The notes under the pieces are model-generated. The model was given only the letters and a program-made list of their open reading frames with translations, did no database searches and had not been told where the DNA came from. From the NCBI RefSeq assembly GCF_001010945.1, contig NZ_LBHB01000001.1, positions 682,001-746,000 of the forward strand: 64,000 bases of DNA, written 5' to 3'. The position numbers and the translations under genes were made by a program. Of this stretch, positions 1 to 64,000 are shown piece after piece; positions within the stretch are counted from its first letter, which is position 1; each line of letters starts with the position of its first letter. This stretch comes from Aurantiacibacter luteus. Its GTDB lineage: Bacteria > Pseudomonadota > Alphaproteobacteria > Sphingomonadales > Sphingomonadaceae.

Positions 1-750
1 TTCGTGTCCATGCCGCTAATCGCGATTGCGCTGGTCTTCGACCTGGTCGGGGCGGGGGCGCCGTTCTGGTGGCTGGCCGGCAAGTCGCTCGAACTGCTGC
101 TGGGCATCGCCCATGTCACCTCCGCGCAGCCGGGCGCGGTGAAGCTAATACCGCAGATGACGCTGCCGACGGTGGCGCTGTTCGTTGCGGGCGGCCTATG
201 GCTGGCGCTGTGGCGGGGCCGAGCGCGCCTGTTGGGATTTGTACCCGCCGTGGCGGCGACGCTTTTGCTGCTGGCGACACCGGTTCCGGACGTCCTGGTC
301 TCCGGCGATGGCCGTCACGTCGGCATCACCGGCGAGGACGAGCGGCTGTTGGTCCTTCGCGATAGCCGCAGCAGCTTCACCCGCGACAATCTGATGGAGC
401 TTGCCGGAGTGGAGGGAGAGCCGGTGCCGCTCGCGGCCTGGCCGGGCGCGCGGTGCAGCAGAGATTTCTGCGTCGTCACTCTGAAACGCGGCGGCCGCGA
501 CTGGCACTTGCTGCTCAGCCGCAGCCGCTCCATCATCGGGGAGCGCGCTTTGGCGGCGGCCTGCGAGCGGTCGGACATCGTGGTTTCCGACCGATGGCTA
601 CCGCGCAGTTGCAAGCCGCGCTGGATCAAGGCCGATCGCAGGATGCTCGAGGAGAGCGGAGGGCTTGCCATCACGCTCACGGACCCGTCGATTACCACGG
701 TCGCCGGGAGGCAGGGCGAACATGGCTGGTGGCGCGGGCGGCGCGACTAG
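1..750 (+). CDS. comEC: ComEC/Rec2 competence protein, C-terminal part (5' truncated)
   Basis: The reading frame is open from the first base, so only the last 249 residues are present. They show hydrophobic membrane segments at about residues 5-20, 52-72 and 77-95, then a soluble tail. The tail resembles the C-terminal region of alphaproteobacterial ComEC: a beta-rich part around GDGRHVGITGED, a W-P-G-A-R-C-S stretch and an I-V-V-S-D-R-W-L-P stretch. In the family ComEC forms the inner-membrane channel for incoming single-stranded DNA. It faces lexA convergently, an arrangement common in sphingomonads. The stop codon lies in the loop of a 14-bp hairpin. The call rests on the C-terminal region and the lexA neighbour, because the main competence domain is outside the window. 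Confidence 0.75.
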   Translation, partial: FVSMPLIAIALVFDLVGAGAPFWWLAGKSLELLLGIAHVTSAQPGAVKLIPQMTLPTVALFVAGGLWLALWRGRARLLGFVPAVAATLLLLATPVPDVLVSGDGRHVGITGEDERLLVLRDSRSSFTRDNLMELAGVEGEPVPLAAWPGARCSRDFCVVTLKRGGRDWHLLLSRSRSIIGERALAAACERSDIVVSDRWLPRSCKPRWIKADRRMLEESGGLAITLTDPSITTVAGRQGEHGWWRGRRD

Positions 751-766
751 GTGCGCCGCCCGCGCC
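731..766. terminator. Bidirectional terminator hairpin between comEC and lexA
   Basis: A perfect 14-bp stem (731-744 with 753-766, GGCGCGGGCGGCGC and its complement) closes an 8-base loop that contains the comEC stop codon. The two flanking genes converge here, so the hairpin could end both transcripts. There is no long T run on either side, so intrinsic termination is inferred from the stem alone. Confidence 0.6.
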
Positions 767-775
767 ATTCACCTG

Positions 776-1438
776 TCAGTGATAGCGCCGGAGCAGACCC
801 GCCAGCTTGCCCTGCACCTTCACCTGGCTGTCGGCGTAGATTTGCGGATCGTAGCTGGCATTGGCCGGATCGAGGCGGATCATGCCGCCGTCGTGATACA
901 GGTACTTGAGCGTGGCCTCCTCGTCGTTGACGAGCGCGACCACAATGTCGCCATCGCGCGCGGTATCGGCCTTGCGCACGAGCGCGTAATCGCCGTCGAA
1001 GATGCCGGCTTCAATCATCGAATCGCCCGAAACCTCGAGCGCGTAATGGTCGCCGGGTCCTAGGAGGGCGGCGGGCACGGGCAGCGAGCGATCCGACTCG
1101 AGCGCCTCGATCGGCACGCCGGCAGCGATCTTGCCGTGCAGGGGAATCTCGATGACGTCGTTCGCCGGCTCCGGCCGCGCGGCGGGAGGGGCAGTGACCT
1201 TGGCGACGGTCTCGTTCGAAGCGTTCTCCGGCATGCGCACGACTTCGAGCGCACGGGCGCGGTTGGCCAAGCGGCGGATGAAGCCGCGCTCCTCCAGCGC
1301 GGAGATCAGGCGATGCACGCCGGACTTGCTCTTGAGATCGAGCGCCTCCTTCATCTCCTCGAAACTGGGCGAGATGCCCGACGCCTCAAGTCGGCGATTG
1401 ATGAAAAGCAGCAGTTCGTGCTGTTTGGCAGTCAACAT
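776..1438 (-). CDS. lexA: LexA repressor, SOS response
   Basis: This 220-residue protein has the LexA layout. A winged helix-turn-helix occupies about residues 1-68 ([13 protein letters not shown] start, helix around [16 protein letters not shown]). A linker follows, then a self-cleaving S24-type domain. The cleavage site is Ala106-Gly107 in [10 protein letters not shown]; the catalytic serine is Ser140 (SGDSM) and the general base is Lys178. The ATG at 1438 was chosen over an upstream in-frame start because MLTAKQ is the conserved N terminus. A GAAC-N7-GAAC repeat 57-71 bases upstream indicates autoregulation. LexA represses DNA-damage genes until RecA filaments trigger cleavage. Confidence 0.97.
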
Positions 1439-1494
1439 CGCGGTACTCCTTGCCGGGCCGCCCTGCGAGAAGCGACTCCAATGTTCCAATTCAG

Positions 1495-1509
1495 GAACGA
1501 ACAAAGAAC
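1495..1509 (-). promoter_or_regulatory. LexA (SOS) box upstream of lexA
   Basis: GAAC occurs at 1495-1498 and 1506-1509, separated by 7 bases; on the coding strand of lexA this reads GTTC-N7-GTTC. This direct repeat is the established alphaproteobacterial SOS operator. The position upstream of lexA fits negative autoregulation. A third GAAC at 1499-1502 lies inside the spacer. Confidence 0.85.
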
Positions 1510-1533
1510 AATTAGAAAACAGAATTTACCAAG

Positions 1534-2736
1534 TCAAGCGGTTGCGCCATTCTGGAGGCAATAGACCTGAACGAGGTCTCCGGCCCGGGCCGCCGCAGCC
1601 CCTGCCGGCCGGCGGATCAGGGCCTCGGCCTGTGCCAGCGAGCGCAGGGCGCTGCTGTCGCGCTGGGCGATCGGGCGCACGCCTTCGGGGCCGAGAGTCG
1701 CACGCACGAATTCCGTCCGCGGTCCGGTTTGCGGAAGGTCGGTGGCAAGCGGCATTGCCACCGGGCGGGGCACGGGATCGGCGGCGCCGCCCATACGCCG
1801 CAACAGCGGCTGCAAGAAGAGGGTGGCGGTGACGAAGCTCGACACGGGGTTGCCCGGCAGTCCGAGCACAACCTGGTCCCTGCGCCGTGCCAGTAGCAGC
1901 GGCTTGCCCGGACGCATGGCGATTTTCCAGAAATCGATGGTGGCACCCCAGGCCTCCAGCGCCGGGCGCACGAGATCGTGGTCGCCGACCGAGGCCCCGC
2001 CGCTGGTGACGATGACATCGGCGCCCGATGCCGCCTCCAGTGCATCTGCCAGCGCGTCCATGCTGTCGGGCACCGGGCCGATGCGCTCCACGGATGAGGC
2101 GTAGGGCCGGGCCATACTGGCCAGCATCGCGCCATTGCTGGCGGGAACCTGTGCGTCGGTGAAGGGGCCGGCGCCGTCGGTCAGCTCGCTGCCGCTGTCG
2201 ATCACCGCCACGCGCGGAAGGCGGCCGACGGTCAGTCGGCCTGCCCCGAAGCCCGCGGCAATGGCCAGCGCGAGCTGGGCCGGACCGAGCCGGACACCCT
2301 TGCCGAGCACCACGTCGTTGAGGCCGAAATCGAAGCCGCGGCGGCGCACGTGGCGCTCGCTCGCTTCGCCGCCCGGGGCGATGGCAAGGCGATTGCCTTC
2401 GACTATGGCCTCCTCCTGCAACAACACGCGCGCGGCTCCGCGCGGCATCAGCGCCCCGGTGCTTATCCGCACCGCCTGTCCGCCCTCCAGCGTCTCGGGA
2501 TAGGGACGACCGGCAGCGCTTTCGCCGACCACGCGCCATGTCTCGGCTTCCCCTGTCGCCAGCGCATAGCCATCCATCGCCGAGAGATCGGCCGCAGGCT
2601 GGGCCCGCTTGGCGGCGAGCGGCGCGCGAAGGTACCGGCCCAGGCAATCGCGCGTGGGCAGCAATTCCGTCGGCAGCCTCGGCGCGAAATCGACCAGCCG
2701 CTGCTGGGCGAGGTCGAAATCGAGCGGCGCGCTCAT
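1534..2736 (-). CDS. moeA: Molybdopterin molybdenumtransferase MoeA
   Basis: MoeA inserts molybdate into adenylylated molybdopterin, the last step of molybdenum cofactor synthesis. The 400-residue length is typical. Family motifs visible in order are SAMDGYA near residue 53, [11 protein letters not shown] in the central MoCF-like domain, RPGKPL and GLPGNPVSS, with a beta-rich C-terminal domain. The ATG overlaps the moaC stop as ATGA, so the two genes are probably translationally coupled and moeA is the last gene of the cluster. Confidence 0.95.
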
Positions 2737-3203
2737 TCCGAGCGCCAGTGGCCGCTCTTGCCGCCGGTCTTCTCGAGCAGGCGAATGTCGGAGATGACCA
2801 TGCCTTTCTCTAGCGCCTTGGCCATGTCGTAGATCGTCAGCAGAGCGATCGAGGCTGCGGTCAGAGCCTCCATCTCGACGCCCGTGCGCCCCGTCAGCGA
2901 GGCGCGCGCGATGACTTCGATGCCATCGTCGAGAAACGCGAAGCCCACGCTGACGCTATCGAGCGCGAGGGGGTGGCAGAGCGGGATGAGCTCGCCGGTC
3001 TTCTTTGCCGCCATGATGCCCGCAATGCGCGCGGCGGCCAGCACGTCGCCCTTGGGTCCGCTGCCGTCGCGCACGGCTGCCAGCGTCGCCGGGGCCATGC
3101 GGATGCGCCCCGACGCGGTGGCGGAGCGCGCCGTTTCCGCCTTGCCGCCGACATCGACCATGCGCGCCGCGCCATGTTCGTCGAGATGGGTGAGTGACGT
3201 CAC
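2733..3203 (-). CDS. moaC: Cyclic pyranopterin monophosphate synthase MoaC
   Basis: MoaC converts the MoaA product to cyclic pyranopterin monophosphate early in molybdenum cofactor synthesis. The 156 residues match the family length. Motifs include ARMVDVGGK near the N terminus, LIPLCHPL (about 72-79) and [10 protein letters not shown] (about 107-116). A GTG start at 3203 was chosen because it begins [11 protein letters not shown] and lies 4 bases after the stop of the upstream gene; the longer open frame would overlap that gene. The gene overlaps moeA by 4 bases. Confidence 0.95.
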
Positions 3204-3207
3204 GGTG

Positions 3208-3579
3208 TCAGAACAGCCTGCCGCCAACCGGCACAGCCGTATCGGGCGCGAGCAAGACGACGGCGCCGTTTTCATCGGGGAAGCCGAGCGTGAGCACCTC
3301 GCTCATGAACGTGCCGATCTGGCGGGGCGGAAAGTTGACGACGCTCGCCACCTGCCGGCCGGGCAGGTCGTCGAGCGCATAATTCTCGGTGATCTGCGCC
3401 GAGCTGCGCTTATGCCCGATGGTTGGCCCGAAATCGATCAGCAGCTTAAAAGCGGCCTTGCGCGCTTCCGGAAAAGGCTCGGCGGACATGATGGTCCCGA
3501 CGCGGATGTCGACCGCGAGGAAGTCGTCGAAGGCAATCACGGCTGCGGCCGGAGCCGCCGGGTCATGGCTCATGTGCAT
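3208..3579 (-). CDS. csaA: CsaA-like tRNA-binding domain protein
   Basis: This 123-residue protein is essentially one EMAP/Arc1-type tRNA-binding OB-fold. Supporting stretches are [11 protein letters not shown] near residue 19, [15 protein letters not shown] in the middle, and [18 protein letters not shown], typical of CsaA. CsaA proteins are small dimers described as export-related chaperones that bind tRNA-like structures. The start may instead be the internal ATG at 3573 (MSHDPAAP), two codons later. It ends 4 bases before moaC. Confidence 0.88.
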
Positions 3580-3635
3580 GGGCGCAAAGACCTAGCGGAC
3601 CGGCCGCAATCGTCAATTCGGCTTCGCGACGCGGC

Positions 3636-4019
3636 TCAGTCGCGCAGGTCCGCAGGTACCCGGCCACCGTTGGCGGCAAGCTTGTTCATCACCTGCTTGT
3701 GCAGCCAGACGTTCTCCTCGGCCTTGCCGGAATAGTCAGTGTCGCCCAGCTCGGTCGCGAGTTCCTTGCGGTTCTCGTAGCTCGCATCGAGGCCTACCAG
3801 CTTCATCAGGTCGACGATGGACGTGCGCCAGTTGAGGTTGTCCGCGCCGGGCATGGCGTCGAGGTTACGTTCGACATCGACCTCGTTCACGGCGGCGGAC
3901 TTGCCGACGCTGAAACCCTTGGTCTGCGGGGCGCCCATCGTCTTGCCGGCGGTGCCGGGCGCGGGTGCCTCTTCCTTCTTGCCGAAGATGGCGTCCTTGA
4001 TCTTGCTGAAAATGCTCAT
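3636..4019 (-). CDS. DUF3597 family protein
   Basis: A 127-residue protein that begins MSIFSKIKDAIFG, followed by a short acidic, proline-rich linker and a conserved C-terminal region (LNWRTSIVDLMKLVGLDASYENRKELATEL). This matches the DUF3597 family, which shares a fold with LysM-like or peptidoglycan-associated small proteins but has no established function. The start at 4019 was preferred over an upstream in-frame start because MSIF is the conserved beginning. It is separated from trpC by about 130 bases and is probably transcribed alone or with csaA. Confidence 0.8.
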   Translation of the reverse strand: MSIFSKIKDAIFGKKEEAPAPGTAGKTMGAPQTKGFSVGKSAAVNEVDVERNLDAMPGADNLNWRTSIVDLMKLVGLDASYENRKELATELGDTDYSGKAEENVWLHKQVMNKLAANGGRVPADLRD

Positions 4020-4151
4020 GGCTCTTCTCTTCCTTGTTGCGATTTCGCGTGGCGTCGTGCCAGCACGGGCGTGTCCCGCGACCAACGCACGAGCGAAGGA
4101 AATGTCCCGGCGAGAGCGTTTTATTGGCCTATCATGCCGGGCGAGTGCTAT

Positions 4152-4940
4152 TCAGCCCTGCAGCAAAGCGCGCGTGGCGGCCTCCACGTCGTCCGCGCGC
4201 ATCAAGCTTTCGCCCACCAGGAAGCAGCGCACGCCTGATGCGGCGAGCTGCCGGCAGTCGGCGTTACTGGCGATGCCGCTTTCGCCGACCAGCAAGCTGC
4301 CCTCGGGCGCCAGGGGAGCGAGGCGCTCGGTGGTGCCGAGATCGGTGGTGAAGGTCCTGAGGTCGCGGTTGTTCACGCCGATGAGGCGCGAGACGAGATG
4401 GGTCGCGGCGCGCTCCAGTTCGGCCTCGTCGTGGACCTCGATCAGAACGTCCATCTCGCGCTCCAGCGCGGCGGTCTCGATCTCGCGCATCAACGTGTCG
4501 TCCAGCGCGGCGACGATGATCAGTATGGCATCGGCACCGATGGCGCGGCTCTCGGCCACCTGCCAGGGGTCGACCATGAAGTCCTTGCGCAGCACCGGCA
4601 GCGCGCAGCTGGCGCGGGCATCGGCGAGGTAATCCTCGTGCCCCTGGAAATAGGGCGCATCGGTGAGCACCGAGAGGCAGGCCGCACCGCCCGCGGCGTA
4701 GTCCATCGCGTGTTCGTGAGGCCGGAAATCGGCGCGGATGAGGCCCTTGGAAGGGCTGGCCTTCTTGATCTCCGCGATCAGGCCGAAGCCATCTCGCGCC
4801 TTGTCCTCCAGCGCCCGGCGAAAGCCGCGCGGTGCTTCCTCCTTGGCGGCGAGGCGGTCGAGATCGTCCAGCGTGGCGAGCGCCTTGCGCGCGGCAACTT
4901 CCTCGCGCTTGGTGGCGCAGATTTCTTCGAGCTTGTTCAT
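4152..4940 (-). CDS. trpC: Indole-3-glycerol phosphate synthase TrpC
   Basis: TrpC closes the indole ring from CdRP in tryptophan synthesis. The 262-residue TIM barrel contains the family motifs [13 protein letters not shown] (about 54-66, including the catalytic lysine), [35 protein letters not shown] and LVGESGI. Biochemically it follows TrpD, which is encoded just upstream. The two are separated by about 140 bases carrying repeated GTCGAAGG-type sequences. Confidence 0.96.
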
Positions 4941-4956
4941 AGCTAACTCCGCTCAC

Positions 4957-5048
4957 CCTGAGCCTGTCGAAGGGTCGTCTTCCCTGTGCGACGCGGCGAA
5001 TGAAGAAAAAGCGATCCTTCGACAAGCCTGTCCCGAGCCTGTCGAAGG
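4957..5048. repeat. REP-like cluster of CCTGAGCCTGTCGAAGG units between trpD and trpC
   Basis: Three copies of one core are visible: CCTGAGCCTGTCGAAGG at 4957-4973, an inverted partial copy CCTTCGACAAGCC at 5016-5028, and CCGAGCCTGTCGAAGG at 5033-5048. The second and third copies can pair as a stem. The core resembles dispersed repeats often seen between sphingomonad genes. Its placement inside the trp cluster could affect mRNA stability between trpD and trpC, which is inference. Confidence 0.7.
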
Positions 5049-5079
5049 GCTTAGGATGAGCGGACGAAACAAGGCGCGG

Positions 5080-6072
5080 CTATTTAACGCTGTCGATCCA
5101 GCAATCCAGCAATGCCTTGGCGAGCCCCTTGTCGATAGCCTCGCCGGCTTCCTCCACGCCATCGCTCCAGCTCTCGACCTCGCCCGCCACCATCAGCGCG
5201 GCGGCGGCGTTGAGCAGCACGGCGTCGCGATAGGGACCGGGGGCGCCCATCAGCAGGGCCTGCAGCGCCTTGGCGTTGTGGACGGCGTCACCGCCGCGAA
5301 TGGCCTCGACGGGCGCGTTCTCGAGGCCGGCCTGCTTCGCGTTGAGCCGCTGCATCTCGAAATCGCGGCCGATGACCTCGGCCACCTCGTTGCCGCCCGC
5401 CAGGCTCAGTTCGTCCAGCCCCTCGTCGCCCGAGACGATCATCGAGCGTTCCGTCCCCAGCCGCGCCATCGCGCCGGCATAAATAGGCACATAGGCGGGG
5501 CGGGCAATGCCGATCAGCTGGCGGCGCACGCGCGCGGGATTGCTGAGCGGGCCCATGAGGTTGAAGATCGTCCGCCGGCCGAGCGCCTTGCGGATGGGTT
5601 GGATGCGTCGCATCGCCGGGTGGTGGTTGGGCGCGAAAAGGAAGCAGATGCCGATCTCGTTCAGCGTCTTCTCCGCCGTGCGTCCGGCCGCCTCCATGTC
5701 GAGCCCGAGGACCTCCAGTGTGTCCGCCACGCCTGCCAGCGACGAGACCGCACGGTTGCCGTGCCGCGCCACCGGCACGCCGCAGGCCGCCACCACCAGA
5801 CCGACGGCGGTGCTGACGTTGAGTGTATGATGCCCGTCGCCGCCCGTGCCGCAGACGTCGATGGCATTTTCCGGTGCCTCGATCGGCACGAGCCGGGCGC
5901 GCAGGGCGCGCGCCGCACCGGCGATCTCGTCCGCCGTCTCGCCGCGGTCGGAAAGGCCGGTGAGGAAATCGGCGATGGCCTGCTCGCTGGTCTCGCCGTC
6001 GAGGATGCTGCCGAAGACCGCCTCAGCCTCCTCCTCGGTCAGATGCGCCTTCGGGTCGGGAAGCTGCGTCAT
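5080..6072 (-). CDS. trpD: Anthranilate phosphoribosyltransferase TrpD
   Basis: TrpD transfers phosphoribose from PRPP to anthranilate. The 330-residue protein shows the PRPP loop GTGGDG at 75-80 followed by LNVST, the anthranilate-site region [32 protein letters not shown] and the GDEGLDELS stretch. The ATG at 6072 was chosen over an upstream in-frame start: it overlaps the trpG stop as ATGA and gives the normal N terminus MTQLPDP. Confidence 0.96.
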
Positions 6073-6680
6073 GCGGCGGCCTTTTCCGGCAGGCTGGGTT
6101 CGAGGCCGCAAATCCGCAGGAAGTTGGCGAGCAGCGCATGGCCGTGTTCGGTGGCGATGCTCTCGGGATGGAACTGCACGCCGTGGATCGGCAGCTCGGC
6201 ATGGCGGAAACCCATGACCGCGGTGCCGTCCAGCCCCGGAGTTTCGCTGGTGGCGTTGACAAGCAGGACGGCGGGAATGTCCTCGACGATCAGCGAGTGA
6301 TAGCGCGTGGCGGTGTAGGGGGAGGGCAGGCCCGCGAAGACGCCGGTGCCGTCATGCTCCACCGCGCTGGTCTTGCCGTGCATCAACCCGCCGCGCGCCA
6401 CGCGCCCGCCGAAATGCTGGCCGATCGCCTGATGGCCGAGACACACGCCCAGTAGCGGCACGCCCGCCTCCGCACAGGCCGCGACGAGAGCAAGGCTGAC
6501 GCCCGCCTCGTTCGGGGTGCAGGGACCGGGCGAGATAAGCACGCCCTGCGGCCCCTTCGCCAGCGCTTCCCCGGCGGTGAGCGCATCGTTGCGCACCACC
6601 TCGACCTCGGCGCCCAGCTCCATCAGGTAGTGGACGAGGTTGAAGGTGAAGCTGTCGTAATTGTCGATGACGAGGATCAT
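6069..6680 (-). CDS. trpG: Anthranilate synthase glutaminase subunit TrpG
   Basis: TrpG is the class I glutamine amidotransferase subunit that supplies ammonia to TrpE. The 203 residues start [19 protein letters not shown]. The oxyanion motif is [13 protein letters not shown], the nucleophile is Cys80 in GVCLGHQ, and the His-Glu pair lies in FHPES. The ATG overlaps the stop of the small upstream gene (TAATG) and the gene overlaps trpD by 4 bases. Unlike many genomes, trpG is separated from trpE here by three other genes. Confidence 0.96.
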
Positions 6681-6952
6681 TATGGCTTTCTTTCGAATGC
6701 CACGAAGCGACATTCGGCAAAGGGTGGCTGGCTCACATGCGAAAACCAGTCATCCTTGAAGTTTTCAAGACTTTCCGAGGCATTTACGCAATCCTGCCAC
6801 CGGGTTTCGTCCTCGTGAAAGAGGAAGGCTCGGTCATGCGTGTGGACCTCGCAGCAGATTAGGTCGCTGACGATTTCATCGCGCTTGAAGAATTCGACAC
6901 GCGTTATGTCGCACAGCCTCGGACCCGATGGCAGGCTAAGATCGCTTCTCAC
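6680..6952 (-). CDS. Conserved-looking hypothetical protein (90 aa) inside the trp cluster
   Basis: A 90-residue soluble protein without signal peptide or membrane segment, rich in Asp, Glu, Phe and Trp. Distinct stretches are [33 protein letters not shown] and [17 protein letters not shown] do not recognise a named domain. It is probably genuine because its GTG start follows directly on the stop of the iminopeptidase gene and its stop overlaps the trpG start as TAATG. Translational coupling of trpG to it is likely. Confidence 0.7.
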
Positions 6953-7912
6953 TTACGATTGCTTTCCCGCCAGCTCGTCCGTCGCGCGAACAAGCCCGTC
7001 GATGATGCCCGGCTCGCCGGCGGAATGCCCGGCATCGTGCACCACGCGGAAGTCGACCTCGGGCCAGGCCTTCTTCAGGTCCCACGCGCTGGTCGGCGGG
7101 CAGCAGATGTCGTGGCGGCCCTGCACGATGATGCCGGGAATGCCCTTCAGCTTGTTCGCGTCGCGCAGCAGTTGCGCTTCTTCGAGGAAGAAGTCGGACA
7201 GGAAGAATTTGGCGCAGATGCGCGCGAAGGGCACGGCCTTGGCCGGATCGGCGAAGCTGGAGAGCAGCTCCTCGTTCGGCAGCAGGGTGGCGACGCTGCC
7301 TTCCCACAGCGACCACTCGGTCGCGGCGGCGAGGCGGGTGGCCTCGTCCGCGCTCGTCAGGCGGTCGTAGTAGGCCTGCACTAGGTTGCCGCGCTCGGCC
7401 TCCGGGATGAGGCCGGAGAACCTGTCCCACTGCTCGGCCATGATCTCGCTGGCGCCATAGGTGTAGAGCCAGTCCTTTTCCTTCTGCCGCGCAAGGAAGA
7501 CCCCTCGCAGGATCAGTTCGCTGCATCGCTCGGGATACTTCTCGGCATAGGCGAGCGCGAGCGTCGCGCCCCAGCTGCCGCCGAAGACCTGCCAGGTCTC
7601 GAAGCCCGCCATTTCGCGCAGCTTTTCCATGTCCTCGACGATGCGCCAGGTGTCATTCGCCTCGATCTCGGCGAAAGGGAGCGACTTGCCGCAGCCGCGC
7701 TGGTCGAACAGGATGACGTCGTAAAGCTCGGGATCCCACTGGCCGCGGTGGCTGGGGCTGATGCCGCCGCCTGGGCCGCCGTGGAGCATGACCGCGGGCT
7801 TCGCACCCTTCGTGCCGACCCGCTCCCAGTAGAGCTGGTGCCCTTCGCCCACGTCGAGCATCCCGCTCTCGAACGGTTCGGTGATGGGGTAGAGACCCCG
7901 GTAATCGCTCAC
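6953..7912 (-). CDS. pip: Proline iminopeptidase
   Basis: An alpha/beta hydrolase of peptidase family S33 that removes N-terminal proline from peptides. The 319 residues show the oxyanion motif HGGPGGG (44-50), DQRGCGKS (70-77) and the nucleophile Ser113 in GGSWGA; VQGRHDICCP and HDAGHSAGEPG carry the expected Asp and His. The GTG start at 7912 gives MSDYRGLYP and overlaps the upstream stop (GTGA). No signal peptide is seen, so it is cytoplasmic. Its place between trpE and trpG is unusual. Confidence 0.93.
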   Translation of the reverse strand: MSDYRGLYPITEPFESGMLDVGEGHQLYWERVGTKGAKPAVMLHGGPGGGISPSHRGQWDPELYDVILFDQRGCGKSLPFAEIEANDTWRIVEDMEKLREMAGFETWQVFGGSWGATLALAYAEKYPERCSELILRGVFLARQKEKDWLYTYGASEIMAEQWDRFSGLIPEAERGNLVQAYYDRLTSADEATRLAAATEWSLWEGSVATLLPNEELLSSFADPAKAVPFARICAKFFLSDFFLEEAQLLRDANKLKGIPGIIVQGRHDICCPPTSAWDLKKAWPEVDFRVVHDAGHSAGEPGIIDGLVRATDELAGKQS

Positions 7913-8709
7913 TGGTCGTTCTCCCTCGTGCGCACCGCGACGATCGGCCCGATCGGCACGCCGCTGTCCATCCGCCCGCGCGGCGCATCCCAAAGCACCG
8001 ACACCGTGCCGTCGAGAAACAGCGCGTTATCGACATTGAGCACGTCGCGATAGAGCCTGGCCATCTTGCCGAAGCTGACCGGCGCCTCGCTGACGAGGAA
8101 ATGCGCGCGGCCGTTCGCATCCACGCCCACGCCGTTCCTGATCTTGCGGTTCTCGCCGTCGGGGTCGAATTCGGGATGGAGTTCGCCGCCTATCACCAGC
8201 ATCGGTCCGGATTGCGTGGCGAACGCGGGGCGCTCGCTCACCTCGGCGGCGAAGCGATCGGTATCCATGACCCGCCATCCACCGTCCGCCGCGCCGAAGA
8301 ACACGCCGTTGGGCATGAGGTGGAAATTGCCCGGTCCATCCGCCCGGTTGAGCGCGTGCAGCCGCTCGGCTCCTTCCACGAAATACCCGATGGGCTCGCC
8401 GTCTTGATCGTACATGCCCCCGTTCATCGCCATGACCACGCCTGCCGAGGCAGCGGCATCGTCGGCAAAGGCGCGCAGCGAGCGGTAGGGCGCTTCGTCT
8501 TCCGGGGCGAGGGCGGTGAAGACCTCGTCGCGCGCGGGATCGGCGGTGCAATGGGTGAAGGGCGACTGCTCGAACATCAACGGCTCGCAGATCGAGGCGA
8601 CGTTCTCGCTGCGCTCGGCATCGACGTGGATATCGCAGGCGCTCAGTAACAGGGCGGACAAGATGACGAGCGCCATTCGCCGCAGCGGTCGCGCCAGGCG
8701 CTGCCTCAC
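7909..8709 (-). CDS. Phosphodiester glycosidase (NAGPA-domain) lipoprotein
   Basis: A 266-residue exported protein. The N terminus has a basic stretch (RQRLARPLRR) followed by a hydrophobic core and a lipobox ending LLLSAC, so it is probably a lipoprotein. The rest matches the NAGPA-like phosphodiester glycosidase family (formerly DUF2233): MAMNGGMYDQDGEPIG, a GVFFGA strand, and LFLDGTVSVLW. The GTG at 8709 was chosen because it overlaps the trpE stop as GTGA; the internal ATG at 8676 would leave a signal peptide without its basic start. The substrate cannot be deduced. Confidence 0.82.
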   Translation of the reverse strand: MRQRLARPLRRMALVILSALLLSACDIHVDAERSENVASICEPLMFEQSPFTHCTADPARDEVFTALAPEDEAPYRSLRAFADDAAASAGVVMAMNGGMYDQDGEPIGYFVEGAERLHALNRADGPGNFHLMPNGVFFGAADGGWRVMDTDRFAAEVSERPAFATQSGPMLVIGGELHPEFDPDGENRKIRNGVGVDANGRAHFLVSEAPVSFGKMARLYRDVLNVDNALFLDGTVSVLWDAPRGRMDSGVPIGPIVAVRTRENDQ

Positions 8710-10220
8710 TGGCCGAAACCCGGCGCGCTCGCCTGGGCCACGGCATCGCGCGCGGCGGCGATGAGGGCGCCCGCCTTGTGGCGGCACTCTGCGGCCTCGT
8801 AGGCCGGATCGCTGTCGGCCACGATGCCCGCGCCCGCCTGCACGTGCATGATGCCGTCCTTGACCACGGCGGTGCGCAGGACGATGCAACTATCGACCGA
8901 CCCATCGGGCGCGAAATAACCGACGCCGCCGGCATAGGCGCCGCGCGTCTCGGGCTCCAGTTCGGCGATGATCTCGCAGGCGCGGATCTTGGGCGCGCCG
9001 CTAACCGTGCCCGCCGGGAATCCCGCGAACAGCGCGTCGAGCGCATCGCGCTCGACCGCCAGCCTGCCCACGACGTTGCTGACGATGTGCATGACGTGGC
9101 TGTAGCGCTCGACGGTGAAGCTGTCGGTGACGGTGACGCTGCCCTGCGCGGCCACGCGGCCCACGTCGTTGCGCCCGAGGTCGAGCAGCATGAGGTGTTC
9201 GGCGCATTCCTTGGGATCGGCGAGCAGGCTCGCCTCGTTGGCGCGATCCTCGGCCTCGTCGCTCCCGCGCGGCCGGGTGCCTGCGATGGGGCGGATCGTG
9301 ACCTCTTCGTCCCTTACCCGCACGAGGATTTCCGGCGATGACCCTACCACGGCGAAACCCGGCAGGTCGAGGAAGTAGAGAAAGGGCGAGGGGTTTACGC
9401 GCCTGAGGCTGCGATAGAGCGCCAGCGGCGGCAGCGGGAATGGGCAGGTGAACCGCTGTGCCAGCACGACCTGGAAGATGTCGCCAGCCGCGATGTAATC
9501 CTTCGCCGAGGCGACCATGCGCGCATATGCGGCCTCGTCCGTGACCGGCGACAGTGCCAGTTCGGGCGCCGCGGAAAGGCGGGCGGCATCGGGCACGCGG
9601 CCGGCGAGCTTGCGCAACGCCTCGTCGATGCGCTCGGCGGCGCGATTGACGGCAGCGGCGGGATCGGGTTGCCCGGCAAACAGCGGCGCAACGGCGTAGA
9701 GTGCGTCGGTCAGCCGGTCGAACACCAGCACCAGGGTGGGCCGCGCGAACAGCATGTCGGGCAGGGCGAGAGCGCTCTGCGGGGCTCGGGGCAGCTTCTC
9801 GACGAGCCCGATGGTCTCGTACCCGAAATAGCCGACCAGGCAGGCGAGGGCCGGGGGCAGGCCGTCCGGCACCTCGATGCGGCAGGCCTCGACCAGTGAG
9901 CGCAGGGCGGCGAGGCTGTCGCCGTCCACCCCCTCGAAAGCCGCGCGATCGTGCTGCCAGCGGCGGTTGACCTCGGCACGCTCGCCCGTGGCGCGAAACA
10001 GCAGGTCCGGGTCCAGCCCCAGCAGGCTGTAACGCCCGCGCACCTCGCCGCCTTCGACCGATTCCAGCAGGAAGTCGCCGCGCCCCTCCTCGATCAGCTT
10101 GAGCGCCGCGCCGACCGGGGTCTCGGTATCGGCCACCACCCGCCGCCAGACGAGCGTGTTGCGCCCTTCCGCCAGCGCCGCGCGGGCCGCCGCCTCGTTG
10201 TTCAGCGCCGCGGCCTGCAC
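8706..10220 (-). CDS. trpE: Anthranilate synthase component I TrpE
   Basis: TrpE converts chorismate to anthranilate using ammonia from TrpG. The C-terminal chorismate-binding domain is clear: VVGSSPEILVRV, PIAGTRPRGSDEAEDR, LLDLGRNDVGRVA, VERYSHVMHIVSNV, FPAGTVSGAPKIRACEII and QAGAGIVADSDP. The N-terminal region holds the LLESVEGG motif used for tryptophan feedback inhibition. No ATG is suitable. A GTG at 10220 gives a normal 504-residue protein and is preceded by GAGGG at ribosome-binding distance, 7 bases after the ppiD stop. Confidence 0.95.
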   Translation of the reverse strand: MQAAALNNEAAARAALAEGRNTLVWRRVVADTETPVGAALKLIEEGRGDFLLESVEGGEVRGRYSLLGLDPDLLFRATGERAEVNRRWQHDRAAFEGVDGDSLAALRSLVEACRIEVPDGLPPALACLVGYFGYETIGLVEKLPRAPQSALALPDMLFARPTLVLVFDRLTDALYAVAPLFAGQPDPAAAVNRAAERIDEALRKLAGRVPDAARLSAAPELALSPVTDEAAYARMVASAKDYIAAGDIFQVVLAQRFTCPFPLPPLALYRSLRRVNPSPFLYFLDLPGFAVVGSSPEILVRVRDEEVTIRPIAGTRPRGSDEAEDRANEASLLADPKECAEHLMLLDLGRNDVGRVAAQGSVTVTDSFTVERYSHVMHIVSNVVGRLAVERDALDALFAGFPAGTVSGAPKIRACEIIAELEPETRGAYAGGVGYFAPDGSVDSCIVLRTAVVKDGIMHVQAGAGIVADSDPAYEAAECRHKAGALIAAARDAVAQASAPGFGQ

Positions 10221-10227
10221 CGCGCCC

Positions 10228-12171
10228 TCAATTGGCGGCGGGATTGTTGCCGCCCAGCAGGGACTGGCGCACGGCGGCGATCCCGTCCTCGTTGCGCTCG
10301 ACCTCGACCGCCTGCTGCACCGCGGCAACGAACTGCTCGGCATACTCGCTGCCCAGCGTCTGGCCGAGCTGGGCGCGGGTCGCGGCGATGAGGGGATCGT
10401 TGGCGGCAAGCTCGGGCACCTCGATATCGTCCAGCTGGATCACGAACCAGCGATCCTGTGCCTGCTCTGCCACGCGGTGCGCGGTTCCTTCTGCCATCGA
10501 GAAGAACAGCACGGTGCCGCGGGTCACCTGGCCCAGCCGCTGCAGCTCGCGACGCGAGATGCGCAGCGCCTGCGTGGCAGGAAGGTTGGCGGTTTCCTGC
10601 GCCACGGCATCGGCGAGCGAAGCGCCTCGCTCCACGCGCTGGAGGACGCGGTTGGCGGCCTGTCCGGCGGCGGCCATGCCCCGGTCGCGGCGCCACTGGG
10701 CGGCCACCTGCTCGCGGATCTCGGCAAGCGGCGCGGCGGCGCTGGGGATGATGTTTCCGACATCGTAGATCAGGAACTGCTGGCCCGCGGCAATCTCGTC
10801 GAGCGAAGCCTCGCCCTCGGGCACCTCGAAGGCGAAATTCATCACCCGCGCCAGCTCCGCCGGGGCTTGGGCCTGCTGGCCATAGACCTGGCCGCTGGCG
10901 AGCAGCGGCGGGGTCGACTGGATTTCCACGCCGAGCTCGCGAGCAGCTTCATCCAAGGTGCGCCCGCGGGCGAACTGGTCCTCCAGCTCCTCGGTCAATT
11001 CGCCGAGCGCCTGCGTGCGGCGTTCGGTTTCGAGCGTGGTGCGGATGTCGCCCTGCGCCTGCGCCAGCGAGCGCGCTGCGATGCGGGTGACGCCATCGAC
11101 CCGCAAGACGTACCAGCCCAGGCTGCCGCGCACGGGGCCGACCAGCGCGCCGTCGTTGCCGGCAAAGGCGGCCTGCGCCACGGCCTGCGAGGCGCTGCTG
11201 GCGAAATCCTGCTGCTCGACATCCTCGACCTGTGTCACCGCCAAGCCCTTGGACTGGGCCGAGGCTTCCAGCGTGGTGCCGCCGCGAACCTCGGCAATCA
11301 CCGCCCGCGCGGCGGCCTCGGTCGGCAGGACCAGCTGGGTGAAGCTGCGCTGCTGCCGCTCGCGATAAAGGACGGCATCGGCCTGGTAGCGGGCGGCCAC
11401 CTGCGCGTCGGTGACGGGCGGAATGTCGCTCAGGTTCTCGGCGGTGAAAGTGGCGTAGCGGATCACCCGGCGCTCGGGCCGGACGTAGCGTGCGCGGTTG
11501 CTATCGTAGTATTCCTGCAGCTGCGCGCTCGTCGGCGCACCGGTTGGGGCGAAGGCTTCGGCGGGGAATGCCGCCGCGCGGCCGATACGCGTCTCGTTCA
11601 ACAGCTGGGCATAGGTGCGCGCCACGCTTTCGGGCAGGGTGGCCTGGTAGGCGACCGGCAGCAGCATCTGCCGCGCCATCAGGCTGAGCGCGAGATCGTC
11701 ACGCACGGCGCTTTCCGTCAGGCCGCGCTGGCGCAGCGAGGCGCGGAACGCGTTCACGTCGAACTCGCCAGCGGCGTTCTGCAGGCCGGGAGAGGAGCGG
11801 ATTTCGCTGTCCACCAGCGCCGATCCTACTCGCAGGCCAAGCATCGTGCCAAATTCGGAGAGCGCCGCGCGGCTGATCATCGAATCAAGCACCTCGTCGA
11901 ACCCGCCGGCGTCGATGAAGGCCTGCATCGAAAGGGTCGGGTTCTCCTGGCGCGCCTGCTGCATCGAATTGGTGACGTTGAGCGACAGCTCGCTGGTCGA
12001 GATCGTCCGGTCGCCGACTACCGCCACCCGGTCGCCGCCCGCCACGCCGCCGAATACGGACGTATTCGAGACATCCGCGCTGGCGAAGGCGAAACCCATG
12101 AGCACGAGGAAGACGAGCGTCAGGCCCAGGCCGAGCTTGGACTGGAAGAACTTGCGAAAGAAACTGATCAT
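10228..12171 (-). CDS. ppiD: Membrane-anchored peptidyl-prolyl isomerase, PpiD-like
   Basis: A 647-residue SurA/PpiD-type periplasmic folding factor. Residues 1-36 hold a basic start (MISFFRKFFQSKLG) and one membrane anchor. A long SurA-N-like helical region follows, then a parvulin-like PpiC domain (roughly 240-370) that is less conserved, and a C-terminal helical region. The ATG at 12171 was preferred because it gives the MISFFRKFF start seen in PpiD. It sits 7 bases before trpE, a conserved alphaproteobacterial neighbourhood, and probably helps fold outer-membrane proteins. Confidence 0.9.
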   Translation of the reverse strand: MISFFRKFFQSKLGLGLTLVFLVLMGFAFASADVSNTSVFGGVAGGDRVAVVGDRTISTSELSLNVTNSMQQARQENPTLSMQAFIDAGGFDEVLDSMISRAALSEFGTMLGLRVGSALVDSEIRSSPGLQNAAGEFDVNAFRASLRQRGLTESAVRDDLALSLMARQMLLPVAYQATLPESVARTYAQLLNETRIGRAAAFPAEAFAPTGAPTSAQLQEYYDSNRARYVRPERRVIRYATFTAENLSDIPPVTDAQVAARYQADAVLYRERQQRSFTQLVLPTEAAARAVIAEVRGGTTLEASAQSKGLAVTQVEDVEQQDFASSASQAVAQAAFAGNDGALVGPVRGSLGWYVLRVDGVTRIAARSLAQAQGDIRTTLETERRTQALGELTEELEDQFARGRTLDEAARELGVEIQSTPPLLASGQVYGQQAQAPAELARVMNFAFEVPEGEASLDEIAAGQQFLIYDVGNIIPSAAAPLAEIREQVAAQWRRDRGMAAAGQAANRVLQRVERGASLADAVAQETANLPATQALRISRRELQRLGQVTRGTVLFFSMAEGTAHRVAEQAQDRWFVIQLDDIEVPELAANDPLIAATRAQLGQTLGSEYAEQFVAAVQQAVEVERNEDGIAAVRQSLLGGNNPAAN

Positions 12172-12294
12172 GGGATTCCGGTTCTGGTGTCTCGTGCGCG
12201 GCGCCCCGGGCGCCTCGAAGGCCGCCGCTTTATCCCGCATGGGACCTTGCCGCAACAGCCCGGTTGCGCTTTCCGGCACGGGGCAAAACCGGCT

Positions 12295-12323
12295 TTGACA
12301 AGCGCGGGTGCGAAGGTTAGCGC
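12295..12323 (+). promoter_or_regulatory. Candidate sigma-70 promoter for tpiA
   Basis: A perfect TTGACA (12295-12300) is followed after 17 bases by TAGCGC (12318-12323). It lies about 80 bases before the tpiA start, in the 228-base divergent gap shared with ppiD. The -10 match is poor, so the call is tentative. Confidence 0.3.
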
Positions 12324-12399
12324 GGCTGCCATCTCGCCTGCGATTTCGGCCCCGTGATCGCCGATCGCCTTATGGCGCTTAGAAAATTCGGGAACAGCA

Positions 12400-13161
12400 A
12401 TGACTTTTCGCCCCTATGTCGTCGGCAACTGGAAGATGCACGGCACCCGCGCCATGCTGGCGGAGGCCCGCGCCATCGACCGTGCCGCCGAACGGTTGAT
12501 CAAGGTGGAGGTGGCGCTGGCGCCGCCTGCCACTCTCGTCCACGCCTGCCGCAAGGAAGCGACGCTGATCGGCATCGGCGCGCAGGACTGCCATCCGGCC
12601 GATGGCGGCGCGCATACCGGCGATATCTCCGCCGCCATGCTGAAGGATGCGGGCGCCGGCTTCGTCATCGTCGGCCATTCCGAACGCCGCGCCGATCATT
12701 CCGAGAGCGACGCGCTGGTCAGGCAGAAGGCCGAGGCGGCGCTGGCGGTGGGCCTGACCGTGATCGTTTGCGTGGGCGAGACCGCCGCGCAGCGCGACGC
12801 GGGCACGGCCGAGAGCGTGGTCTCCGGCCAGCTGGCGGGCTCGCTTCCGCCCAGCGACAGCCCGGCCGAGCAGGTCACCGTCGCCTACGAGCCCGTTTGG
12901 GCGATCGGCACCGGCAACACTGCCACGCCCGAAGATGTCGCCGCCATGCACGCGCACATCCGCGACGAACTCAAGCGCATCTACGGCGAGGGCGGGGCTG
13001 CCGTGCGCATCCTTTACGGCGGTTCGGTCAAGCCCGAGAACGCGGCGCAGCTGCTCGCGGTCGAGAACGTGGGCGGGGCGCTGGTCGGCGGGGCCAGCCT
13101 GACGGCGGAGAGCTTCCTCGGCATCATCGTCGCCGCCGCGCCCGATCCCGACGCCGAATAA
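12400..13161 (+). CDS. tpiA: Triosephosphate isomerase
   Basis: TpiA interconverts dihydroxyacetone phosphate and glyceraldehyde 3-phosphate. The 253-residue TIM barrel shows the substrate lysine motif GNWKMHG (9-15), the catalytic histidine His93 in GHSERR, the catalytic Glu164 in [10 protein letters not shown], the YGGSVKPEN phosphate loop and GALVGGASL. Followed by secG and pyrG on the same strand, the usual order in this group. Confidence 0.97.
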
Positions 13162-13261
13162 GGCCACTCCCACGCCGCGGCGCGCGGCCCTTGCCGGATA
13201 GTCCGGCGCGGACTACATCGCGCGTCACATACGCACAGCACACCAGCCAGATCGTCAGACC

Positions 13262-13726
13262 ATGAACTCGCTCTTCAACTTCCTCCTCGTCCTCCAGGGC
13301 TTCGTTGCCGCGGCGCTCGTCGCGCTCGTCCTCATGCAGCGTTCGGAGGGCGGTGGCCTCGGCATCGGCGGCGGCGGCAGCCCCGGCGGCCTGATGAGCG
13401 CGCGCGGCGCGGCCGATTTCCTCACCCGCGCCACCAAGTGGTCGGCCGTGGTCTTCGTCGTGCTGGCGATCGTTCTGGCGGGCATCGCTACCGGCACCAC
13501 CGGCCCGGGCGATCTCGATGCCACGATCGACCGCTCGACCGCCACCCGCGACATCGAGGGCGCGGCTCCGGCGACCGGCGCGCCGCAGGGCGATGGCGTG
13601 TTCCCGGCCGACACCGGCCTCGACGGCGCGGCTCCGGTCGAGGTGGCTCCCGCGCCCGAGGGCGCACAGGACCGGGCGGACAGCACCGGCCTCACCGAGG
13701 ACCCGCTCGCCAACATCGGCGAGTAA
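13262..13726 (+). CDS. secG: Preprotein translocase subunit SecG
   Basis: SecG is a small membrane subunit of the SecYEG channel. The 154 residues contain two membrane segments (about 3-22 and 56-74) around the conserved loop QRSEGGGLGIGGGGSPGGLM, followed by SARGAADFLTRATKW. The C-terminal tail of about 75 residues is low-complexity, rich in Ala, Pro, Gly and Asp, as in other alphaproteobacterial SecG proteins. It lies 100 bases after tpiA and 92 bases before pyrG. Confidence 0.93.
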   Translation: MNSLFNFLLVLQGFVAAALVALVLMQRSEGGGLGIGGGGSPGGLMSARGAADFLTRATKWSAVVFVVLAIVLAGIATGTTGPGDLDATIDRSTATRDIEGAAPATGAPQGDGVFPADTGLDGAAPVEVAPAPEGAQDRADSTGLTEDPLANIGE

Positions 13727-13818
13727 TCGCGGCAACGCAGGTTTTTTCCGGCACGCGGTGGAAATCCGCGCCGGAACGCTTGCGCCGAATCCCTGTACAC
13801 CCTTAAGGACCAAGTCCC

Positions 13819-15456
13819 ATGGCGCGGTATATCTTCATCACCGGCGGCGTGGTTTCCTCGCTCGGCAAGGGTCTCATGGCGGCATCGCTCGCGGCGCTGC
13901 TGCAGGCGCGCGGCTACAAAGTCCGCATTCGTAAGTTCGACCCCTATCTCAACGTCGATCCGGGCACGATGAGCCCATACCAGCACGGCGAGGTCTTCGT
14001 GACCGACGACGGGGCCGAGACCGACCTCGACCTCGGCCACTACGAGCGGTTCACGGGTGTCTCCGCGCACCAGAACGACAACATAACTTCGGGCCGCGTC
14101 TATCGCGACATCATCGCCAAGGAGCGGCGCGGCGACTACCTGGGCGCGACGGTGCAGGTGATCCCGCACGTCACCGATGCAATCAAGGACTTCGCACTGG
14201 CCGACCAGGGCGACCACGACTTCATCCTGTGCGAGATCGGCGGCACCGTGGGCGACATCGAGAGCCTGCCGTTCATGGAGGCCATCCGCCAGCTCAGGAA
14301 CGAACTCGAGCCGCTGCAGACGCTGTCCGTCCACGTCACGCTGGTGCCCTTCATCAAGGCCGCGGGCGAGCTCAAGACCAAGCCCACGCAGCACTCCGTG
14401 CGCGAGCTGGCAAGCCTCGGCATCAAGCCCGACATCCTGCTGTGCCGCTGCGAGCATCCGCTGCCCGACGGCGAGCGGCAGAAGATCGCCAACTTCTGCA
14501 ACGTGCGGAAAGAGGCGGTCATCCAGGCGCTCGACGCCAGCAGCATCTACGCCGTGCCGCGCCAGTATCACGAGGAAGGCCTCGATACCGAAGTTCTGCG
14601 CGCCTTCGGGATGCTCGGCACATCCAACCTGCCCGACATGGCCCGCTGGGACGACGTGCTCGATCGCTACGAGCATTACGAGGGCGAGGTGACAATCGGC
14701 GTGGTCGGGAAGTACGTGGGCCTGCCCGATGCCTATAAGAGCCTCAACGAGGCGCTGATCCATGGCGGCATGGCCAACCGCGCCAAGGTGAAGATCCGCT
14801 GGATCGATGCCGAGGTTTTCGAGCAGGACGATTCCATCATCGCCAGCCAGCTCGAGCCGCTCCACGCGATCCTCGTACCCGGCGGCTTCGGCGAGCGCGG
14901 CAGCGAGGGCAAGATCGCCGCGGTGCGTTTCGCCCGCGAACGCAAGGTGCCCTTCCTCGGCATCTGCCTGGGGATGCAGATGGCATGTATCGAGGGCGCC
15001 CGCAGCATCGGCATCGACACGGCTTCCTCCACAGAGTTCGGCGAGACGAGCGAGCCCGTGGTCGGCATCATTACCGAATGGATGAGCGCGGAAGGCCTGC
15101 AGCAGCGCTCTGCCGAGACCGATCTCGGCGGCACCATGCGGCTCGGCGCCTACGAGGCGAAGCTCGACGGTAACAGCCACGTCTCGCGCATCTACGGCGG
15201 GGCAACGACCATCTCCGAACGCCATCGCCACCGTTACGAGGTCAACTCCGCCTATGTCGAGCGACTGGAGAACGGCGGGCTGATCTTTTCCGGGATGTCG
15301 CCCGACGGCCTGCTGCCGGAGATCGTCGAACGGCCCGATCATCCCTGGTTCGTCGGCGTGCAGTTCCACCCTGAACTGAAGAGTCGCCCCTTCGACCCGC
15401 ATCCGCTATTCTCGGGGTTCATCGAGGCCGCACTCGCCCAGTCGCGCCTCGTTTAG
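13819..15456 (+). CDS. pyrG: CTP synthase
   Basis: PyrG aminates UTP to CTP using glutamine. The 545-residue protein has the usual two domains. The N-terminal synthase starts [19 protein letters not shown], with the nucleotide loop and [23 protein letters not shown]-terminal glutaminase follows, with GGFGERG, the nucleophile Cys383 in GICLGMQ, and the His-Glu pair in [11 protein letters not shown]. Length and all key residues are intact. Confidence 0.98.
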
Positions 15457-15817
15457 AATACCCCTAACTCACGGTATTGCGCCGGATCGCACGATTGTTT
15501 CGGCAAGATCAACATATGTCAAAATTCGCTTGCACAAGCGGCGCCATTGATTAATCGCGAAATTCTGGGCCGTGGGGGCGTGTCCGGCAGCCTTTGCTCC
15601 ATCCGTCCCTAAGAACGGTTTCAGTCTGGTTCGAGGTCGATCGTCGGTGCGTTGCAGGGATACGCGCGCGATCGATAGGCTCTTGCCTTTGGAACTGGTT
15701 GTCTCTTGCGACCCGGACAGCCAATGCCAGAGGCGAGTCGGCGCCTCCAGCGTCGAGGGGGCGGGTCCTAGCGGGCCCGCCCCCAACGTTTTCGTAAGAT
15801 TGGTTTTTGCGACGACG
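15457..15817. other. 361-base stretch without a convincing gene; possible small RNA locus
   Basis: Open frames across this gap lack family features. What can be seen: an inverted repeat GAGGCG-N5-CGCCTC-type stem near 15730-15747, the strong hairpin at 15757-15784, and on the minus strand a TTGACA-N17-AACAAT match near 15490-15520. Read on the plus strand, the strong hairpin is followed by AACGTTTTCG, a weak terminator tail. I looked for tmRNA, SRP RNA and RNase P RNA signature sequences and saw none. Confidence 0.4.
15757..15784. terminator. GC-rich terminator-like hairpin between pyrG and the hsp20 gene
   Basis: GGGGGCGGGTCC (15757-15768) pairs with GGGCCCGCCCCC (15773-15784), a 12-bp stem with one G-U pair and a TAGC loop. 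It lies 34 bases beyond the hsp20 stop and about 300 bases beyond pyrG. The short T tract (AACGTTTTCG) is on the plus-strand side, so it may end a plus-strand transcript or both. Confidence 0.5.
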
Positions 15818-16306
15818 TCAGGCCGCAGCCTGTTCGTCATTGGAGTCGGTGTCTGCCTTGTCACCCTCGACCACGTTCAGCGTGGTTCCGCCGATGGCGA
15901 TCTTCTTGGGTTTCATCGCCTCGGGCACCTCGCGCACCAGGTCGATGACGAGCAAGCCGTCCTTCAGATCGGCATCCTCGACGCGGACGTAGTCGGCCAG
16001 CTCGAAGCGGCGCTCGAACCCGCGATTGGCGATGCCGACGTGCAGCATCTCGCCCTCGACGCTCTCGTCGCGCTTGCGGCCCTGCACGGTCAGCAGGTTC
16101 TGCTGCGCGGTGATGTCGAGATCGCGGGCGGTGAAGCCGGCCACGGCCACGGTGATGCGATAGGCATCTTCGCCGCGCCGCTCGATGTTGAAGGGGGGAT
16201 AATTATCGCCGCCACCGGCACTGCGCGCGGTGTTTTCGAGCAGGTCGAAGATGCGGTCGAAGCCGACGGTCGAGCGACGATAAGGGGTAAGATCGAAACG
16301 GTTCAT
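15818..16306 (-). CDS. Small heat-shock protein, Hsp20/IbpA family
   Basis: An ATP-independent holdase that binds unfolding proteins. The 162 residues begin MNRFDLTPYRRSTVGFDRIFDLLE, followed by an alpha-crystallin domain from about residue 36 (NYPPFNIERRGEDAYRITVAVAGF, then LTVQGRK and a RGFERRFELADYV strand). The acidic C-terminal tail is family-like. The ATG at 16306 is preceded by GAGGA at 8 bases. A possible heat-shock promoter lies 65-93 bases upstream. Confidence 0.94.
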   Translation of the reverse strand: MNRFDLTPYRRSTVGFDRIFDLLENTARSAGGGDNYPPFNIERRGEDAYRITVAVAGFTARDLDITAQQNLLTVQGRKRDESVEGEMLHVGIANRGFERRFELADYVRVEDADLKDGLLVIDLVREVPEAMKPKKIAIGGTTLNVVEGDKADTDSNDEQAAA

Positions 16307-16370
16307 TGAAACAAATCCTCTGTTGAGCAATTTGACGATAGAGCGGACCCTGACGGCGTCCGCACGAGAC

Positions 16371-16399
16371 AAGATAATTGCCGGGCGCGCGGTTTCAAG
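16371..16399 (-). promoter_or_regulatory. Candidate RpoH (sigma-32) promoter for the hsp20 gene
   Basis: On the minus strand CTTGAA (16399-16394) is followed, after 13 bases, by CAATTATCTT (16380-16371). CTTGAA-type -35 boxes are characteristic of heat-shock sigma factor promoters, and the downstream gene is a heat-shock chaperone. The -10 element is only an approximate match. Confidence 0.4.
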
Positions 16400-16434
16400 C
16401 GCGGCCAGACGGCCAATCCAGCGAGGAATTGCGC

Positions 16435-16698
16435 GTGACCACACCTAAGGTGGAAATCTACACGAAGGCCTTTTGCGGCTTCTGCCACCGGGCCAAGCGC
16501 CTGCTGGACGAGAAGGGCGTAGACTATACCGAGTACGACATCACGATGGGCGGGCCCAAGCGCGAAGAGATGATGCAGCGCCGCCCCGACGCGCGCACCG
16601 TGCCGCAGGTCTTCATAGACGACCGCGCTATCGGCGGGTCTGACGACCTTGCCGCACTGGAACGCGAGGGCAAGCTGGACGTGCTGCTCGGGCTCTGA
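16435..16698 (+). CDS. grxC: Glutaredoxin 3 (GrxC)
   Basis: A dithiol glutaredoxin of 87 residues. The redox site is C-G-F-C at 14-17, a variant of the common C-P-Y-C. The cis-proline region TVPQVFID and the glutathione site GGSDDLAALE follow. A GTG at 16435 gives MTTPKVEIYTKAFC; the longer open frame would extend into the hsp20 promoter. The amidohydrolase gene starts 16 bases downstream. Confidence 0.93.
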   Translation: MTTPKVEIYTKAFCGFCHRAKRLLDEKGVDYTEYDITMGGPKREEMMQRRPDARTVPQVFIDDRAIGGSDDLAALEREGKLDVLLGL

Positions 16699-16714
16699 CA
16701 TTCGGGCGGGCACC

Positions 16715-17542
16715 ATGACCCGTATCGCTCTCCTGCAAATGACCTCGGGCATCGACCCGCTGGCGAATGCCCGCGTAGTGGCCGATGCCGCGGAGCGCGC
16801 GGGCGGGGAGGGCGCCACCATGCTCTTCACCCCCGAAATGGCGCTGCTGATCGACCGCGACCGCGTGCGCGCTGCGGCCGGTATAGTGGCCGAAGAGGAC
16901 AATCCGGGCGTTGCGCTGGTGCAAGAGGCGGCTGCGAAGCACGACTTGTGGATCGCCCTGGGACTGCCAGTCGCCCGTGCGGACGGTCGCTGGGCCAACC
17001 GCACGCTGCTGCTGGACCCGGCTGGCGGAATCGCCGCGCGGTACGACAAGATTCACATGTTCGACGTTGCACTCGACACTGGTGAAAGCTGGCGCGAATC
17101 CGCAGCCTATGCGCCGGGTGACGCGGTCGTGACAGCCGCGGGCACTCCGATCGGCACCCTAGGCCTGACGACCTGTTACGATGTGCGGTTTCCCGCGCTT
17201 TTCGACGAACTTGGCCGTCGCTCCTGCGATGCGATCGCGATACCCGCAGCCTTCACCGTGCCGACCGGCAAGGCCCATTGGCACCTGCTTCAACGCGCCC
17301 GCGCGGTAGAGGCGAGCGCCTTCGTCGTGGCCGCGGCGCAAGTGGGCCGTCATGCCGACGGGCGAGCGACCTTCGGCCATTCGCTGGTGGTCGATCCGTG
17401 GGGCGAGGTGCTGCTCGACATGGGAGGTGAGGAGGCGGGGCTCGGCCTTTGCGATCTCGATCTTTCCCGCATCGGCGAGGTGCGTGCCCAGTTGCCCAGT
17501 CTTGCCAACAAGCGGCCAATCCCCAGATCGGGCGGGCAATGA
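16715..17542 (+). CDS. Carbon-nitrogen hydrolase (nitrilase/omega-amidase superfamily)
   Basis: The 275-residue protein carries the full catalytic set: Glu41 in FTPEMAL, Lys112 in RYDKIHMFDV, and Cys154 in TTCYDVRFPALF. Members close to this type hydrolyse deaminated glutathione or omega-amides such as 2-oxoglutaramate; the position after grxC favours a thiol-repair role, which is inference. The ATG at 16715 was chosen by alignment of MTRIALLQMTSG. Its stop overlaps the next start as ATGA. Confidence 0.9.
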   Translation: MTRIALLQMTSGIDPLANARVVADAAERAGGEGATMLFTPEMALLIDRDRVRAAAGIVAEEDNPGVALVQEAAAKHDLWIALGLPVARADGRWANRTLLLDPAGGIAARYDKIHMFDVALDTGESWRESAAYAPGDAVVTAAGTPIGTLGLTTCYDVRFPALFDELGRRSCDAIAIPAAFTVPTGKAHWHLLQRARAVEASAFVVAAAQVGRHADGRATFGHSLVVDPWGEVLLDMGGEEAGLGLCDLDLSRIGEVRAQLPSLANKRPIPRSGGQ

Positions 17543-17997
17543 TCGTCTATGATCTCACCTGCGACCACGGCCACCGCTTCGAGGGGTGGTTCGGATCCTC
17601 CGCCGACTTCGCATCGCAGGCGGAGCGCGGTCTGCTCGCTTGTCCGGCTTGCGGCAGCGTGGACGTGACGAAGGCGCCGATGGCTCCCGCCGTACCGCGC
17701 AAGGGCAACCGGAAAGCGGAAGGTGGGGTGAAAACGCCCGTCGCGAATGCTCCGCTGCCGCCCGAGGTGGCGCAGGCGATGGCAAGACTGGCCGAGGCGC
17801 AGGCGAGGGCACTGAAGGACAGCACCTGGGTCGGCAAGGATTTCGCCGAAGCCTCGCGCGCGATGCACTACGGCGAGCGCGAGCATCAGGTTATCCACGG
17901 CCAGGCGAGCGTCGACGAAGCGAAGGCGCTGGTGGAGGAGGGCGTGCCCGTCTCCCCCCTGCCGTTTCCCGTCGCTCCGCCCGAGGAACTGAACTGA
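17539..17997 (+). CDS. DUF1178 family protein
   Basis: A 152-residue protein with the start MIVYDLTCDHGHRFEGWF and a zinc-ribbon-like set Cys8, Cys35 and Cys38 (LLACPACGSVDVTKAPMAP). A charged linker is followed by a helical part with DFAEASRAMHYGEREH. This matches DUF1178, which in alphaproteobacteria usually follows grxC and a nitrilase. Function is unknown. It overlaps the amidohydrolase gene by 4 bases, so the two are probably co-translated. Confidence 0.9.
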   Translation: MIVYDLTCDHGHRFEGWFGSSADFASQAERGLLACPACGSVDVTKAPMAPAVPRKGNRKAEGGVKTPVANAPLPPEVAQAMARLAEAQARALKDSTWVGKDFAEASRAMHYGEREHQVIHGQASVDEAKALVEEGVPVSPLPFPVAPPEELN

Positions 17998-18009
17998 TTG
18001 CCGATGGGG

Positions 18010-18086
18010 TGGTGCGCCCGACAGGATTCGAACCTGTGGCCCCCGGATTAGGAATCCGGTGCTCTATCCTGCTGAGCTACGGGCGC
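18010..18086 (-). tRNA. tRNA-Arg (anticodon CCT)
   Basis: The minus strand folds as a complete 77-base tRNA. The acceptor stem pairs GCGCCCG with CGGGCGC. The D arm contains TAGCTCAGC; the anticodon stem CCGGATT-loop carries CCT; the T arm contains GGTTCGAATCC; and CCA is encoded at 18010-18012. The CCT anticodon reads AGG. It is convergent with the DUF1178 gene 12 bases away. Confidence 0.97.
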
Positions 18087-18161
18087 GCTGGCTGACGATC
18101 TAGTCGGAGGCAGCGGCGCGCACAACTGCCAAGGCATTCGGCGCGGAAGCCGGCGTGCCGA

Positions 18162-19253
18162 TCAGGCGTCGACGTTGAGCGTCCCGCGCTTGATCTGGTC
18201 GCGCTCCATGCTCTCGAACAGGGCCTTGAAATTGCCCTCGCCGAAACCTTCGTCGCCCTTGCGCTGGATGAATTCGAAGAAGACCGGCCCGACCTGCGCC
18301 TCGGCGAAGATCTGCAGCAGCAGGCGGGGCTGGCCGCCTTCGGTCGTCCCGTCGAGCAGGATGCCGCGTGCCTTCAGGTCGTCCACCGGCTCGCCGTGAT
18401 CGGGCAGGCGCTCGGGCAGCATCTCGTAGTAGGTTTCGGGCGGGGCGGTCATAAAGGGCACGCCAAAGTCCTTGAGGCGATCCCATGCCTTGACCAGGTC
18501 GTCGCAGATGAGGGCGATATGCTGGATGCCCTCGCCGTTGAACTGCTTCAGGAACTCCTCGATCTGGCCCTTGCCGCCTTCGCCTTCCTCGTTGAGCGGG
18601 ATGCGGATCTTGCCGTCGGGTGCGGTCAGCGCCTTGCTGGTGAGGCCCGTGTATTCACCCTTGATGTCGAAAAAGCGGATTTCGCGGAAGTTGAACAGGC
18701 TCTCGTAGTAATCCGCCCAGTAGGCCATGCGACCGTTGTATACGTTGTGCGTCAGGTGATCGATGCGGTCGAACCCCGCGCCCTCGGGCCAGGGATCGAC
18801 GCCTTCGAGATATTCAAAATCGATGTCGTAAATCGAGAGGCCCTTGCCCTCGTCGTCGGCATAACGGTCGATCAGGTAGACGATGGCGCCGCCGATGCCG
18901 CGGATGGCGGGGATGTGCAGCTCCATCGGGCCGGTCTGCACCTGCACCGGCTCGGCCCCGCGGGCGATCAGCTCGTCATAGGCCTTGGCGGCGTTCTTGA
19001 CGCGGAAGCCCATGCCGCAGGCCGAGGGGCCGTGCTCGCGGGCGAAGAACCAGGCTGCGCTCTTTGGCTCGTAGTTGGCAATGAGGTTGATCTGCCCCTG
19101 GCGCCAGAGCTGCACGTCCTTACTGCGGTGATTGGCGACATGGGTGAAGCCCATCGCCTGAAACACGGGTTCGATCGCGCCTTTTTCCGGAGCGCAGAAT
19201 TCGACGAACTCGAAGCCGTCGAGGCCGATGGGATTTTCGAAGAGATCGCTCAT
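18162..19253 (-). CDS. hppD: 4-hydroxyphenylpyruvate dioxygenase
   Basis: A non-haem iron enzyme of tyrosine breakdown that makes homogentisate. The 363-residue protein has the two-domain vicinal oxygen chelate fold. Iron ligands are visible as His in DHLTHNV, His in [10 protein letters not shown] and Glu in [19 protein letters not shown], the last being the HPPD signature. The ATG at 19253 gives [16 protein letters not shown]. No other tyrosine catabolic gene is nearby. Confidence 0.96.
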
Positions 19254-19362
19254 GGTTTCACTTGTAACTTCTTTTCTTCCGTGGTCAAGAAATTTGCGCC
19301 AAACCGCATGTTGGAGCGCAATATCCTTGAACCCCGCGCATTCCTGTGATTCAAGGGCGGCG

Positions 19363-19689
19363 ATGGGAAAGAACCGGAATCGTCGGGACGCGGTGCGCGA
19401 AAGGATCGGGAACGCTGCGGCATTGGCGGTGCTAGTGGTCATCGGCCTGATGGCCCTGATCGGCCCATCGGGTGTGCTGGCGTGGAGCGATCACTCGGTG
19501 CAGCTGGAGGAATACCAGCAGCGCATCGCCACGCTGGAGGAACGCCGCGACGTCCTTGAAAACCGGGTCGACCTGCTCGATCCCGACAACGTCGATGCCG
19601 ACTTTGCCGACGAACTGGTGCGCGGCGGGCTCAACGTCGCGCACGAGGACGAATATATCGTCGAAATCGAACCACTGCCCGAACGGTAA
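19363..19689 (+). CDS. ftsB: Septum formation initiator FtsB/DivIC-like
   Basis: A 108-residue bitopic membrane protein: basic N terminus ([16 protein letters not shown]), one membrane segment at about 18-39, a coiled coil at 45-72, then the conserved [23 protein letters not shown] tail. FtsB bridges FtsL and FtsQ at the division septum. Its position just before pdhA is usual for alphaproteobacteria. The ATG at 19363 was preferred over an upstream in-frame start that would run into the divergent hppD promoter. Confidence 0.88.
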
Positions 19690-19820
19690 ATCCGTTCTGG
19701 CAAAATAACCGCTTTGGCAAATCGCTCGCGGTCGGCGTTGCCAGCGAAACATTTTGCTGCCTATAGGCATTCCCATCCACACACGACGCCCACTTCAAGG
19801 GCCGCAACAGGGGATATGCC

Positions 19821-20906
19821 TTGGCCAAAGCCGCCACGCCGAAAGCCGCGAAGGGTGCCGCAGCGCCGTCTGCCGACGATGCCGCCGATTTCGCGCTCCG
19901 CAGCCTCCAGCAGGCGCTCGAAAAGCAGAAGCGCTTCAAGGCTGACGGCGACGACCTGCTGCATTTCTACGAACAGATGCTGCTCATTCGCCGGTTCGAG
20001 GAAAAGGCCGGCCAGCTCTACGGTCTCGGCCTCATCGGCGGGTTCTGCCATCTCTACATCGGTCAGGAAGCCGTTGCCGTGGGTCTGCAGTCGGCGCTGA
20101 CCGAGGGGCTCGACAGCGTGATCACCGGTTACCGCGATCACGGCCACATGCTCGCCTATGGGATCGATCCCAAGGTCATCATGGCCGAGCTGACGGGCCG
20201 CGCCGCCGGCATCTCCAAGGGCAAGGGCGGCTCGATGCACATGTTCAGCACCGAGCACAAATTCTACGGCGGCCACGGCATCGTTGGCGCGCAGGTGTCG
20301 CTGGGCGGGGGCCTCGCGCTGGCGCACCAGTACAACGACGACGGCGGCCTTTGCCTCGCCTACTTCGGCGACGGCGCGGCCAACCAGGGCCAGGTCTATG
20401 AGACGATGAACATGGCCAGCCTGTGGAAGCTGCCGATCGTCTTCGTGGTGGAGAACAACCAGTACGCCATGGGCACCGCGGTCAAACGCTCCAGCGCGGA
20501 GACCGAGTTTTACCGTCGCGGCACAGCCTTCCGCATCCCCGGCATGGAAGTAAACGGCATGGACGTGCTCGAGGTGCGCCAGGCGGCCGAGATCGCCTTT
20601 GCCCACGTGCGCGGCGGCAACGGCCCGGTGCTGATGGAGTGCAACACCTATCGCTACCGCGGGCACTCGATGTCCGACCCGGCCAAGTATCGCACCCGCG
20701 AGGAGGTCCAGGAACAGCGCGACCACCACGACCCGATCGAGCGGGTGAAGAAGGACCTGACAGAGGCCGGCGTGAACGAGGACAAGTTGAAAGAGATCGA
20801 CAGGGCCATCCGTGCGACCGTGGCCGAGGCCGCCGACTTCGCCGAGCAGTCGCCCGAGCCGCAGGCGAGCGAACTCTACACCGATGTGCTGGTGGAGGAG
20901 TACTGA
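19821..20906 (+). CDS. pdhA: Pyruvate dehydrogenase E1 component, alpha subunit
   Basis: With PdhB this thiamine-diphosphate enzyme decarboxylates pyruvate and acetylates lipoyl groups. The 361 residues show LIRRFEEKAGQLYGLG, GKGGSMHMFS, and the ThDP motif from GDGAANQG (183-190) to VVENNQYAMGT. The phosphorylation-loop region YRYRGHSMSDP follows. The start is a TTG at 19821, preceded by AGGGG; a nearby ATG at 19816 is in another frame. It is followed by pdhB after 3 bases. Confidence 0.96.
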   Translation: MAKAATPKAAKGAAAPSADDAADFALRSLQQALEKQKRFKADGDDLLHFYEQMLLIRRFEEKAGQLYGLGLIGGFCHLYIGQEAVAVGLQSALTEGLDSVITGYRDHGHMLAYGIDPKVIMAELTGRAAGISKGKGGSMHMFSTEHKFYGGHGIVGAQVSLGGGLALAHQYNDDGGLCLAYFGDGAANQGQVYETMNMASLWKLPIVFVVENNQYAMGTAVKRSSAETEFYRRGTAFRIPGMEVNGMDVLEVRQAAEIAFAHVRGGNGPVLMECNTYRYRGHSMSDPAKYRTREEVQEQRDHHDPIERVKKDLTEAGVNEDKLKEIDRAIRATVAEAADFAEQSPEPQASELYTDVLVEEY

Positions 20907-20909
20907 GCC

Positions 20910-22301
20910 ATGGCGATCGAACTGAAGATGCCCGCCCTCAGCCCCACGATGGAGGAAGGCACGCTCGCCAAGTGGCTGGTGAAGGAAGGCGACAGCGTCG
21001 AATCCGGCACCGTGCTGGCCGAGATCGAGACCGACAAGGCGACGATGGAGTTCGAATCCATCGACGAGGGCACGGTCGGCAAGATCCTAGTCGAGGAAGG
21101 GACCGAGGGCGTAAAGGTCGGCACCGTCATCGCCATCCTGGCGGGCGAGGGGGAGGATGTCTCTGCCGCTGCCGCTCCTGCGGACACGGTCGAGGACGTG
21201 GCGGGCGAGGGCAAGGACGTGGGCCGCGAGCCTTCCGAGGCCGAGATCACGCAGCAGGCCGACAAGCCCGAGGCAAAGCCGCGCGCCGCCGATCCCGACA
21301 TTCCTGCCGGCACCAACATGGTCAAGCTCACCGTGCGCGAGGCACTGCGTGATGGCATGGCCGAGGAAATGCGCCGTGACGAGCGCGTGTTCGTGATGGG
21401 CGAGGAGGTCGCCGAGTACCAGGGCGCCTACAAGGTTACGCAGGGCCTTTTGGAAGAATTTGGGCCGAAGCGCGTTATCGACACGCCGATTACCGAATAC
21501 GGCTTTGCCGGCATCGGCACGGGCGCGGCCATGGGCGGCCTGCGCCCGATCGTCGAGTTCATGACCTTCAACTTCGCCATGCAGGCGATCGACCACATCA
21601 TCAACTCGGCGGCAAAGACCAACTACATGAGCGGCGGCCAGATGCGCTGCCCGGTCGTGTTCCGCGGCCCCAACGGCGCGGCGAGCCGCGTGGGCGCGCA
21701 GCACAGCCAGAACTACGGGCCCTGGTATGCCAGCGTGCCCGGCCTCATCGTCATCGCGCCGTACGACGCGCAGGACGCAAAGGGCCTGATGAAGGCCGCC
21801 ATTCGCAGCGAGGACCCTGTGGTCTTCCTCGAGAACGAGCTCATCTACGGACAGAGCTTCGAGGTCGCTCAGTTGGACGACCATGTCCTGCCCATCGGCA
21901 AGGCGCGGACCATGCGCGAGGGATCTGATGTCACCATCGTCTCCTATTCCATCGGCGTCGGCGTCGCGCTGCAGGCTGCGGAAGAGCTGGCGGGACAAGG
22001 CATCGAGGCCGAGGTCATCGACCTTCGCACGCTGCGCCCGCTCGACAAGGAAGCCGTGCTGGCCTCGCTCGCCAAGACCAATCGCGTGGTCGTGGCGGAA
22101 GAGGGCTGGCCGACCTGCTCGATCGCCTCGGAAATCGTCGCAATCTGCATGGGGGAGGGCTTCGACCACCTGGACGCACCGGTGATCCGTGTCTGCAACG
22201 AAGACGTGCCGCTGCCCTACGCCGCCAACCTCGAAAAGCTCGCGCTCATCGACAAGGATGCGGTGGTAAAGGCCTGCCGCAAGGTCTGCTACGCCGACTG
22301 A
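20910..22301 (+). CDS. pdhB: Pyruvate dehydrogenase E1 component, beta subunit with lipoyl domain
   Basis: The 463-residue protein is a fusion. A lipoyl domain occupies residues 1-78, with the modified lysine Lys43 in [10 protein letters not shown]. An Ala/Glu-rich linker spans roughly 80-130, and the E1-beta catalytic half follows from about 135 ([18 protein letters not shown], then [38 protein letters not shown]). This lipoylated E1-beta is characteristic of alphaproteobacteria. The stop codon lies in a hairpin shared with the convergent gene. Confidence 0.97.
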
Positions 22302-22324
22302 CGCTAACCTGGGGATAGCGTCAG
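22298..22324. terminator. Bidirectional hairpin between pdhB and the tad-like cluster
   Basis: CTGACGCTA (22298-22306) pairs perfectly with TAGCGTCAG (22316-22324) around a 9-base loop. The stem contains the pdhB stop (22299-22301) and, on the other strand, the stop of the TadE-like gene (22321-22323). Neither side has a long T run. Confidence 0.5.
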
Positions 22325-23019
22325 TTCGCGCCGTCCTTGTATCCCGACCCGCCATAGACATCGCAGTTGGCGACCGGATCGGGATCGCCGCTGTCGCGCT
22401 GGTAGATCTGCGTCAGGTCGCGGTCGGTGCGGACGGTGAAGCTGGCGACGGCGCGCACCACCTGGTCGCCGCCGAGGCCAAAGGGCTGGCCGATGATCGG
22501 CTGATAATCGTAGGCGATCTCGACGAACATCACCGCCCCGTCCTTGAAGGCAAGCACTTCCTCGCCGCGCGGCCCCATGCCCTTGAACCGGCGGGAGCGC
22601 AGGCCGTCGCCCTCGACTCCGTAGGAACTGCCCACACGCTTCTTGCCCATGCATCGCTGCCAGTGGATGTACTGGTCTTCCTCGGTGCCCGGGACGACTT
22701 CCTGGCTGCTGAGGATGACGCGGCCGTGCTCGAACAGGTCGACGCCCTTGCCGCTTTGCAGGTGCGCGCCGTAGAACAGGTCGTTGATGTCGAATTCGTA
22801 GATCTTCTGATCTTCAAGCACCGATGTCTCGCCGATGCGCGAGGCGTTGTCGGCGATCTGCACGGCAAGCTGCGAGACCTGCATCTGCACCAAGGCGCGG
22901 TTGGCCGTCTCCAGCCCCATCAGGCCGAGCGTCAGGACCAAGGGCAGGGCCAGCGCGAATTCGGTCATCGCCAGGCCGGACTGGTCGGTGCGCAGGGCGC
23001 GGGCGAGGCGGCGGATCAC
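22321..23019 (-). CDS. TadE/TadG-like pseudopilin family protein
   Basis: A 232-residue protein with a short basic leader (MIRRLARALR), then the TadE-type helix SGLAMTEFALALPLVLTLGL at about 14-33 with the conserved Glu20. The remaining 190 residues are an extracytoplasmic region with several strands and Cys residues. Such proteins are minor pseudopilins or surface factors of Flp/Tad pili. The GTG start overlaps the stop of the preceding TadE-like gene (GTGA). It is the last gene of the six-gene cluster. Confidence 0.78.
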   Translation of the reverse strand: MIRRLARALRTDQSGLAMTEFALALPLVLTLGLMGLETANRALVQMQVSQLAVQIADNASRIGETSVLEDQKIYEFDINDLFYGAHLQSGKGVDLFEHGRVILSSQEVVPGTEEDQYIHWQRCMGKKRVGSSYGVEGDGLRSRRFKGMGPRGEEVLAFKDGAVMFVEIAYDYQPIIGQPFGLGGDQVVRAVASFTVRTDRDLTQIYQRDSGDPDPVANCDVYGGSGYKDGAN

Positions 23020-23609
23020 GGGCAGTTCTCCACGCTCGCTTCCTCCGACAGGGAGAAAGGCTGGTTGCGCAGCACCGTGCGGGCGACGACGCTGACCTCT
23101 GGATCGATGCCGATGAAGGCGTTGAGCGGGAACGCGCGGCCGTAGGTTGCAGTCACCTCGTACAGCACCGCATCGCGCGCGCCGCCGGTTTCGTCGCTGC
23201 CGCGATCGTCGTCCCATTCACCGTTGCCGTTGGCATCCTCGAAGGGCTCGCCCGCGTTGCAGATGCCATCGCCGTTGACGTCGGTGTAGTCCTCGGGCCG
23301 TCCGATGTCGGAGAAGTTGGCATAGGCCGTGCGGCTGAACTCGATGTCGGCGCTGTAGACGATGCGGCGCACGGCGCGCTCTACATTGGCATCCAGCGCC
23401 TCGTAGTCGCCGGCGTGGATTTCGACCGTCGAATCGCGCGCCGCCTTCTGCACCGCGCCTTCGATCATCGTCTCGGCGTAGAAATTGTAGCTGAAATCGA
23501 ACAAGGCCATCAGCGTCATCGCCAGCGCGGGCAGGATCAGTGCGAACTCGACGATCGTCGCGCCCGACTGGTCGTCGCGCAGCAGGGCTGGGAGGGCGCG
23601 CAGGTTCAT
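23016..23609 (-). CDS. TadE-like protein with calcium-loop-like insert
   Basis: A 197-residue protein beginning MNLRALPALLRDDQSGATIV, with the TadE signature GATIVEFALILPALAMTLMALF (conserved Glu21). Unusually, a stretch at about residues 120-150 carries two acidic loops resembling calcium-binding motifs: D-V-N-G-D-G-I-C-N-A-G-E-P, then D-A-N-G-N-G-E-W-D-D-D. The ATG overlaps the upstream vWA gene stop as ATGA. Role is probably as for other TadE pseudopilins; calcium binding is inference. Confidence 0.78.
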   Translation of the reverse strand: MNLRALPALLRDDQSGATIVEFALILPALAMTLMALFDFSYNFYAETMIEGAVQKAARDSTVEIHAGDYEALDANVERAVRRIVYSADIEFSRTAYANFSDIGRPEDYTDVNGDGICNAGEPFEDANGNGEWDDDRGSDETGGARDAVLYEVTATYGRAFPLNAFIGIDPEVSVVARTVLRNQPFSLSEEASVENCP

Positions 23610-25531
23610 CGCGAGACCCTGAGGTCGCCCATCGAGCTGGCGATGGAGGTGAAGGCCTCGTTCAGTTCGACCGCGTTCGCCGCCTCGAACGAACGGTTCG
23701 GGCCCGCGCATTCTTCCATGATCGGATTGAGCTGGGTACCGAAGGCGATGACCCAGACGGTGATGTTGCGCTTCTTCACTTCCTCGCAGGCAACGCCGAA
23801 GCGCGCCTCGACCGTCTGGGCCAGCGTCATGGAGGAGCCCGGCGACCAGCGCCGCCGATCGAGCGGCTCGGTGCCATAGGCCCCGTAGGCGAGGTCGTAG
23901 GGCTCGGTCTGGCCGTCGGTCATCCAGATCATGTGGCGGCTGCGCGAACGACCGTTGCTGTCCTCGTTCTCGCTTGCGAACAGGCCGGTAGGCGAGAGCA
24001 GGCGCCCACCCCAGATCATGCCGATATCATGGTATGTCGCGCCGTAGGGCACGAGCGTGGCAAGATAGCTGTCCAGCTCGCCGCTGCTGATCGGCGCCAG
24101 CTTGCGGGCGGCGGCGGGGCAGGCGGAGAACCACCAGGTGCCGGTCTTGCTGAAGGTATCGGTCGTGGTGACGGCATCGACATTGATCGCACCCGAGCCG
24201 TTGTCCTTCAGCGCGCGGGTGAAGATCGTGTCGGGATAGCGCGGGCGCCACTTGGTGCGGTCGTTGCGACCGGGTACGAGGTCGATATCGAGATCGAGTG
24301 CGCGATCGAAATCGACGTTGTCATAATCGGTTATTTGATAGGTCGAACGTTCCTCGATGCATCCACCGGTTTCGCTGCGCCAGTTCGAGACATCGCGCGA
24401 GAAAGGGGCATATTTCCAATTGTAGGAGGTATCGGGTACCGAGACTACCTCCTCGACGTCCTGGACATAATTGTTCGAAGTCAGCGAGCGCTTCTCGCAC
24501 ATCGCGCCGTTGAGGGTCGTCGTGTAGCGCGTTCCGTTTTCAGTGACCCGCTTCGGCGTCACCGTCAGTGTCGCGGCCGGCGAGGCCTGCACCTCGACAT
24601 AACTCGGTCCGGTGGGCGCGGACGTCGAGGTCAGCGTGTCGGGCGGGTTACCCTGATCGCAGCTGTAGTGCCCTCTCTGGTCGGCGCTGGTGGCGGCGTG
24701 AAAGGTTGCCGCGTAGGTCGAATAAATGGGCCAGTTGTTCCAGTCTGGCCTGTCGCCGGAAACATAGGTCCAGCCACGATAATAGGTCGAGCTGTTGGCG
24801 TTCGTGGCAAGGGAGGCCCGCTGGCGCGTCTGATAGGTCCAGTCGTCGACGACCCAATTATCGCGCAAAAGGCCGCCGACGTTGACGTTCGTCGCGTAAG
24901 GCACGAAGCCGTAGCGGATCGTGGTGCCCGGGGCCTTGCTGCCGTCGACCTGCGTGTGGAAATCCCGGATGACCTGCTTCAGCGAATCCAGCCGCGACAT
25001 GGTGTCGCCGGGGTTGGTATGGCGCATGGAGCCGGTGACATCGAGCACCATCATGATGTCGGTGTCAGTGAAGTTGAGGACGGCCTGGCAGCTTGTGCTG
25101 ACTTCCACTTCCTCGAAATTGAACACGCGCATCAGCGTCGTGGGCACCGTTGCCGATGCCGTTCCGGTGATGGCGAAGTCGTCCTCCAACGCCATTTCGA
25201 AGGCGCGGTCCTCGCTGCCGTAGGCGCCGTCGCGAAAGTTCACGTTGAAGAAGCGGTTGCCGGTTTCGGCCACCTCGTCGGGCACTTCGCCATTGACGAC
25301 GACTTCGCTACCCAGTCGCTGGCGCGCGGCCAGAACGCCCGCATCGCAGGCCTGCTGCAACCGGCTTTGCACAAGGTAGCCACGGCCCATGTCCACGCCG
25401 CCACCCACCAGCGCGATCAGCGGAAAGATGGAGATGGCGATAATCGCCAGTACGTTGCCCGACGCATCGCGCGCGAAATCGCCGAGGAAGCGTCCGATCA
25501 GGCACCGAGGGTGAGGCGAGGGCGTGGCCAT
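23606..25531 (-). CDS. TadG-like protein with von Willebrand factor A domain
   Basis: The 641-residue protein has a leader (MATPSPHPRCLIGRFLGDF) and one hydrophobic helix at about 27-46 in the TadG pattern (ASGNVLAIIAISIFPLIALVG). A vWA domain follows, whose metal site motif D-V-T-G-S lies at 164-168 (IMMVLDVTGSM). A long region rich in Thr, Tyr and Asp follows, then the end of the vWA fold with HMIWMTDGQTEPYD. TadG proteins are surface-located parts of the Tad pilus system. It starts about 106 bases after the TadE block and heads the second block. Confidence 0.85.
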   Translation of the reverse strand: MATPSPHPRCLIGRFLGDFARDASGNVLAIIAISIFPLIALVGGGVDMGRGYLVQSRLQQACDAGVLAARQRLGSEVVVNGEVPDEVAETGNRFFNVNFRDGAYGSEDRAFEMALEDDFAITGTASATVPTTLMRVFNFEEVEVSTSCQAVLNFTDTDIMMVLDVTGSMRHTNPGDTMSRLDSLKQVIRDFHTQVDGSKAPGTTIRYGFVPYATNVNVGGLLRDNWVVDDWTYQTRQRASLATNANSSTYYRGWTYVSGDRPDWNNWPIYSTYAATFHAATSADQRGHYSCDQGNPPDTLTSTSAPTGPSYVEVQASPAATLTVTPKRVTENGTRYTTTLNGAMCEKRSLTSNNYVQDVEEVVSVPDTSYNWKYAPFSRDVSNWRSETGGCIEERSTYQITDYDNVDFDRALDLDIDLVPGRNDRTKWRPRYPDTIFTRALKDNGSGAINVDAVTTTDTFSKTGTWWFSACPAAARKLAPISSGELDSYLATLVPYGATYHDIGMIWGGRLLSPTGLFASENEDSNGRSRSRHMIWMTDGQTEPYDLAYGAYGTEPLDRRRWSPGSSMTLAQTVEARFGVACEEVKKRNITVWVIAFGTQLNPIMEECAGPNRSFEAANAVELNEAFTSIASSMGDLRVSR

Positions 25532-25565
25532 GTTGCGTGTTTTACGCAATGCGCCTGAGATAACC

Positions 25566-25583
25566 GTCAACGCAGATGGTTAA
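25566..25583 (-). promoter_or_regulatory. Shared 18-base motif upstream of the vWA TadG gene
   Basis: TTAACCATCTGCGTTGAC on the minus strand, 35-52 bases before the vWA TadG start. A copy differing at one base occurs at 28457-28474 upstream of the first TadG gene. The TTAACCAT part equals a known CtrA half-site form. The function is unproven. Confidence 0.4.
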
Positions 25584-25637
25584 GGAATTCATGATTTGTG
25601 CGAACGCACAGGTGGGTCATCGATGGCGCGCCTGGTG

Positions 25638-26093
25638 TCAGGCGGCTGCTTCTTCAACCAGGAAGATGGGCCGCACGTAGTCGACGGTCGGGCCTTCGAT
25701 GCCGATGAAGCCCATCATGTTGTAGATGCGGTAGGTAACCGAAATCTCGACTTCCTTGGCCCCGGTGACGCGCTGGTCATCGGCATCCTCGACGGTGATC
25801 GCCAATCGATCCGACGTCATCAGGTAGGGCGCGCCCAGCGCCTGGTTGCGGGCAAAGGTGCGCAGCTGCGAATTGGAGAGCGTGTTGCCGGTCTGGTACT
25901 GCACCATGGCATAGCGCGCGACGTCGGCCGACAGGCTGCGCAGCGCGCTGTAGCTTTGAAAGGCGATGCCGACCTGCAGAACGCCGAACATCATCACCAG
26001 CAAGGCCGGACCGAGCAGGGCGAATTCGACGAAGACCGAGCCGCCGGTGTCGGCGCGCAGCCGCGAAAGCGTTCGGGCGATCAGCGCCTTCAT
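25638..26093 (-). CDS. TadE-like pseudopilin
   Basis: A 151-residue TadE-like protein. It has the basic leader MKALIARTLSRLRADTGG and the signature helix SVFVEFALLGPALLVMMFGV (about 19-38, conserved Glu23), then helix FQSYSALRSLSADVARYAMV and a short beta-rich tail. Its ATG overlaps the previous gene stop as ATGA, and it is the third gene of the first block. Confidence 0.8.
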   Translation of the reverse strand: MKALIARTLSRLRADTGGSVFVEFALLGPALLVMMFGVLQVGIAFQSYSALRSLSADVARYAMVQYQTGNTLSNSQLRTFARNQALGAPYLMTSDRLAITVEDADDQRVTGAKEVEISVTYRIYNMMGFIGIEGPTVDYVRPIFLVEEAAA

Positions 26094-26557
26094 GCCTGCG
26101 ACCCTACCTGGACCGTGCGGCTGATGTTGTAATCGAAACCTTCCGACACGCCGAAGCTGGTCCAGATCGGCTCGTAAGTGTCTTCCAGATCGATGCGGAT
26201 GAACTGGTATTCCACGTCGGACCCGCAGCTTCCCGCGACGGTGACGTAATCCTCCGAGGTGCCGCAGCGATAGAGAGGGGTGATGGAAACCTGGTCGTCT
26301 TCCAGGCGCGAGGAGACGACCAAGATGTCGTGGATCGTCTGGCGCTGCGCCGCGGTTTCAGGTGCCGACGCGCGCACGACCTGCGCCGCCTCGGCCGCCG
26401 CGCTCTGCAGCTCGGTCTGGCGGGCGACCATCGTGCTCACCTCGAACCCACCGAGCGCCATGACGAGCAGGACCGGCGCGACGAAGGCGGTCTCGATCGC
26501 CATCGAGCCGTGCTCGTCGCCGCGGACGCGGGCAATCAGGGCGCGCGCGCCGATCAT
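26090..26557 (-). CDS. TadE-like pseudopilin
   Basis: A 155-residue protein with leader MIGARALIARVRGDEHG and helix SMAIETAFVAPVLLVMALGG (about 18-37, with Glu22), followed by an Ala-rich helix (QTELQSAAAEAAQVVRA) and an extracytoplasmic part with two Cys residues. It is related in layout to the next gene downstream. Both ends overlap neighbours as ATGA. Confidence 0.8.
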   Translation of the reverse strand: MIGARALIARVRGDEHGSMAIETAFVAPVLLVMALGGFEVSTMVARQTELQSAAAEAAQVVRASAPETAAQRQTIHDILVVSSRLEDDQVSITPLYRCGTSEDYVTVAGSCGSDVEYQFIRIDLEDTYEPIWTSFGVSEGFDYNISRTVQVGSQA

Positions 26558-28146
26558 GCCACCAGCCTGACGCGGGCTTCGGTCGTGGCGACCGTCGTGT
26601 CCTCGGTCGAGCCGGCGGGACAGAAGGTCGTCATGTTGGTGGTGCCAGTGATGGTGATGTTGTTTGCCGCGATCATCAGGCACTGGCTGGTGACGCCCAC
26701 GGTGCCGGCAAACTGGACGTTGCTGACCGGAAAATACAAGGTGCCGTTGAGCACCGTATTGGCGTTGCCGTTGAGCTTGGTCTTGCTGCTGCCGCGCGAA
26801 TCGCGGTCTTCGAAGACCAGCATACCGGCCAGTTCGTTGGCATCGTCGGCGGAAACGCCGAGCGACATGAGATCGGATGCCTGCATCGCGGTGAGGTTCA
26901 CGTCGGCGCCGCCGGCCACGTCGATCCATGCACCGTCATAAAGCACGAACATAACCGCCGATCCGGTAACCTCGTACTGGCCCGTGATTTTCAAGCCGCC
27001 GCCCACAATGTTGTATACTCCTGGCGCGAAGGCCGTGTTGCAGCGGATTTGAATGTCGGTGTAGGTGCCGGGACGTACACTTCCGGCCTGCGCGCCGGGG
27101 GTTACAAGCACGTTGGAATAGGTCGTTGTCGTTACGGTGACCGCCTTTTCCCACTTGCGGTCCTGGCCATTGCCGCCAAGGCCGGTCCATGTCGTCGTCG
27201 TCGCATTGGTCGTGCCCGCAACGGTGCCGTTGGGCACGGAAATACCGACCTCCGTAGGCGCGGTGTACTCCGTGCTGGCCTTGGGGCTGGCATACCCGTT
27301 CCATTCAGTGCGGTTGTTGGTGTTGCCTTTCCAGTACGAATAGGTGACCGTGGTCGTCACCGATTTGTTGGCGGTCGTGGTGTCCGGTTCTGCCGAACAT
27401 GAATAGGTGCGCGCCTGGCGCGAAGACGAGGGGTTGGGTGGGGACAATTCCTCGAACGGGTCGAAGAGGCCCTCCATGTGCTCCATGATGACGTCGTCGG
27501 TATTGTCCTTGAGCCACTGGTCAACGCCGCCTGCGGCGAGGATCCAGCCTGCATCCACCTGCGGATTGCCGCTCACGGTGATGGCAGTGTCGTCGGTGGA
27601 CAGCGCGGCAAGGCCGCAGCTTGCTGTCAGCACCGAGTTGCCGCCGATGGTGATGGCGCCGTAATCGTCGTCGTCGAGCGCGATCAGGCAGCTGGAAAAG
27701 GTCGTACCTTCCTCGAAGCTGGCCTGGGCATAGGCATAGACCGGGAATGTCTCCTCGGTCAGGATGCTGGTGAAGGGCAGGGGCTTGTGCGCTGTGACCG
27801 ACACGGCGACCGAGTTGTCCTCGCCGCCGGCATAGTCCGCCAGCTGGATTTCCGGGTCGCTGGCGAAGCCGCCCGCGACCTGCATATTGGCATCGAATTC
27901 CTGTTCGGCGCGCGTGATGTAGGTGCTCTCGGTGTCCTCGTCGGCCCGCGCCCAGGCACCGGCAATCGCCGCCTGGTCCACTGCGAACTGCAGCTCGCGC
28001 TTCCACATGTACCATTGCGTCACGTCGACGCCGAGGCCGGCCCCGCCGATTAGCATGGGCATTCCCAGCGCCACGAGCAGGGTCGCGTTTCCGCTGGTGC
28101 AGCCGGTCATGCGAGAGATCGTGTGTTGGAAGGCTTTCAGGACCAT
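26554..28146 (-). CDS. TadG-like protein without vWA domain
   Basis: A 530-residue protein. The N terminus has the TadG helix GNATLLVALGMPMLIGGAGL at about 19-38, followed by VDVTQWYMWKRELQFAVDQAA, as in TadG and related Flp assembly factors. The long remainder is Thr-, Asn- and Gly-rich, beta-predicted, and contains Cys pairs; no MIDAS motif is visible. It is the first gene of the first TadG-TadE-TadE block, with a CtrA-like site about 75-90 bases upstream. Confidence 0.78.
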   Translation of the reverse strand: MVLKAFQHTISRMTGCTSGNATLLVALGMPMLIGGAGLGVDVTQWYMWKRELQFAVDQAAIAGAWARADEDTESTYITRAEQEFDANMQVAGGFASDPEIQLADYAGGEDNSVAVSVTAHKPLPFTSILTEETFPVYAYAQASFEEGTTFSSCLIALDDDDYGAITIGGNSVLTASCGLAALSTDDTAITVSGNPQVDAGWILAAGGVDQWLKDNTDDVIMEHMEGLFDPFEELSPPNPSSSRQARTYSCSAEPDTTTANKSVTTTVTYSYWKGNTNNRTEWNGYASPKASTEYTAPTEVGISVPNGTVAGTTNATTTTWTGLGGNGQDRKWEKAVTVTTTTYSNVLVTPGAQAGSVRPGTYTDIQIRCNTAFAPGVYNIVGGGLKITGQYEVTGSAVMFVLYDGAWIDVAGGADVNLTAMQASDLMSLGVSADDANELAGMLVFEDRDSRGSSKTKLNGNANTVLNGTLYFPVSNVQFAGTVGVTSQCLMIAANNITITGTTNMTTFCPAGSTEDTTVATTEARVRLVA

Positions 28147-28221
28147 GTGGAACCTCGAGATGCTACCTAGTCGCTGGGACCAATAGGGAACGTGTGGTTG
28201 TAGGCGCGTAACGATTCACGG

Positions 28222-28235
28222 TTAATGCCCGTTAA
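28222..28235 (-). promoter_or_regulatory. CtrA-like site upstream of the TadG gene
   Basis: The minus strand reads TTAACGGGCATTAAC, two TTAA blocks separated by 6 bases, located 76-90 bases before the TadG start. The established CtrA consensus is TTAA-N7-TTAA, so the spacing is one base short. Control of pilus genes by CtrA is known in other alphaproteobacteria. Confidence 0.4.
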
Positions 28236-28306
28236 GCCATCGCACTCGGCGCAATACCGAGCGCGTCGAGGGGAAAATTCGTGAACCGCTTGCCCCCCGC
28301 TCGGTG

Positions 28307-28362
28307 TCGAGGCAGCACGTCCGCGGGAAGGGAAGGGTGGCCCCGCGGGCGCGCTGTCTCGG
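28307..28362. other. Long imperfect hairpin
   Basis: Positions 28307-28327 pair with 28342-28362 over 21 positions with one mismatch and three G-U pairs, around a 14-base loop. It is followed by a perfect 8-bp stem, GCCGACCG (28381-28388) with CGGTCGGC (28399-28406). No gene explains either structure. Confidence 0.55.
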
Positions 28363-28456
28363 CGGCCGGACATCCGCTTTGCCGACCGCCTGGGCTTTCG
28401 GTCGGCGCCGCGGTTTCCCGGCAGGATGCTTATGCCGGACAAGGGTTGAAACAATG

Positions 28457-28474
28457 GTCAACGCAGGTGGTTAA
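28457..28474 (-). promoter_or_regulatory. Second copy of the TTAACCA-CTGCGTTGAC motif
   Basis: TTAACCACCTGCGTTGAC on the minus strand matches the copy at 25566-25583 at 17 of 18 bases. It lies 311 bases before the TadG start and 84 bases before the phytoene synthase-like gene on the other strand, so its target is uncertain. Confidence 0.35.
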
Positions 28475-28557
28475 TTTCGCAATATCTGCGACCCACCTAA
28501 TGGTCTCCTTCGCATCGCGCTTGACCGCACGTGGCCGGGTGGCCACCTGCGCTGGCG

Positions 28558-29211
28558 ATGGACAGGACCCTGCTCGAAACCCTTCCGCTCGTGCAGCGCC
28601 TGGCGCTCAGCTATGCGCCTGCGGCCGCCTTTGAGCCGACAGCGGCGCTGCTGGCGCTCGATACCCGGCTAGCGGGGATCGTACGCACACGCGGCGAGCC
28701 GGTCATCGCGCAGCTGAAGCTCGCCTGGTGGCGCGAGCGCTTCGCGCAAGAGCCGGATCATTGGCCGCTCGGCGAGCCGCTGCTGGCCCTGCTGCGCGCA
28801 TCGGGGCTGGCGACCGGGCGACTGGCTCCGCTCGTCGATGGCTGGGAGGCTCTTCTGGCCGAACGGCTAGATGAAGCAGCGCTCATGCAGTTCGCGCAAG
28901 GCAGGGCCGAAGGTTGGCTTGCCGTTGCGGAGCGGACGGACGGTGAGGCGGATGCCGGCGCGGTGCGAATGGCCGCCGAAGGCTGGGCGCTGGCCGACCT
29001 CGCCCTGCACCTGGGCGACGGAGCGGAGGCGGAGATGGTGCGTCAGGCTGCGCTCTCGCTTCCCCCTGCGGAAAGGATGCCGCGCCGTTTGCGTCCCCTC
29101 GCGGTGCTCGCCGGACTGTCGCGCCGTGCGCTCGAGCGTGGCGCAAGCGACCCGCTGGACGGTCCGGGCGCGATGATGGTCGCCATGCGGCTTGGCATTG
29201 CCGGGCGTTGA
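28558..29211 (+). CDS. Squalene/phytoene synthase-like protein (NDUFAF6-like)
   Basis: A 217-residue mostly helical protein that resembles the squalene/phytoene synthase superfamily in ALLALDTRLAGIVRTRGEPVIAQLKLAWWRERF and in the later EGWALADLALHLGD. The Asp-rich D-x-x-x-D motifs required for prenyl condensation are not visible, so it is probably not a synthase. Proteins of this kind are related to the complex I assembly factor NDUFAF6. No carotenoid gene is nearby. The ATG at 28558 was preferred over an upstream in-frame start. Confidence 0.7.
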   Translation: MDRTLLETLPLVQRLALSYAPAAAFEPTAALLALDTRLAGIVRTRGEPVIAQLKLAWWRERFAQEPDHWPLGEPLLALLRASGLATGRLAPLVDGWEALLAERLDEAALMQFAQGRAEGWLAVAERTDGEADAGAVRMAAEGWALADLALHLGDGAEAEMVRQAALSLPPAERMPRRLRPLAVLAGLSRRALERGASDPLDGPGAMMVAMRLGIAGR

Positions 29212-29241
29212 GCTAAGTTCCCCGCATAAGGGGAGCTACCT

Positions 29242-29706
29242 ATGAATCGAGTCATCCTGGGCGCGTTCGGCGCCCTGCTGCTTGTGGGTCTCGGGCTGTT
29301 CTGGATGCAGGGAAGGGCCGAGGTCGAGCAGGCAGCGCCGCCGCCCGAGCCGGTGGAGACGACGGCGGAAGATCCCGACGCGCTGCCCACAGCCGACGTA
29401 TCCGACATGCGCGGTCCCGCGCCGCCCGAGGCGAGCGAACTGACGCGCGAGCAGCAGCGCTTCTTTCGCTACGACCGCAATCGCGACCTGAAGATCACCC
29501 GCAACGAGATGCTCTCAACCCGCACCAACGCCTTTCGCGCGCTGGACACCGACGGCAACAACCTGCTCACCTTCGAAGAATGGGCCATCACCACGAGCGA
29601 GCGCTTTGCCGAAATGGACGGCAACCGCGACGGGGAACTGAACGCGGCGGAATTCGCAACAAGTGCACCGGCACCGCGGCGAACTCCGGCGCGGTGCCGG
29701 TGCTAG
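29242..29706 (+). CDS. Membrane-anchored EF-hand protein
   Basis: A 154-residue protein with an N-terminal membrane anchor or signal (about 4-23), a Pro/Glu-rich linker, and three EF-hand loops at 78-89 (DRNRDLKITRNE), 102-113 (DTDGNNLLTFEE) and 126-137 (DGNRDGELNAAE). It probably acts as a periplasmic calcium-binding protein. The last residues (about 142-154, rich in Pro, Arg and Cys) are encoded by a 14-bp hairpin, so the true C terminus may once have been shorter. It is preceded by a GGGGAGC ribosome site. Confidence 0.82.
   Translation: MNRVILGAFGALLLVGLGLFWMQGRAEVEQAAPPPEPVETTAEDPDALPTADVSDMRGPAPPEASELTREQQRFFRYDRNRDLKITRNEMLSTRTNAFRALDTDGNNLLTFEEWAITTSERFAEMDGNRDGELNAAEFATSAPAPRRTPARCRC
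29665..29703. terminator. Bidirectional terminator hairpin between the EF-hand gene and trmFO
   Basis: GCACCGGCACCGCG (29665-29678) pairs perfectly with CGCGGTGCCGGTGC (29690-29703) around an 11-base loop. It lies within the last codons of the EF-hand gene and 4 bases beyond the trmFO stop, so it is positioned to end trmFO transcription. Confidence 0.65.
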
Positions 29707-29707
29707 G

Positions 29708-31066
29708 TCAGGCGGGCACGGCGATTCGTGCGGCGCCCAGCCAGTCGCCGAAATCCGCCTTCGCCCGCTCGGTGTAGGCTTCCTTGCGCGCCTTCTTCTT
29801 CACATCGTGAAGCGGCGGGAAGAGGCCGAAATTGACGTTCATGGGCTGGTAGTCGCTCGCCTCCGCATCGCCGGTGATGTGGCTGAGCAGCGCGCCCATG
29901 GCACTGGTGGCTGGCGGCGGGGTCCACGCGTCGCCCGCCAGCTCGGCCGCCGCCATCATGCCCGCGAGCAAGCCGACGGCGCTGCTCTCGACATAACCCT
30001 CGCACCCCGTCACCTGCCCGGCGAAGCGAATGTGCGGCGCGCTCTTCAGGCGCAGCTGGCGGTCGAGCAGGATCGGCGAGTTGATGAAGGTGTTACGGTG
30101 CATCCCTCCCAGCCTCGCGAACTCGGCGTTCTCGAGACCGGGAATGGTGCGGAACAGTTCGACCTGCGCGCCCCATTTCATCTTGGTCTGGAAGCCGACC
30201 ATGTTCCACAGCGTGCCAAGCTTGTTGTCCTGCCGCAGCTGGACGACCGCGTGCGGCCAGCGGCCTTGGGGAAACTCGGGCGTGGTATCGCGCGGGTTGT
30301 CGAGCCCGACGGGCTTCATCGGCCCGAAGCGCAGTGTGTCGAACCCCCGCTCGGCCATGACCTCGATTGGCATGCAGCCTTCGAAGTAGGGGGTGTTCGC
30401 CTCCCACTCGCGGAACTCGCCCTTCTCGGCATCGAGCAGGCCCTGGTGGAAGGCGGCGTACTGCTCGCGCGTCATCGGGCAGTTGATGTAATCCTTGCCG
30501 TCGCCCTTATTCCAGCGCGACTGGAACCAGGCCTTGTCCATGTCGATGCTGTCTCGATGGACGATGGGTGCGATGGCGTCGAAGAAGGCCAGTCGGTCCT
30601 CTCCGGTCGCCTCGATGATGCTGTCGGCAAGCGCCGCTGCGGTGAGCGGGCCGGTCGCGACGATGGTCATGCCCTCGGCCGGCAGCACCTCGACGAGTTC
30701 GCGCACGATCTCGACGTTGGGGTGCTCCTCCAACGCCCTTTGCACCTCGGCGCTGAAGTGGTCGCGGTCCACCGCCATGGCGCTGCCCGCTGGCACCCGC
30801 GCCGCCTCGCCCGCGCGCATGACGAGGCTGTCCAGACGCCGCATCTCGTGGTGCAGCAGGCCGACGGCGTTCTTCTCGTCGTCGTCGGAGCGGAAGGAGT
30901 TGGAGCAGACCAGTTCCGCCAGTCCGTCGGTGTGATGCGCCGCCGTCTCTCCTTGGCCGCTGCCGCGCATCTCGCTCAGGCGCACCCTGATGCCGCGCCG
31001 GGCGAGCTGCCATGCCGCTTCGCTCCCGGCGAGGCCGCCGCCGATGATGTGGACCTGATGTGTCAT
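29708..31066 (-). CDS. trmFO: Methylenetetrahydrofolate-tRNA-(uracil-54-C5)-methyltransferase TrmFO
   Basis: A folate- and FAD-dependent enzyme that makes ribothymidine at position 54 of tRNA. The 452 residues begin with the FAD dinucleotide motif [20 protein letters not shown], then the family motif [29 protein letters not shown]. Later come [43 protein letters not shown] and [18 protein letters not shown]. Length and motifs are complete. Confidence 0.96.
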
Positions 31067-31131
31067 GGGGGCGGCAGATAAGTGACGCGGGGCGCTGGCG
31101 CAAATGCAGACTGGCGGCTAGTCCCGATGCC

Positions 31132-31827
31132 ATGCCGCGCCGTGCCCTTTCAGAGAAGCGACCCTACCTGCTGCTCAGCATCTTGGCGGCGCTGGCGTTC
31201 TACTATCTCTCGGCGAGCGAGCTGCCCGAGCTCTACCTTATCCCGCTTAAAGGGAGCGCCTGCGCCTTTCTCGCGATTTATGCCTGGCTGCGCCACGGCA
31301 GCAAGAGCGCGCGGATGCTGGCGGGCGCCATGGCGATCGCGAGCGTCGCCGACATGTTCATGGAAATGGACATCCGGGTGGGCGGGGCGCTGTTCTTCGT
31401 CTTCCATTGCGTCATGCTTTCGCTGTTCCTGCGCCATCGCGGCGCTCCATTGGAGGGTGCGGACAGCCTTATCTTCCTCGCGCTGCTGCTGGGCACACCG
31501 CTCGCAGCCTACTGGCTGGTGAGTGTGCCGGGCGTCGCCATGCCCGCGGCAATCTACGGTCTGGCGCTGGGCGCCATGGCGGCGGGCGCCTGGGCGAGCG
31601 ATTATCCGCGCTTCACCGTGGGGGCGGGCGCGGTGCTTTTCGTGGTGTCAGACCTACTGATCTTTGCCGGGATGGGGCCTCTGTCAGGCAGCCCGATCCC
31701 GCAATATCTCGTCTGGCCAATCTACTATCTCGGGCAATTCCTGTTGACGGTCGGCGTGATGACGAACCTGCGCAAGCGCGATCCGGAGCTGCGCGTGGTA
31801 CAGGGCGGACGTGCGTCCGTCCATTGA
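31132..31827 (+). CDS. Lysoplasmalogenase, YhhN/TMEM86 family
   Basis: A 231-residue integral membrane protein with about eight hydrophobic segments and no signal cleavage site. Family features include YLIPLKGSACAF near the N terminus, a D-M-x-M-E segment (SVADMFMEMDIRVGGALFFVFH) and SDLLIFAGMGP with a final YYLGQFLLTVGV. YhhN/TMEM86 members cleave the vinyl-ether bond of lysoplasmalogens; activity in this organism is not shown. The ATG at 31132 gives MPRRALSEKRPY. Confidence 0.85.
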   Translation: MPRRALSEKRPYLLLSILAALAFYYLSASELPELYLIPLKGSACAFLAIYAWLRHGSKSARMLAGAMAIASVADMFMEMDIRVGGALFFVFHCVMLSLFLRHRGAPLEGADSLIFLALLLGTPLAAYWLVSVPGVAMPAAIYGLALGAMAAGAWASDYPRFTVGAGAVLFVVSDLLIFAGMGPLSGSPIPQYLVWPIYYLGQFLLTVGVMTNLRKRDPELRVVQGGRASVH

Positions 31828-31929
31828 CGTCTTCAAGAAAGCCAAGGCCGAAAGTTGATTAAGGCCGCAATGCTCGGATACCATTCGATTTTTCCGCGTT
31901 GCCACCACTGACGCAACAGGAGAACCCGA

Positions 31930-33063
31930 ATGTCTTACCGCCGTACCTTGGTCCGAGTACTCGCCATGTCCGGACTTGCTCTCAGCGCCCTGTCGGTTGG
32001 TGCCTGCACCACCATGAACGGGATGGCCGGCACCATGATAACCAGCCCGCGCGATGCCAACGCCGCGCCGCCGCCCGTGCCGGCTACGGCGCAGGTCGCC
32101 CCGCCGGCGGTCAGCCGGGCCATGCAGGATGTGCTCGACGCCCTGGCGGCGCTGGGCCCGCAGCCGCTGACCAGCCTGACCCCCGCACAAGCGCGCGTGC
32201 AGCCTTCGTTCGCGGACGCCTACGCCCGTGTGGCGCAGCAGCGCGGCGTTACGCTGCGAACGAATGCCGTGACCACGCAGGACATGTCCTACGGCAGCGA
32301 CGACGAACAGGTCGCCCGCGTATATCGCCCCGCCGGAACCACGGCCAGTTCAGACCTGCCGGTGGTGGTCTACTACCACGGCGGCGGCTGGGTAATCGCC
32401 GATCTCGATACGTATGACGCCGCCCCGCGCTACCTTGCCGAGGCGATGCAGGCGGTGGTCGTTTCGGTCGACTATCGCCATGCGCCCGAGTTCAAATTCC
32501 CCTCGCAGCATGAGGACGCGGCCTCTGCCTATCGATGGGTGCTGGCGAACGCCGACGACTGGGGCGGCGATACCGAACGTCTGTTCATGGTGGGCGAAAG
32601 CGCGGGCGGCAATCTGGCCGTCTCGACCGCGATCTACGCCCGTGACAATGGCCTGACCATGCCGGACCACATCGTCTCGGTCTATCCGATCGCGAATTCC
32701 AGCATGGACCTGCCCTCGCGGCGCGACAGCGCGCAGGCGGTTCCCCTGAATACGGCGGCGCTCAACTGGTTCGGCTATTACTATATGCGCACGCCGGCGG
32801 ACGCGCAGGATCCCCGGCTCAATCTCGTTACCGCGAATCTGCGCAACCTCCCGCCCACGACCATCATCAACGCGCAGGCCGATCCACTGCGGTCGGATGG
32901 CGAAACGCTTGCCGCGGCGATGCGTGCAGCGGGCGTCGAGGTCGAGCAGCGGACCTTTGCCGGCGTCAGCCACGAGTTCTTCGGGATGGGCAAGGTCGTT
33001 CCCATTGCCCTGCAGGCCGAGCAGTACGCGGTGGCGCGGATGCGCGAGGATCTCGCCGAATAA
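31930..33063 (+). CDS. Alpha/beta hydrolase lipoprotein, hormone-sensitive lipase-like
   Basis: A 377-residue esterase-like protein. The signal peptide ends in a lipobox with Cys26 (LSALSVGAC), so it is probably a lipoprotein. The catalytic domain has the oxyanion motif HGGGW (150-154), DYRHAPEFKFP, the nucleophile Ser224 in GESAGG, Asp in NAQADPLRSDG and His in AGVSHEFFGMG. These are marks of the HSL (bacterial family IV) carboxylesterases. A linker with proline-rich residues precedes the domain. Substrate unknown. Confidence 0.9.
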   Translation: MSYRRTLVRVLAMSGLALSALSVGACTTMNGMAGTMITSPRDANAAPPPVPATAQVAPPAVSRAMQDVLDALAALGPQPLTSLTPAQARVQPSFADAYARVAQQRGVTLRTNAVTTQDMSYGSDDEQVARVYRPAGTTASSDLPVVVYYHGGGWVIADLDTYDAAPRYLAEAMQAVVVSVDYRHAPEFKFPSQHEDAASAYRWVLANADDWGGDTERLFMVGESAGGNLAVSTAIYARDNGLTMPDHIVSVYPIANSSMDLPSRRDSAQAVPLNTAALNWFGYYYMRTPADAQDPRLNLVTANLRNLPPTTIINAQADPLRSDGETLAAAMRAAGVEVEQRTFAGVSHEFFGMGKVVPIALQAEQYAVARMREDLAE

Positions 33064-33087
33064 AGGCGGGAGAGCCGGACGGTGCGC

Positions 33088-35931
<2,844 letters not shown>

Positions 35932-36206
35932 GGTTGGCTGTCTATTTCCGTCGCTGTTACGGGTGATGGGAGGGTACGCGAAGGGGCGCGCACAGGCCAG
36001 TTTCGCAAAGCCTCATATGGGCTTTCACCCCGGCTTTTCCACACTTCCCGACCGATTGGCGGTCTGTCGCCTGACACTTGCGTTAAAACGCGGTTCACCG
36101 CCGTTTGGGCAGGACAGAATTGCAATCCCGTGCGTTGTGTGCAGAACCCGCCGCGCGGGAATTAGGCGGCAGCCTTGCTGTCGGAAGTTTCAGGAGAAAA
36201 GACCCA

Positions 36207-37493
36207 ATGACGACCCCCATTCGCTCCGCTCGCACGCGCCTTGCGCTCGCTTCCATGCTGCTCGGCGGGTTCGCCATGACCGCGACCGCCGTGCTGCCGG
36301 AAACCGCCTTCGCGCAGAACCGCCGCCAGCGGGCCCAACAGGCCGAACAGCCGCAGGGCGAAACCAATTCGCAGGCCTTCGCCGCGGCCTATCAGCCGGT
36401 CGCCGCGATGGTGCAGCCCTCGACCGCCAACTACGAGGGCGCGCGCGCCGCGATCCCTGGCCTGGTGGCGGCCATCCAGAACGATGCAGACCGCGATCTG
36501 GCCGGGAACCTCATCCTCAACATCGGCAGCCATTTCAACGATCGCCAGCTGCAGTTGCAGGGTTTGACCATGCGCCTGCAGGCGGGCCGTGTCGGTGAGC
36601 AGACGGGCCTCTTCAACTGGTATGCCGGCAACATCTCTTATGAGCTCGACAACTACGCCGACGCGCGCCGCTATCTGCAGGCCGCGCTCGACGCCGGCTA
36701 TGTGCCGGACGAGGGTGACGCGACGCTGCTGATCGCAAACACCTACGTGGAGGAGGGTGCCGAACAGCAGGGGGTCGACTACCTTCTCCAGCGCATTGCC
36801 GCCAATACCGCGGCCGGTCAGGCAGTGCCCGAAGCGTGGCTGCTGAACGCCTTGCAGCTCAGTTACGACAACGAACTTGCCGAGCAAGCGCTGAATGTCG
36901 GGGAAATGGTCGTCCTCAGTTACCCCAGCGAGCGTAATCTGACCAATTCGATGCAGATCGTCAGCCAGCTCTACGATTTCACCCCGCAGGCCCGTGTCGA
37001 CCTCTATCGCCTGATGCTGGCTGCCGGCGTGCTGCGCGAACGGCAGGATATCAGCCGCTACATCGACGACCTCGATGCCCGCGTCCGCGGCAACGAGGTG
37101 CAAAGGGCGCTGGCACTAGGCCTGTCCAACGGCGTTTATACCGCCAGCGACACCTATTATACCGATGTGAAGGCTGCCGCTGACGTGCGTGCGGCGGCGG
37201 ACCGCAACGGCATCGCGGCTATCGTGCGCGAGGGCGAGAACGGCGACGGGCTCGATGCCATCAACGCGGGCGACATCCTCTATTCGACCGAGGATTACAC
37301 CCGCGCGGCCGCCATGTACCAGCGGGCGCTCGACCGTGGCTACGACAGCAACGTGGCGCTGACTCGCCTCGGCATGGTGCAGGCGCTGGGCGGCGACAAT
37401 GCCGCGGCGCTGGCGACGTTTGCCCGCATCACCGGCGAGCGGCAGCCGATTGCCCGCATGTGGACTGCCTGGATCAACTCGCAGGCCAATTGA
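36207..37493 (+). CDS. Exported TPR-repeat protein
   Basis: A 428-residue protein with a clear signal peptide (basic start, hydrophobic core around ALASMLLGGFAMTATAV, cleavage after about AFA-QN). The mature part is helical with TPR-like repeats: LFNWYAGNISYELDNYADARRYLQAAL (about 135-160) and, near the end, AGDILYSTEDYTRAAAMYQRALDRGYDSNVALTRLG. It is preceded by AGGAGA. I do not recognise a specific function. A strong terminator follows, so it is probably a single-gene transcript. Confidence 0.8.
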   Translation: MTTPIRSARTRLALASMLLGGFAMTATAVLPETAFAQNRRQRAQQAEQPQGETNSQAFAAAYQPVAAMVQPSTANYEGARAAIPGLVAAIQNDADRDLAGNLILNIGSHFNDRQLQLQGLTMRLQAGRVGEQTGLFNWYAGNISYELDNYADARRYLQAALDAGYVPDEGDATLLIANTYVEEGAEQQGVDYLLQRIAANTAAGQAVPEAWLLNALQLSYDNELAEQALNVGEMVVLSYPSERNLTNSMQIVSQLYDFTPQARVDLYRLMLAAGVLRERQDISRYIDDLDARVRGNEVQRALALGLSNGVYTASDTYYTDVKAAADVRAAADRNGIAAIVREGENGDGLDAINAGDILYSTEDYTRAAAMYQRALDRGYDSNVALTRLGMVQALGGDNAAALATFARITGERQPIARMWTAWINSQAN

Positions 37494-37517
37494 TCCTAGG
37501 ACAGGACGACGAAATAC

Positions 37518-37555
37518 GGCGCGCAGGGCTTCGGCCTTGCGCGCCGTTTTCGTTT
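37518..37555 (+). terminator. Intrinsic terminator after the TPR gene
   Basis: GGCGCGCAGGGC (37518-37529) pairs with GCCTTGCGCGCC (37534-37545), a 12-bp stem with one G-T pair and a TTCG tetraloop, followed by GTTTTCGTTT. It begins 25 bases after the stop codon. Confidence 0.85.
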
Positions 37556-37599
37556 GCGGCCTGCACGGGCCGGTAAACATTTGCCGCTAGGGGTAGGCC

Positions 37600-38472
37600 A
37601 TGCTCGCCCGCCTCGTCATTCCGGTCTTGCTGTGCCTCGCCGCGCCCTTGCACGCCAAGGGGGATTCCGACCTCGCGCCTCGCAGCGGGGAAATCATGTT
37701 GCCGGAGGCTCGGGCAAGGCTCGACCTTGGCGGCGACTATCGTTTCTACGGACCCGCCGACACACGACTTATTCTCGTAGATATCTGGGAGAACCCGCCT
37801 GCCGAAGCGGACGGGGTGCTCGGCCTGGTGATGCCCGCCGCATCGGACCCGCGGGAGCGATCTTGGGGTGCCATCGTCACGTGGGAGCCGCTGGGCTGGG
37901 TCAGCGCCGAAGACGCGCGCTCCGCGGACTACGACGCGCTCATGCGGCAGATGCAGACCGAGACGCTCGCCGCCAACGATATTCGCCGCGACGAAGGCTT
38001 CCCTGAGGTGACGCTGGAGGGCTGGGCTCAGCGCCCGCGATACGACAGCGTGCATCGCGCGGTCACCTGGGGTCGCCAGCTATCCTATGCGGACGGCGGG
38101 CCAGACGGCCTGCATTATGACCTGCGCCTGCTGGGGCGGCGCGGGGTGCTGAGTCTCGACATGGTCGGCGAGATGGACCAGCTGCCCGAAATCCGCGCCG
38201 CCGCCGCCGATCTTGCCGAACGCGCCCGCTTCGATCCCGGCGCGCGCCATGTCGATTACGACGAGGCGCGCGACGAGGCGGCTGGTTTCGGCATTGCCGG
38301 GCTGGTCGGCGCGGGCACGGGGCTGGTCGTCGCCAAGAACGTGGGGCTATTGGCCCTGCTGGCAAAGCTGGCACAGCCCATCGGCGTTGCCTTGCTGGTG
38401 CTCGCCGCTGCGCTGGCGACGCCGCTGCGCCGCCTGTTCCGCCGCAACGAGGCCGATCCCGCTACACGTTGA
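37600..38472 (+). CDS. DUF2167 membrane protein
   Basis: A 290-residue protein with an N-terminal signal peptide (about 1-19, cleavage near HAK-G). The DUF2167 region follows: SGEIMLPEARARLDLGGDYRFYG, then ADGVLGLVMP and WGAIVTWEPLGWVSAEDA. A hydrophobic part at about 235-280 probably holds two membrane helices before a basic end. DUF2167 proteins are uncharacterised envelope proteins. The stop lies 11 bases inside the convergent ychF gene. Confidence 0.85.
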   Translation: MLARLVIPVLLCLAAPLHAKGDSDLAPRSGEIMLPEARARLDLGGDYRFYGPADTRLILVDIWENPPAEADGVLGLVMPAASDPRERSWGAIVTWEPLGWVSAEDARSADYDALMRQMQTETLAANDIRRDEGFPEVTLEGWAQRPRYDSVHRAVTWGRQLSYADGGPDGLHYDLRLLGRRGVLSLDMVGEMDQLPEIRAAAADLAERARFDPGARHVDYDEARDEAAGFGIAGLVGAGTGLVVAKNVGLLALLAKLAQPIGVALLVLAAALATPLRRLFRRNEADPATR

Positions 38473-39562
38473 ACTTGAACAGCATCACGTCGCCATCCTG
38501 AACGAGGTATTCCTTGCCCTCCTGGCGCAGCTTGCCTGCGTCCTTCGCCCCGCTTTCGCCGTTCAGCGCCACGTAGTCTTCGTAGGCGATGGTCTCGGCG
38601 CGGATGAAGCCGCGTTCGAAATCGGTATGGATCTCTCCCGCCGCCTGCGGTGCCCGTGCGCCCGCCGGGAAGGTCCAGGCGCGTGCTTCCTTGGGACCGG
38701 CGGTGAAGAAGGTCTTGAGGCCGAGCAGCTTGTAACCGGCACGGATCACCCGGGCGAGGCCACTCTCGGTCAGGCCCAGCTCGGTGAGATATTCGGCGCG
38801 GTCTTCCGGCTCCATCGCCACCAGCTCGCTCTCGATGGCGGCGGAGACGACGACGGCTTCCGCGCCCTCCGCGGCGGCCTTTTCGAAAACCCTTGCCGAA
38901 AGCGCGTTGCCCTCGGCGGCGTCTTCCTCTCCCACGTTGCAGACGTAGAGCACGGGCTTGGCGGTCAGCAGTTGGGCCTGCGCGAACAGCCGCGCTTCCT
39001 CGTCGTCCTTCGGCTCGGTCAGGCGGGCGGGTTTGCCGTCCTTCAGCAGCTCGAGAGCCTGGCCCAGCACACTGGCGAGCGCCTTGGCCTCCTTGTCGCC
39101 CGCGGTCGCCCGGCGCCGGGCGTTGTCGACGCGCTTTTCCAGGCTCTCCAGGTCGGAAAGCATCAGCTCGGTCTCCACCACCTCGGCATCGGCGATGGGA
39201 TCGACCTGGTTGGCGACGTGCTGGATGTCGTCATCCTCGAAGCAGCGCAGGACGTGGACGATGGCGTCCACCTCGCGAATGTTGCCTAGGAACTGGTTTC
39301 CCAAACCTTCGCCTGCGCTTGCGCCCTTCACCAAGCCGGCGATGTCGACGAAGCCGAGCTGGGTGTGGATGACCTTGGCGCTCTTGGCGATGGCGGCGAT
39401 CTTTTCCAGCCGCTCGTCCGGCACCGCCACCTGCCCGACATTGGGCTCGATGGTGCAGAACGGATAGTTCGCGGCCTGTGCAGCCTGCGTCTCGGTAAGG
39501 GCGTTGAAAAGGGTCGACTTGCCGACATTGGGCAGGCCCACGATCCCGCAGCGGAATCCCAT
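38462..39562 (-). CDS. ychF: Redox-regulated ATPase YchF
   Basis: An Obg-related P-loop protein that prefers ATP. The 366 residues show the Walker A motif GLPNVGKST (9-17), DIAGLVKGASAGEGLGNQFL and VHVLRCFED. YVCNVGEED replaces the usual NKxD guanine motif, and a C-terminal TGS domain (FFTAGPKEARAWTFPAGA) completes the family pattern. The ATG at 39562 (MGFRCGIVG) was chosen; the upstream in-frame codon is TTG. Confidence 0.96.
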   Translation of the reverse strand: MGFRCGIVGLPNVGKSTLFNALTETQAAQAANYPFCTIEPNVGQVAVPDERLEKIAAIAKSAKVIHTQLGFVDIAGLVKGASAGEGLGNQFLGNIREVDAIVHVLRCFEDDDIQHVANQVDPIADAEVVETELMLSDLESLEKRVDNARRRATAGDKEAKALASVLGQALELLKDGKPARLTEPKDDEEARLFAQAQLLTAKPVLYVCNVGEEDAAEGNALSARVFEKAAAEGAEAVVVSAAIESELVAMEPEDRAEYLTELGLTESGLARVIRAGYKLLGLKTFFTAGPKEARAWTFPAGARAPQAAGEIHTDFERGFIRAETIAYEDYVALNGESGAKDAGKLRQEGKEYLVQDGDVMLFKFNV

Positions 39563-39685
39563 GATGTGCAAACTTTCGTGTGGCGGATGGCGTTGCCGCG
39601 CGCCTTAGCGGGGCTGCGGACGGATTGCCAGCGGGCGGCGCGAGTTCACCGAATGTTTGCGCCTTGGCGCTAGGGCGGGGCGGTT

Positions 39686-40699
39686 ATGCGAAACCTGTTC
39701 CTCGCCGCCGTTGCCGCGGCCGGCCTTGCCGCCTGCTCGCTCGTCGCCGGCGATCCGCTGGATGAGGCGCGCGCGGCTTACGACCGGCAGGACTATCCGG
39801 CGGCGCGGACGGGGGCGCAGGCGGCCTTGGCCCAGGATGCCGACGGTCCAGGGGCGCTGGAATTGCTGGCGCGGGTGCAGGTGGCGACGGGACAGGGGCA
39901 GGCCGCCTTGGCGACGCTCGCCCGCCTCGATGATGCCCGCGCCCTGCCTGCCGATGCAAACCTGCTGCGCGCCGAGGCCCTGTTGCAGACCGGCGAGGTC
40001 GAGGCCGCCCGCGCCGCGCTGACCGGTCAGCGCAGCGCCGAGGCCTGGCGCCTGCGTGCGCTCGCCGCCGCCCGGCAGGGCGACGATGCGGCGGTCAAGG
40101 CGGCCTTTCGCAACGGTCACGGGGCCGAAGGGGACAAGCTGCGGCTCTACACGTTGGAGGCGACCTGGCACCTCGATCGCGGCGACGCCGAAGGAGCACG
40201 CCGCGCAGTGGGCGAGGTGCAGCGGCTGGCGCCCGAGGCGGTGGAAACGCTGTTCGTCTCCGCCCGCTTCGCCAACCTGCTCGGCGAACACGAACTGGCC
40301 GCGCGGGCCTACATGGCCATTCTCGAAAGGAACCCGTCCGATCGGCCCGCGCTGCTGGGCGCGATCGCCTCGGCCCGCAACTTGGGCCGGATGGACATCG
40401 CCGCGCCGCTGGTGGCGCGCGGCAGCGCGGCCTGGCCGGGCGACATCGCGTTCGTCTACCACACCGCGCTGCTCGATGCCGATGCCGGGCGCTGGCCGGC
40501 CGTGCGCGAGCGATTGCAGCGCAGCGAGCGCGCCGTAATCGATTTCGCGCCCGCGCGGCTGCTCTACGGGCAAGCGATGCTGGAACTGGGGCAGGTGGAG
40601 CAAGCGCGCTCGATGGTGCAGCCGCTGGCAGAGGCCTATCCCGATAACGCAGAGTATCGCGCAACCCTTGCGCGCATCGACGGTGCAGCGCGCGGCTAG
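39686..40699 (+). CDS. TPR-repeat lipoprotein
   Basis: A 337-residue lipoprotein: MRNLFLAAVAAAGLAAC gives a lipobox with Cys17. The rest is Ala-rich helical repeat in TPR style (DEARAAYDRQDYPAARTGAQAALA, LRAEALLQTGEVEAARAAL, LLGEHELAARAYMAILERNPSDRPALL, LLYGQAMLELGQVEQARSMV). Function unknown; an envelope scaffolding role is likely. Its TAG stop overlaps the convergent pth stop within CTAG. Confidence 0.8.
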   Translation: MRNLFLAAVAAAGLAACSLVAGDPLDEARAAYDRQDYPAARTGAQAALAQDADGPGALELLARVQVATGQGQAALATLARLDDARALPADANLLRAEALLQTGEVEAARAALTGQRSAEAWRLRALAAARQGDDAAVKAAFRNGHGAEGDKLRLYTLEATWHLDRGDAEGARRAVGEVQRLAPEAVETLFVSARFANLLGEHELAARAYMAILERNPSDRPALLGAIASARNLGRMDIAAPLVARGSAAWPGDIAFVYHTALLDADAGRWPAVRERLQRSERAVIDFAPARLLYGQAMLELGQVEQARSMVQPLAEAYPDNAEYRATLARIDGAARG

Positions 40700-41268
40700 C
40701 CTGCCTGCATCCGCACTGCCACGTCGCTCATGAAGCGGGCGTCGTCGCCCTTCGCCAGCCAGTCCGCCTCCGCGCCGACGGCGGCGAGCATATCGGTCAG
40801 GTCGTCCATCTCGTCCTTGGCGTAATTGCCCAGCACGTACCCGTGGACGCGATCCTTGTGGCCGGGATGACCGATACCGAGCCGTACGCGGCGGAAATCC
40901 GGGCCGAGGTGGCGGTCGATGCTGCGCAGGCCGTTGTGCCCGGCATGGCCGCCGCCGATCTTCACCTTGATCTTGAACGGGGCGAGGTCGAGTTCGTCGT
41001 GGAACACAGTCAGCGCATCGGTGCCCAGCTTGTAGAAGCGCAGCGCTTCGCCGACGCTGCGGCCGCTTTCGTTCATGTAGGTGGCGGGCTTCAGCAGCAG
41101 GACCTTCGCTCCGCCGATGCGGCCCTCCTGCAACCAGCCCTGGAACTTCTTCTGCACCGGCCCGAACCCGTGCATCTCGGCCAACACGTCGGACGCCATG
41201 AAGCCGACATTGTGCCGCTGCATGGCGTGTTTGGGACCGGGATTTCCGAGGCCGACCCAGAGCTGCAT
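40696..41268 (-). CDS. pth: Peptidyl-tRNA hydrolase
   Basis: Pth frees tRNAs from prematurely released peptidyl-tRNA. The 190 residues contain GLGNPGPKHAMQRHNVGFM with the catalytic His19, the conserved LLKPATYMNESGRSVGE, the catalytic Asp region VFHDELDLAPFKIKVKIGGG, and HAGHNGLRSIDRHLG. It lies 14 bases after a small exported-protein gene, and downstream of rplY, a standard pairing. Confidence 0.96.
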   Translation of the reverse strand: MQLWVGLGNPGPKHAMQRHNVGFMASDVLAEMHGFGPVQKKFQGWLQEGRIGGAKVLLLKPATYMNESGRSVGEALRFYKLGTDALTVFHDELDLAPFKIKVKIGGGHAGHNGLRSIDRHLGPDFRRVRLGIGHPGHKDRVHGYVLGNYAKDEMDDLTDMLAAVGAEADWLAKGDDARFMSDVAVRMQAG

Positions 41269-41282
41269 GGCGCAAGCGCCTC

Positions 41283-41702
41283 CTACTGTCGCGGTGCGCT
41301 CTGCGCCTGCTCGCTAGTGGTCGCCAGGACGTTGATCACGGAAATGTAGAAGTTGGTGCACACGTTGGCGAAGGCATCGCGCTGCGCGGGGCTGGCCGCG
41401 GCGATTTCGGCGTTGGCGCTGCGGAACTGAGCCACGGCCTCGCCGGCGGAATAGTGGCTGATGCGCCCGGCGTAAAAGGCCGAGATAATCGTCAGGTTGT
41501 CGACGAACTGGGCGCGCTGTTCCACGGGCAATTGCTCGTTCGCCATGAAGGCCGCGCGACGCTGCTGCAGAAGCACGAAACACTGGAAGTCCTGCGGATC
41601 GGCGGGCAGGACGCCGCCCTGCTGCGCGAGCGCCGGGGCCGGCGCGGACACTCCGGCCAGCCCCAGGCTCATGACGGCGAGCGACAGGATCGCGCGCCGC
41701 AT
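41283..41702 (-). CDS. Exported hypothetical protein between rplY and pth
   Basis: A 139-residue protein with a signal peptide (about 1-26, ending APALA-QQ). The mature protein is mainly helical, with two Cys (Cys41 in FQCFVLLQQRR and one in FANVCTNFYISVINVL) that may form a disulfide. I do not recognise a family. Its start lies 2 bases after the rplY stop and its stop 14 bases before pth, so it belongs to their operon. Confidence 0.7.
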   Translation of the reverse strand: MRRAILSLAVMSLGLAGVSAPAPALAQQGGVLPADPQDFQCFVLLQQRRAAFMANEQLPVEQRAQFVDNLTIISAFYAGRISHYSAGEAVAQFRSANAEIAAASPAQRDAFANVCTNFYISVINVLATTSEQAQSAPRQ

Positions 41703-41704
41703 GC

Positions 41705-42400
41705 TTACTCGCTCTTCGCTTCCTGCTCGGCGGCAGCGTCGTCGTCCGGACCCTGCTCGGTGGCAGCGGTTTCGCCCGCATCCATGCCTTCGCCGGTCTG
41801 GTCGTCGCCGGCCTCGCCCTCGGCGCGCTTGAGCGCGGACGGGGCGACGAGCGTCGCGATGGTGAAGTCACGGTCGGTGATGGCGCTTTCGGCACCATCG
41901 GGCAGCGTGACGGAGCTGATGTGGATGCTGTCACCCACTTCGAGGCCGGTGACGTCGATCTCGATCTCGCTCGGGATCTTGGCGTTCTCGCAGACCAGCT
42001 CGAGGTCGTGGCGCACCACGTTGAGCACGCCGCCCTTCTTCAGGCCGGGGCTATCCTCTTCGTTGATGAACACTACAGGCACGGCGACCTGGATCTTGGC
42101 GTTCTTCGACAGGCGGAGGAAATCGACGTGGATCGGACGATCGCTGACGGGGTCGAGCGCGACATCCTTGGGGATGGTGCGCAGCGTGTCGCCGCCGAGG
42201 CCGATCATCACGATGGAATTCATGAAGTGACCCGTGCCAAGCTGCTTGCGCAGCTCCTTCTCTTCGACGTGGATCGTCGTGGGTTCTTCGTTGTTGCCGT
42301 AGATCACGGCGGGTACGCGGCCTTCGCGACGCAGCGCACGGGAGGCTCCCTTGCCAGCCCGTTCGCGCAGCTCGGCCGACAGTTCAAGAGCGTCGCTCAT
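41705..42400 (-). CDS. rplY: 50S ribosomal protein L25/general stress protein Ctc
   Basis: The 231-residue form with a C-terminal extension (TL5/Ctc type). The N-terminal 5S rRNA-binding part shows [32 protein letters not shown] beta-rich domain follows ([46 protein letters not shown]). An acidic tail rich in Glu, Asp and Ala ends the protein. It leads the small operon with the exported hypothetical gene and pth. Confidence 0.95.
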
Positions 42401-42504
42401 GGTATTGCCTTTCGGGTTGCGGGTGTTGCACCTGCCGTCACGCCTCCAGGGATGACCATGCCGACAGGGAGGCGCGCCAATAGCAGCGCTGGCCCGAAAA
42501 GCAA

Positions 42505-43362
42505 CTACTGGATACGGCGCGCCGTATAGCCAAGCGCCTCCAGCCGCGCGACGAGGCCATCCTCGCCGACGAGGTGCGCCGCGCCCACGGCCACGAACGG
42601 GCGGCGGCCTTCCTCCACCAGCGCGGCGATGCGGTCGGTCCAGGCCTCGTTGCGGCGGGTGAGGAGGGTGCGGCGAAGCTCCGGGTTGGAGAGCAGCTCG
42701 CCGCCTACGTGTTCCGCGATCCTGCGTTCGTCGCCGCTCAGCCAGGCTCGCAGCATGGCATCGCCCCGGCCCGCCTGCCAGTCGCGCGCGGTGGCGGCCA
42801 GCAAGTCACCCTGCGCCTCCTGCGAAAGTCGGTCGAACAGCGAGAGCTGGCCGGCATAGCTCTCCAGTCCGACGACCTCGTCCGCCTCTGCAATCAGCGC
42901 ACGGTCGACGCCGTTGTCGCTATCGCCGGTGCGAGTTGCGGCGGCGAGCAAGAGGGCGGCGCCCCAGCTCTCGATGCGCGAGAAATCGCCGTCGTCCATC
43001 CCGGCGGCATCCATCATCGCGAGAAGGGCGGGGCGCGCCTCCGCGTCCACCCGGCGCGAGAGCGGGGGCTGGCCGGGCGTTTCGGAAAGGTCGCTGAAGA
43101 GTTCCGCGCCCGACGTATCGCCGAGGTTGGCGACCTCGACCACGAGCAGGTCGCTATCCGCCAGCGCGGCATCGAGCGCGGGAGTGCGCCACTTGGCATC
43201 GTCGGGCAGTGCATGGATGGTGCCGAACAGCGCCCCGCGCTCGCCCCCGGGTGCGGTGATCTCCCACAACATGGGGCTGGGCTCGGGCCAGTCCGACGCG
43301 GACGGAGCGCCGCAGCTCGCAAGCCACAGCGCCCCGCCCAGTGTCAGGAAAATCTGCCTCAG
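42505..43362 (-). CDS. TraB/GumN family lipoprotein (first of three), probable CTG start
   Basis: A TraB/GumN domain protein of about 285 residues. The two GxxH motifs of the family are present: [12 protein letters not shown] near the N terminus and [20 protein letters not shown] at the end. No ATG, GTG or TTG suits the start. A CTG at 43362 overlaps the upstream stop as CTGA and gives [16 protein letters not shown], a good lipoprotein signal with Cys17. The first internal ATG (MLWEITAPG) would remove the signal. TraB-like proteins are thought to be metal-dependent proteases, but bacterial substrates are unknown. Confidence 0.8.
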
Positions 43363-44318
43363 TATGCGACGCGCTCCGCCGTCAGGCCGCGCTCGTGCAG
43401 GAAGTACTGGACGCTGCCCGCACCGCCGAGATGACCTGCGCCCACGGCGACGAAGACGGTGCCGGGGCGATCCATGCGTTCGTCCAGCCATTCCGCCCAG
43501 CGTGCGTTGCGATCGCTGAGGAGCGTGGCGTAGAGCGCCGGATCGGCGGCAAGCTCGTCGTTGACCAGCGTGGCGAGGCCGGCGGCATCGCCTTCCATCC
43601 ACTCGGTCACCATCGCGTCGAAGTTCTCGCGCAGCGCCTCGGGCGTCGCCATCATCTCTACCGTCTGGTCGAGCCCGGCGAGCTGGGCCTCCATCGGCAG
43701 GCTGTCGAAGAAGCCGAACTGCTGCTCGACGGTCTCGAAGGCGGCGCGTTCCTTGCCCTCGACCAGGGAGTCGAGCACGCGCTCGACTCCGGTCGAGGGA
43801 TCGATGCCCACTTGCACCAGGCCGAGCTGGGTCAGCGTCATCATGCCCATCCACGGCTCGAACCCGTCGAGCGCGGCTGCGGGCACGCCGACGCGGGCGA
43901 GGGCGGCCTCGTATTCCGCGCGGTTCTCGTCGGTCATCAGGTCGCGCACCGTGCCGCCGGTCTCCAGCGTGGCGAGGCGCATCTGCGTCTGCATAATGGC
44001 CATCAGTTCGGGCGAGGGGGCCTCGCCGGGCACGACCTCGGGAATGGCGCTGGTGTCGATCTCGCTGACGAACTCGTCGGCGGATTCGAGCGCGCCGCGG
44101 ATCGTCGGATTGTACCACTCCACGCCCTCGGGCAGGAAGTGGACGGTGCCGAAGAGATAGATCGTCGTGTCATCGTCGCTCAGCCGCCACAATGCGGGGC
44201 CGGAGGACGCGGTCGCCTCGGCTTCGTTCGGCGCGCTGACCTGGGCGATGCCGGGCGTGGAGGCGCAGGCCGAAAGGGCGATGGCCGATGCGGCGAAAAG
44301 CAGTTTGCGAAAGATCAT
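43359..44318 (-). CDS. TraB/GumN family lipoprotein (second of three)
   Basis: A 319-residue TraB/GumN protein. The signal MIFRKLLFAASAIALSAC ends in a lipobox with Cys18. The family motifs are GTVHFLPEGVEWYNP near residue 60 and VAVGAGHLGGAGSVQYFLHERGLTAERV at the C terminus. AGGAG lies 9 bases before the ATG. It starts 41 bases after the small membrane protein and overlaps the next TraB gene, so it may be co-transcribed with the membrane-protein array. Confidence 0.88.
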   Translation of the reverse strand: MIFRKLLFAASAIALSACASTPGIAQVSAPNEAEATASSGPALWRLSDDDTTIYLFGTVHFLPEGVEWYNPTIRGALESADEFVSEIDTSAIPEVVPGEAPSPELMAIMQTQMRLATLETGGTVRDLMTDENRAEYEAALARVGVPAAALDGFEPWMGMMTLTQLGLVQVGIDPSTGVERVLDSLVEGKERAAFETVEQQFGFFDSLPMEAQLAGLDQTVEMMATPEALRENFDAMVTEWMEGDAAGLATLVNDELAADPALYATLLSDRNARWAEWLDERMDRPGTVFVAVGAGHLGGAGSVQYFLHERGLTAERVAY

Positions 44319-44359
44319 AATGGCGACTCCTGTTGCAGTTGAAACGATGGGTCCGGCCT

Positions 44360-44779
44360 TCAGCGCAGGCCGAGTTTGCGCGTGACATAGCCCACCAGCA
44401 TGACGAGCATGGTGGTGAACCAGATGATCTGTTGGTTGGGATCGGGCATCATGCCGACCGTCGCGAAGAAATACCACGTCGGGTAGGCGACCATGTAGAA
44501 GTGGAAGCCCCAATAGGCGGCCCACAGGTTGTCGGCCATGTCGACCTCGTCCAGGCGGCGCAGGTAGCCCGCGACGTAAAAGCCGAAGGCCCCGAGACCT
44601 AACGCCCACATGGCGACGATGGCCGCACCGGGCAGCAGCCCGCTCTCGTACCAGCGACGGGTGTATCCGCTGACCATCCCGAACAGCACCGCCACCGCGA
44701 TGCCGAGCGCGGAATAGCGGTAGAACCGGCTGCGGCGCTGCTTCAGGCGTTCCTCGCCCGAGAGGCTAGAGCCCGTCAT
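44360..44779 (-). CDS. Small four-helix membrane protein, array member 7
   Basis: A 139-residue protein with a basic N terminus and four hydrophobic segments (about 24-42, 50-71, 90-108, 117-135). The loop after segment 2 carries R-R-L-D-E-V-D-M-A-D-N-L-W, a variant of the D-E-Y motif shared by the array. It lies downstream of the XRE regulator and overlaps it by 14 bases. The ATG at 44779 gives MTGSSLSGEERLKQRR. Function unknown. Confidence 0.78.
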   Translation of the reverse strand: MTGSSLSGEERLKQRRSRFYRYSALGIAVAVLFGMVSGYTRRWYESGLLPGAAIVAMWALGLGAFGFYVAGYLRRLDEVDMADNLWAAYWGFHFYMVAYPTWYFFATVGMMPDPNQQIIWFTTMLVMLVGYVTRKLGLR

Positions 44780-44960
44780 CGAAAATCTCCTCGATCGGCA
44801 TCTCGAACAACCGCGCAATGCGGAAGGCCAGCGGCAACGACGGGTCGTGCTTGCCGGTCTCGATAGCGTTCACCGCCTGGCGCGAGACGTCGAGATGCCC
44901 GGCCAGCTCCGCCTGGCTCCAGTCGCGCATGGCGCGCAGCACCTTGAGCTTGTTATTCAT
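44766..44960 (-). CDS. Small XRE-family transcriptional regulator
   Basis: A 64-residue Cro/CI-type helix-turn-helix protein that is almost only the DNA-binding domain: NKLKVLRAMRDWSQAELAGHL, then DVSRQAVNAIETGKHDPSLP (recognition helix) and IARLFEMPIEEIF. This length is typical of regulators that partner small membrane proteins. It overlaps its neighbours on both sides (ATGA upstream, 14 bases downstream). Autoregulation of the array is likely but not shown. Confidence 0.92.
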   Translation of the reverse strand: MNNKLKVLRAMRDWSQAELAGHLDVSRQAVNAIETGKHDPSLPLAFRIARLFEMPIEEIFDDGL

Positions 44961-45448
44961 CTGCTGTCCCTCCAGCGCAGGAACTGGAAGATGCCGACGA
45001 ACAGCAGCAGGAAAGTTTGCCAGGCGGTAACCAGGGACGTCCAGAAATTCATCTGAAGATTCAGGAAACCCAGCGCATCCGGCAGCTCCTCGCCCCCGAT
45101 GGCAGCGTAGGCAGCCCACGTGCCAAGGATGATGACGAGCGGCGCAATGGCCAGCACGTTGACCAGCAATTCCACGGTGCGCTTCCACAACTGCTCGGCA
45201 TATTCGTCGCGCAAGGATCGCGTCACGACGAGCACGGGCCCCACGATGAAGCTGACGAACAGGATCGGCACGCCGATCGCAATATAGACCGGGTCGTCGT
45301 CCGACCAGGGCTGCCATCCGAACGCGTCGTCCCGCAGGAAATCCGCCGTGCCCAATGCTGCGGCCAGCAGGCACAGGTCCATCAACCGGAAATACAATCG
45401 ACGCCGTCGTTCCCTTACCTTCGGTTGCGCAGGTGTATGTTTGCTCAC
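44957..45448 (-). CDS. Small four-helix membrane protein, array member 6
   Basis: A 163-residue protein with a strongly basic start (KVRERRRRLYFRL) and four hydrophobic segments (about 22-36, 55-76, 92-115, 132-155). The motif R-S-L-R-D-E-Y-A-E-Q-L-W (DEY at 81-83) follows segment 2, as in the other array members. It starts with GTG overlapping the previous stop (GTGA) and overlaps the XRE gene as ATGA. Function unknown. Confidence 0.78.
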   Translation of the reverse strand: MSKHTPAQPKVRERRRRLYFRLMDLCLLAAALGTADFLRDDAFGWQPWSDDDPVYIAIGVPILFVSFIVGPVLVVTRSLRDEYAEQLWKRTVELLVNVLAIAPLVIILGTWAAYAAIGGEELPDALGFLNLQMNFWTSLVTAWQTFLLLFVGIFQFLRWRDSR

Positions 45449-45876
45449 AGTGCAGTTCCCCGCACGCGATATATTGCGTAGCCGATTGTCCAGCTACCGG
45501 CGAGAACGCCCAGCGTCAGGTCCGGAGAGGACACGATGCGCAGAAGGCCGAAAGCCGGTGCGAGTTGCATGCCGAGGTCGGCGACCAACGTCACGAGAAT
45601 GGCGCTGATTGCGCTGTTGGCCATGGCTTGGAAGGTATACTCGTCGTTGACCTTGCGATCGATCTTCAAGGTGAAAAAGGCCAGCACGCTCAACACGGCG
45701 ACCGCTGCGAGCACAGCTGCGACAAAGGTCGCGGTGTCGGCGAGGGGGGCGACAGCCTCGGCACCGCGGGCGGCGTGGCGGGCAGGTAGTGCGACAGCCA
45801 GCACGCCCAGCGCCAGGAAGACGAGGTCGAGGCCGACGAACGGCCCCAGCGACCTCTTGTTCAGCAGACCGATCAC
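45445..45876 (-). CDS. Small four-helix membrane protein, array member 5
   Basis: A 143-residue protein with four hydrophobic segments (about 13-30, 50-70, 87-103, 121-136). D-R-K-V-N-D-E-Y-T-F-Q-A-M (DEY at 78-80) follows segment 2; this and member 1 (R-K-T-D-E-Y-T) are the closest pair. The GTG start at 45876 gives MIGLLNKRSLGP and overlaps the upstream stop as GTGA. Function unknown. Confidence 0.76.
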   Translation of the reverse strand: MIGLLNKRSLGPFVGLDLVFLALGVLAVALPARHAARGAEAVAPLADTATFVAAVLAAVAVLSVLAFFTLKIDRKVNDEYTFQAMANSAISAILVTLVADLGMQLAPAFGLLRIVSSPDLTLGVLAGSWTIGYAIYRVRGTAL

Positions 45877-46292
45877 GCAGCAGTTCCCCGAAGACGCTTG
45901 CCATCGAAGGCGAGGTAGAAAACAAAGGCGCCCAGCAGCGCCGGCCATTGCGGTTCGATGAGCACGGCCGGCATGGCGAAACGCACGCCTTCTTCCGCCC
46001 CGCCGCCGAGCGCAAAAACGAGCGCCACTCCGGTGAACCACAGCCCCAGCGCCACGGCACACCAGCGTGCCGCCTCCAGTCGCAGGCTGGCGAGATAGTC
46101 GTCAGCGAAACGATAGAGCAGCAGCACCCAAATCCCGCACCACGCCATCAGCAGGAACAGGCCGGCAAGGCGCGTATTGCTACCGAAAGCGAACGAGCCC
46201 GCCGCGATCAGCGTGTCGATCAGTCCGAGAGGCGCGAGGGCGAACATCCCCGAACGCTCTTTCTCCGAAGGAGCTGTCGGATCGTAGGGCAT
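45873..46292 (-). CDS. Small four-helix membrane protein, array member 4
   Basis: A 139-residue protein beginning M-P-Y-D-P, an opening it shares with members 2 and 3. Four hydrophobic segments lie at about 17-36, 43-60, 75-93 and 113-131. L-L-Y-R-F-A-D-D-Y-L-A-S-L (DDY at 64-66) follows segment 2, at exactly the same residue numbers as in member 3. Its start overlaps the stop of member 3 as TGATG. Confidence 0.78.
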   Translation of the reverse strand: MPYDPTAPSEKERSGMFALAPLGLIDTLIAAGSFAFGSNTRLAGLFLLMAWCGIWVLLLYRFADDYLASLRLEAARWCAVALGLWFTGVALVFALGGGAEEGVRFAMPAVLIEPQWPALLGAFVFYLAFDGKRLRGTAA

Positions 46293-46750
46293 CAGGCATT
46301 ACCTCCGCCGCGAAACTGCTTGTAGAGGAAGCCTGCGTGAAAGGCGCAGGCGACCGCCGAACCGATGAGCCACGCGCTGTTGAACTGCGCGGGAAGGGCG
46401 AATGTGCGATCGTCCGCGGAAAGCTCGGCACCGCCGGCGCTGTAACCGATGCCATAGAAGCCCTCGCAGATCGACAGCAGGCCCTGCACCCCTAGCCACA
46501 GGCCGAGCACGCACAGCGCCCACAAGGCACCCTCGTGCACGAGGCCCATGAAGTAATCGTCGAACTTGCGATAGAGCGCGAAGAGCACAAACCAGATGCC
46601 GACGTAAAAGCCGACAAACCCCTCGACATGCGGACCGAGCGGCAGGAAATTGGACGCGAGCATGACAAGGCTCATCACGCCCGCCGCGCGCACCTGCCAG
46701 TAGGCGGCTTCGCGCCCGCCCTGGTCCAGTCGGTTGGGATCATAAACCAT
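46292..46750 (-). CDS. Small four-helix membrane protein, array member 3
   Basis: A 152-residue protein beginning M-V-Y-D-P, with hydrophobic segments at about 20-37, 43-60, 73-92 and 127-146. The motif A-L-Y-R-K-F-D-D-Y-F-M-G-L has DDY at 64-66. The C terminus A-F-H-A-G-F resembles that of member 2 (L-F-H-A-G-Y). The ATG at 46750 lies 11 bases inside the member 2 gene. Confidence 0.78.
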   Translation of the reverse strand: MVYDPNRLDQGGREAAYWQVRAAGVMSLVMLASNFLPLGPHVEGFVGFYVGIWFVLFALYRKFDDYFMGLVHEGALWALCVLGLWLGVQGLLSICEGFYGIGYSAGGAELSADDRTFALPAQFNSAWLIGSAVACAFHAGFLYKQFRGGGNA

Positions 46751-47201
46751 CGTTGTCGCCCCCGAACGGCAGCCGGTCGCGAAGGTAGGCGAAAGCATAT
46801 CCGGCGTGAAACAGCAGGCCGAGGCCCAGCGCGAGTAGCAGGCTGTCGCTGGCAAGCACGTCGAAACCCGCGATAAGGCGGTCCATCAAGCTCGTGTTGC
46901 TGTCGATCCACAGCAGCAGCATCACGACTCCGAGGCCGAACGCCATCCACGAAAGGCCGGTGCCCACGAGCGAGCGGTAGTAGCCGTCGGTATTGCCCTT
47001 CATTCCAGCGACGATCAGCGAACCGCACATGCCGCCGAAGAGCGGGCCCATGAAGGCGATGTTTGCACCTGAAAGGTGGAGCGGAATGGCGAGCACGTTG
47101 ACCGCGCCGCTCGCGAGGGTCAGCCAGTACAGGCGCTCGCGATGTTCGCGCTGGTTGCGCTCGTGGTCGATGCGGTAACCGGTGGAGGGTTCGTAGGGCA
47201 T
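46740..47201 (-). CDS. Small four-helix membrane protein, array member 2
   Basis: A 153-residue protein beginning M-P-Y-E-P with a charged stretch (IDHERNQREHRERLYW), and hydrophobic segments at about 24-43, 49-67, 82-100 and 121-140. K-G-N-T-D-G-Y-Y-R-S-L (DGY at 72-74) replaces DEY. It overlaps member 1 as TGATG and member 3 by 11 bases. Confidence 0.78.
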   Translation of the reverse strand: MPYEPSTGYRIDHERNQREHRERLYWLTLASGAVNVLAIPLHLSGANIAFMGPLFGGMCGSLIVAGMKGNTDGYYRSLVGTGLSWMAFGLGVVMLLLWIDSNTSLMDRLIAGFDVLASDSLLLALGLGLLFHAGYAFAYLRDRLPFGGDNDGL

Positions 47202-47599
47202 CAGAAGGCTCCGGTCAGGCGCTTGATATTGAAGACGACAAAGAAAGCGAAAAGCGAGGCAGCCGCAGCGCCGCGCTCGGGAAAGTCCTGCCCGTTCTCG
47301 ATACCGAACAGGCCATCGATGAAACCTTCGATGCCCGGAGCCGCCACGAGCCAGGCGATAATCGTGGCGAAGGCGGCGTTCGTCGCCGTGGACCAGAGGC
47401 TGAGCGTGTACTCGTCGGTCTTGCGGGTAAAGAACATCACGGGGAGAGAGACCACCAGGCAAACGGTGGCCGCTATCACCAGGCTCCGCGGTAGCGGATG
47501 GAAGGCCGCGATCACCAGCATGGCGATGCCCAGCAGACCGACGATCCCGAGATTAAGATTGACGGAAGCCCAGTCGCGGCGGCGCTTGATCGTGTTCAA
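47201..47599 (-). CDS. Small four-helix membrane protein, array member 1
   Basis: A 132-residue protein with hydrophobic segments at about 15-33, 39-57, 67-85 and 110-125. F-T-R-K-T-D-E-Y-T-L-S-L-W (DEY at 62-64) follows segment 2. A TTG start at 47599 is preferred because AGGA lies 8 bases upstream and it gives MNTIKRRRDW. It is the first gene of the array, 92 bases after the urcA-like gene. Two palindromes occur at and before the start. Confidence 0.75.
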   Translation of the reverse strand: MNTIKRRRDWASVNLNLGIVGLLGIAMLVIAAFHPLPRSLVIAATVCLVVSLPVMFFTRKTDEYTLSLWSTATNAAFATIIAWLVAAPGIEGFIDGLFGIENGQDFPERGAAAASLFAFFVVFNIKRLTGAF

Positions 47600-47631
47600 G
47601 TGATCGGTCCTGTTAGCGGTTGCTTGCAAGC
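47585..47631. promoter_or_regulatory. Two short palindromes at the start of the membrane-protein array
   Basis: CTTGA-N6-TCAAG (47585-47600) spans the TTG start of the first array gene. GCTTGCAAGC (47622-47631), a perfect 10-base palindrome, lies 23-32 bases upstream. XRE regulators bind short palindromes, so these are candidate operators for the array regulator. Chance occurrence cannot be excluded. Confidence 0.3.
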
Positions 47632-47691
47632 GAGGGAGGCGGGGGCGGCGCTGCCGGGCTGGTGGTGCGTCGCCCCCTGTCCCGCGCAAGA

Positions 47692-48021
47692 TCAGCCCCG
47701 GTTGTCGAGGGTCAGCGTGGCGAGACGTTCGGTGCGCGCCGCGACGATGGCCAGTTCGATGCGCGGGGCGAAGGATGCCTCGAGATCTTCCCGGCAGGCG
47801 CTCTCGAAGCGGCGCGATGCGCTATCGCGGCCGCCGGTGCGGCAGGCACGCGAGATGGCCTGGTCGACTCGGCTATCGAGGCGTTCCTGGTCGGCGGGCT
47901 GGGTCAGGTCGAGGTCGGCGGTGGGCACCGTGATCTGCGCCGGCTCGCCGGTCTGCGCAGCGGCCGGAACGGCGAAGGCGGCAACGATGGCGATGGCGGC
48001 GGAGGCGAGGAGCTTGGTCAT
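47692..48021 (-). CDS. UrcA family protein
   Basis: A 109-residue exported protein with signal peptide MTKLLASAAIAIVAAFAVPAAAQ. The mature part matches the UrcA family common in Sphingomonadales and Caulobacterales: ITVPTADLDLTQPADQERLDSRVDQAISRAC, with paired Cys (RACRTGG and SACREDLE). Function is unknown. It lies directly downstream of a promoter flanked by inverted repeats and 92 bases before the membrane-protein array. Confidence 0.88.
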   Translation of the reverse strand: MTKLLASAAIAIVAAFAVPAAAQTGEPAQITVPTADLDLTQPADQERLDSRVDQAISRACRTGGRDSASRRFESACREDLEASFAPRIELAIVAARTERLATLTLDNRG

Positions 48022-48069
48022 AGCAATGGTCCTTTTAACCTTACAATGTGTTCGGTCAACCTTCCCTTA

Positions 48070-48127
48070 TGTCAGGTTGTGCTGACTTTATGTCGTGACT
48101 CACTGACCGTGTCAACATGACCTGACA
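48070..48127 (-). promoter_or_regulatory. Promoter with flanking inverted repeats upstream of the urcA-like gene
   Basis: On the minus strand TTGACA (48115-48110) and CATAAA (48092-48087) are 17 bases apart, a good sigma-70 promoter. TGTCAGGTTGTGCTGAC occurs on the plus strand at 48070-48086, and an inverted copy (TGTCAGGTCATGTTGAC on the minus strand) at 48127-48111. They match at 14 of 17 bases; one covers the -35 box and the other lies just downstream of the -10 box. A third looser TGTC-N9-TGAC is at 48091-48107. This is a typical operator layout; the regulator is unknown. Confidence 0.5.
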
Positions 48128-48183
48128 AAAGGACAGGCGTGCGTGACCCGCGCGCCTGCCAAGCATCTGAAATATTGGTTGAA

Positions 48184-49167
48184 TTAATTTATGCGTTCGG
48201 CCGTCAGGCCGCGCTCTCGCAGCTTCGCCAGAAGCGAAACATCGCCCTCGAAGTGCCCGGACCCGACCGCCAGCAGGATGGTGCCGGGCGAATCGAGTCG
48301 TTCGTCCAGCCACTGCGCCCAGGCCGTGTTGCGGCGGTCGAGCAGCATGGCGTTGAAGGCCCTGCCGATGGCGCCGTCGCCGAAACCGATGTCGAAGTGA
48401 TCCTGCACCTCGCCGCGCGCCCAGCGGTGCTCGTCCGCCCAGTAATCGTCGCCGCGCGCGTCGACGTAGTCCGCGTCGTAGAACTGCTCGACCGACTTGC
48501 CGCGCCAGGCCAGCAGCTTCGCGTCGAGGTCGGCGATGATGGCATCGTCGTCGAGGCGCAGCAGCGAGTACATCACCGCGCCCGAATCCTCGATCGACTC
48601 GATCGGCCTGTTCGTTTCCAGGAAATCGCCCTCCAGCACCGTCTCCACGCCGTACTCGGTCGAGGAGGGATTGGACCCCACCGGCCCGTATCCCATGGAC
48701 AGCATGGCAGAGAGCACGGGCAGGTTGTCGAAGGCCTCGAAGTCCGCGCCGCTGCGCTCGATCAGCCGCCGCCACTGGGCTGCGCCCTCGGGCGAGAGAC
48801 GCTGCGAGGTGGGCACGCGGTTCGCCACGCGGTGCGTGAACTTCGCGTCGAGGTCGATCGCGCCCTCGTATTCGGCATAATCGGTCGTTTCCAGCACCAG
48901 TCCGTCGACCTCGGCGATGATGCTGTTGAGCTGGGCGCTGCGCCAGCGGAACCCTTCGGGCAGCGCATGGATCGTGCCCAACATGTAGATGGTCGTGTCC
49001 TCGTCCGACAGCTTCCACAGCGCAGGCGCGGGCTCGTAGTCCTGGTGGAAGGCGTAGCGGTCCGCCTCCTCGGCGACCCTGCCGCCCGTGTCTTGCGCGG
49101 CCAGCGGCGTGGCGGCGAGGAACAGGGAGGTCAGGGCGAGCGCGATGCGCGAGAGGGTGCGAGCCAT
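48184..49167 (-). CDS. TraB/GumN family exported protein (third of three)
   Basis: A 327-residue protein with a signal peptide of the cleavable type (MARTLSRIALALTSLFLAATPLAAQ). The TraB/GumN motifs are MLGTIHALPEGFRW near residue 66 and LAVGSGHFEGDVSLLAKLRERGLTAERIN at the end. The last ten residues closely resemble those of the second TraB protein (R-G-L-T-A-E-R). It is followed by 162 bases before the urcA-like gene and diverges from glyQ. Function unknown. Confidence 0.88.
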   Translation of the reverse strand: MARTLSRIALALTSLFLAATPLAAQDTGGRVAEEADRYAFHQDYEPAPALWKLSDEDTTIYMLGTIHALPEGFRWRSAQLNSIIAEVDGLVLETTDYAEYEGAIDLDAKFTHRVANRVPTSQRLSPEGAAQWRRLIERSGADFEAFDNLPVLSAMLSMGYGPVGSNPSSTEYGVETVLEGDFLETNRPIESIEDSGAVMYSLLRLDDDAIIADLDAKLLAWRGKSVEQFYDADYVDARGDDYWADEHRWARGEVQDHFDIGFGDGAIGRAFNAMLLDRRNTAWAQWLDERLDSPGTILLAVGSGHFEGDVSLLAKLRERGLTAERIN

Positions 49168-49265
49168 TTCGCAGGCGATTCACACACGCGCGCGCTCTTG
49201 CTGTCAAGCGCCGTTGCCGCCTGCCATTGACGCTCGTTCACCCTTGAGCCAAAGCCCGCCGCGCG

Positions 49266-50168
49266 ATGACGAGCCCCAATCCCGCGACCAGCTTCCAGGA
49301 CATGATCCTCGCGCTCCACGATTTCTGGAGCGCGCAGGGCTGCCTGATCCTGCAACCCTACGACATGCGCATGGGCGCGGGCACCTTCCACACCGCCACC
49401 ACCCTGCGCGCGCTGGGGCCGGAGCCGTGGAACGCCGCCTTCGTCCAGCCTTCGCGCCGCCCCACGGATGGCCGTTATGGCGAGAACCCCAACCGGCTTC
49501 AGCACTATTACCAGTACCAGGTGATCCTGAAGCCGAGCCCGCCGGACATCCAGGACCTCTACCTTGAGAGCCTCCGCCGCATCGGCGTGGATCCGCTGAA
49601 GCACGACATCCGCTTCGTTGAGGACGACTGGGAATCGCCCACGCTCGGCGCCTGGGGGCTGGGCTGGGAGGTCTGGTGCGACGGCATGGAGGTGACGCAA
49701 TTCACCTATTTCCAGCAGATGGGCGGCTTCGATTGCAAGCCCGTCGCTGGCGAGCTGACCTACGGTCTCGAACGCCTCGCCATGTACATCCAGGGCGTCG
49801 ACAACGTCTACGATCTCGACTTCAACGGGAAGGGCGTCAGCTACGGCGACGTCTTCCTCGAGAACGAGCGGCAGATGTCGAAATGGAACTTCGAGGTCGC
49901 CGATACTGCCGCCCTGTTCGACCTCTTCGCCAAGGCCGAGTCCGAGTGCCGCAACGCCATCGCGCATGACGTGCCCATTGCCGCCTACGAGCAGGCGGTG
50001 GAAGCCAGCCACCTGTTCAACCTCCTCCAGGCCCGCGGCGTCATCAGCGTGCAGGAACGCGCCAGCTACATGGCCCGCGTACGCGATCTGGCGCGCGGAT
50101 CCTGCGAGAAGTACGCCGAGGTGATGACGCCGAAGTGGCAGGCGGACTATCCGGAGTGGTCGCTGTGA
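49266..50168 (+). CDS. glyQ: Glycine-tRNA ligase alpha subunit
   Basis: The alpha subunit of the bacterial heterotetrameric glycyl-tRNA synthetase, which forms glycyl-adenylate. The 300 residues show the family signature [17 protein letters not shown], the class II motifs [17 protein letters not shown] and [18 protein letters not shown], then FEDDW-like [21 protein letters not shown] and [12 protein letters not shown]. It overlaps glyS by 4 bases. Confidence 0.97.
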
Positions 50169-52369
50169 CGGACTTCCTGCTCGAACTGCGCTCCGAGGAA
50201 ATCCCTGCGCGGATGCAGGCCGGCGCGCGGGCGGAGCTGGAAAAGCTGTTCCGCCGCGAGATGGATGCCGCCGGCATCGCGCCCGGCGACATCACCGCCT
50301 GGTCGACCCCGCGCCGCCTCGCCCTGATCGCCCGCGACCTGCCCGAAGCGACCAAGGCAGTCCGCGAGGAAGTCAAGGGCCCGCCCGTCGGCGCGCCCGA
50401 TGCGGCCATCGACGGCTTCTGCCGCAAGAACGGCGTAACCCGCGACCAGCTCGAGGAGCGCGACGTCAAGGGCCGCGCCACCTGGTTCGCCGTCATCGAC
50501 AAGCCGGGCCGCGCCATGGCGGACCTGCTGGCCGAGGCGATCCCCGCGATCGTGCGCGATTTCAGCTGGCCCAAGTCCATGCGCTGGGGCGAGGCGTCGC
50601 GCTCGACCGAATCCTTGCGCTGGGTGCGGCCGCTCTCCGGCATCGTCGCGCTGCTGGGCGACGAGGTCGTCGACTGCGAGATCCACGGCGTGACCAGCGG
50701 CGCGGTGACGCTGGGCCACCGCTTCCACCATTCGGGCGACATCACCATCGGCAGCGCCGCCGACTACGCGGTGAAGCTGCGCGCCGGCCACGTCATCGTC
50801 GATCACGAGGAACGCGCCGCCATCATCCGCGATGGTGCGGCCAAGACGGCGGCGGACGCGGGGCTGACCCTGGTCGAGGACGAGGGGCTGGTGGCCGAGA
50901 ACGCCGGCCTCACCGAATGGCCCGTGCCGCTGCTAGGCCGCTTCGATGAGGCCTATCTCGACGTTCCGCCCGAGGTCATCCAGCTGACCGCGCGGGTGAA
51001 CCAGAAGTATTTCGTGTGCCATCCTCCCCGGACCGGGGAGGGGGACCATCCGCAGGATGGTGGAGGGGCACCGTCTGCCGAGCGCCTCGCCAATGCCTTC
51101 GTCTGCACCGCCAATATCGAGGCCGATGATCCCGCCGTGGTTGTCGAAGGCAACCGCAAGGTCCTCGCCGCGCGACTTTCCGACGCCCGCTTCTTCTGGG
51201 AGCAGGACCGGAAGACCTCGCTCGCCGAACACGCGAAGAAGCTGGAGCGCATCACCTTCCACGAAAAGCTCGGCACCGTCGCCGACAAGGTCGAGCGGGT
51301 GGCGAAGCTGGCGGCATGGCTCGTCTCCGATGCCCGCGCGCCCAATGGCGACCACAACCTCGCGCGGCAGGCGGCAGAACTCAGCAAGTCCGATCTCGTC
51401 ACCGAGATGGTCGGGGAATTCCCTGAACTTCAGGGTCTTATGGGCGGCTATTACGCCCGTGCCGAAGGTTTGCCGGATGAGGTCGCCAACGCCATACGCG
51501 ATCACTACAAGCCTGTCGGCCAGGACGACGCTGTGCCGACCGCACCGCTGACCGTCGCCGTCAGCCTGGCCGACAAGCTCGACAACCTCTTCAGCTTCTT
51601 CAACATCGGCATCCTGCCGACCGGATCGAAGGATCCTTTCGCGCTTCGCCGCGCGGCTCTGGGCTATCTCCGGCTGGTGCAGGCCAACGGCCTCGAATTA
51701 TCGCTCGAACAGGCGGCACAGGCCTGGGGCGGACTGGGCCGCGCGAAGCTGGGCACGCAGGTGGCGGAGTTCCTCTCCGACCGTCTGGCTGTGCAGATGA
51801 AGGATCAGGGCGTGCGCCACGACTACATCGCCGCCTCGCGCGAGTGGGCGGGGCAGGTGGATGCCCGCACCGACAGGATCGAGGCCCGCGCCCGTGCGCT
51901 TGGCGCCTTCCTCGACACGCCCGACGGCGCCAACCTCCTCGCTGGCTACAAGCGCGCCGCCAATATCCTCAAGAAGGAGGACTGGCATGGCATCGAGGGC
52001 GAGATCGCGCATACCGGGGAGGAGGACCCGCTTGCGCTGGTCGACGATCCGGACATGAAGGCGGTCATCGACGCCAAGATGGCCGAGCGCAAGGCGGGCG
52101 CCGTTTCCTACACGCCCGAGCCGGCGGAAAGCGCGCTGACCGAGGCGCTCGATACTGCCGCACCGACCGCGGCCCGCGCGGTCGAGGCGGAAGATTTTGC
52201 CGCCGCCATGGCCGCGCTCGCCACGCTGCGCGCACCCATCGATGCCTTCTTCGAAAGCGTGACGGTGAACGACGCAGACCCCGCCAAGCGGGCGGCGCGT
52301 CTGAACCTGCTCGCACGATTCCGCGACGCCGTGCACCAAGTCGCGGATTTCAGCCGCATCGAGGGCTGA
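50165..52369 (+). CDS. glyS: Glycine-tRNA ligase beta subunit with palindromic-repeat insert
   Basis: The tRNA-binding beta subunit. The GTG at 50165 overlaps the glyQ stop (GTGA) and gives [18 protein letters not shown]. Family motifs include [42 protein letters not shown]-type ([13 protein letters not shown]) and [11 protein letters not shown], and an anticodon-binding-like end. Between residues 285 and 307 about 20 residues ([20 protein letters not shown]) are encoded by a two-hairpin repeat that interrupts the normal sequence VNQKYFVC...[13 protein letters not shown]. The frame is kept open and the downstream residues are intact, so the protein is probably functional. Confidence 0.95.
51019..51070. 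repeat. Palindromic repeat element inserted in frame within glyS
   Basis: Two adjacent hairpins: CCTCCCCGG-A-CCGGGGAGG (51023-51041) and ACCATCC-GCA-GGATGGT (51045-51061). They are flanked by CCAT at 51019 and GGAGGGGCA to 51070. The sequence looks like dispersed intergenic repeats of sphingomonad genomes, but here it is inside a conserved gene and adds about 20 residues without a frameshift. Confidence 0.75.
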
Positions 52370-52429
52370 TCGATAAACAACGGAGCGGTGAACACTTCGC
52401 CTGACTTGTCCAGAATTCCGGGGTCTCGA

Positions 52430-55085
<2,656 letters not shown>

Positions 55086-55108
<23 letters not shown>

Positions 55109-55838
55109 CGATCTCGAAGGTCTCGCTGACCTTTCCGTCGGCATCGGCCTGCGCCATGAACGCCGCGCGTGCCCGCTCGCAGGCGGCGCGGGTGAGGGGC
55201 GGGGGAACGCTCGCCAGCACCTGGCCCAGACCCTGTGCACGCAGATCGGCCACCAGCACGTCCAGCGAGGAATAGCGCACCGTAAGCCGCTGGGTATCGA
55301 CCACCGGATTGCTCCATCCGGCGCGCTGCAACAGACCGGGGGCGGAGCGCGGATCGACCAGCGGATGCATCCGTGCAGCCGGGCGGTCGCCGTCGGCCTC
55401 CTGCATGGCGCGGCGCAATTTGCCCAGGCTCGCCCCGCCGACCATGGTGGCGATGGCCATGCCGCGCGGTGCCAGCGCCTGCCGCACGTGGACGAGCGCG
55501 CCGGGCAGGTCGTTGACGGTGTCGAGCGTGCCTAGGCTCACCACCAGGTCGAATTCGCCCGTCGGCCAGGGCAGCTCTTCGTCGAGCGTGGCGGCATCGA
55601 ACCTGGTGATCGCATGGCCGGACCGCTCGAGATAAGCGGCGAGATCGCCCGTCCAGTCGCCCACGACCGCTGCCGCGCCAGGCTCTCGGCGCACGAAGGC
55701 GAGCCGCTCGGCTATTTCCGCAATCATGTCGTCGATGACGTAGCGCGCGGCATGCTCGCGGCGTTGCAGACCGGCAATACGGGCATGGCGCGAACGTCGC
55801 CGAACGGGGGAGAAGATGAGCGGCGGCGCTTCGGTCAT
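55086..55838 (-). CDS. SAM-dependent methyltransferase fold protein, NDUFAF5-like
   Basis: A 250-residue class I methyltransferase-fold protein. The SAM-binding strand is around AAVVGDWTGDLAAYL and FDLVVSLGTLDTVNDLPGALVHVRQAL. The pattern VNDLPGAL..., a M-V-G-G-A-S-L-G-K-L-R stretch, VDTQRLTVRYSSLDVLVADLRAQG and the C-terminal FEIVTLTGG resemble NDUFAF5, a complex I assembly factor that hydroxylates an arginine of NDUFS7. A BioC-type function is a weaker alternative. It overlaps the ppdK end by 23 bases and diverges from comF. Confidence 0.8.
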
Positions 55839-55879
55839 CGCGCTTGCCTAGAGCTGCCGGGAGCGCCAGCATAGCCCCG

Positions 55880-56626
55880 ATGTCCGCCACCAAGCTGATC
55901 GCCGAGAGCTTCGCCCCGCTCGTCGACCTGGTCTATCCGCCGCGCTGCCCGCTGTGCGGCGAGGGGCTGGCGGCGCAGGTCGGCCTGTGCACCGCCTGCT
56001 GGAGTGAGCTGGCGATTCCTGGCGAGCCCGCCTGCGACAGGTGCCAGCGCCCGTTCGGCGACGACGCGCCGGCTCTCGGACATACCTGCCCCCACTGCCT
56101 CGCGCGCCCGCCGCGGCATGACGGGATCGCCGCGGGTACGCTCTACAACGACACGGCGCGCCAGCTGGTGCTGCGCTTCAAGCATGGGCGCAAGATTGCG
56201 CTGGCGCCCATGCTGGCGCGTCTCGTGGCGGCGCGGCTGCCGGCGCTGGAGGGCGAGTGGCTGGCTGTGCCGGTGCCGCTGCACCGGACGCGATTGTGGA
56301 AGCGTGGCTACAACCAGTCGGTCCTCCTTGCGCGCGAGCTGGCCCAGCTGACCGGGGCAAAATTGCTGGTCGATGGTCTCGTTCGTCCGAAGGCCACGCC
56401 CAGCCTCGGCGGGCTGGGAAAGGCGGCGAGGGCGCGCGCTCTCGAGGGCGCTATCGCGGTCAATCCCGCACGGGCCGGACAGCTGGAGGGCGCGAAGGTC
56501 CTGGTGGTGGACGACGTGCTCACCAGCGGCGCGACAAGCAACGCCTGCGTGGAGACCCTGCGGCGGGCGGGCGCGGCGAAGGTGCGCATTGCCTGCTTCT
56601 CTCGCGTGCTGGAGGAGGCGCTTTGA
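55880..56626 (+). CDS. comF: ComF family protein (amidophosphoribosyltransferase-like)
   Basis: The 248-residue protein has an N-terminal zinc region with Cys pairs at 23/26, 37/40, 52/55 and 70/73. A phosphoribosyltransferase domain follows, with YNDTARQLVLRFKHGRK, VPVPLHRTRLWKRGYNQS and the PRPP motif VLVVDDVLTSGATS. ComF acts with ComEC and ComFA in DNA uptake in some bacteria, but many homologues are not linked to competence. The ATG at 55880 was chosen over an upstream in-frame start. Confidence 0.92.
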   Translation: MSATKLIAESFAPLVDLVYPPRCPLCGEGLAAQVGLCTACWSELAIPGEPACDRCQRPFGDDAPALGHTCPHCLARPPRHDGIAAGTLYNDTARQLVLRFKHGRKIALAPMLARLVAARLPALEGEWLAVPVPLHRTRLWKRGYNQSVLLARELAQLTGAKLLVDGLVRPKATPSLGGLGKAARARALEGAIAVNPARAGQLEGAKVLVVDDVLTSGATSNACVETLRRAGAAKVRIACFSRVLEEAL

Positions 56627-56913
56627 CGGCAAAACGCCCGGGAGTTTCCCCCCGGGCGTTCGCGTGACGAATAACGCTGGAGCTTCGCGTCTGCCCCCCA
56701 GCAGGTGCGGCAGCTCCAATCCCTCATGATCCGGGCCGGTGTCCGGCTCCGTCTCCCCCCGTCCTTGGCCGATGTGGCGCTCCAAACGAAGTCCGGCTCG
56801 TCAGGCCGAGGCGCATTCATTCCACCGAAAGGTTTCCGATCAAACCGCCTTCGCAACGCGCGATGGATTTTGAACCGCGATTGTGATTATCGTGCAACAA
56901 ACCGGTATGCGAA
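56627..56913. other. 287-base stretch without a convincing gene; possible minus-strand small RNA
   Basis: After comF there is a perfect 10-bp hairpin (56633-56660). On the minus strand it is followed by TTTT, so it looks like a terminator for a minus-strand transcript, although no minus-strand gene lies upstream of it. A hairpin pairing GGAGCT with AGCTCC (about 56680-56718) sits just upstream in that direction. A minus-strand TTGCAC-N17-TTCAAA pair is found near 56868-56897. The plus strand serves as the hisI leader. Confidence 0.4.
56633..56660. terminator. 10-bp terminator hairpin after comF
   Basis: AACGCCCGGG (56633-56642) pairs with CCCGGGCGTT (56651-56660). It begins 7 bases after the comF stop. 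The T tract (GTTTTGCC) is on the minus-strand side, so it may act bidirectionally. Confidence 0.6.
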
Positions 56914-57318
56914 GTGCAACCTGTTGGACAAAGTCGAAAGGGTCTCCCGATTTCAACCGATACGGCGCGCGAGCAGGGAAGCGCCTTCAGCCCGAAATTC
57001 GATGCAGCAGGCCTTCTCAGCGCCGTGGTCCAGGACGCGAGCAGCGGCGAAATCCTGATGGTCGCCTTCATGGACGAGCGCGCGCTTGCGGCGACGCAGG
57101 ATACCGGCATCGCCCACTTCCACTCTCGCAGCCGCAACGCCTTGTGGAAGAAGGGTGAGACATCGGGGAATGTGCTACACGTCGAGCGAATCCTCGTCGA
57201 TTGCGACCAGGACGCCTTGGTACTAAAGGTCAGGCCCGCCGGGCCCGCCTGCCACACGGGTGCGCGCAGCTGCTTCTACCGCCGGCTCGACGGCAACTCA
57301 CTCGTGCCGTCCGGGTGA
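56914..57318 (+). CDS. hisI: Phosphoribosyl-AMP cyclohydrolase HisI
   Basis: HisI opens the purine ring of phosphoribosyl-AMP, the third step of histidine synthesis. The family core is complete: [63 protein letters not shown] with metal-binding Asp and Cys residues. The start is unclear. GTG at 56914 gives 134 residues; the usual N terminus begins nearer residue 15 ([12 protein letters not shown]), where the only candidate is a rare ATT. No other his gene is near. Confidence 0.9.
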
Positions 57319-57423
57319 GCGGATGCAGAGAGCGGCCAAAGATGTACGTCTTATGCCAATGCCGGGCCGCACACACGTTTACCGGTTGCAACGTTTCGCA
57401 CGCCAGCGGCGTCTTGCGCCCGA

Positions 57424-58340
<917 letters not shown>

Positions 58341-58344
<4 letters not shown>

Positions 58345-59645
58345 GGGGCTGGCTCGCTTTCTTCTATGGCCTGGGCGGTCCGCCTTGCGGGCGCCTCGTC
58401 GTACTTGACGGCAAAGGTTCGCGCGCGGCGAAGTTCCGGAAAGATCACGGCCCACAGGCCCGTCACCACGATGGCGCCGACTCCGCCGAAAATCACCGCG
58501 CCCACCGTTCCCATGATTGCCGCCGCAAGGCCCGATTGCAACTCGCCCAGTTCGTTCGAGGCGGAAATGGCGAGGCCGGAGATGGACGAGACGCGCCCGC
58601 GCATCTGGTCGGGCGTGTAGAGCTGGACAAGCGAACTGCGGATAAAGACCGAGATCATGTCCGCCGCGCCGAGGGTGACGAGCAGGGCGAGGGACAGGTA
58701 GAAATTCGTCGACACCGCAAAGGCGATCGTCACCGCGCCGAACACCACCACCGCCCACAGCATCTTCACCCCAACGTTGTTCTCCAGCGGCCTGAACGAG
58801 AGGTAGAGCGCGACAACAGCAGCGCCGAGCGCGATGGCCCCGCGCATCAGGCCGAGCCCGTCGGCGCCGACGTTCAGGATGTCGCGCGCATAAACCGGCA
58901 GCAGCGCCGTCGCGCCCGCCAGGATCACGGCGAACAGGTCGAGCGTGATGCAGCCGAGCAGGAACCGCTCTTTCGTCACGAAGCGGAAGCCGTCGGCCAT
59001 CTGGCGGAAGGGGTGGACAGGCGGCCCCTCGTGTTTCGCGCGCACCGGGCGGATGGTCTGGATCAGCAGGCCGGACACCACCAGCAGCACGACGGAGACG
59101 GCGTAGGGCAGCGCGCGCTCGTGCTCGAACATCAGGCCGCCCGCGAAGGGGCCGACGACCGAGCCTGCCTGCCAGGCGATGGAGCCGAGCGCGATGGCAC
59201 GCGGCAACAGGCGGGCGGGCACGATGTTGGGCGCGATGGCCGACAGCGCCGGTCCGTTGAAGACCCGGGCCCCGCCATGCAGCGCCGCGAGGGCGAAGAC
59301 GATCGGCAGCGTGAGCGCGTCCTGCCAGGTCATCCAGGCGAGCGCGGCCGCAATGAAGGCGTCGACTAGGTTGGCGGCCAGCACCACGCGGCGACGGTCG
59401 AAACGGTCGGCGGCAAGGCCCGCCAGCGGCGTCAGCAGCAGCAGCGGCACGAACTGGACAAGTCCCAGCAGGCCGAGCTGGAAGGCCGCCTGCGGCCGCG
59501 TCATGCCATAGTCGGCGCGGGCGATGTCGTAGGTCTGGTAACCCAGCAGCACGACCATCGAGATGGTGGCGAAAACCGCGAGAAACCGCGCCACCCAGTA
59601 GCGCCGGTAATCTGGTATCTGGAGAGGGGTCGCAGGCTCGCTCAC
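58341..59645 (-). CDS. MFS permease, EntS-like efflux family
   Basis: A 434-residue transporter with about twelve hydrophobic segments. The MFS signature [19 protein letters not shown] lies between segments 2 and 3, and LRGRVSSI-type ([12 protein letters not shown]) around segment 10 as in the MFS_3/EntS group. The GTG at 59645 gives [21 protein letters not shown]. The substrate is unknown; overlap with cysK suggests cysteine or a sulfur compound, which is inference. Confidence 0.88.
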
Positions 59646-59713
59646 GCCAGCGCCAATGGCACCGCGCCGAAGCGATGCCAAGCTAGCTAAAGTTGTGCGA
59701 GGTGTAGGTCCGC

Positions 59714-60052
59714 CTAACTGCGCCGCCGCAGGGCGGGGTTGGGCTGCATTTCGTTGATCATGGCCTGGAAGTCGTCGAGGCGGATGATCCGCTCGAACTG
59801 CATGCCGGCGCGGTCCTCGGTCTTCCAGATGCAATAGGCCTCGATCCGGCCCACCGAAGGCAGTCGGATGATCAGGCGGTCGCCGCGAGCGATGTCCGGC
59901 GCGTCATCGACCATGAAGCCGTGCGCGGAGATGTTCGAGACGTGCAGCTTCACGTCGCCGTGCAGCAAGTGCTCGGCGATCACCGAATAGTCGACCGGAT
60001 GCCGCGACGCGCGCCGCATATCGGTGACCGACAACTGGGCTCCCCCTGCCAT
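59714..60052 (-). CDS. PilZ domain protein
   Basis: A 112-residue single-domain PilZ protein. The c-di-GMP motifs are present: RRASR at 13-17 (RxxxR) and NISAHG at 40-45 ([D/N]xSxxG), followed by a beta-barrel (GDRLIIRLPSVGRIEAYCIWKTEDRAGMQFE). It is therefore likely to bind c-di-GMP and act on a partner; the target is unknown. It lies alone between the MFS gene and tyrS. Confidence 0.9.
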   Translation of the reverse strand: MAGGAQLSVTDMRRASRHPVDYSVIAEHLLHGDVKLHVSNISAHGFMVDDAPDIARGDRLIIRLPSVGRIEAYCIWKTEDRAGMQFERIIRLDDFQAMINEMQPNPALRRRS

Positions 60053-60120
60053 TGCCCGCGAACTCCCTTGCGATTGGACCGGGGGCCGGTGTGACAGCGA
60101 TAGGTGGATTTTTGGTAAAG

Positions 60121-61353
60121 TCAGACCCGTCGCAAGGCCGCGTGGCGCTTCTTGCCCAGGCTGAGGCGCGTCTCGCCGCCCTGCGGCAATTCAATCAGAT
60201 AGCCCGCCTCGCTCACGGTTTCGCCGTCCAGCTTCACCGCGCCCTCGGCCAGCTTGCGCTTGGCCTCGCCGCCCGATGCCGCGAAGCCGAGCTGCGTCAG
60301 CGCAGCGCCGATGCGGATGCCTTCGGAGGGAACGTCGAGCACCGGCAGATCATCGCCCATGCCGCCGCCGGCAAAGGTCTGCTCGGCGGTGGCGCGGGCC
60401 GAGAAGGCGGCTTCCTCGCCGCGCACCAGCTTCGTCACCTCGTCGGCGAGCACGATCTTAGCGGCGTTGATCTCGCTGCCCTGCAGGGCCTCCAGCCGGG
60501 CGATCTCGGTCAGCGGCAGGTCGGTGAAAAGCCTGAGGAAGCGGCCCACGTCGCGGTCGTCGACGTTGCGCCAGTATTGCCAGAAGTCGTAGGCGGGTAG
60601 CTGCTCCTCGTTCAGCCAGACTGCGCCCGCGGCGGTCTTGCCCATCTTCGCGCCGTCCGCCGTGGTCAGGAGCGGGGTGGTGAGGCCGAACAACTCGGTT
60701 CCGTCCATGCGCCGGCTTAGCTCCACGCCGTTAACGATATTGCCCCACTGGTCGCTGCCGCCCATTTGCAAACGCGCGCCCATCTCCTGCGCCAGGTGCC
60801 GGAAATCGTAGCCTTGCAGGATCATGTAGTTGAATTCGAGAAAGGTCATCGGCTGCTCACGCTCGAGCCGCAGACGCACCGAATCGAAGCTCAGCATCCG
60901 GTTCACGGTGAAATGCGTGCCGACCTTCTGCAGCATCTCGATGTAGCCAAGGCCGCCCAGCCAATCGTGGTTGTTGACCATCACGGCGTCGGTCGGCCCG
61001 TTTCCGAATGTCAGCAGCTTCTCGAACACGGTGCGGATACCGGCGATGTTGGCCTCGATCGCCTCGTCGGTCAGCATCTTGCGGCTTTCGTCGCGGCCCG
61101 ACGGGTCGCCGATGCGCGTGGTCCCGCCGCCCATCAGGACGATGGGCTTGTGCCCGGTCTGCTGCATCCGCCGCAGCATCATGATCTGCACCAGCGAGCC
61201 GACGTGAAGCGAGGGCGCGGTCGCGTCGAAACCGATATATCCGGGAACGACTTGTCGCACGGCAAGGGCGTCCAGTCCCGCCGCGTCGGTCGCCTGATGG
61301 ACATAGCCGCGCTCGTCGAGCAATCGGAGCAAATCGGAATCGTAAGTCGTCAT
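60121..61353 (-). CDS. tyrS: Tyrosine-tRNA ligase
   Basis: Class I synthetase of 410 residues. The HIGH-equivalent is HVGS (50-53) in [16 protein letters not shown]; further motifs are [42 protein letters not shown] and the KMSKS-equivalent GAKMGKT. A C-terminal S4-type RNA-binding part ends the protein ([20 protein letters not shown]). The short 64-base gap to the divergent DOMON-like gene holds both promoters. Confidence 0.96.
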
Positions 61354-61417
61354 TTCGGGGGATCTGGCGTCTTATACTAGGGTCAAGGGACGGGGGCGGT
61401 AGCACGGGGTTGCCTGC

Positions 61418-61963
61418 TTGCAAACGCATGAACTGGTCGCACATGCGGCGCATTCGCCGCTCGGCATTCGCCGGGTAGAAGCCAAGATCTTGTCGATGAC
61501 GGACGCGTGGATGCGTGTGCGCTGGCGCATCGACGGTTCGGAAAAGCTCGTCATTCCTGCCTTCGCGGGCAAGGGTCGCCAGGATGACCTGTGGCAGACG
61601 ACCTGCTTCGAGCTGTTCATCATGCCGCGCGACGGCACGCCGGGTTACAGCGAATTCAACCTCTCGCCGTCCGAACGCTGGGCCGCTTACGACTTCGACG
61701 ACTATCGCGAAGGCATGCGCCAGCGCGATTTCGCGCGCGAACCCGATTGCTCGATCCGCTCCGGCCAGTCGATCACCATCTTCGATGCCGCCCTGCCGCG
61801 CGTCCAGCTGCCCGGTCCGCCGTGCTCGATCGGGCTTGCCGCGGTGCTGGAGGAAGAGGGCGGCGTGAAAAGCTACTGGGCGCTGTCGCACCACAAGGAA
61901 AAGCCGGATTTCCACGATCCGGCTTGCTTCAACGCCTGTCTTGCGCGAACCCGCGCTGCATGA
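61418..61963 (+). CDS. DOMON-like domain protein
   Basis: A 181-residue beta-rich protein similar to DOMON-like domain proteins of sphingomonads: WMRVRWRIDGSEKLVIPAF, DDLWQTTCFELFIMPRDGTPGYSEFNLSPSERWAAYDFDDYR, then GVKSYWALSHHKEKPDFHDP. Related folds bind haem or sugars, but the ligand here is not known. It has no signal peptide. The start is a TTG (61418); no ATG fits the frame. It overlaps the next gene as ATGA. Confidence 0.75.
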   Translation: MQTHELVAHAAHSPLGIRRVEAKILSMTDAWMRVRWRIDGSEKLVIPAFAGKGRQDDLWQTTCFELFIMPRDGTPGYSEFNLSPSERWAAYDFDDYREGMRQRDFAREPDCSIRSGQSITIFDAALPRVQLPGPPCSIGLAAVLEEEGGVKSYWALSHHKEKPDFHDPACFNACLARTRAA

Positions 61964-63162
61964 AATTCGGAATCGACCGGCTCCTCACCGAACCTGAACT
62001 GCTGAACCAGCTCACCGGCAAGCGGGTGGCGCTCGTCGCGCACCCCGCGTCCGTGACGGTGGATCTGACACACAGCCTCGATGCGCTGATCGCGGCTGGC
62101 GTCAACGTCACCAGCGCCTTCGGCCCGCAGCACGGGCTGAAGGGCGACAAGCAGGACAACATGGTGGAGACCGCGGACGAAACCGATCCGCAATACGGCA
62201 TTCCCGTTTTCAGCCTCTACGGCGAAGTGCGGCGGCCCACGGGTCAGATGATGTCGAGCGCGGACGTGTTCCTGTTCGACCTGCAGGACCTCGGCTGCCG
62301 CATCTACACCTTCGTCACCACGCTGCTCTACCTGCTGGAGGAGGCCGCGCGTCACGGCAAGAGCGTGTGGGTGCTCGACCGGCCCAACCCCGCGGGTCGC
62401 CCGGTCGAAGGCACGTTGCTGGTGCCGGGGCACGAGAGCTTTGTCGGCGCCGCGCCCATGCCCATGCGCCACGGGCTGACGATGGGCGAGATGGGCCACT
62501 GGTTCATCCGCCACTTCGGACTCGACGTCGACTACCGCGTTATCGAGATGCTCGACTGGCTGCCGGAGGGACCGGGGCACGGCTGGCCGAGCGACCGCGT
62601 GTGGATCAACCCGTCGCCCAATGCCGCCAACGTCAACATGGCGCGCGCCTATGCCGGGACGGTGATGATCGAGGGCGCGACGCTGAGCGAGGGCAGGGGC
62701 ACCACCCGCCCTCTCGAAGTGCTGTTCGGCGCGCCCGATCTCGACGCGAAGGCCGTGCTCGCCGAGATGCACCGCTTCGCGCCCGAATGGCTGGCAGGCT
62801 GCGCGATCCGCGAGTGCTGGTTCGAGCCGACCTTCCACAAGCACGCGCACCAGTTGTGCAGCGCGCTGATGATTCACGCCGAGGGCCCGTTCTACGACCA
62901 CGAGGATTTCCGCCCGTGGCGGCTGCAGGCGCTGGCCTTCAAGGCGATCCGCAATCTCCACGCCGATTACCCGATCTGGCGCGGCAAAGATTTCAAGTAC
63001 GAATACACCGACGATGTGCTCGCCATCGACGTTATCAACGGCGGGCCAGCCCTGCGCGAATGGGTGGACGATCCGTCGTCCACGCCAGCCGACCTCGAAG
63101 CGCTCGCCGCGCCCGATGAGGCGCGGTGGCGCGAGGATGTGGCGGACCTGCTGCTTTACTGA
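61960..63162 (+). CDS. DUF1343/NamZ-like exo-beta-N-acetylmuramidase
   Basis: A 400-residue protein of the DUF1343 family, whose characterised member NamZ releases N-acetylmuramic acid from peptidoglycan fragments. Supporting stretches are VTSAFGPQHGLKGDKQDN, IPVFSLYGEVRRPT, DLQDLGCRIYTFV, WVLDRPNPAGRPVEG, HGLTMGEMGHWF, and EGRGTTRPLEVLFGAP. Unlike secreted members, it starts MKFGIDRLLTEPELL with no signal peptide, so it may act in the cytoplasm on recycled wall sugars. It overlaps the DOMON-like gene. Confidence 0.88.
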   Translation: MKFGIDRLLTEPELLNQLTGKRVALVAHPASVTVDLTHSLDALIAAGVNVTSAFGPQHGLKGDKQDNMVETADETDPQYGIPVFSLYGEVRRPTGQMMSSADVFLFDLQDLGCRIYTFVTTLLYLLEEAARHGKSVWVLDRPNPAGRPVEGTLLVPGHESFVGAAPMPMRHGLTMGEMGHWFIRHFGLDVDYRVIEMLDWLPEGPGHGWPSDRVWINPSPNAANVNMARAYAGTVMIEGATLSEGRGTTRPLEVLFGAPDLDAKAVLAEMHRFAPEWLAGCAIRECWFEPTFHKHAHQLCSALMIHAEGPFYDHEDFRPWRLQALAFKAIRNLHADYPIWRGKDFKYEYTDDVLAIDVINGGPALREWVDDPSSTPADLEALAAPDEARWREDVADLLLY

Positions 63163-63524
63163 GCCGGCTGCGGACGGAGCGGCCCTTCCTGCGGCAGCGG
63201 GAGGGGGCGAATGTCGCCATCGTTCACGACCAGCACGGCACACCCGTCCACGGTGTGGTCCACGGCCTTGAATAGGATGGGGTAGTCCGGATCGGCGGGG
63301 CGGCGGTCGAGCCGGGGCAGGCCACGCTCCTCTCGCACCTGATGGATCGTATCGTCGCAGCGACCGCGCGCCGTAAGCTGAAGATCGGGCTGCGCATCCA
63401 GCACGAGGGGGCCGCGCTCGAACAACGGGGGCGGGTTGGCGGGCGCTTGCTCCAACCTCTCCTGCGCTGCGACCAGCAGCGGGGCGGCGGCGATCAGGGC
63501 GGCAAAGGGAAGGATTTTCCTCAT
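63156..63524 (-). CDS. Exported hypothetical protein
   Basis: A 122-residue protein with signal peptide MRKILPFAALIAAAPLLVAAQ. The mature part is proline-rich, with a possible disulfide pair (Cys in GRCDDTIHQ and in DGCAVLVV). I do not recognise a family. Its end overlaps the convergent NamZ-like gene by 7 bases. The product is probably periplasmic. Confidence 0.65.
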   Translation of the reverse strand: MRKILPFAALIAAAPLLVAAQERLEQAPANPPPLFERGPLVLDAQPDLQLTARGRCDDTIHQVREERGLPRLDRRPADPDYPILFKAVDHTVDGCAVLVVNDGDIRPLPLPQEGPLRPQPAQ

Positions 63525-63622
63525 CGATAGGTTCCTTTCGGAGCAAAGGCTATCATGCGGCCTCCGTTTCGCCTAGCGAGAGAGTTAACCCGATATTCGC
63601 GTCCCGCTGCTAGCGCGCGGGC

Positions 63623-64000
63623 ATGGGCAGGGACCTCGCCATCACCAGCGACACCGCGGCGCAAGCGGCTTGCAACCTGTGCGGGTCGCACTCGGCCGAG
63701 CACCTGTTCACCAAGAAGGGCTACCGCCTCGTGCAATGCTGCGACTGCGGTCTCGCCTTTATCGCCAACCCGCCCGATGCGGCAGGTATCGCGGCCATCT
63801 ACGACGTCGCCGCGTCTTATCACGACCAGCTGCTCGATCCCGAGAGCGAGGACCACAGGCGCCAGCTGCGCGTCGCACACCAGCATCTGAAGATGCTGCG
63901 AAGGTTTCGGCCGCAACTCGAAGGGCTGCGGTTGCTGGACATCGGGTGTTCTTCGGGCATTTTCCTGAGCGAGGCGAGCGCCCACGGCGTCGAGGGTGAA
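63623..64000 (+). CDS. Zinc-ribbon class I SAM-dependent methyltransferase (3' truncated)
   Basis: Open from an ATG at 63623 to the end of the window, 126 residues. An N-terminal zinc ribbon has Cys17, Cys20 and Cys39/40, Cys42 (CNLCG...CCDCG), then a region with NPPDAAGIAAIYD. SAM motif I is at about 104-114 (LLDIGCSSGIF). This matches the Methyltransf_23-type proteins with a zinc-ribbon N terminus found in sugar and cell-envelope loci. The missing C-terminal half prevents a closer call. Confidence 0.82.
   Translation, partial: MGRDLAITSDTAAQAACNLCGSHSAEHLFTKKGYRLVQCCDCGLAFIANPPDAAGIAAIYDVAASYHDQLLDPESEDHRRQLRVAHQHLKMLRRFRPQLEGLRLLDIGCSSGIFLSEASAHGVEGE

Follow-up and report, generated by a model that had tools for sequence, protein, structure and literature searches.

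Seven related small membrane proteins around a CylR2-like XRE regulator in Aurantiacibacter luteus: a candidate membrane-signal switch

Introduction

Two described systems that pair a small regulator with a membrane protein come closest to the locus reported here. In Enterococcus faecalis, CylR2 is described as binding to a promoter, while the small suspected membrane protein CylR1 is needed for induction, the signal being a peptide (PMC3709268). For Staphylococcus aureus, the account in PMC5727409 presents the DUF3169 protein AyrA, with six helices and a D-E(a/g)E loop motif before helix 5, as a relay of membrane stress to the Cro-like repressor AyrR; the signal consists of uncleaved preproteins, and the AyrR-AyrA operon includes downstream effectors, an ABC transporter (PMC5727409). 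Among openly licensed papers in PubMed Central, none was recognised as dealing with the Sphingomonadales locus described below, and the word "DUF2178", the name of a family to which its membrane proteins had been likened, found no match there. The window analysed here is a stretch of 64,000 nucleotides from Aurantiacibacter luteus (contig NZ_LBHB01000001.1, positions 682,001 to 746,000), in which an earlier note had pointed out seven small membrane proteins (here G1-G7) and an XRE regulator.

Gene organisation of the array

All eight genes lie on the minus strand (Table 1) and each of the seven junctions overlaps (by 1, 11, 1, 4, 4, 4 and 14 nt in order from G1 to G7), the 64-residue regulator being placed between the sixth and the seventh membrane gene; in these respects, as in the protein lengths of 132 to 163 residues, the description given in the earlier note stands. 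Since 17 of the 47 same-strand neighbour pairs in the window overlap (as called by a home-made gene caller), seven overlaps in a row are improbable by chance, with the count of overlaps hinging on the start codons chosen. The start of G1 in particular is uncertain because further in-frame TTG codons occur at 47629 and 47689. About four hydrophobic segments had been ascribed to each protein, which hydropathy reproduces for six of the seven, whereas G7 shows three; the AlphaFold models of G1 and G7, the two proteins modelled, each have four helices (pLDDT 90.2 and 92.7, respectively). The acidic motifs (Table 1) read as noticed earlier and are likely to lie on the cytoplasmic side, the D-E pair (or D-D, D-G) standing at the start of helix 3. 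Equally confirmed are the M-x-Y-[DE]-P start common to G2, G3 and G4 and the identical position of DDY (residues 64-66) in G3 and G4.

Table 1. Features of the array and its flanks in window coordinates; operators are predicted.
Feature	Coordinates	Strand	Remarks
Second TraB/GumN-like gene	42505-43272 (start approximate)	-	conserved flank; gene call and likeness to the relatives' flank gene
TraB/PrgY/GumN family protein	43359-44318	-	PF01963, 1.4e-65; 41 nt downstream of G7
G7 membrane protein, 139 aa	44360-44779	-	LDEVD
XRE regulator, 64 aa	44766-44960	-	HTH_3, CylR2-like; predicted to repress the operon
G6 membrane protein, 163 aa	44957-45448	-	GTG start; RDEY
G5 membrane protein, 143 aa	45445-45876	-	GTG start; NDEY
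G4 membrane protein, 139 aa	45873-46292	-	DDY
G3 membrane protein, 152 aa	46292-46750	-	DDY
G2 membrane protein, 153 aa	46740-47201	-	TDGY
G1 membrane protein, 132 aa	47201-47599	-	TTG start; TDEY at start of helix 3
UrcA-family small protein, 109 aa	47692-48021	-	first gene after the operators; signal-peptide-like start
Predicted operator O3, AGTCAGCACAACCTGACA	48070-48087	-	start-to-start distance to O2, 21 bp
Predicted operator O2, GGTCAGTGAGTCACGACA	48091-48108	-	start-to-start distance to O1, 19 bp
Predicted operator O1, TGTCAGGTCATGTTGACA	48110-48127	-	right end TTGACA, may serve as -35

Upstream, the array is preceded by a gene of the UrcA family. Its product matches TIGR04433 at E 8.4e-19, the score of 67.5 bits exceeding the cut-off of 25, and has no Pfam match at E<=0.1. 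Downstream, two TraB/GumN-type genes follow; in 54 XRE loci the array ends a median of 56 nt before GumN, and in 53 loci without XRE the median gap from glyQ to GumN is 141 nt. The TraB/GumN genes are a possible output of the same operon, but need not be, given that GumN genes are kept in slots without XRE.

Regulator, predicted operators and transcription unit

The XRE protein matches Pfam HTH_3 (3e-13), PDB entry 9k3w (1.2e-21) and CylR2 (50% identity; 1utx, E 9.6e-13 over residues 3-61), and by this similarity it can be placed among small regulators of the CylR2 kind. Three tandem 18-bp palindromes of the form xGTCA-N8-yGACA span 48070-48127, upstream of the UrcA-family gene, and are new in this analysis. 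A strict version of the pattern (DGTCA-N8-YGACA, with the reversed pattern as control) was found 104 times, against 2 control sites, in 55 XRE-bearing loci of a first set, of which 52 contain at least one site; in 71 XRE-less loci it occurs once, hence in at most one locus, against 5 control sites. As the pattern was derived on this first set, a second set of 80 named loci is the fairer test: here, 172 sites face 3 in the control, and a site is present in 60 of the 65 distinct in-slot named loci absent from the first set. Taking all 120 distinct XRE slots, eight lack the strict operator. Start-to-start spacings are 21 bp (62 times) and 19 bp (45 times), and site counts made with a PWM are circular. 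In the genome of A. luteus itself the strict pattern is met at seven places, three of which are O1-O3, while a well-matched lone site (C1:793703), considered as a sign of a regulon wider than the operon, proved to sit within a MazG-like reading frame. Three further lone sites are also present in this genome.

The conserved palindromes point to inverted repeats in the promoter of XRE itself as its probable binding sites, which would make it the predicted autorepressor of the operon. Very probably, the transcription unit begins upstream of G1, at the UrcA-family gene behind O1-O3. A consensus scan of 43300-48300 detected no sigma-70 promoter, and of seven terminator-like sites (3.0 expected) five lie on the minus strand within G1-G4, so that a single unbroken transcript can only be presumed. 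No Rfam family reached its gathering score between 43000 and 49500.

Distribution in the Sphingomonadales

The array occupies a variable slot between glyQ and the TraB/GumN genes in Sphingomonadales. The first set comprises 126 loci, namely the window, seven loci chosen for a match to G2 or G6 and 118 found by glyQ similarity (taken roughly from high to low, some skipped, among the matches listed), whereas the named set takes the 80 best out of 505; nine loci belong to both sets. As the home-made gene caller misplaced some starts, the counts of membrane proteins were redone on stop-to-stop ORFs, with HMMs that include these same proteins. With glyQ adjoining the locus in 55 of 55 XRE loci of the first set and in 74 of 80 named ones, its place is fixed, and its content varies widely: the four sampled genomes of the window's genus have from 0 to 7 membrane proteins and the group as a whole has 0 to 8, and whole-locus gain or loss requires at least 25 changes on the glyQ tree. 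The sevenfold expansion, called unusual in the earlier note, is indeed extreme but not unique, as Erythrobacter sp. NAP1 has eight. Co-occurrence is strict: like the window, 119 of the 120 distinct XRE slots encode at least one membrane protein beside XRE, and the 71 XRE-less loci contain no membrane-protein ORF on the array strand within 8 kb. Most often, a slot combines XRE with a single membrane protein (72/120), and the G7 type is the most frequent class of partner (106 slots; absent from 14).

Kinship of the membrane proteins

Profile comparison with hhalign links G1-G7 as distant homologues, and their paralogy, as proposed earlier, is thus upheld; G4, for example, matches the G2/G3 family at 99.2%. 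Direct links between G6 and G7, and between G6 and G2, G3 or G4, fell below significance. In a reversed control, a single Carnobacterium plasmid protein reached 54% against the reversed six-helix G7, and single-sequence hhalign comparisons are therefore loose. The nearest relative of G2 (53% identity) is found at another locus (L011). AU tests, which rest on a quick tree with long branches, rejected G2, G3 and G4 as one local clade (p=0.001), as well as the pairs G2+G3 (p=0.003) and G1+G6 (p=4.5e-6). The single local duplication series suggested earlier consequently fails for G2-G4, but the pairs G3+G4 (p=0.36) and G2+G4 (p=0.145) passed unrejected, so G4 may have originated from a neighbouring gene. 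As judged from these sequences, the array looks old and mosaic. Its growth from a two-gene module of regulator and membrane protein, likewise proposed before, is a good reading in light of the homology of G1-G7 and of how the locus is most often built.

Pfam, NCBIfam, PADLOC and PHROGs all leave G1-G7 unnamed; at PADLOC (E<=0.01) and PHROGs (E<=0.001) none of the seven has a match, the only ones at the array being of HTH type and belonging to XRE. Membership in DUF2178 finds no support, with no match to PF09946 in the whole genome at E<=10 or for G1-G7 by hmmscan at E<=1; nor does the family appear among the matches listed for relatives of the array (25 of 48 families). By hhalign, six G groups compared with one Streptomyces DUF2178 protein, the single member used, gave at most 10.5%. 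The DUF3169 cut-off is passed by neither G1-G7 nor their relatives among the matches listed; five of the 31 proteins of G7 type match it weakly, with E no better than 0.01, a weak match is also seen in 1 of 24 six-helix members, and the best score in the A. luteus genome (10.5 bits against 31.6) falls elsewhere than at this locus. G5 is the genome's best match to DUF3796 (PF12676) and, with a score of 13.6 bits where the cut-off is 24.8, is no member. No fold match to the G1 and G7 models was found among solved structures in the PDB at E<=0.001.

Proposed mechanism and alternatives

The finding of none to eight membrane proteins at the same spot in related bacteria suggests a membrane switch that gains and loses sensors. 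We lean, by a narrow balance, towards an autorepressed membrane-signal switch, resembling CylR1/CylR2 or AyrRA, whose sensor set has expanded and turns over fast. XRE dimers on the three phased 18-bp operators over the promoter would keep the operon off, which would consist of the UrcA-family gene, G1-G6, XRE and G7 and perhaps extend into the TraB/GumN genes. G1-G7, which would all be variants of a single four-helix membrane fold, might change, singly or several at a time, upon membrane disturbance and then release or capture XRE, presumably by contact through the D-E motif, turning the operon on. Distinct sensors reporting to one common repressor could be gained, lost or swapped without rewiring. 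More speculatively, and rather doubtfully, the set may act as a combinatorial sensor, in which diverged sensors of one fold, a highly conserved repressor and tandem operators would let lineages tune what they hear at a fixed slot, with the TraB/GumN genes providing a peptidase-like output against stray membrane peptides.

Alternatively, the membrane proteins could themselves be the effectors, such as small transporters, channels or envelope-stabilising proteins, with XRE a feedback repressor that limits their dose and no sensing involved. Operators, strict co-occurrence and tight overlaps would suit a dosage-limiting autorepressor equally well, as would the predominance of loci with one membrane protein. 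We nonetheless consider this unlikely, though a serious contender: distant plasmid-borne relatives of XRE have membrane-protein neighbours too, 5 of 7 of which show the D-E motif, and so does AyrA, which according to PMC5727409 acts in signalling; moreover, none of G1-G7 matches a transporter family above cut-off.

The fluctuating copy number and mosaic look of the array would also be expected of a defence or immunity set directed at envelope-active antagonists (bacteriocins, phages), whose turnover is driven by an arms race; the fixed place beside glyQ and the lack of PADLOC or PHROGs matches for G1-G7 at the above thresholds make this improbable. Least credible is a toxin-antitoxin-like pair of membrane toxin and XRE antitoxin. 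Although gene overlap with an XRE regulator, as well as patchy presence, would fit, seven toxins with one antitoxin and the repeated gain and loss of the whole locus speak against addiction; a survey from 2009 left out pairs of Xre and membrane proteins on the grounds that the type II systems known by then had no membrane component (PMC2701414).

Comparison with known systems

The autorepressed switch that we favour can be compared with several known systems. The locus offers a natural experiment, as its 120 distinct versions combine one repressor type and a conserved operator with 0-8 membrane proteins in environmental bacteria, so that one could test which residues make contact, which signals act and what additional sensors are worth, and the tandem-palindrome motif is a simple handle for finding and annotating such membrane proteins. 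The likeness to DUF2178-type proteins drawn in the earlier note is fair as an analogy, though not as membership: a Streptomyces plasmid relative of XRE overlaps a DUF2178 gene by 11 nt, whose product carries DER before helix 3, whereas G1-G7 lack the PF09946 match. For DUF3796, the resemblance is confined to the sub-threshold match of G5. XRE is of the same small kind as CylR2, but that system, as described, has no sensor array: its single CylR1 is predicted to have three helices, and the target operon is divergent. With AyrR-AyrA, as presented in its source, the array shares a D-E motif, here before helix 3; the G7 of the window has four helices with LDEVD, and longer G7 forms of relatives have five to six segments by hydropathy and, in the six-helix consensus, DEHE-like motifs. 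AyrRA differs in its one sensor, compared with up to eight at this locus, and in its ABC transporter effectors, the place of which may be taken here by the TraB/GumN genes. As far as both systems are described in these sources, the locus bears on how pairs of the CylR1/CylR2 and AyrRA type pass a membrane signal to a repressor.

Architecture and Homology of the Array

All seven junctions of the array overlap (by 1, 11, 1, 4, 4, 4, and 14 nt in gene order), with GTG start codons for G5 and G6 and a TTG start for G1, the latter being the least certain in the array. Re-reading of the seven small membrane proteins (G1 to G7) bore out the motifs, protein lengths, and common M-x-Y-[DE]-P starts described in the earlier note. 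None of the seven passes a Pfam or NCBIfam cut-off, and the regulator encoded between G6 and G7 (XRE) falls into HTH_3 (Pfam, 3e-13).

Features of the array region in the window
Feature	Position	Strand	Remarks
Array G1, G2, G3, G4, G5, G6, XRE, G7	47599 down to 44360	minus	eight genes, head to tail
Predicted operator O3	48070-48087	minus	palindrome upstream of UrcA-family gene
Predicted operator O2	48091-48108	minus	palindrome upstream of UrcA-family gene
Predicted operator O1	48110-48127	minus	palindrome upstream of UrcA-family gene; end TTGACA
Third TraB/GumN gene	48184-49167		PF01963, 1.2e-36; between glyQ and the operators, likewise in some relatives

Family alignments built from relatives were compared by hhalign in 15 group comparisons, with reversed alignments as control (at most 16.8 %). 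G1 matched the G2/3/4 group at 98.9 %, G6 at 96.2 %, G5 at 93.5 %, and G7 at 75.5 % (four-helix form) or 88.1 % (six-helix form); G5 matched the four-helix G7 group at 94.5 %, and the two G7 forms matched each other at 99.95 %. A separate comparison of the single G4 sequence with the G2/G3 family gave 99.2 %. Direct matches were weak for G6 with G7 (8.4 % and 1.1 %), G6 with G2/3/4 (12.7 %), and G7 with G2/3/4 (32.5 % and 24.1 %). A further control, with two membrane proteins of the flanks that are unrelated to the array, reached at most 1.4 %. At the level of these alignments, G1 and G5 are the bridges that join the seven membrane proteins into one family. AlphaFold predicts four helices for both G1 (pLDDT 90.2, pTM 0.82) and G7 (pLDDT 92.7, pTM 0.69), and in either model the acidic motif is located where helix 3 begins; D62 and E63 of G1 are invariant among 19 sequences, as is D77 of G7 among 31. 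Since Lys/Arg counts mostly place the greater positive charge at the N-terminus and in the motif-bearing loop, we infer that this loop is cytoplasmic. No PDB fold matched the G1 or G7 model at E ≤ 0.001.

The Slot between glyQ and GumN

Relatives of G2 and G6 occur in 3 and 6 of the 199 family genomes, respectively (own genome counted), and because the loci found with them had the same surroundings, glyQ (present in 195 of the 199) was taken as a neutral anchor. The 126 loci read comprised the window, seven reached via G2/G6 matches, and 118 chosen roughly by glyQ similarity. At 55 of them, an XRE relative is situated between glyQ and the TraB/PrgY/GumN family gene (GumN). The stretch read at the other 71 yielded none, and up to 8 kb from glyQ these loci contain no array-family ORFs on the array strand. 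On the glyQ tree, the XRE state requires at least 25 changes as compared to a mean of 41.3 (34–47) in 100 shuffles, and the XRE locus, as traced on this tree, is thus inherited, yet often gained or lost. Membrane proteins number two in G014, one in G103, and zero in G165, the other three genomes sampled from the window's genus. A scan of genome contigs with XRE contributed the best 80 of 505 relatives (the named loci), whose titles are mostly Erythrobacter, Qipengyuania, Sphingopyxis, Altererythrobacter, Novosphingobium, Sphingomonas, and kin. The slot was seen in 74 of these 80; in the remaining six, the stretch does not include glyQ or GumN, and contig ends truncate some of them. Across Sphingomonadales, the slot is thus variable in content.

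In Sphingomonas parapaucimobilis (L229, NZ_CP155756.1), a block of glyS, glyQ, XRE, hypothetical genes, GumN, and L25 resides on a 197-kb plasmid. On a contig titled Actinobacteria bacterium 21-64-8 (L153), G1, G2/3-type, and XRE genes are accompanied by two sites of the palindrome, and no glyQ adjoins them; the contig may have been mis-binned, or the array may have moved. Four loci (L047, L053, L094, and L112) contain a gene of about 700 aa, presumably oxidoreductase-like, between glyQ and the array (or glyQ and GumN if the array is absent), which starts with M-T-T-I-H or alike and contains RTCHICEANCGVLVE.

Copy Number and Origin

Membrane proteins were counted as ORFs by HMM in 120 distinct in-slot loci (from 135 XRE loci, 126 of them distinct). 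One is present in 72 slots, two in 26, three in 8, four in 9, and five in 2, with seven in the window, eight in Erythrobacter sp. NAP1 (L176), and none in a single slot. Given that the protein is G7-type in 62 of the 72 single-protein slots and that this type occurs in 106 of all 120, often in a 14-nt overlap with XRE, we take XRE–G7 to be the core pair and G1 to G6 to be additions ahead of it.

The earlier note had proposed a local duplication series. In a quick tree of 63 proteins (G1, G2/3/4, and G6) with long branches, the window's G1, G2, and G3 pair with proteins of other loci (L142, L011, and L014, respectively), G4 sits on a long branch, and G6 at an unresolved fork. Grouping of G2, G3, and G4 was rejected (p-AU 0.001), as were the pairs G2+G3 (0.003) and G1+G6 (4.5e-6); G3+G4 (0.36) and G2+G4 (0.145) are compatible with the test. 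By blastp, G4 and the window's G3 are 36 % identical over 103, which is close to the 37 % over 76 that G4 shares with its best relative from any other locus. Judging from these tests and identities, the array looks for the most part like an old and mosaic collection rather than a single fresh duplication series; a single local step, from G3 to G4, is possible within it.

Predicted Operators

A k-mer comparison revealed ACCTGACA in 44 of 52 XRE slots versus 0 of 62 XRE-less slots, a portion of tandem 18-bp palindromes of the form xGTCA-N8-yGACA. The strict pattern gave 104 sites versus 2 for the reversed pattern in the 55 XRE loci (at least one in 52, at least two close together in 33), 1 versus 5 in the 71 XRE-less loci, and 172 versus 3 in the 80 named loci; it was also found in 60 of 65 distinct named in-slot loci outside the first set. 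Among the 120 distinct slots, at least one, two, and three sites precede XRE in 112, 83, and 39, respectively, and successive starts are 21 bp (62 times), 19 bp (45), or 40 bp (19) apart, as would be expected for dimers on one DNA face. The TTGACA ending of the first site recurs in 90 of the 120 slots and is likely the −35 element, the −10 position being uncertain; a sigma-70 consensus scan found no strict promoter in the array region.

Because the palindromes stand before whichever gene comes first (UrcA, a microprotein, G1, G5, or XRE), XRE is very likely the regulator of the operon that encodes it. In its own genome, the pattern occurs at seven places, about as often as its reverse (8 matches), one of them (793703) within a MazG-like reading frame, and is clustered only at O1 to O3; as far as this pattern shows, XRE would control little else there. 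The microprotein (38–44 aa, single helix, often with an AGYGxGN-like motif) is among the first operon genes in L028, L030, L042, L048, L050, L054, L074, and L077; in the window, the 92 nt that separate UrcA from G1 are too few for it.

Comparison with Known Systems

In 54 XRE loci, the median distance from the last array gene to GumN is 56 nt (41 nt in the window, where it contains no terminator-like site), and five minus-strand terminator-like sites lie inside G1 to G4. As enterococcal TraB/PrgY proteins are believed to break down pheromones that derive from signal peptides (PMC7117660, in excerpt), a peptide-clearing output via GumN is an attractive but speculative idea; GumN genes are likewise present in XRE-less slots.

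The two other XRE paralogues of the genome (L021, G000:C11:153023-153205; L022, G000:C17:75131-75313) each adjoin a single gene for a membrane protein of five to six segments that bears a D-E motif (DDEYL; QDELM). Their neighbours matched the four-helix G7 group at 95.3 % (C11) and 95.4 % (C17) and the six-helix group at only 37 % and at 96.6 %, respectively; as a caution, the reversed alignment used as control for a different single protein scored as high as 54 %. On plasmids (ten cases opened out of 424 matching records), a small membrane-protein-like gene adjoins the XRE relative in eight and is absent in two, and a D-E motif precedes a helix in five of the seven such neighbours outside the glyQ–GumN slot.

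No paper on this Sphingomonadales array locus was recognised in searches of the openly licensed part of PubMed Central. Architecture, homology, slot, and palindromes are solid as sequence features. The switch reading rests on two studied precedents; a role of the membrane proteins as sensors, the signal they would perceive, and the resulting output are inferred. XRE is 50 % identical to CylR2 (E 9.6e-13), whose partner CylR1, in the excerpts of PMC3709268, is a suspected membrane protein required for induction by an unknown route. According to excerpts of PMC5727409, AyrA is a six-helix DUF3169 protein in which a D-E(a/g)E loop is conserved; it signals the build-up of stable preproteins to the repressor AyrR ('Cro-like' in the title of a reference therein), and the authors propose that such a two-component scheme may be more general. 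Among relatives, the longer forms of the G7 type carry DEHE-like motifs, and 5 of 31 four-helix G7-type members match DUF3169 weakly. In light of these precedents and likenesses, and of the D-E proteins beside paralogues and plasmid relatives, G1 to G7 are best read as sensors that would lift XRE repression. The locus would thus be an XRE–membrane protein module akin to the CylR and AyrRA systems, set apart by sensor expansion, rapid turnover, and tandem operators.
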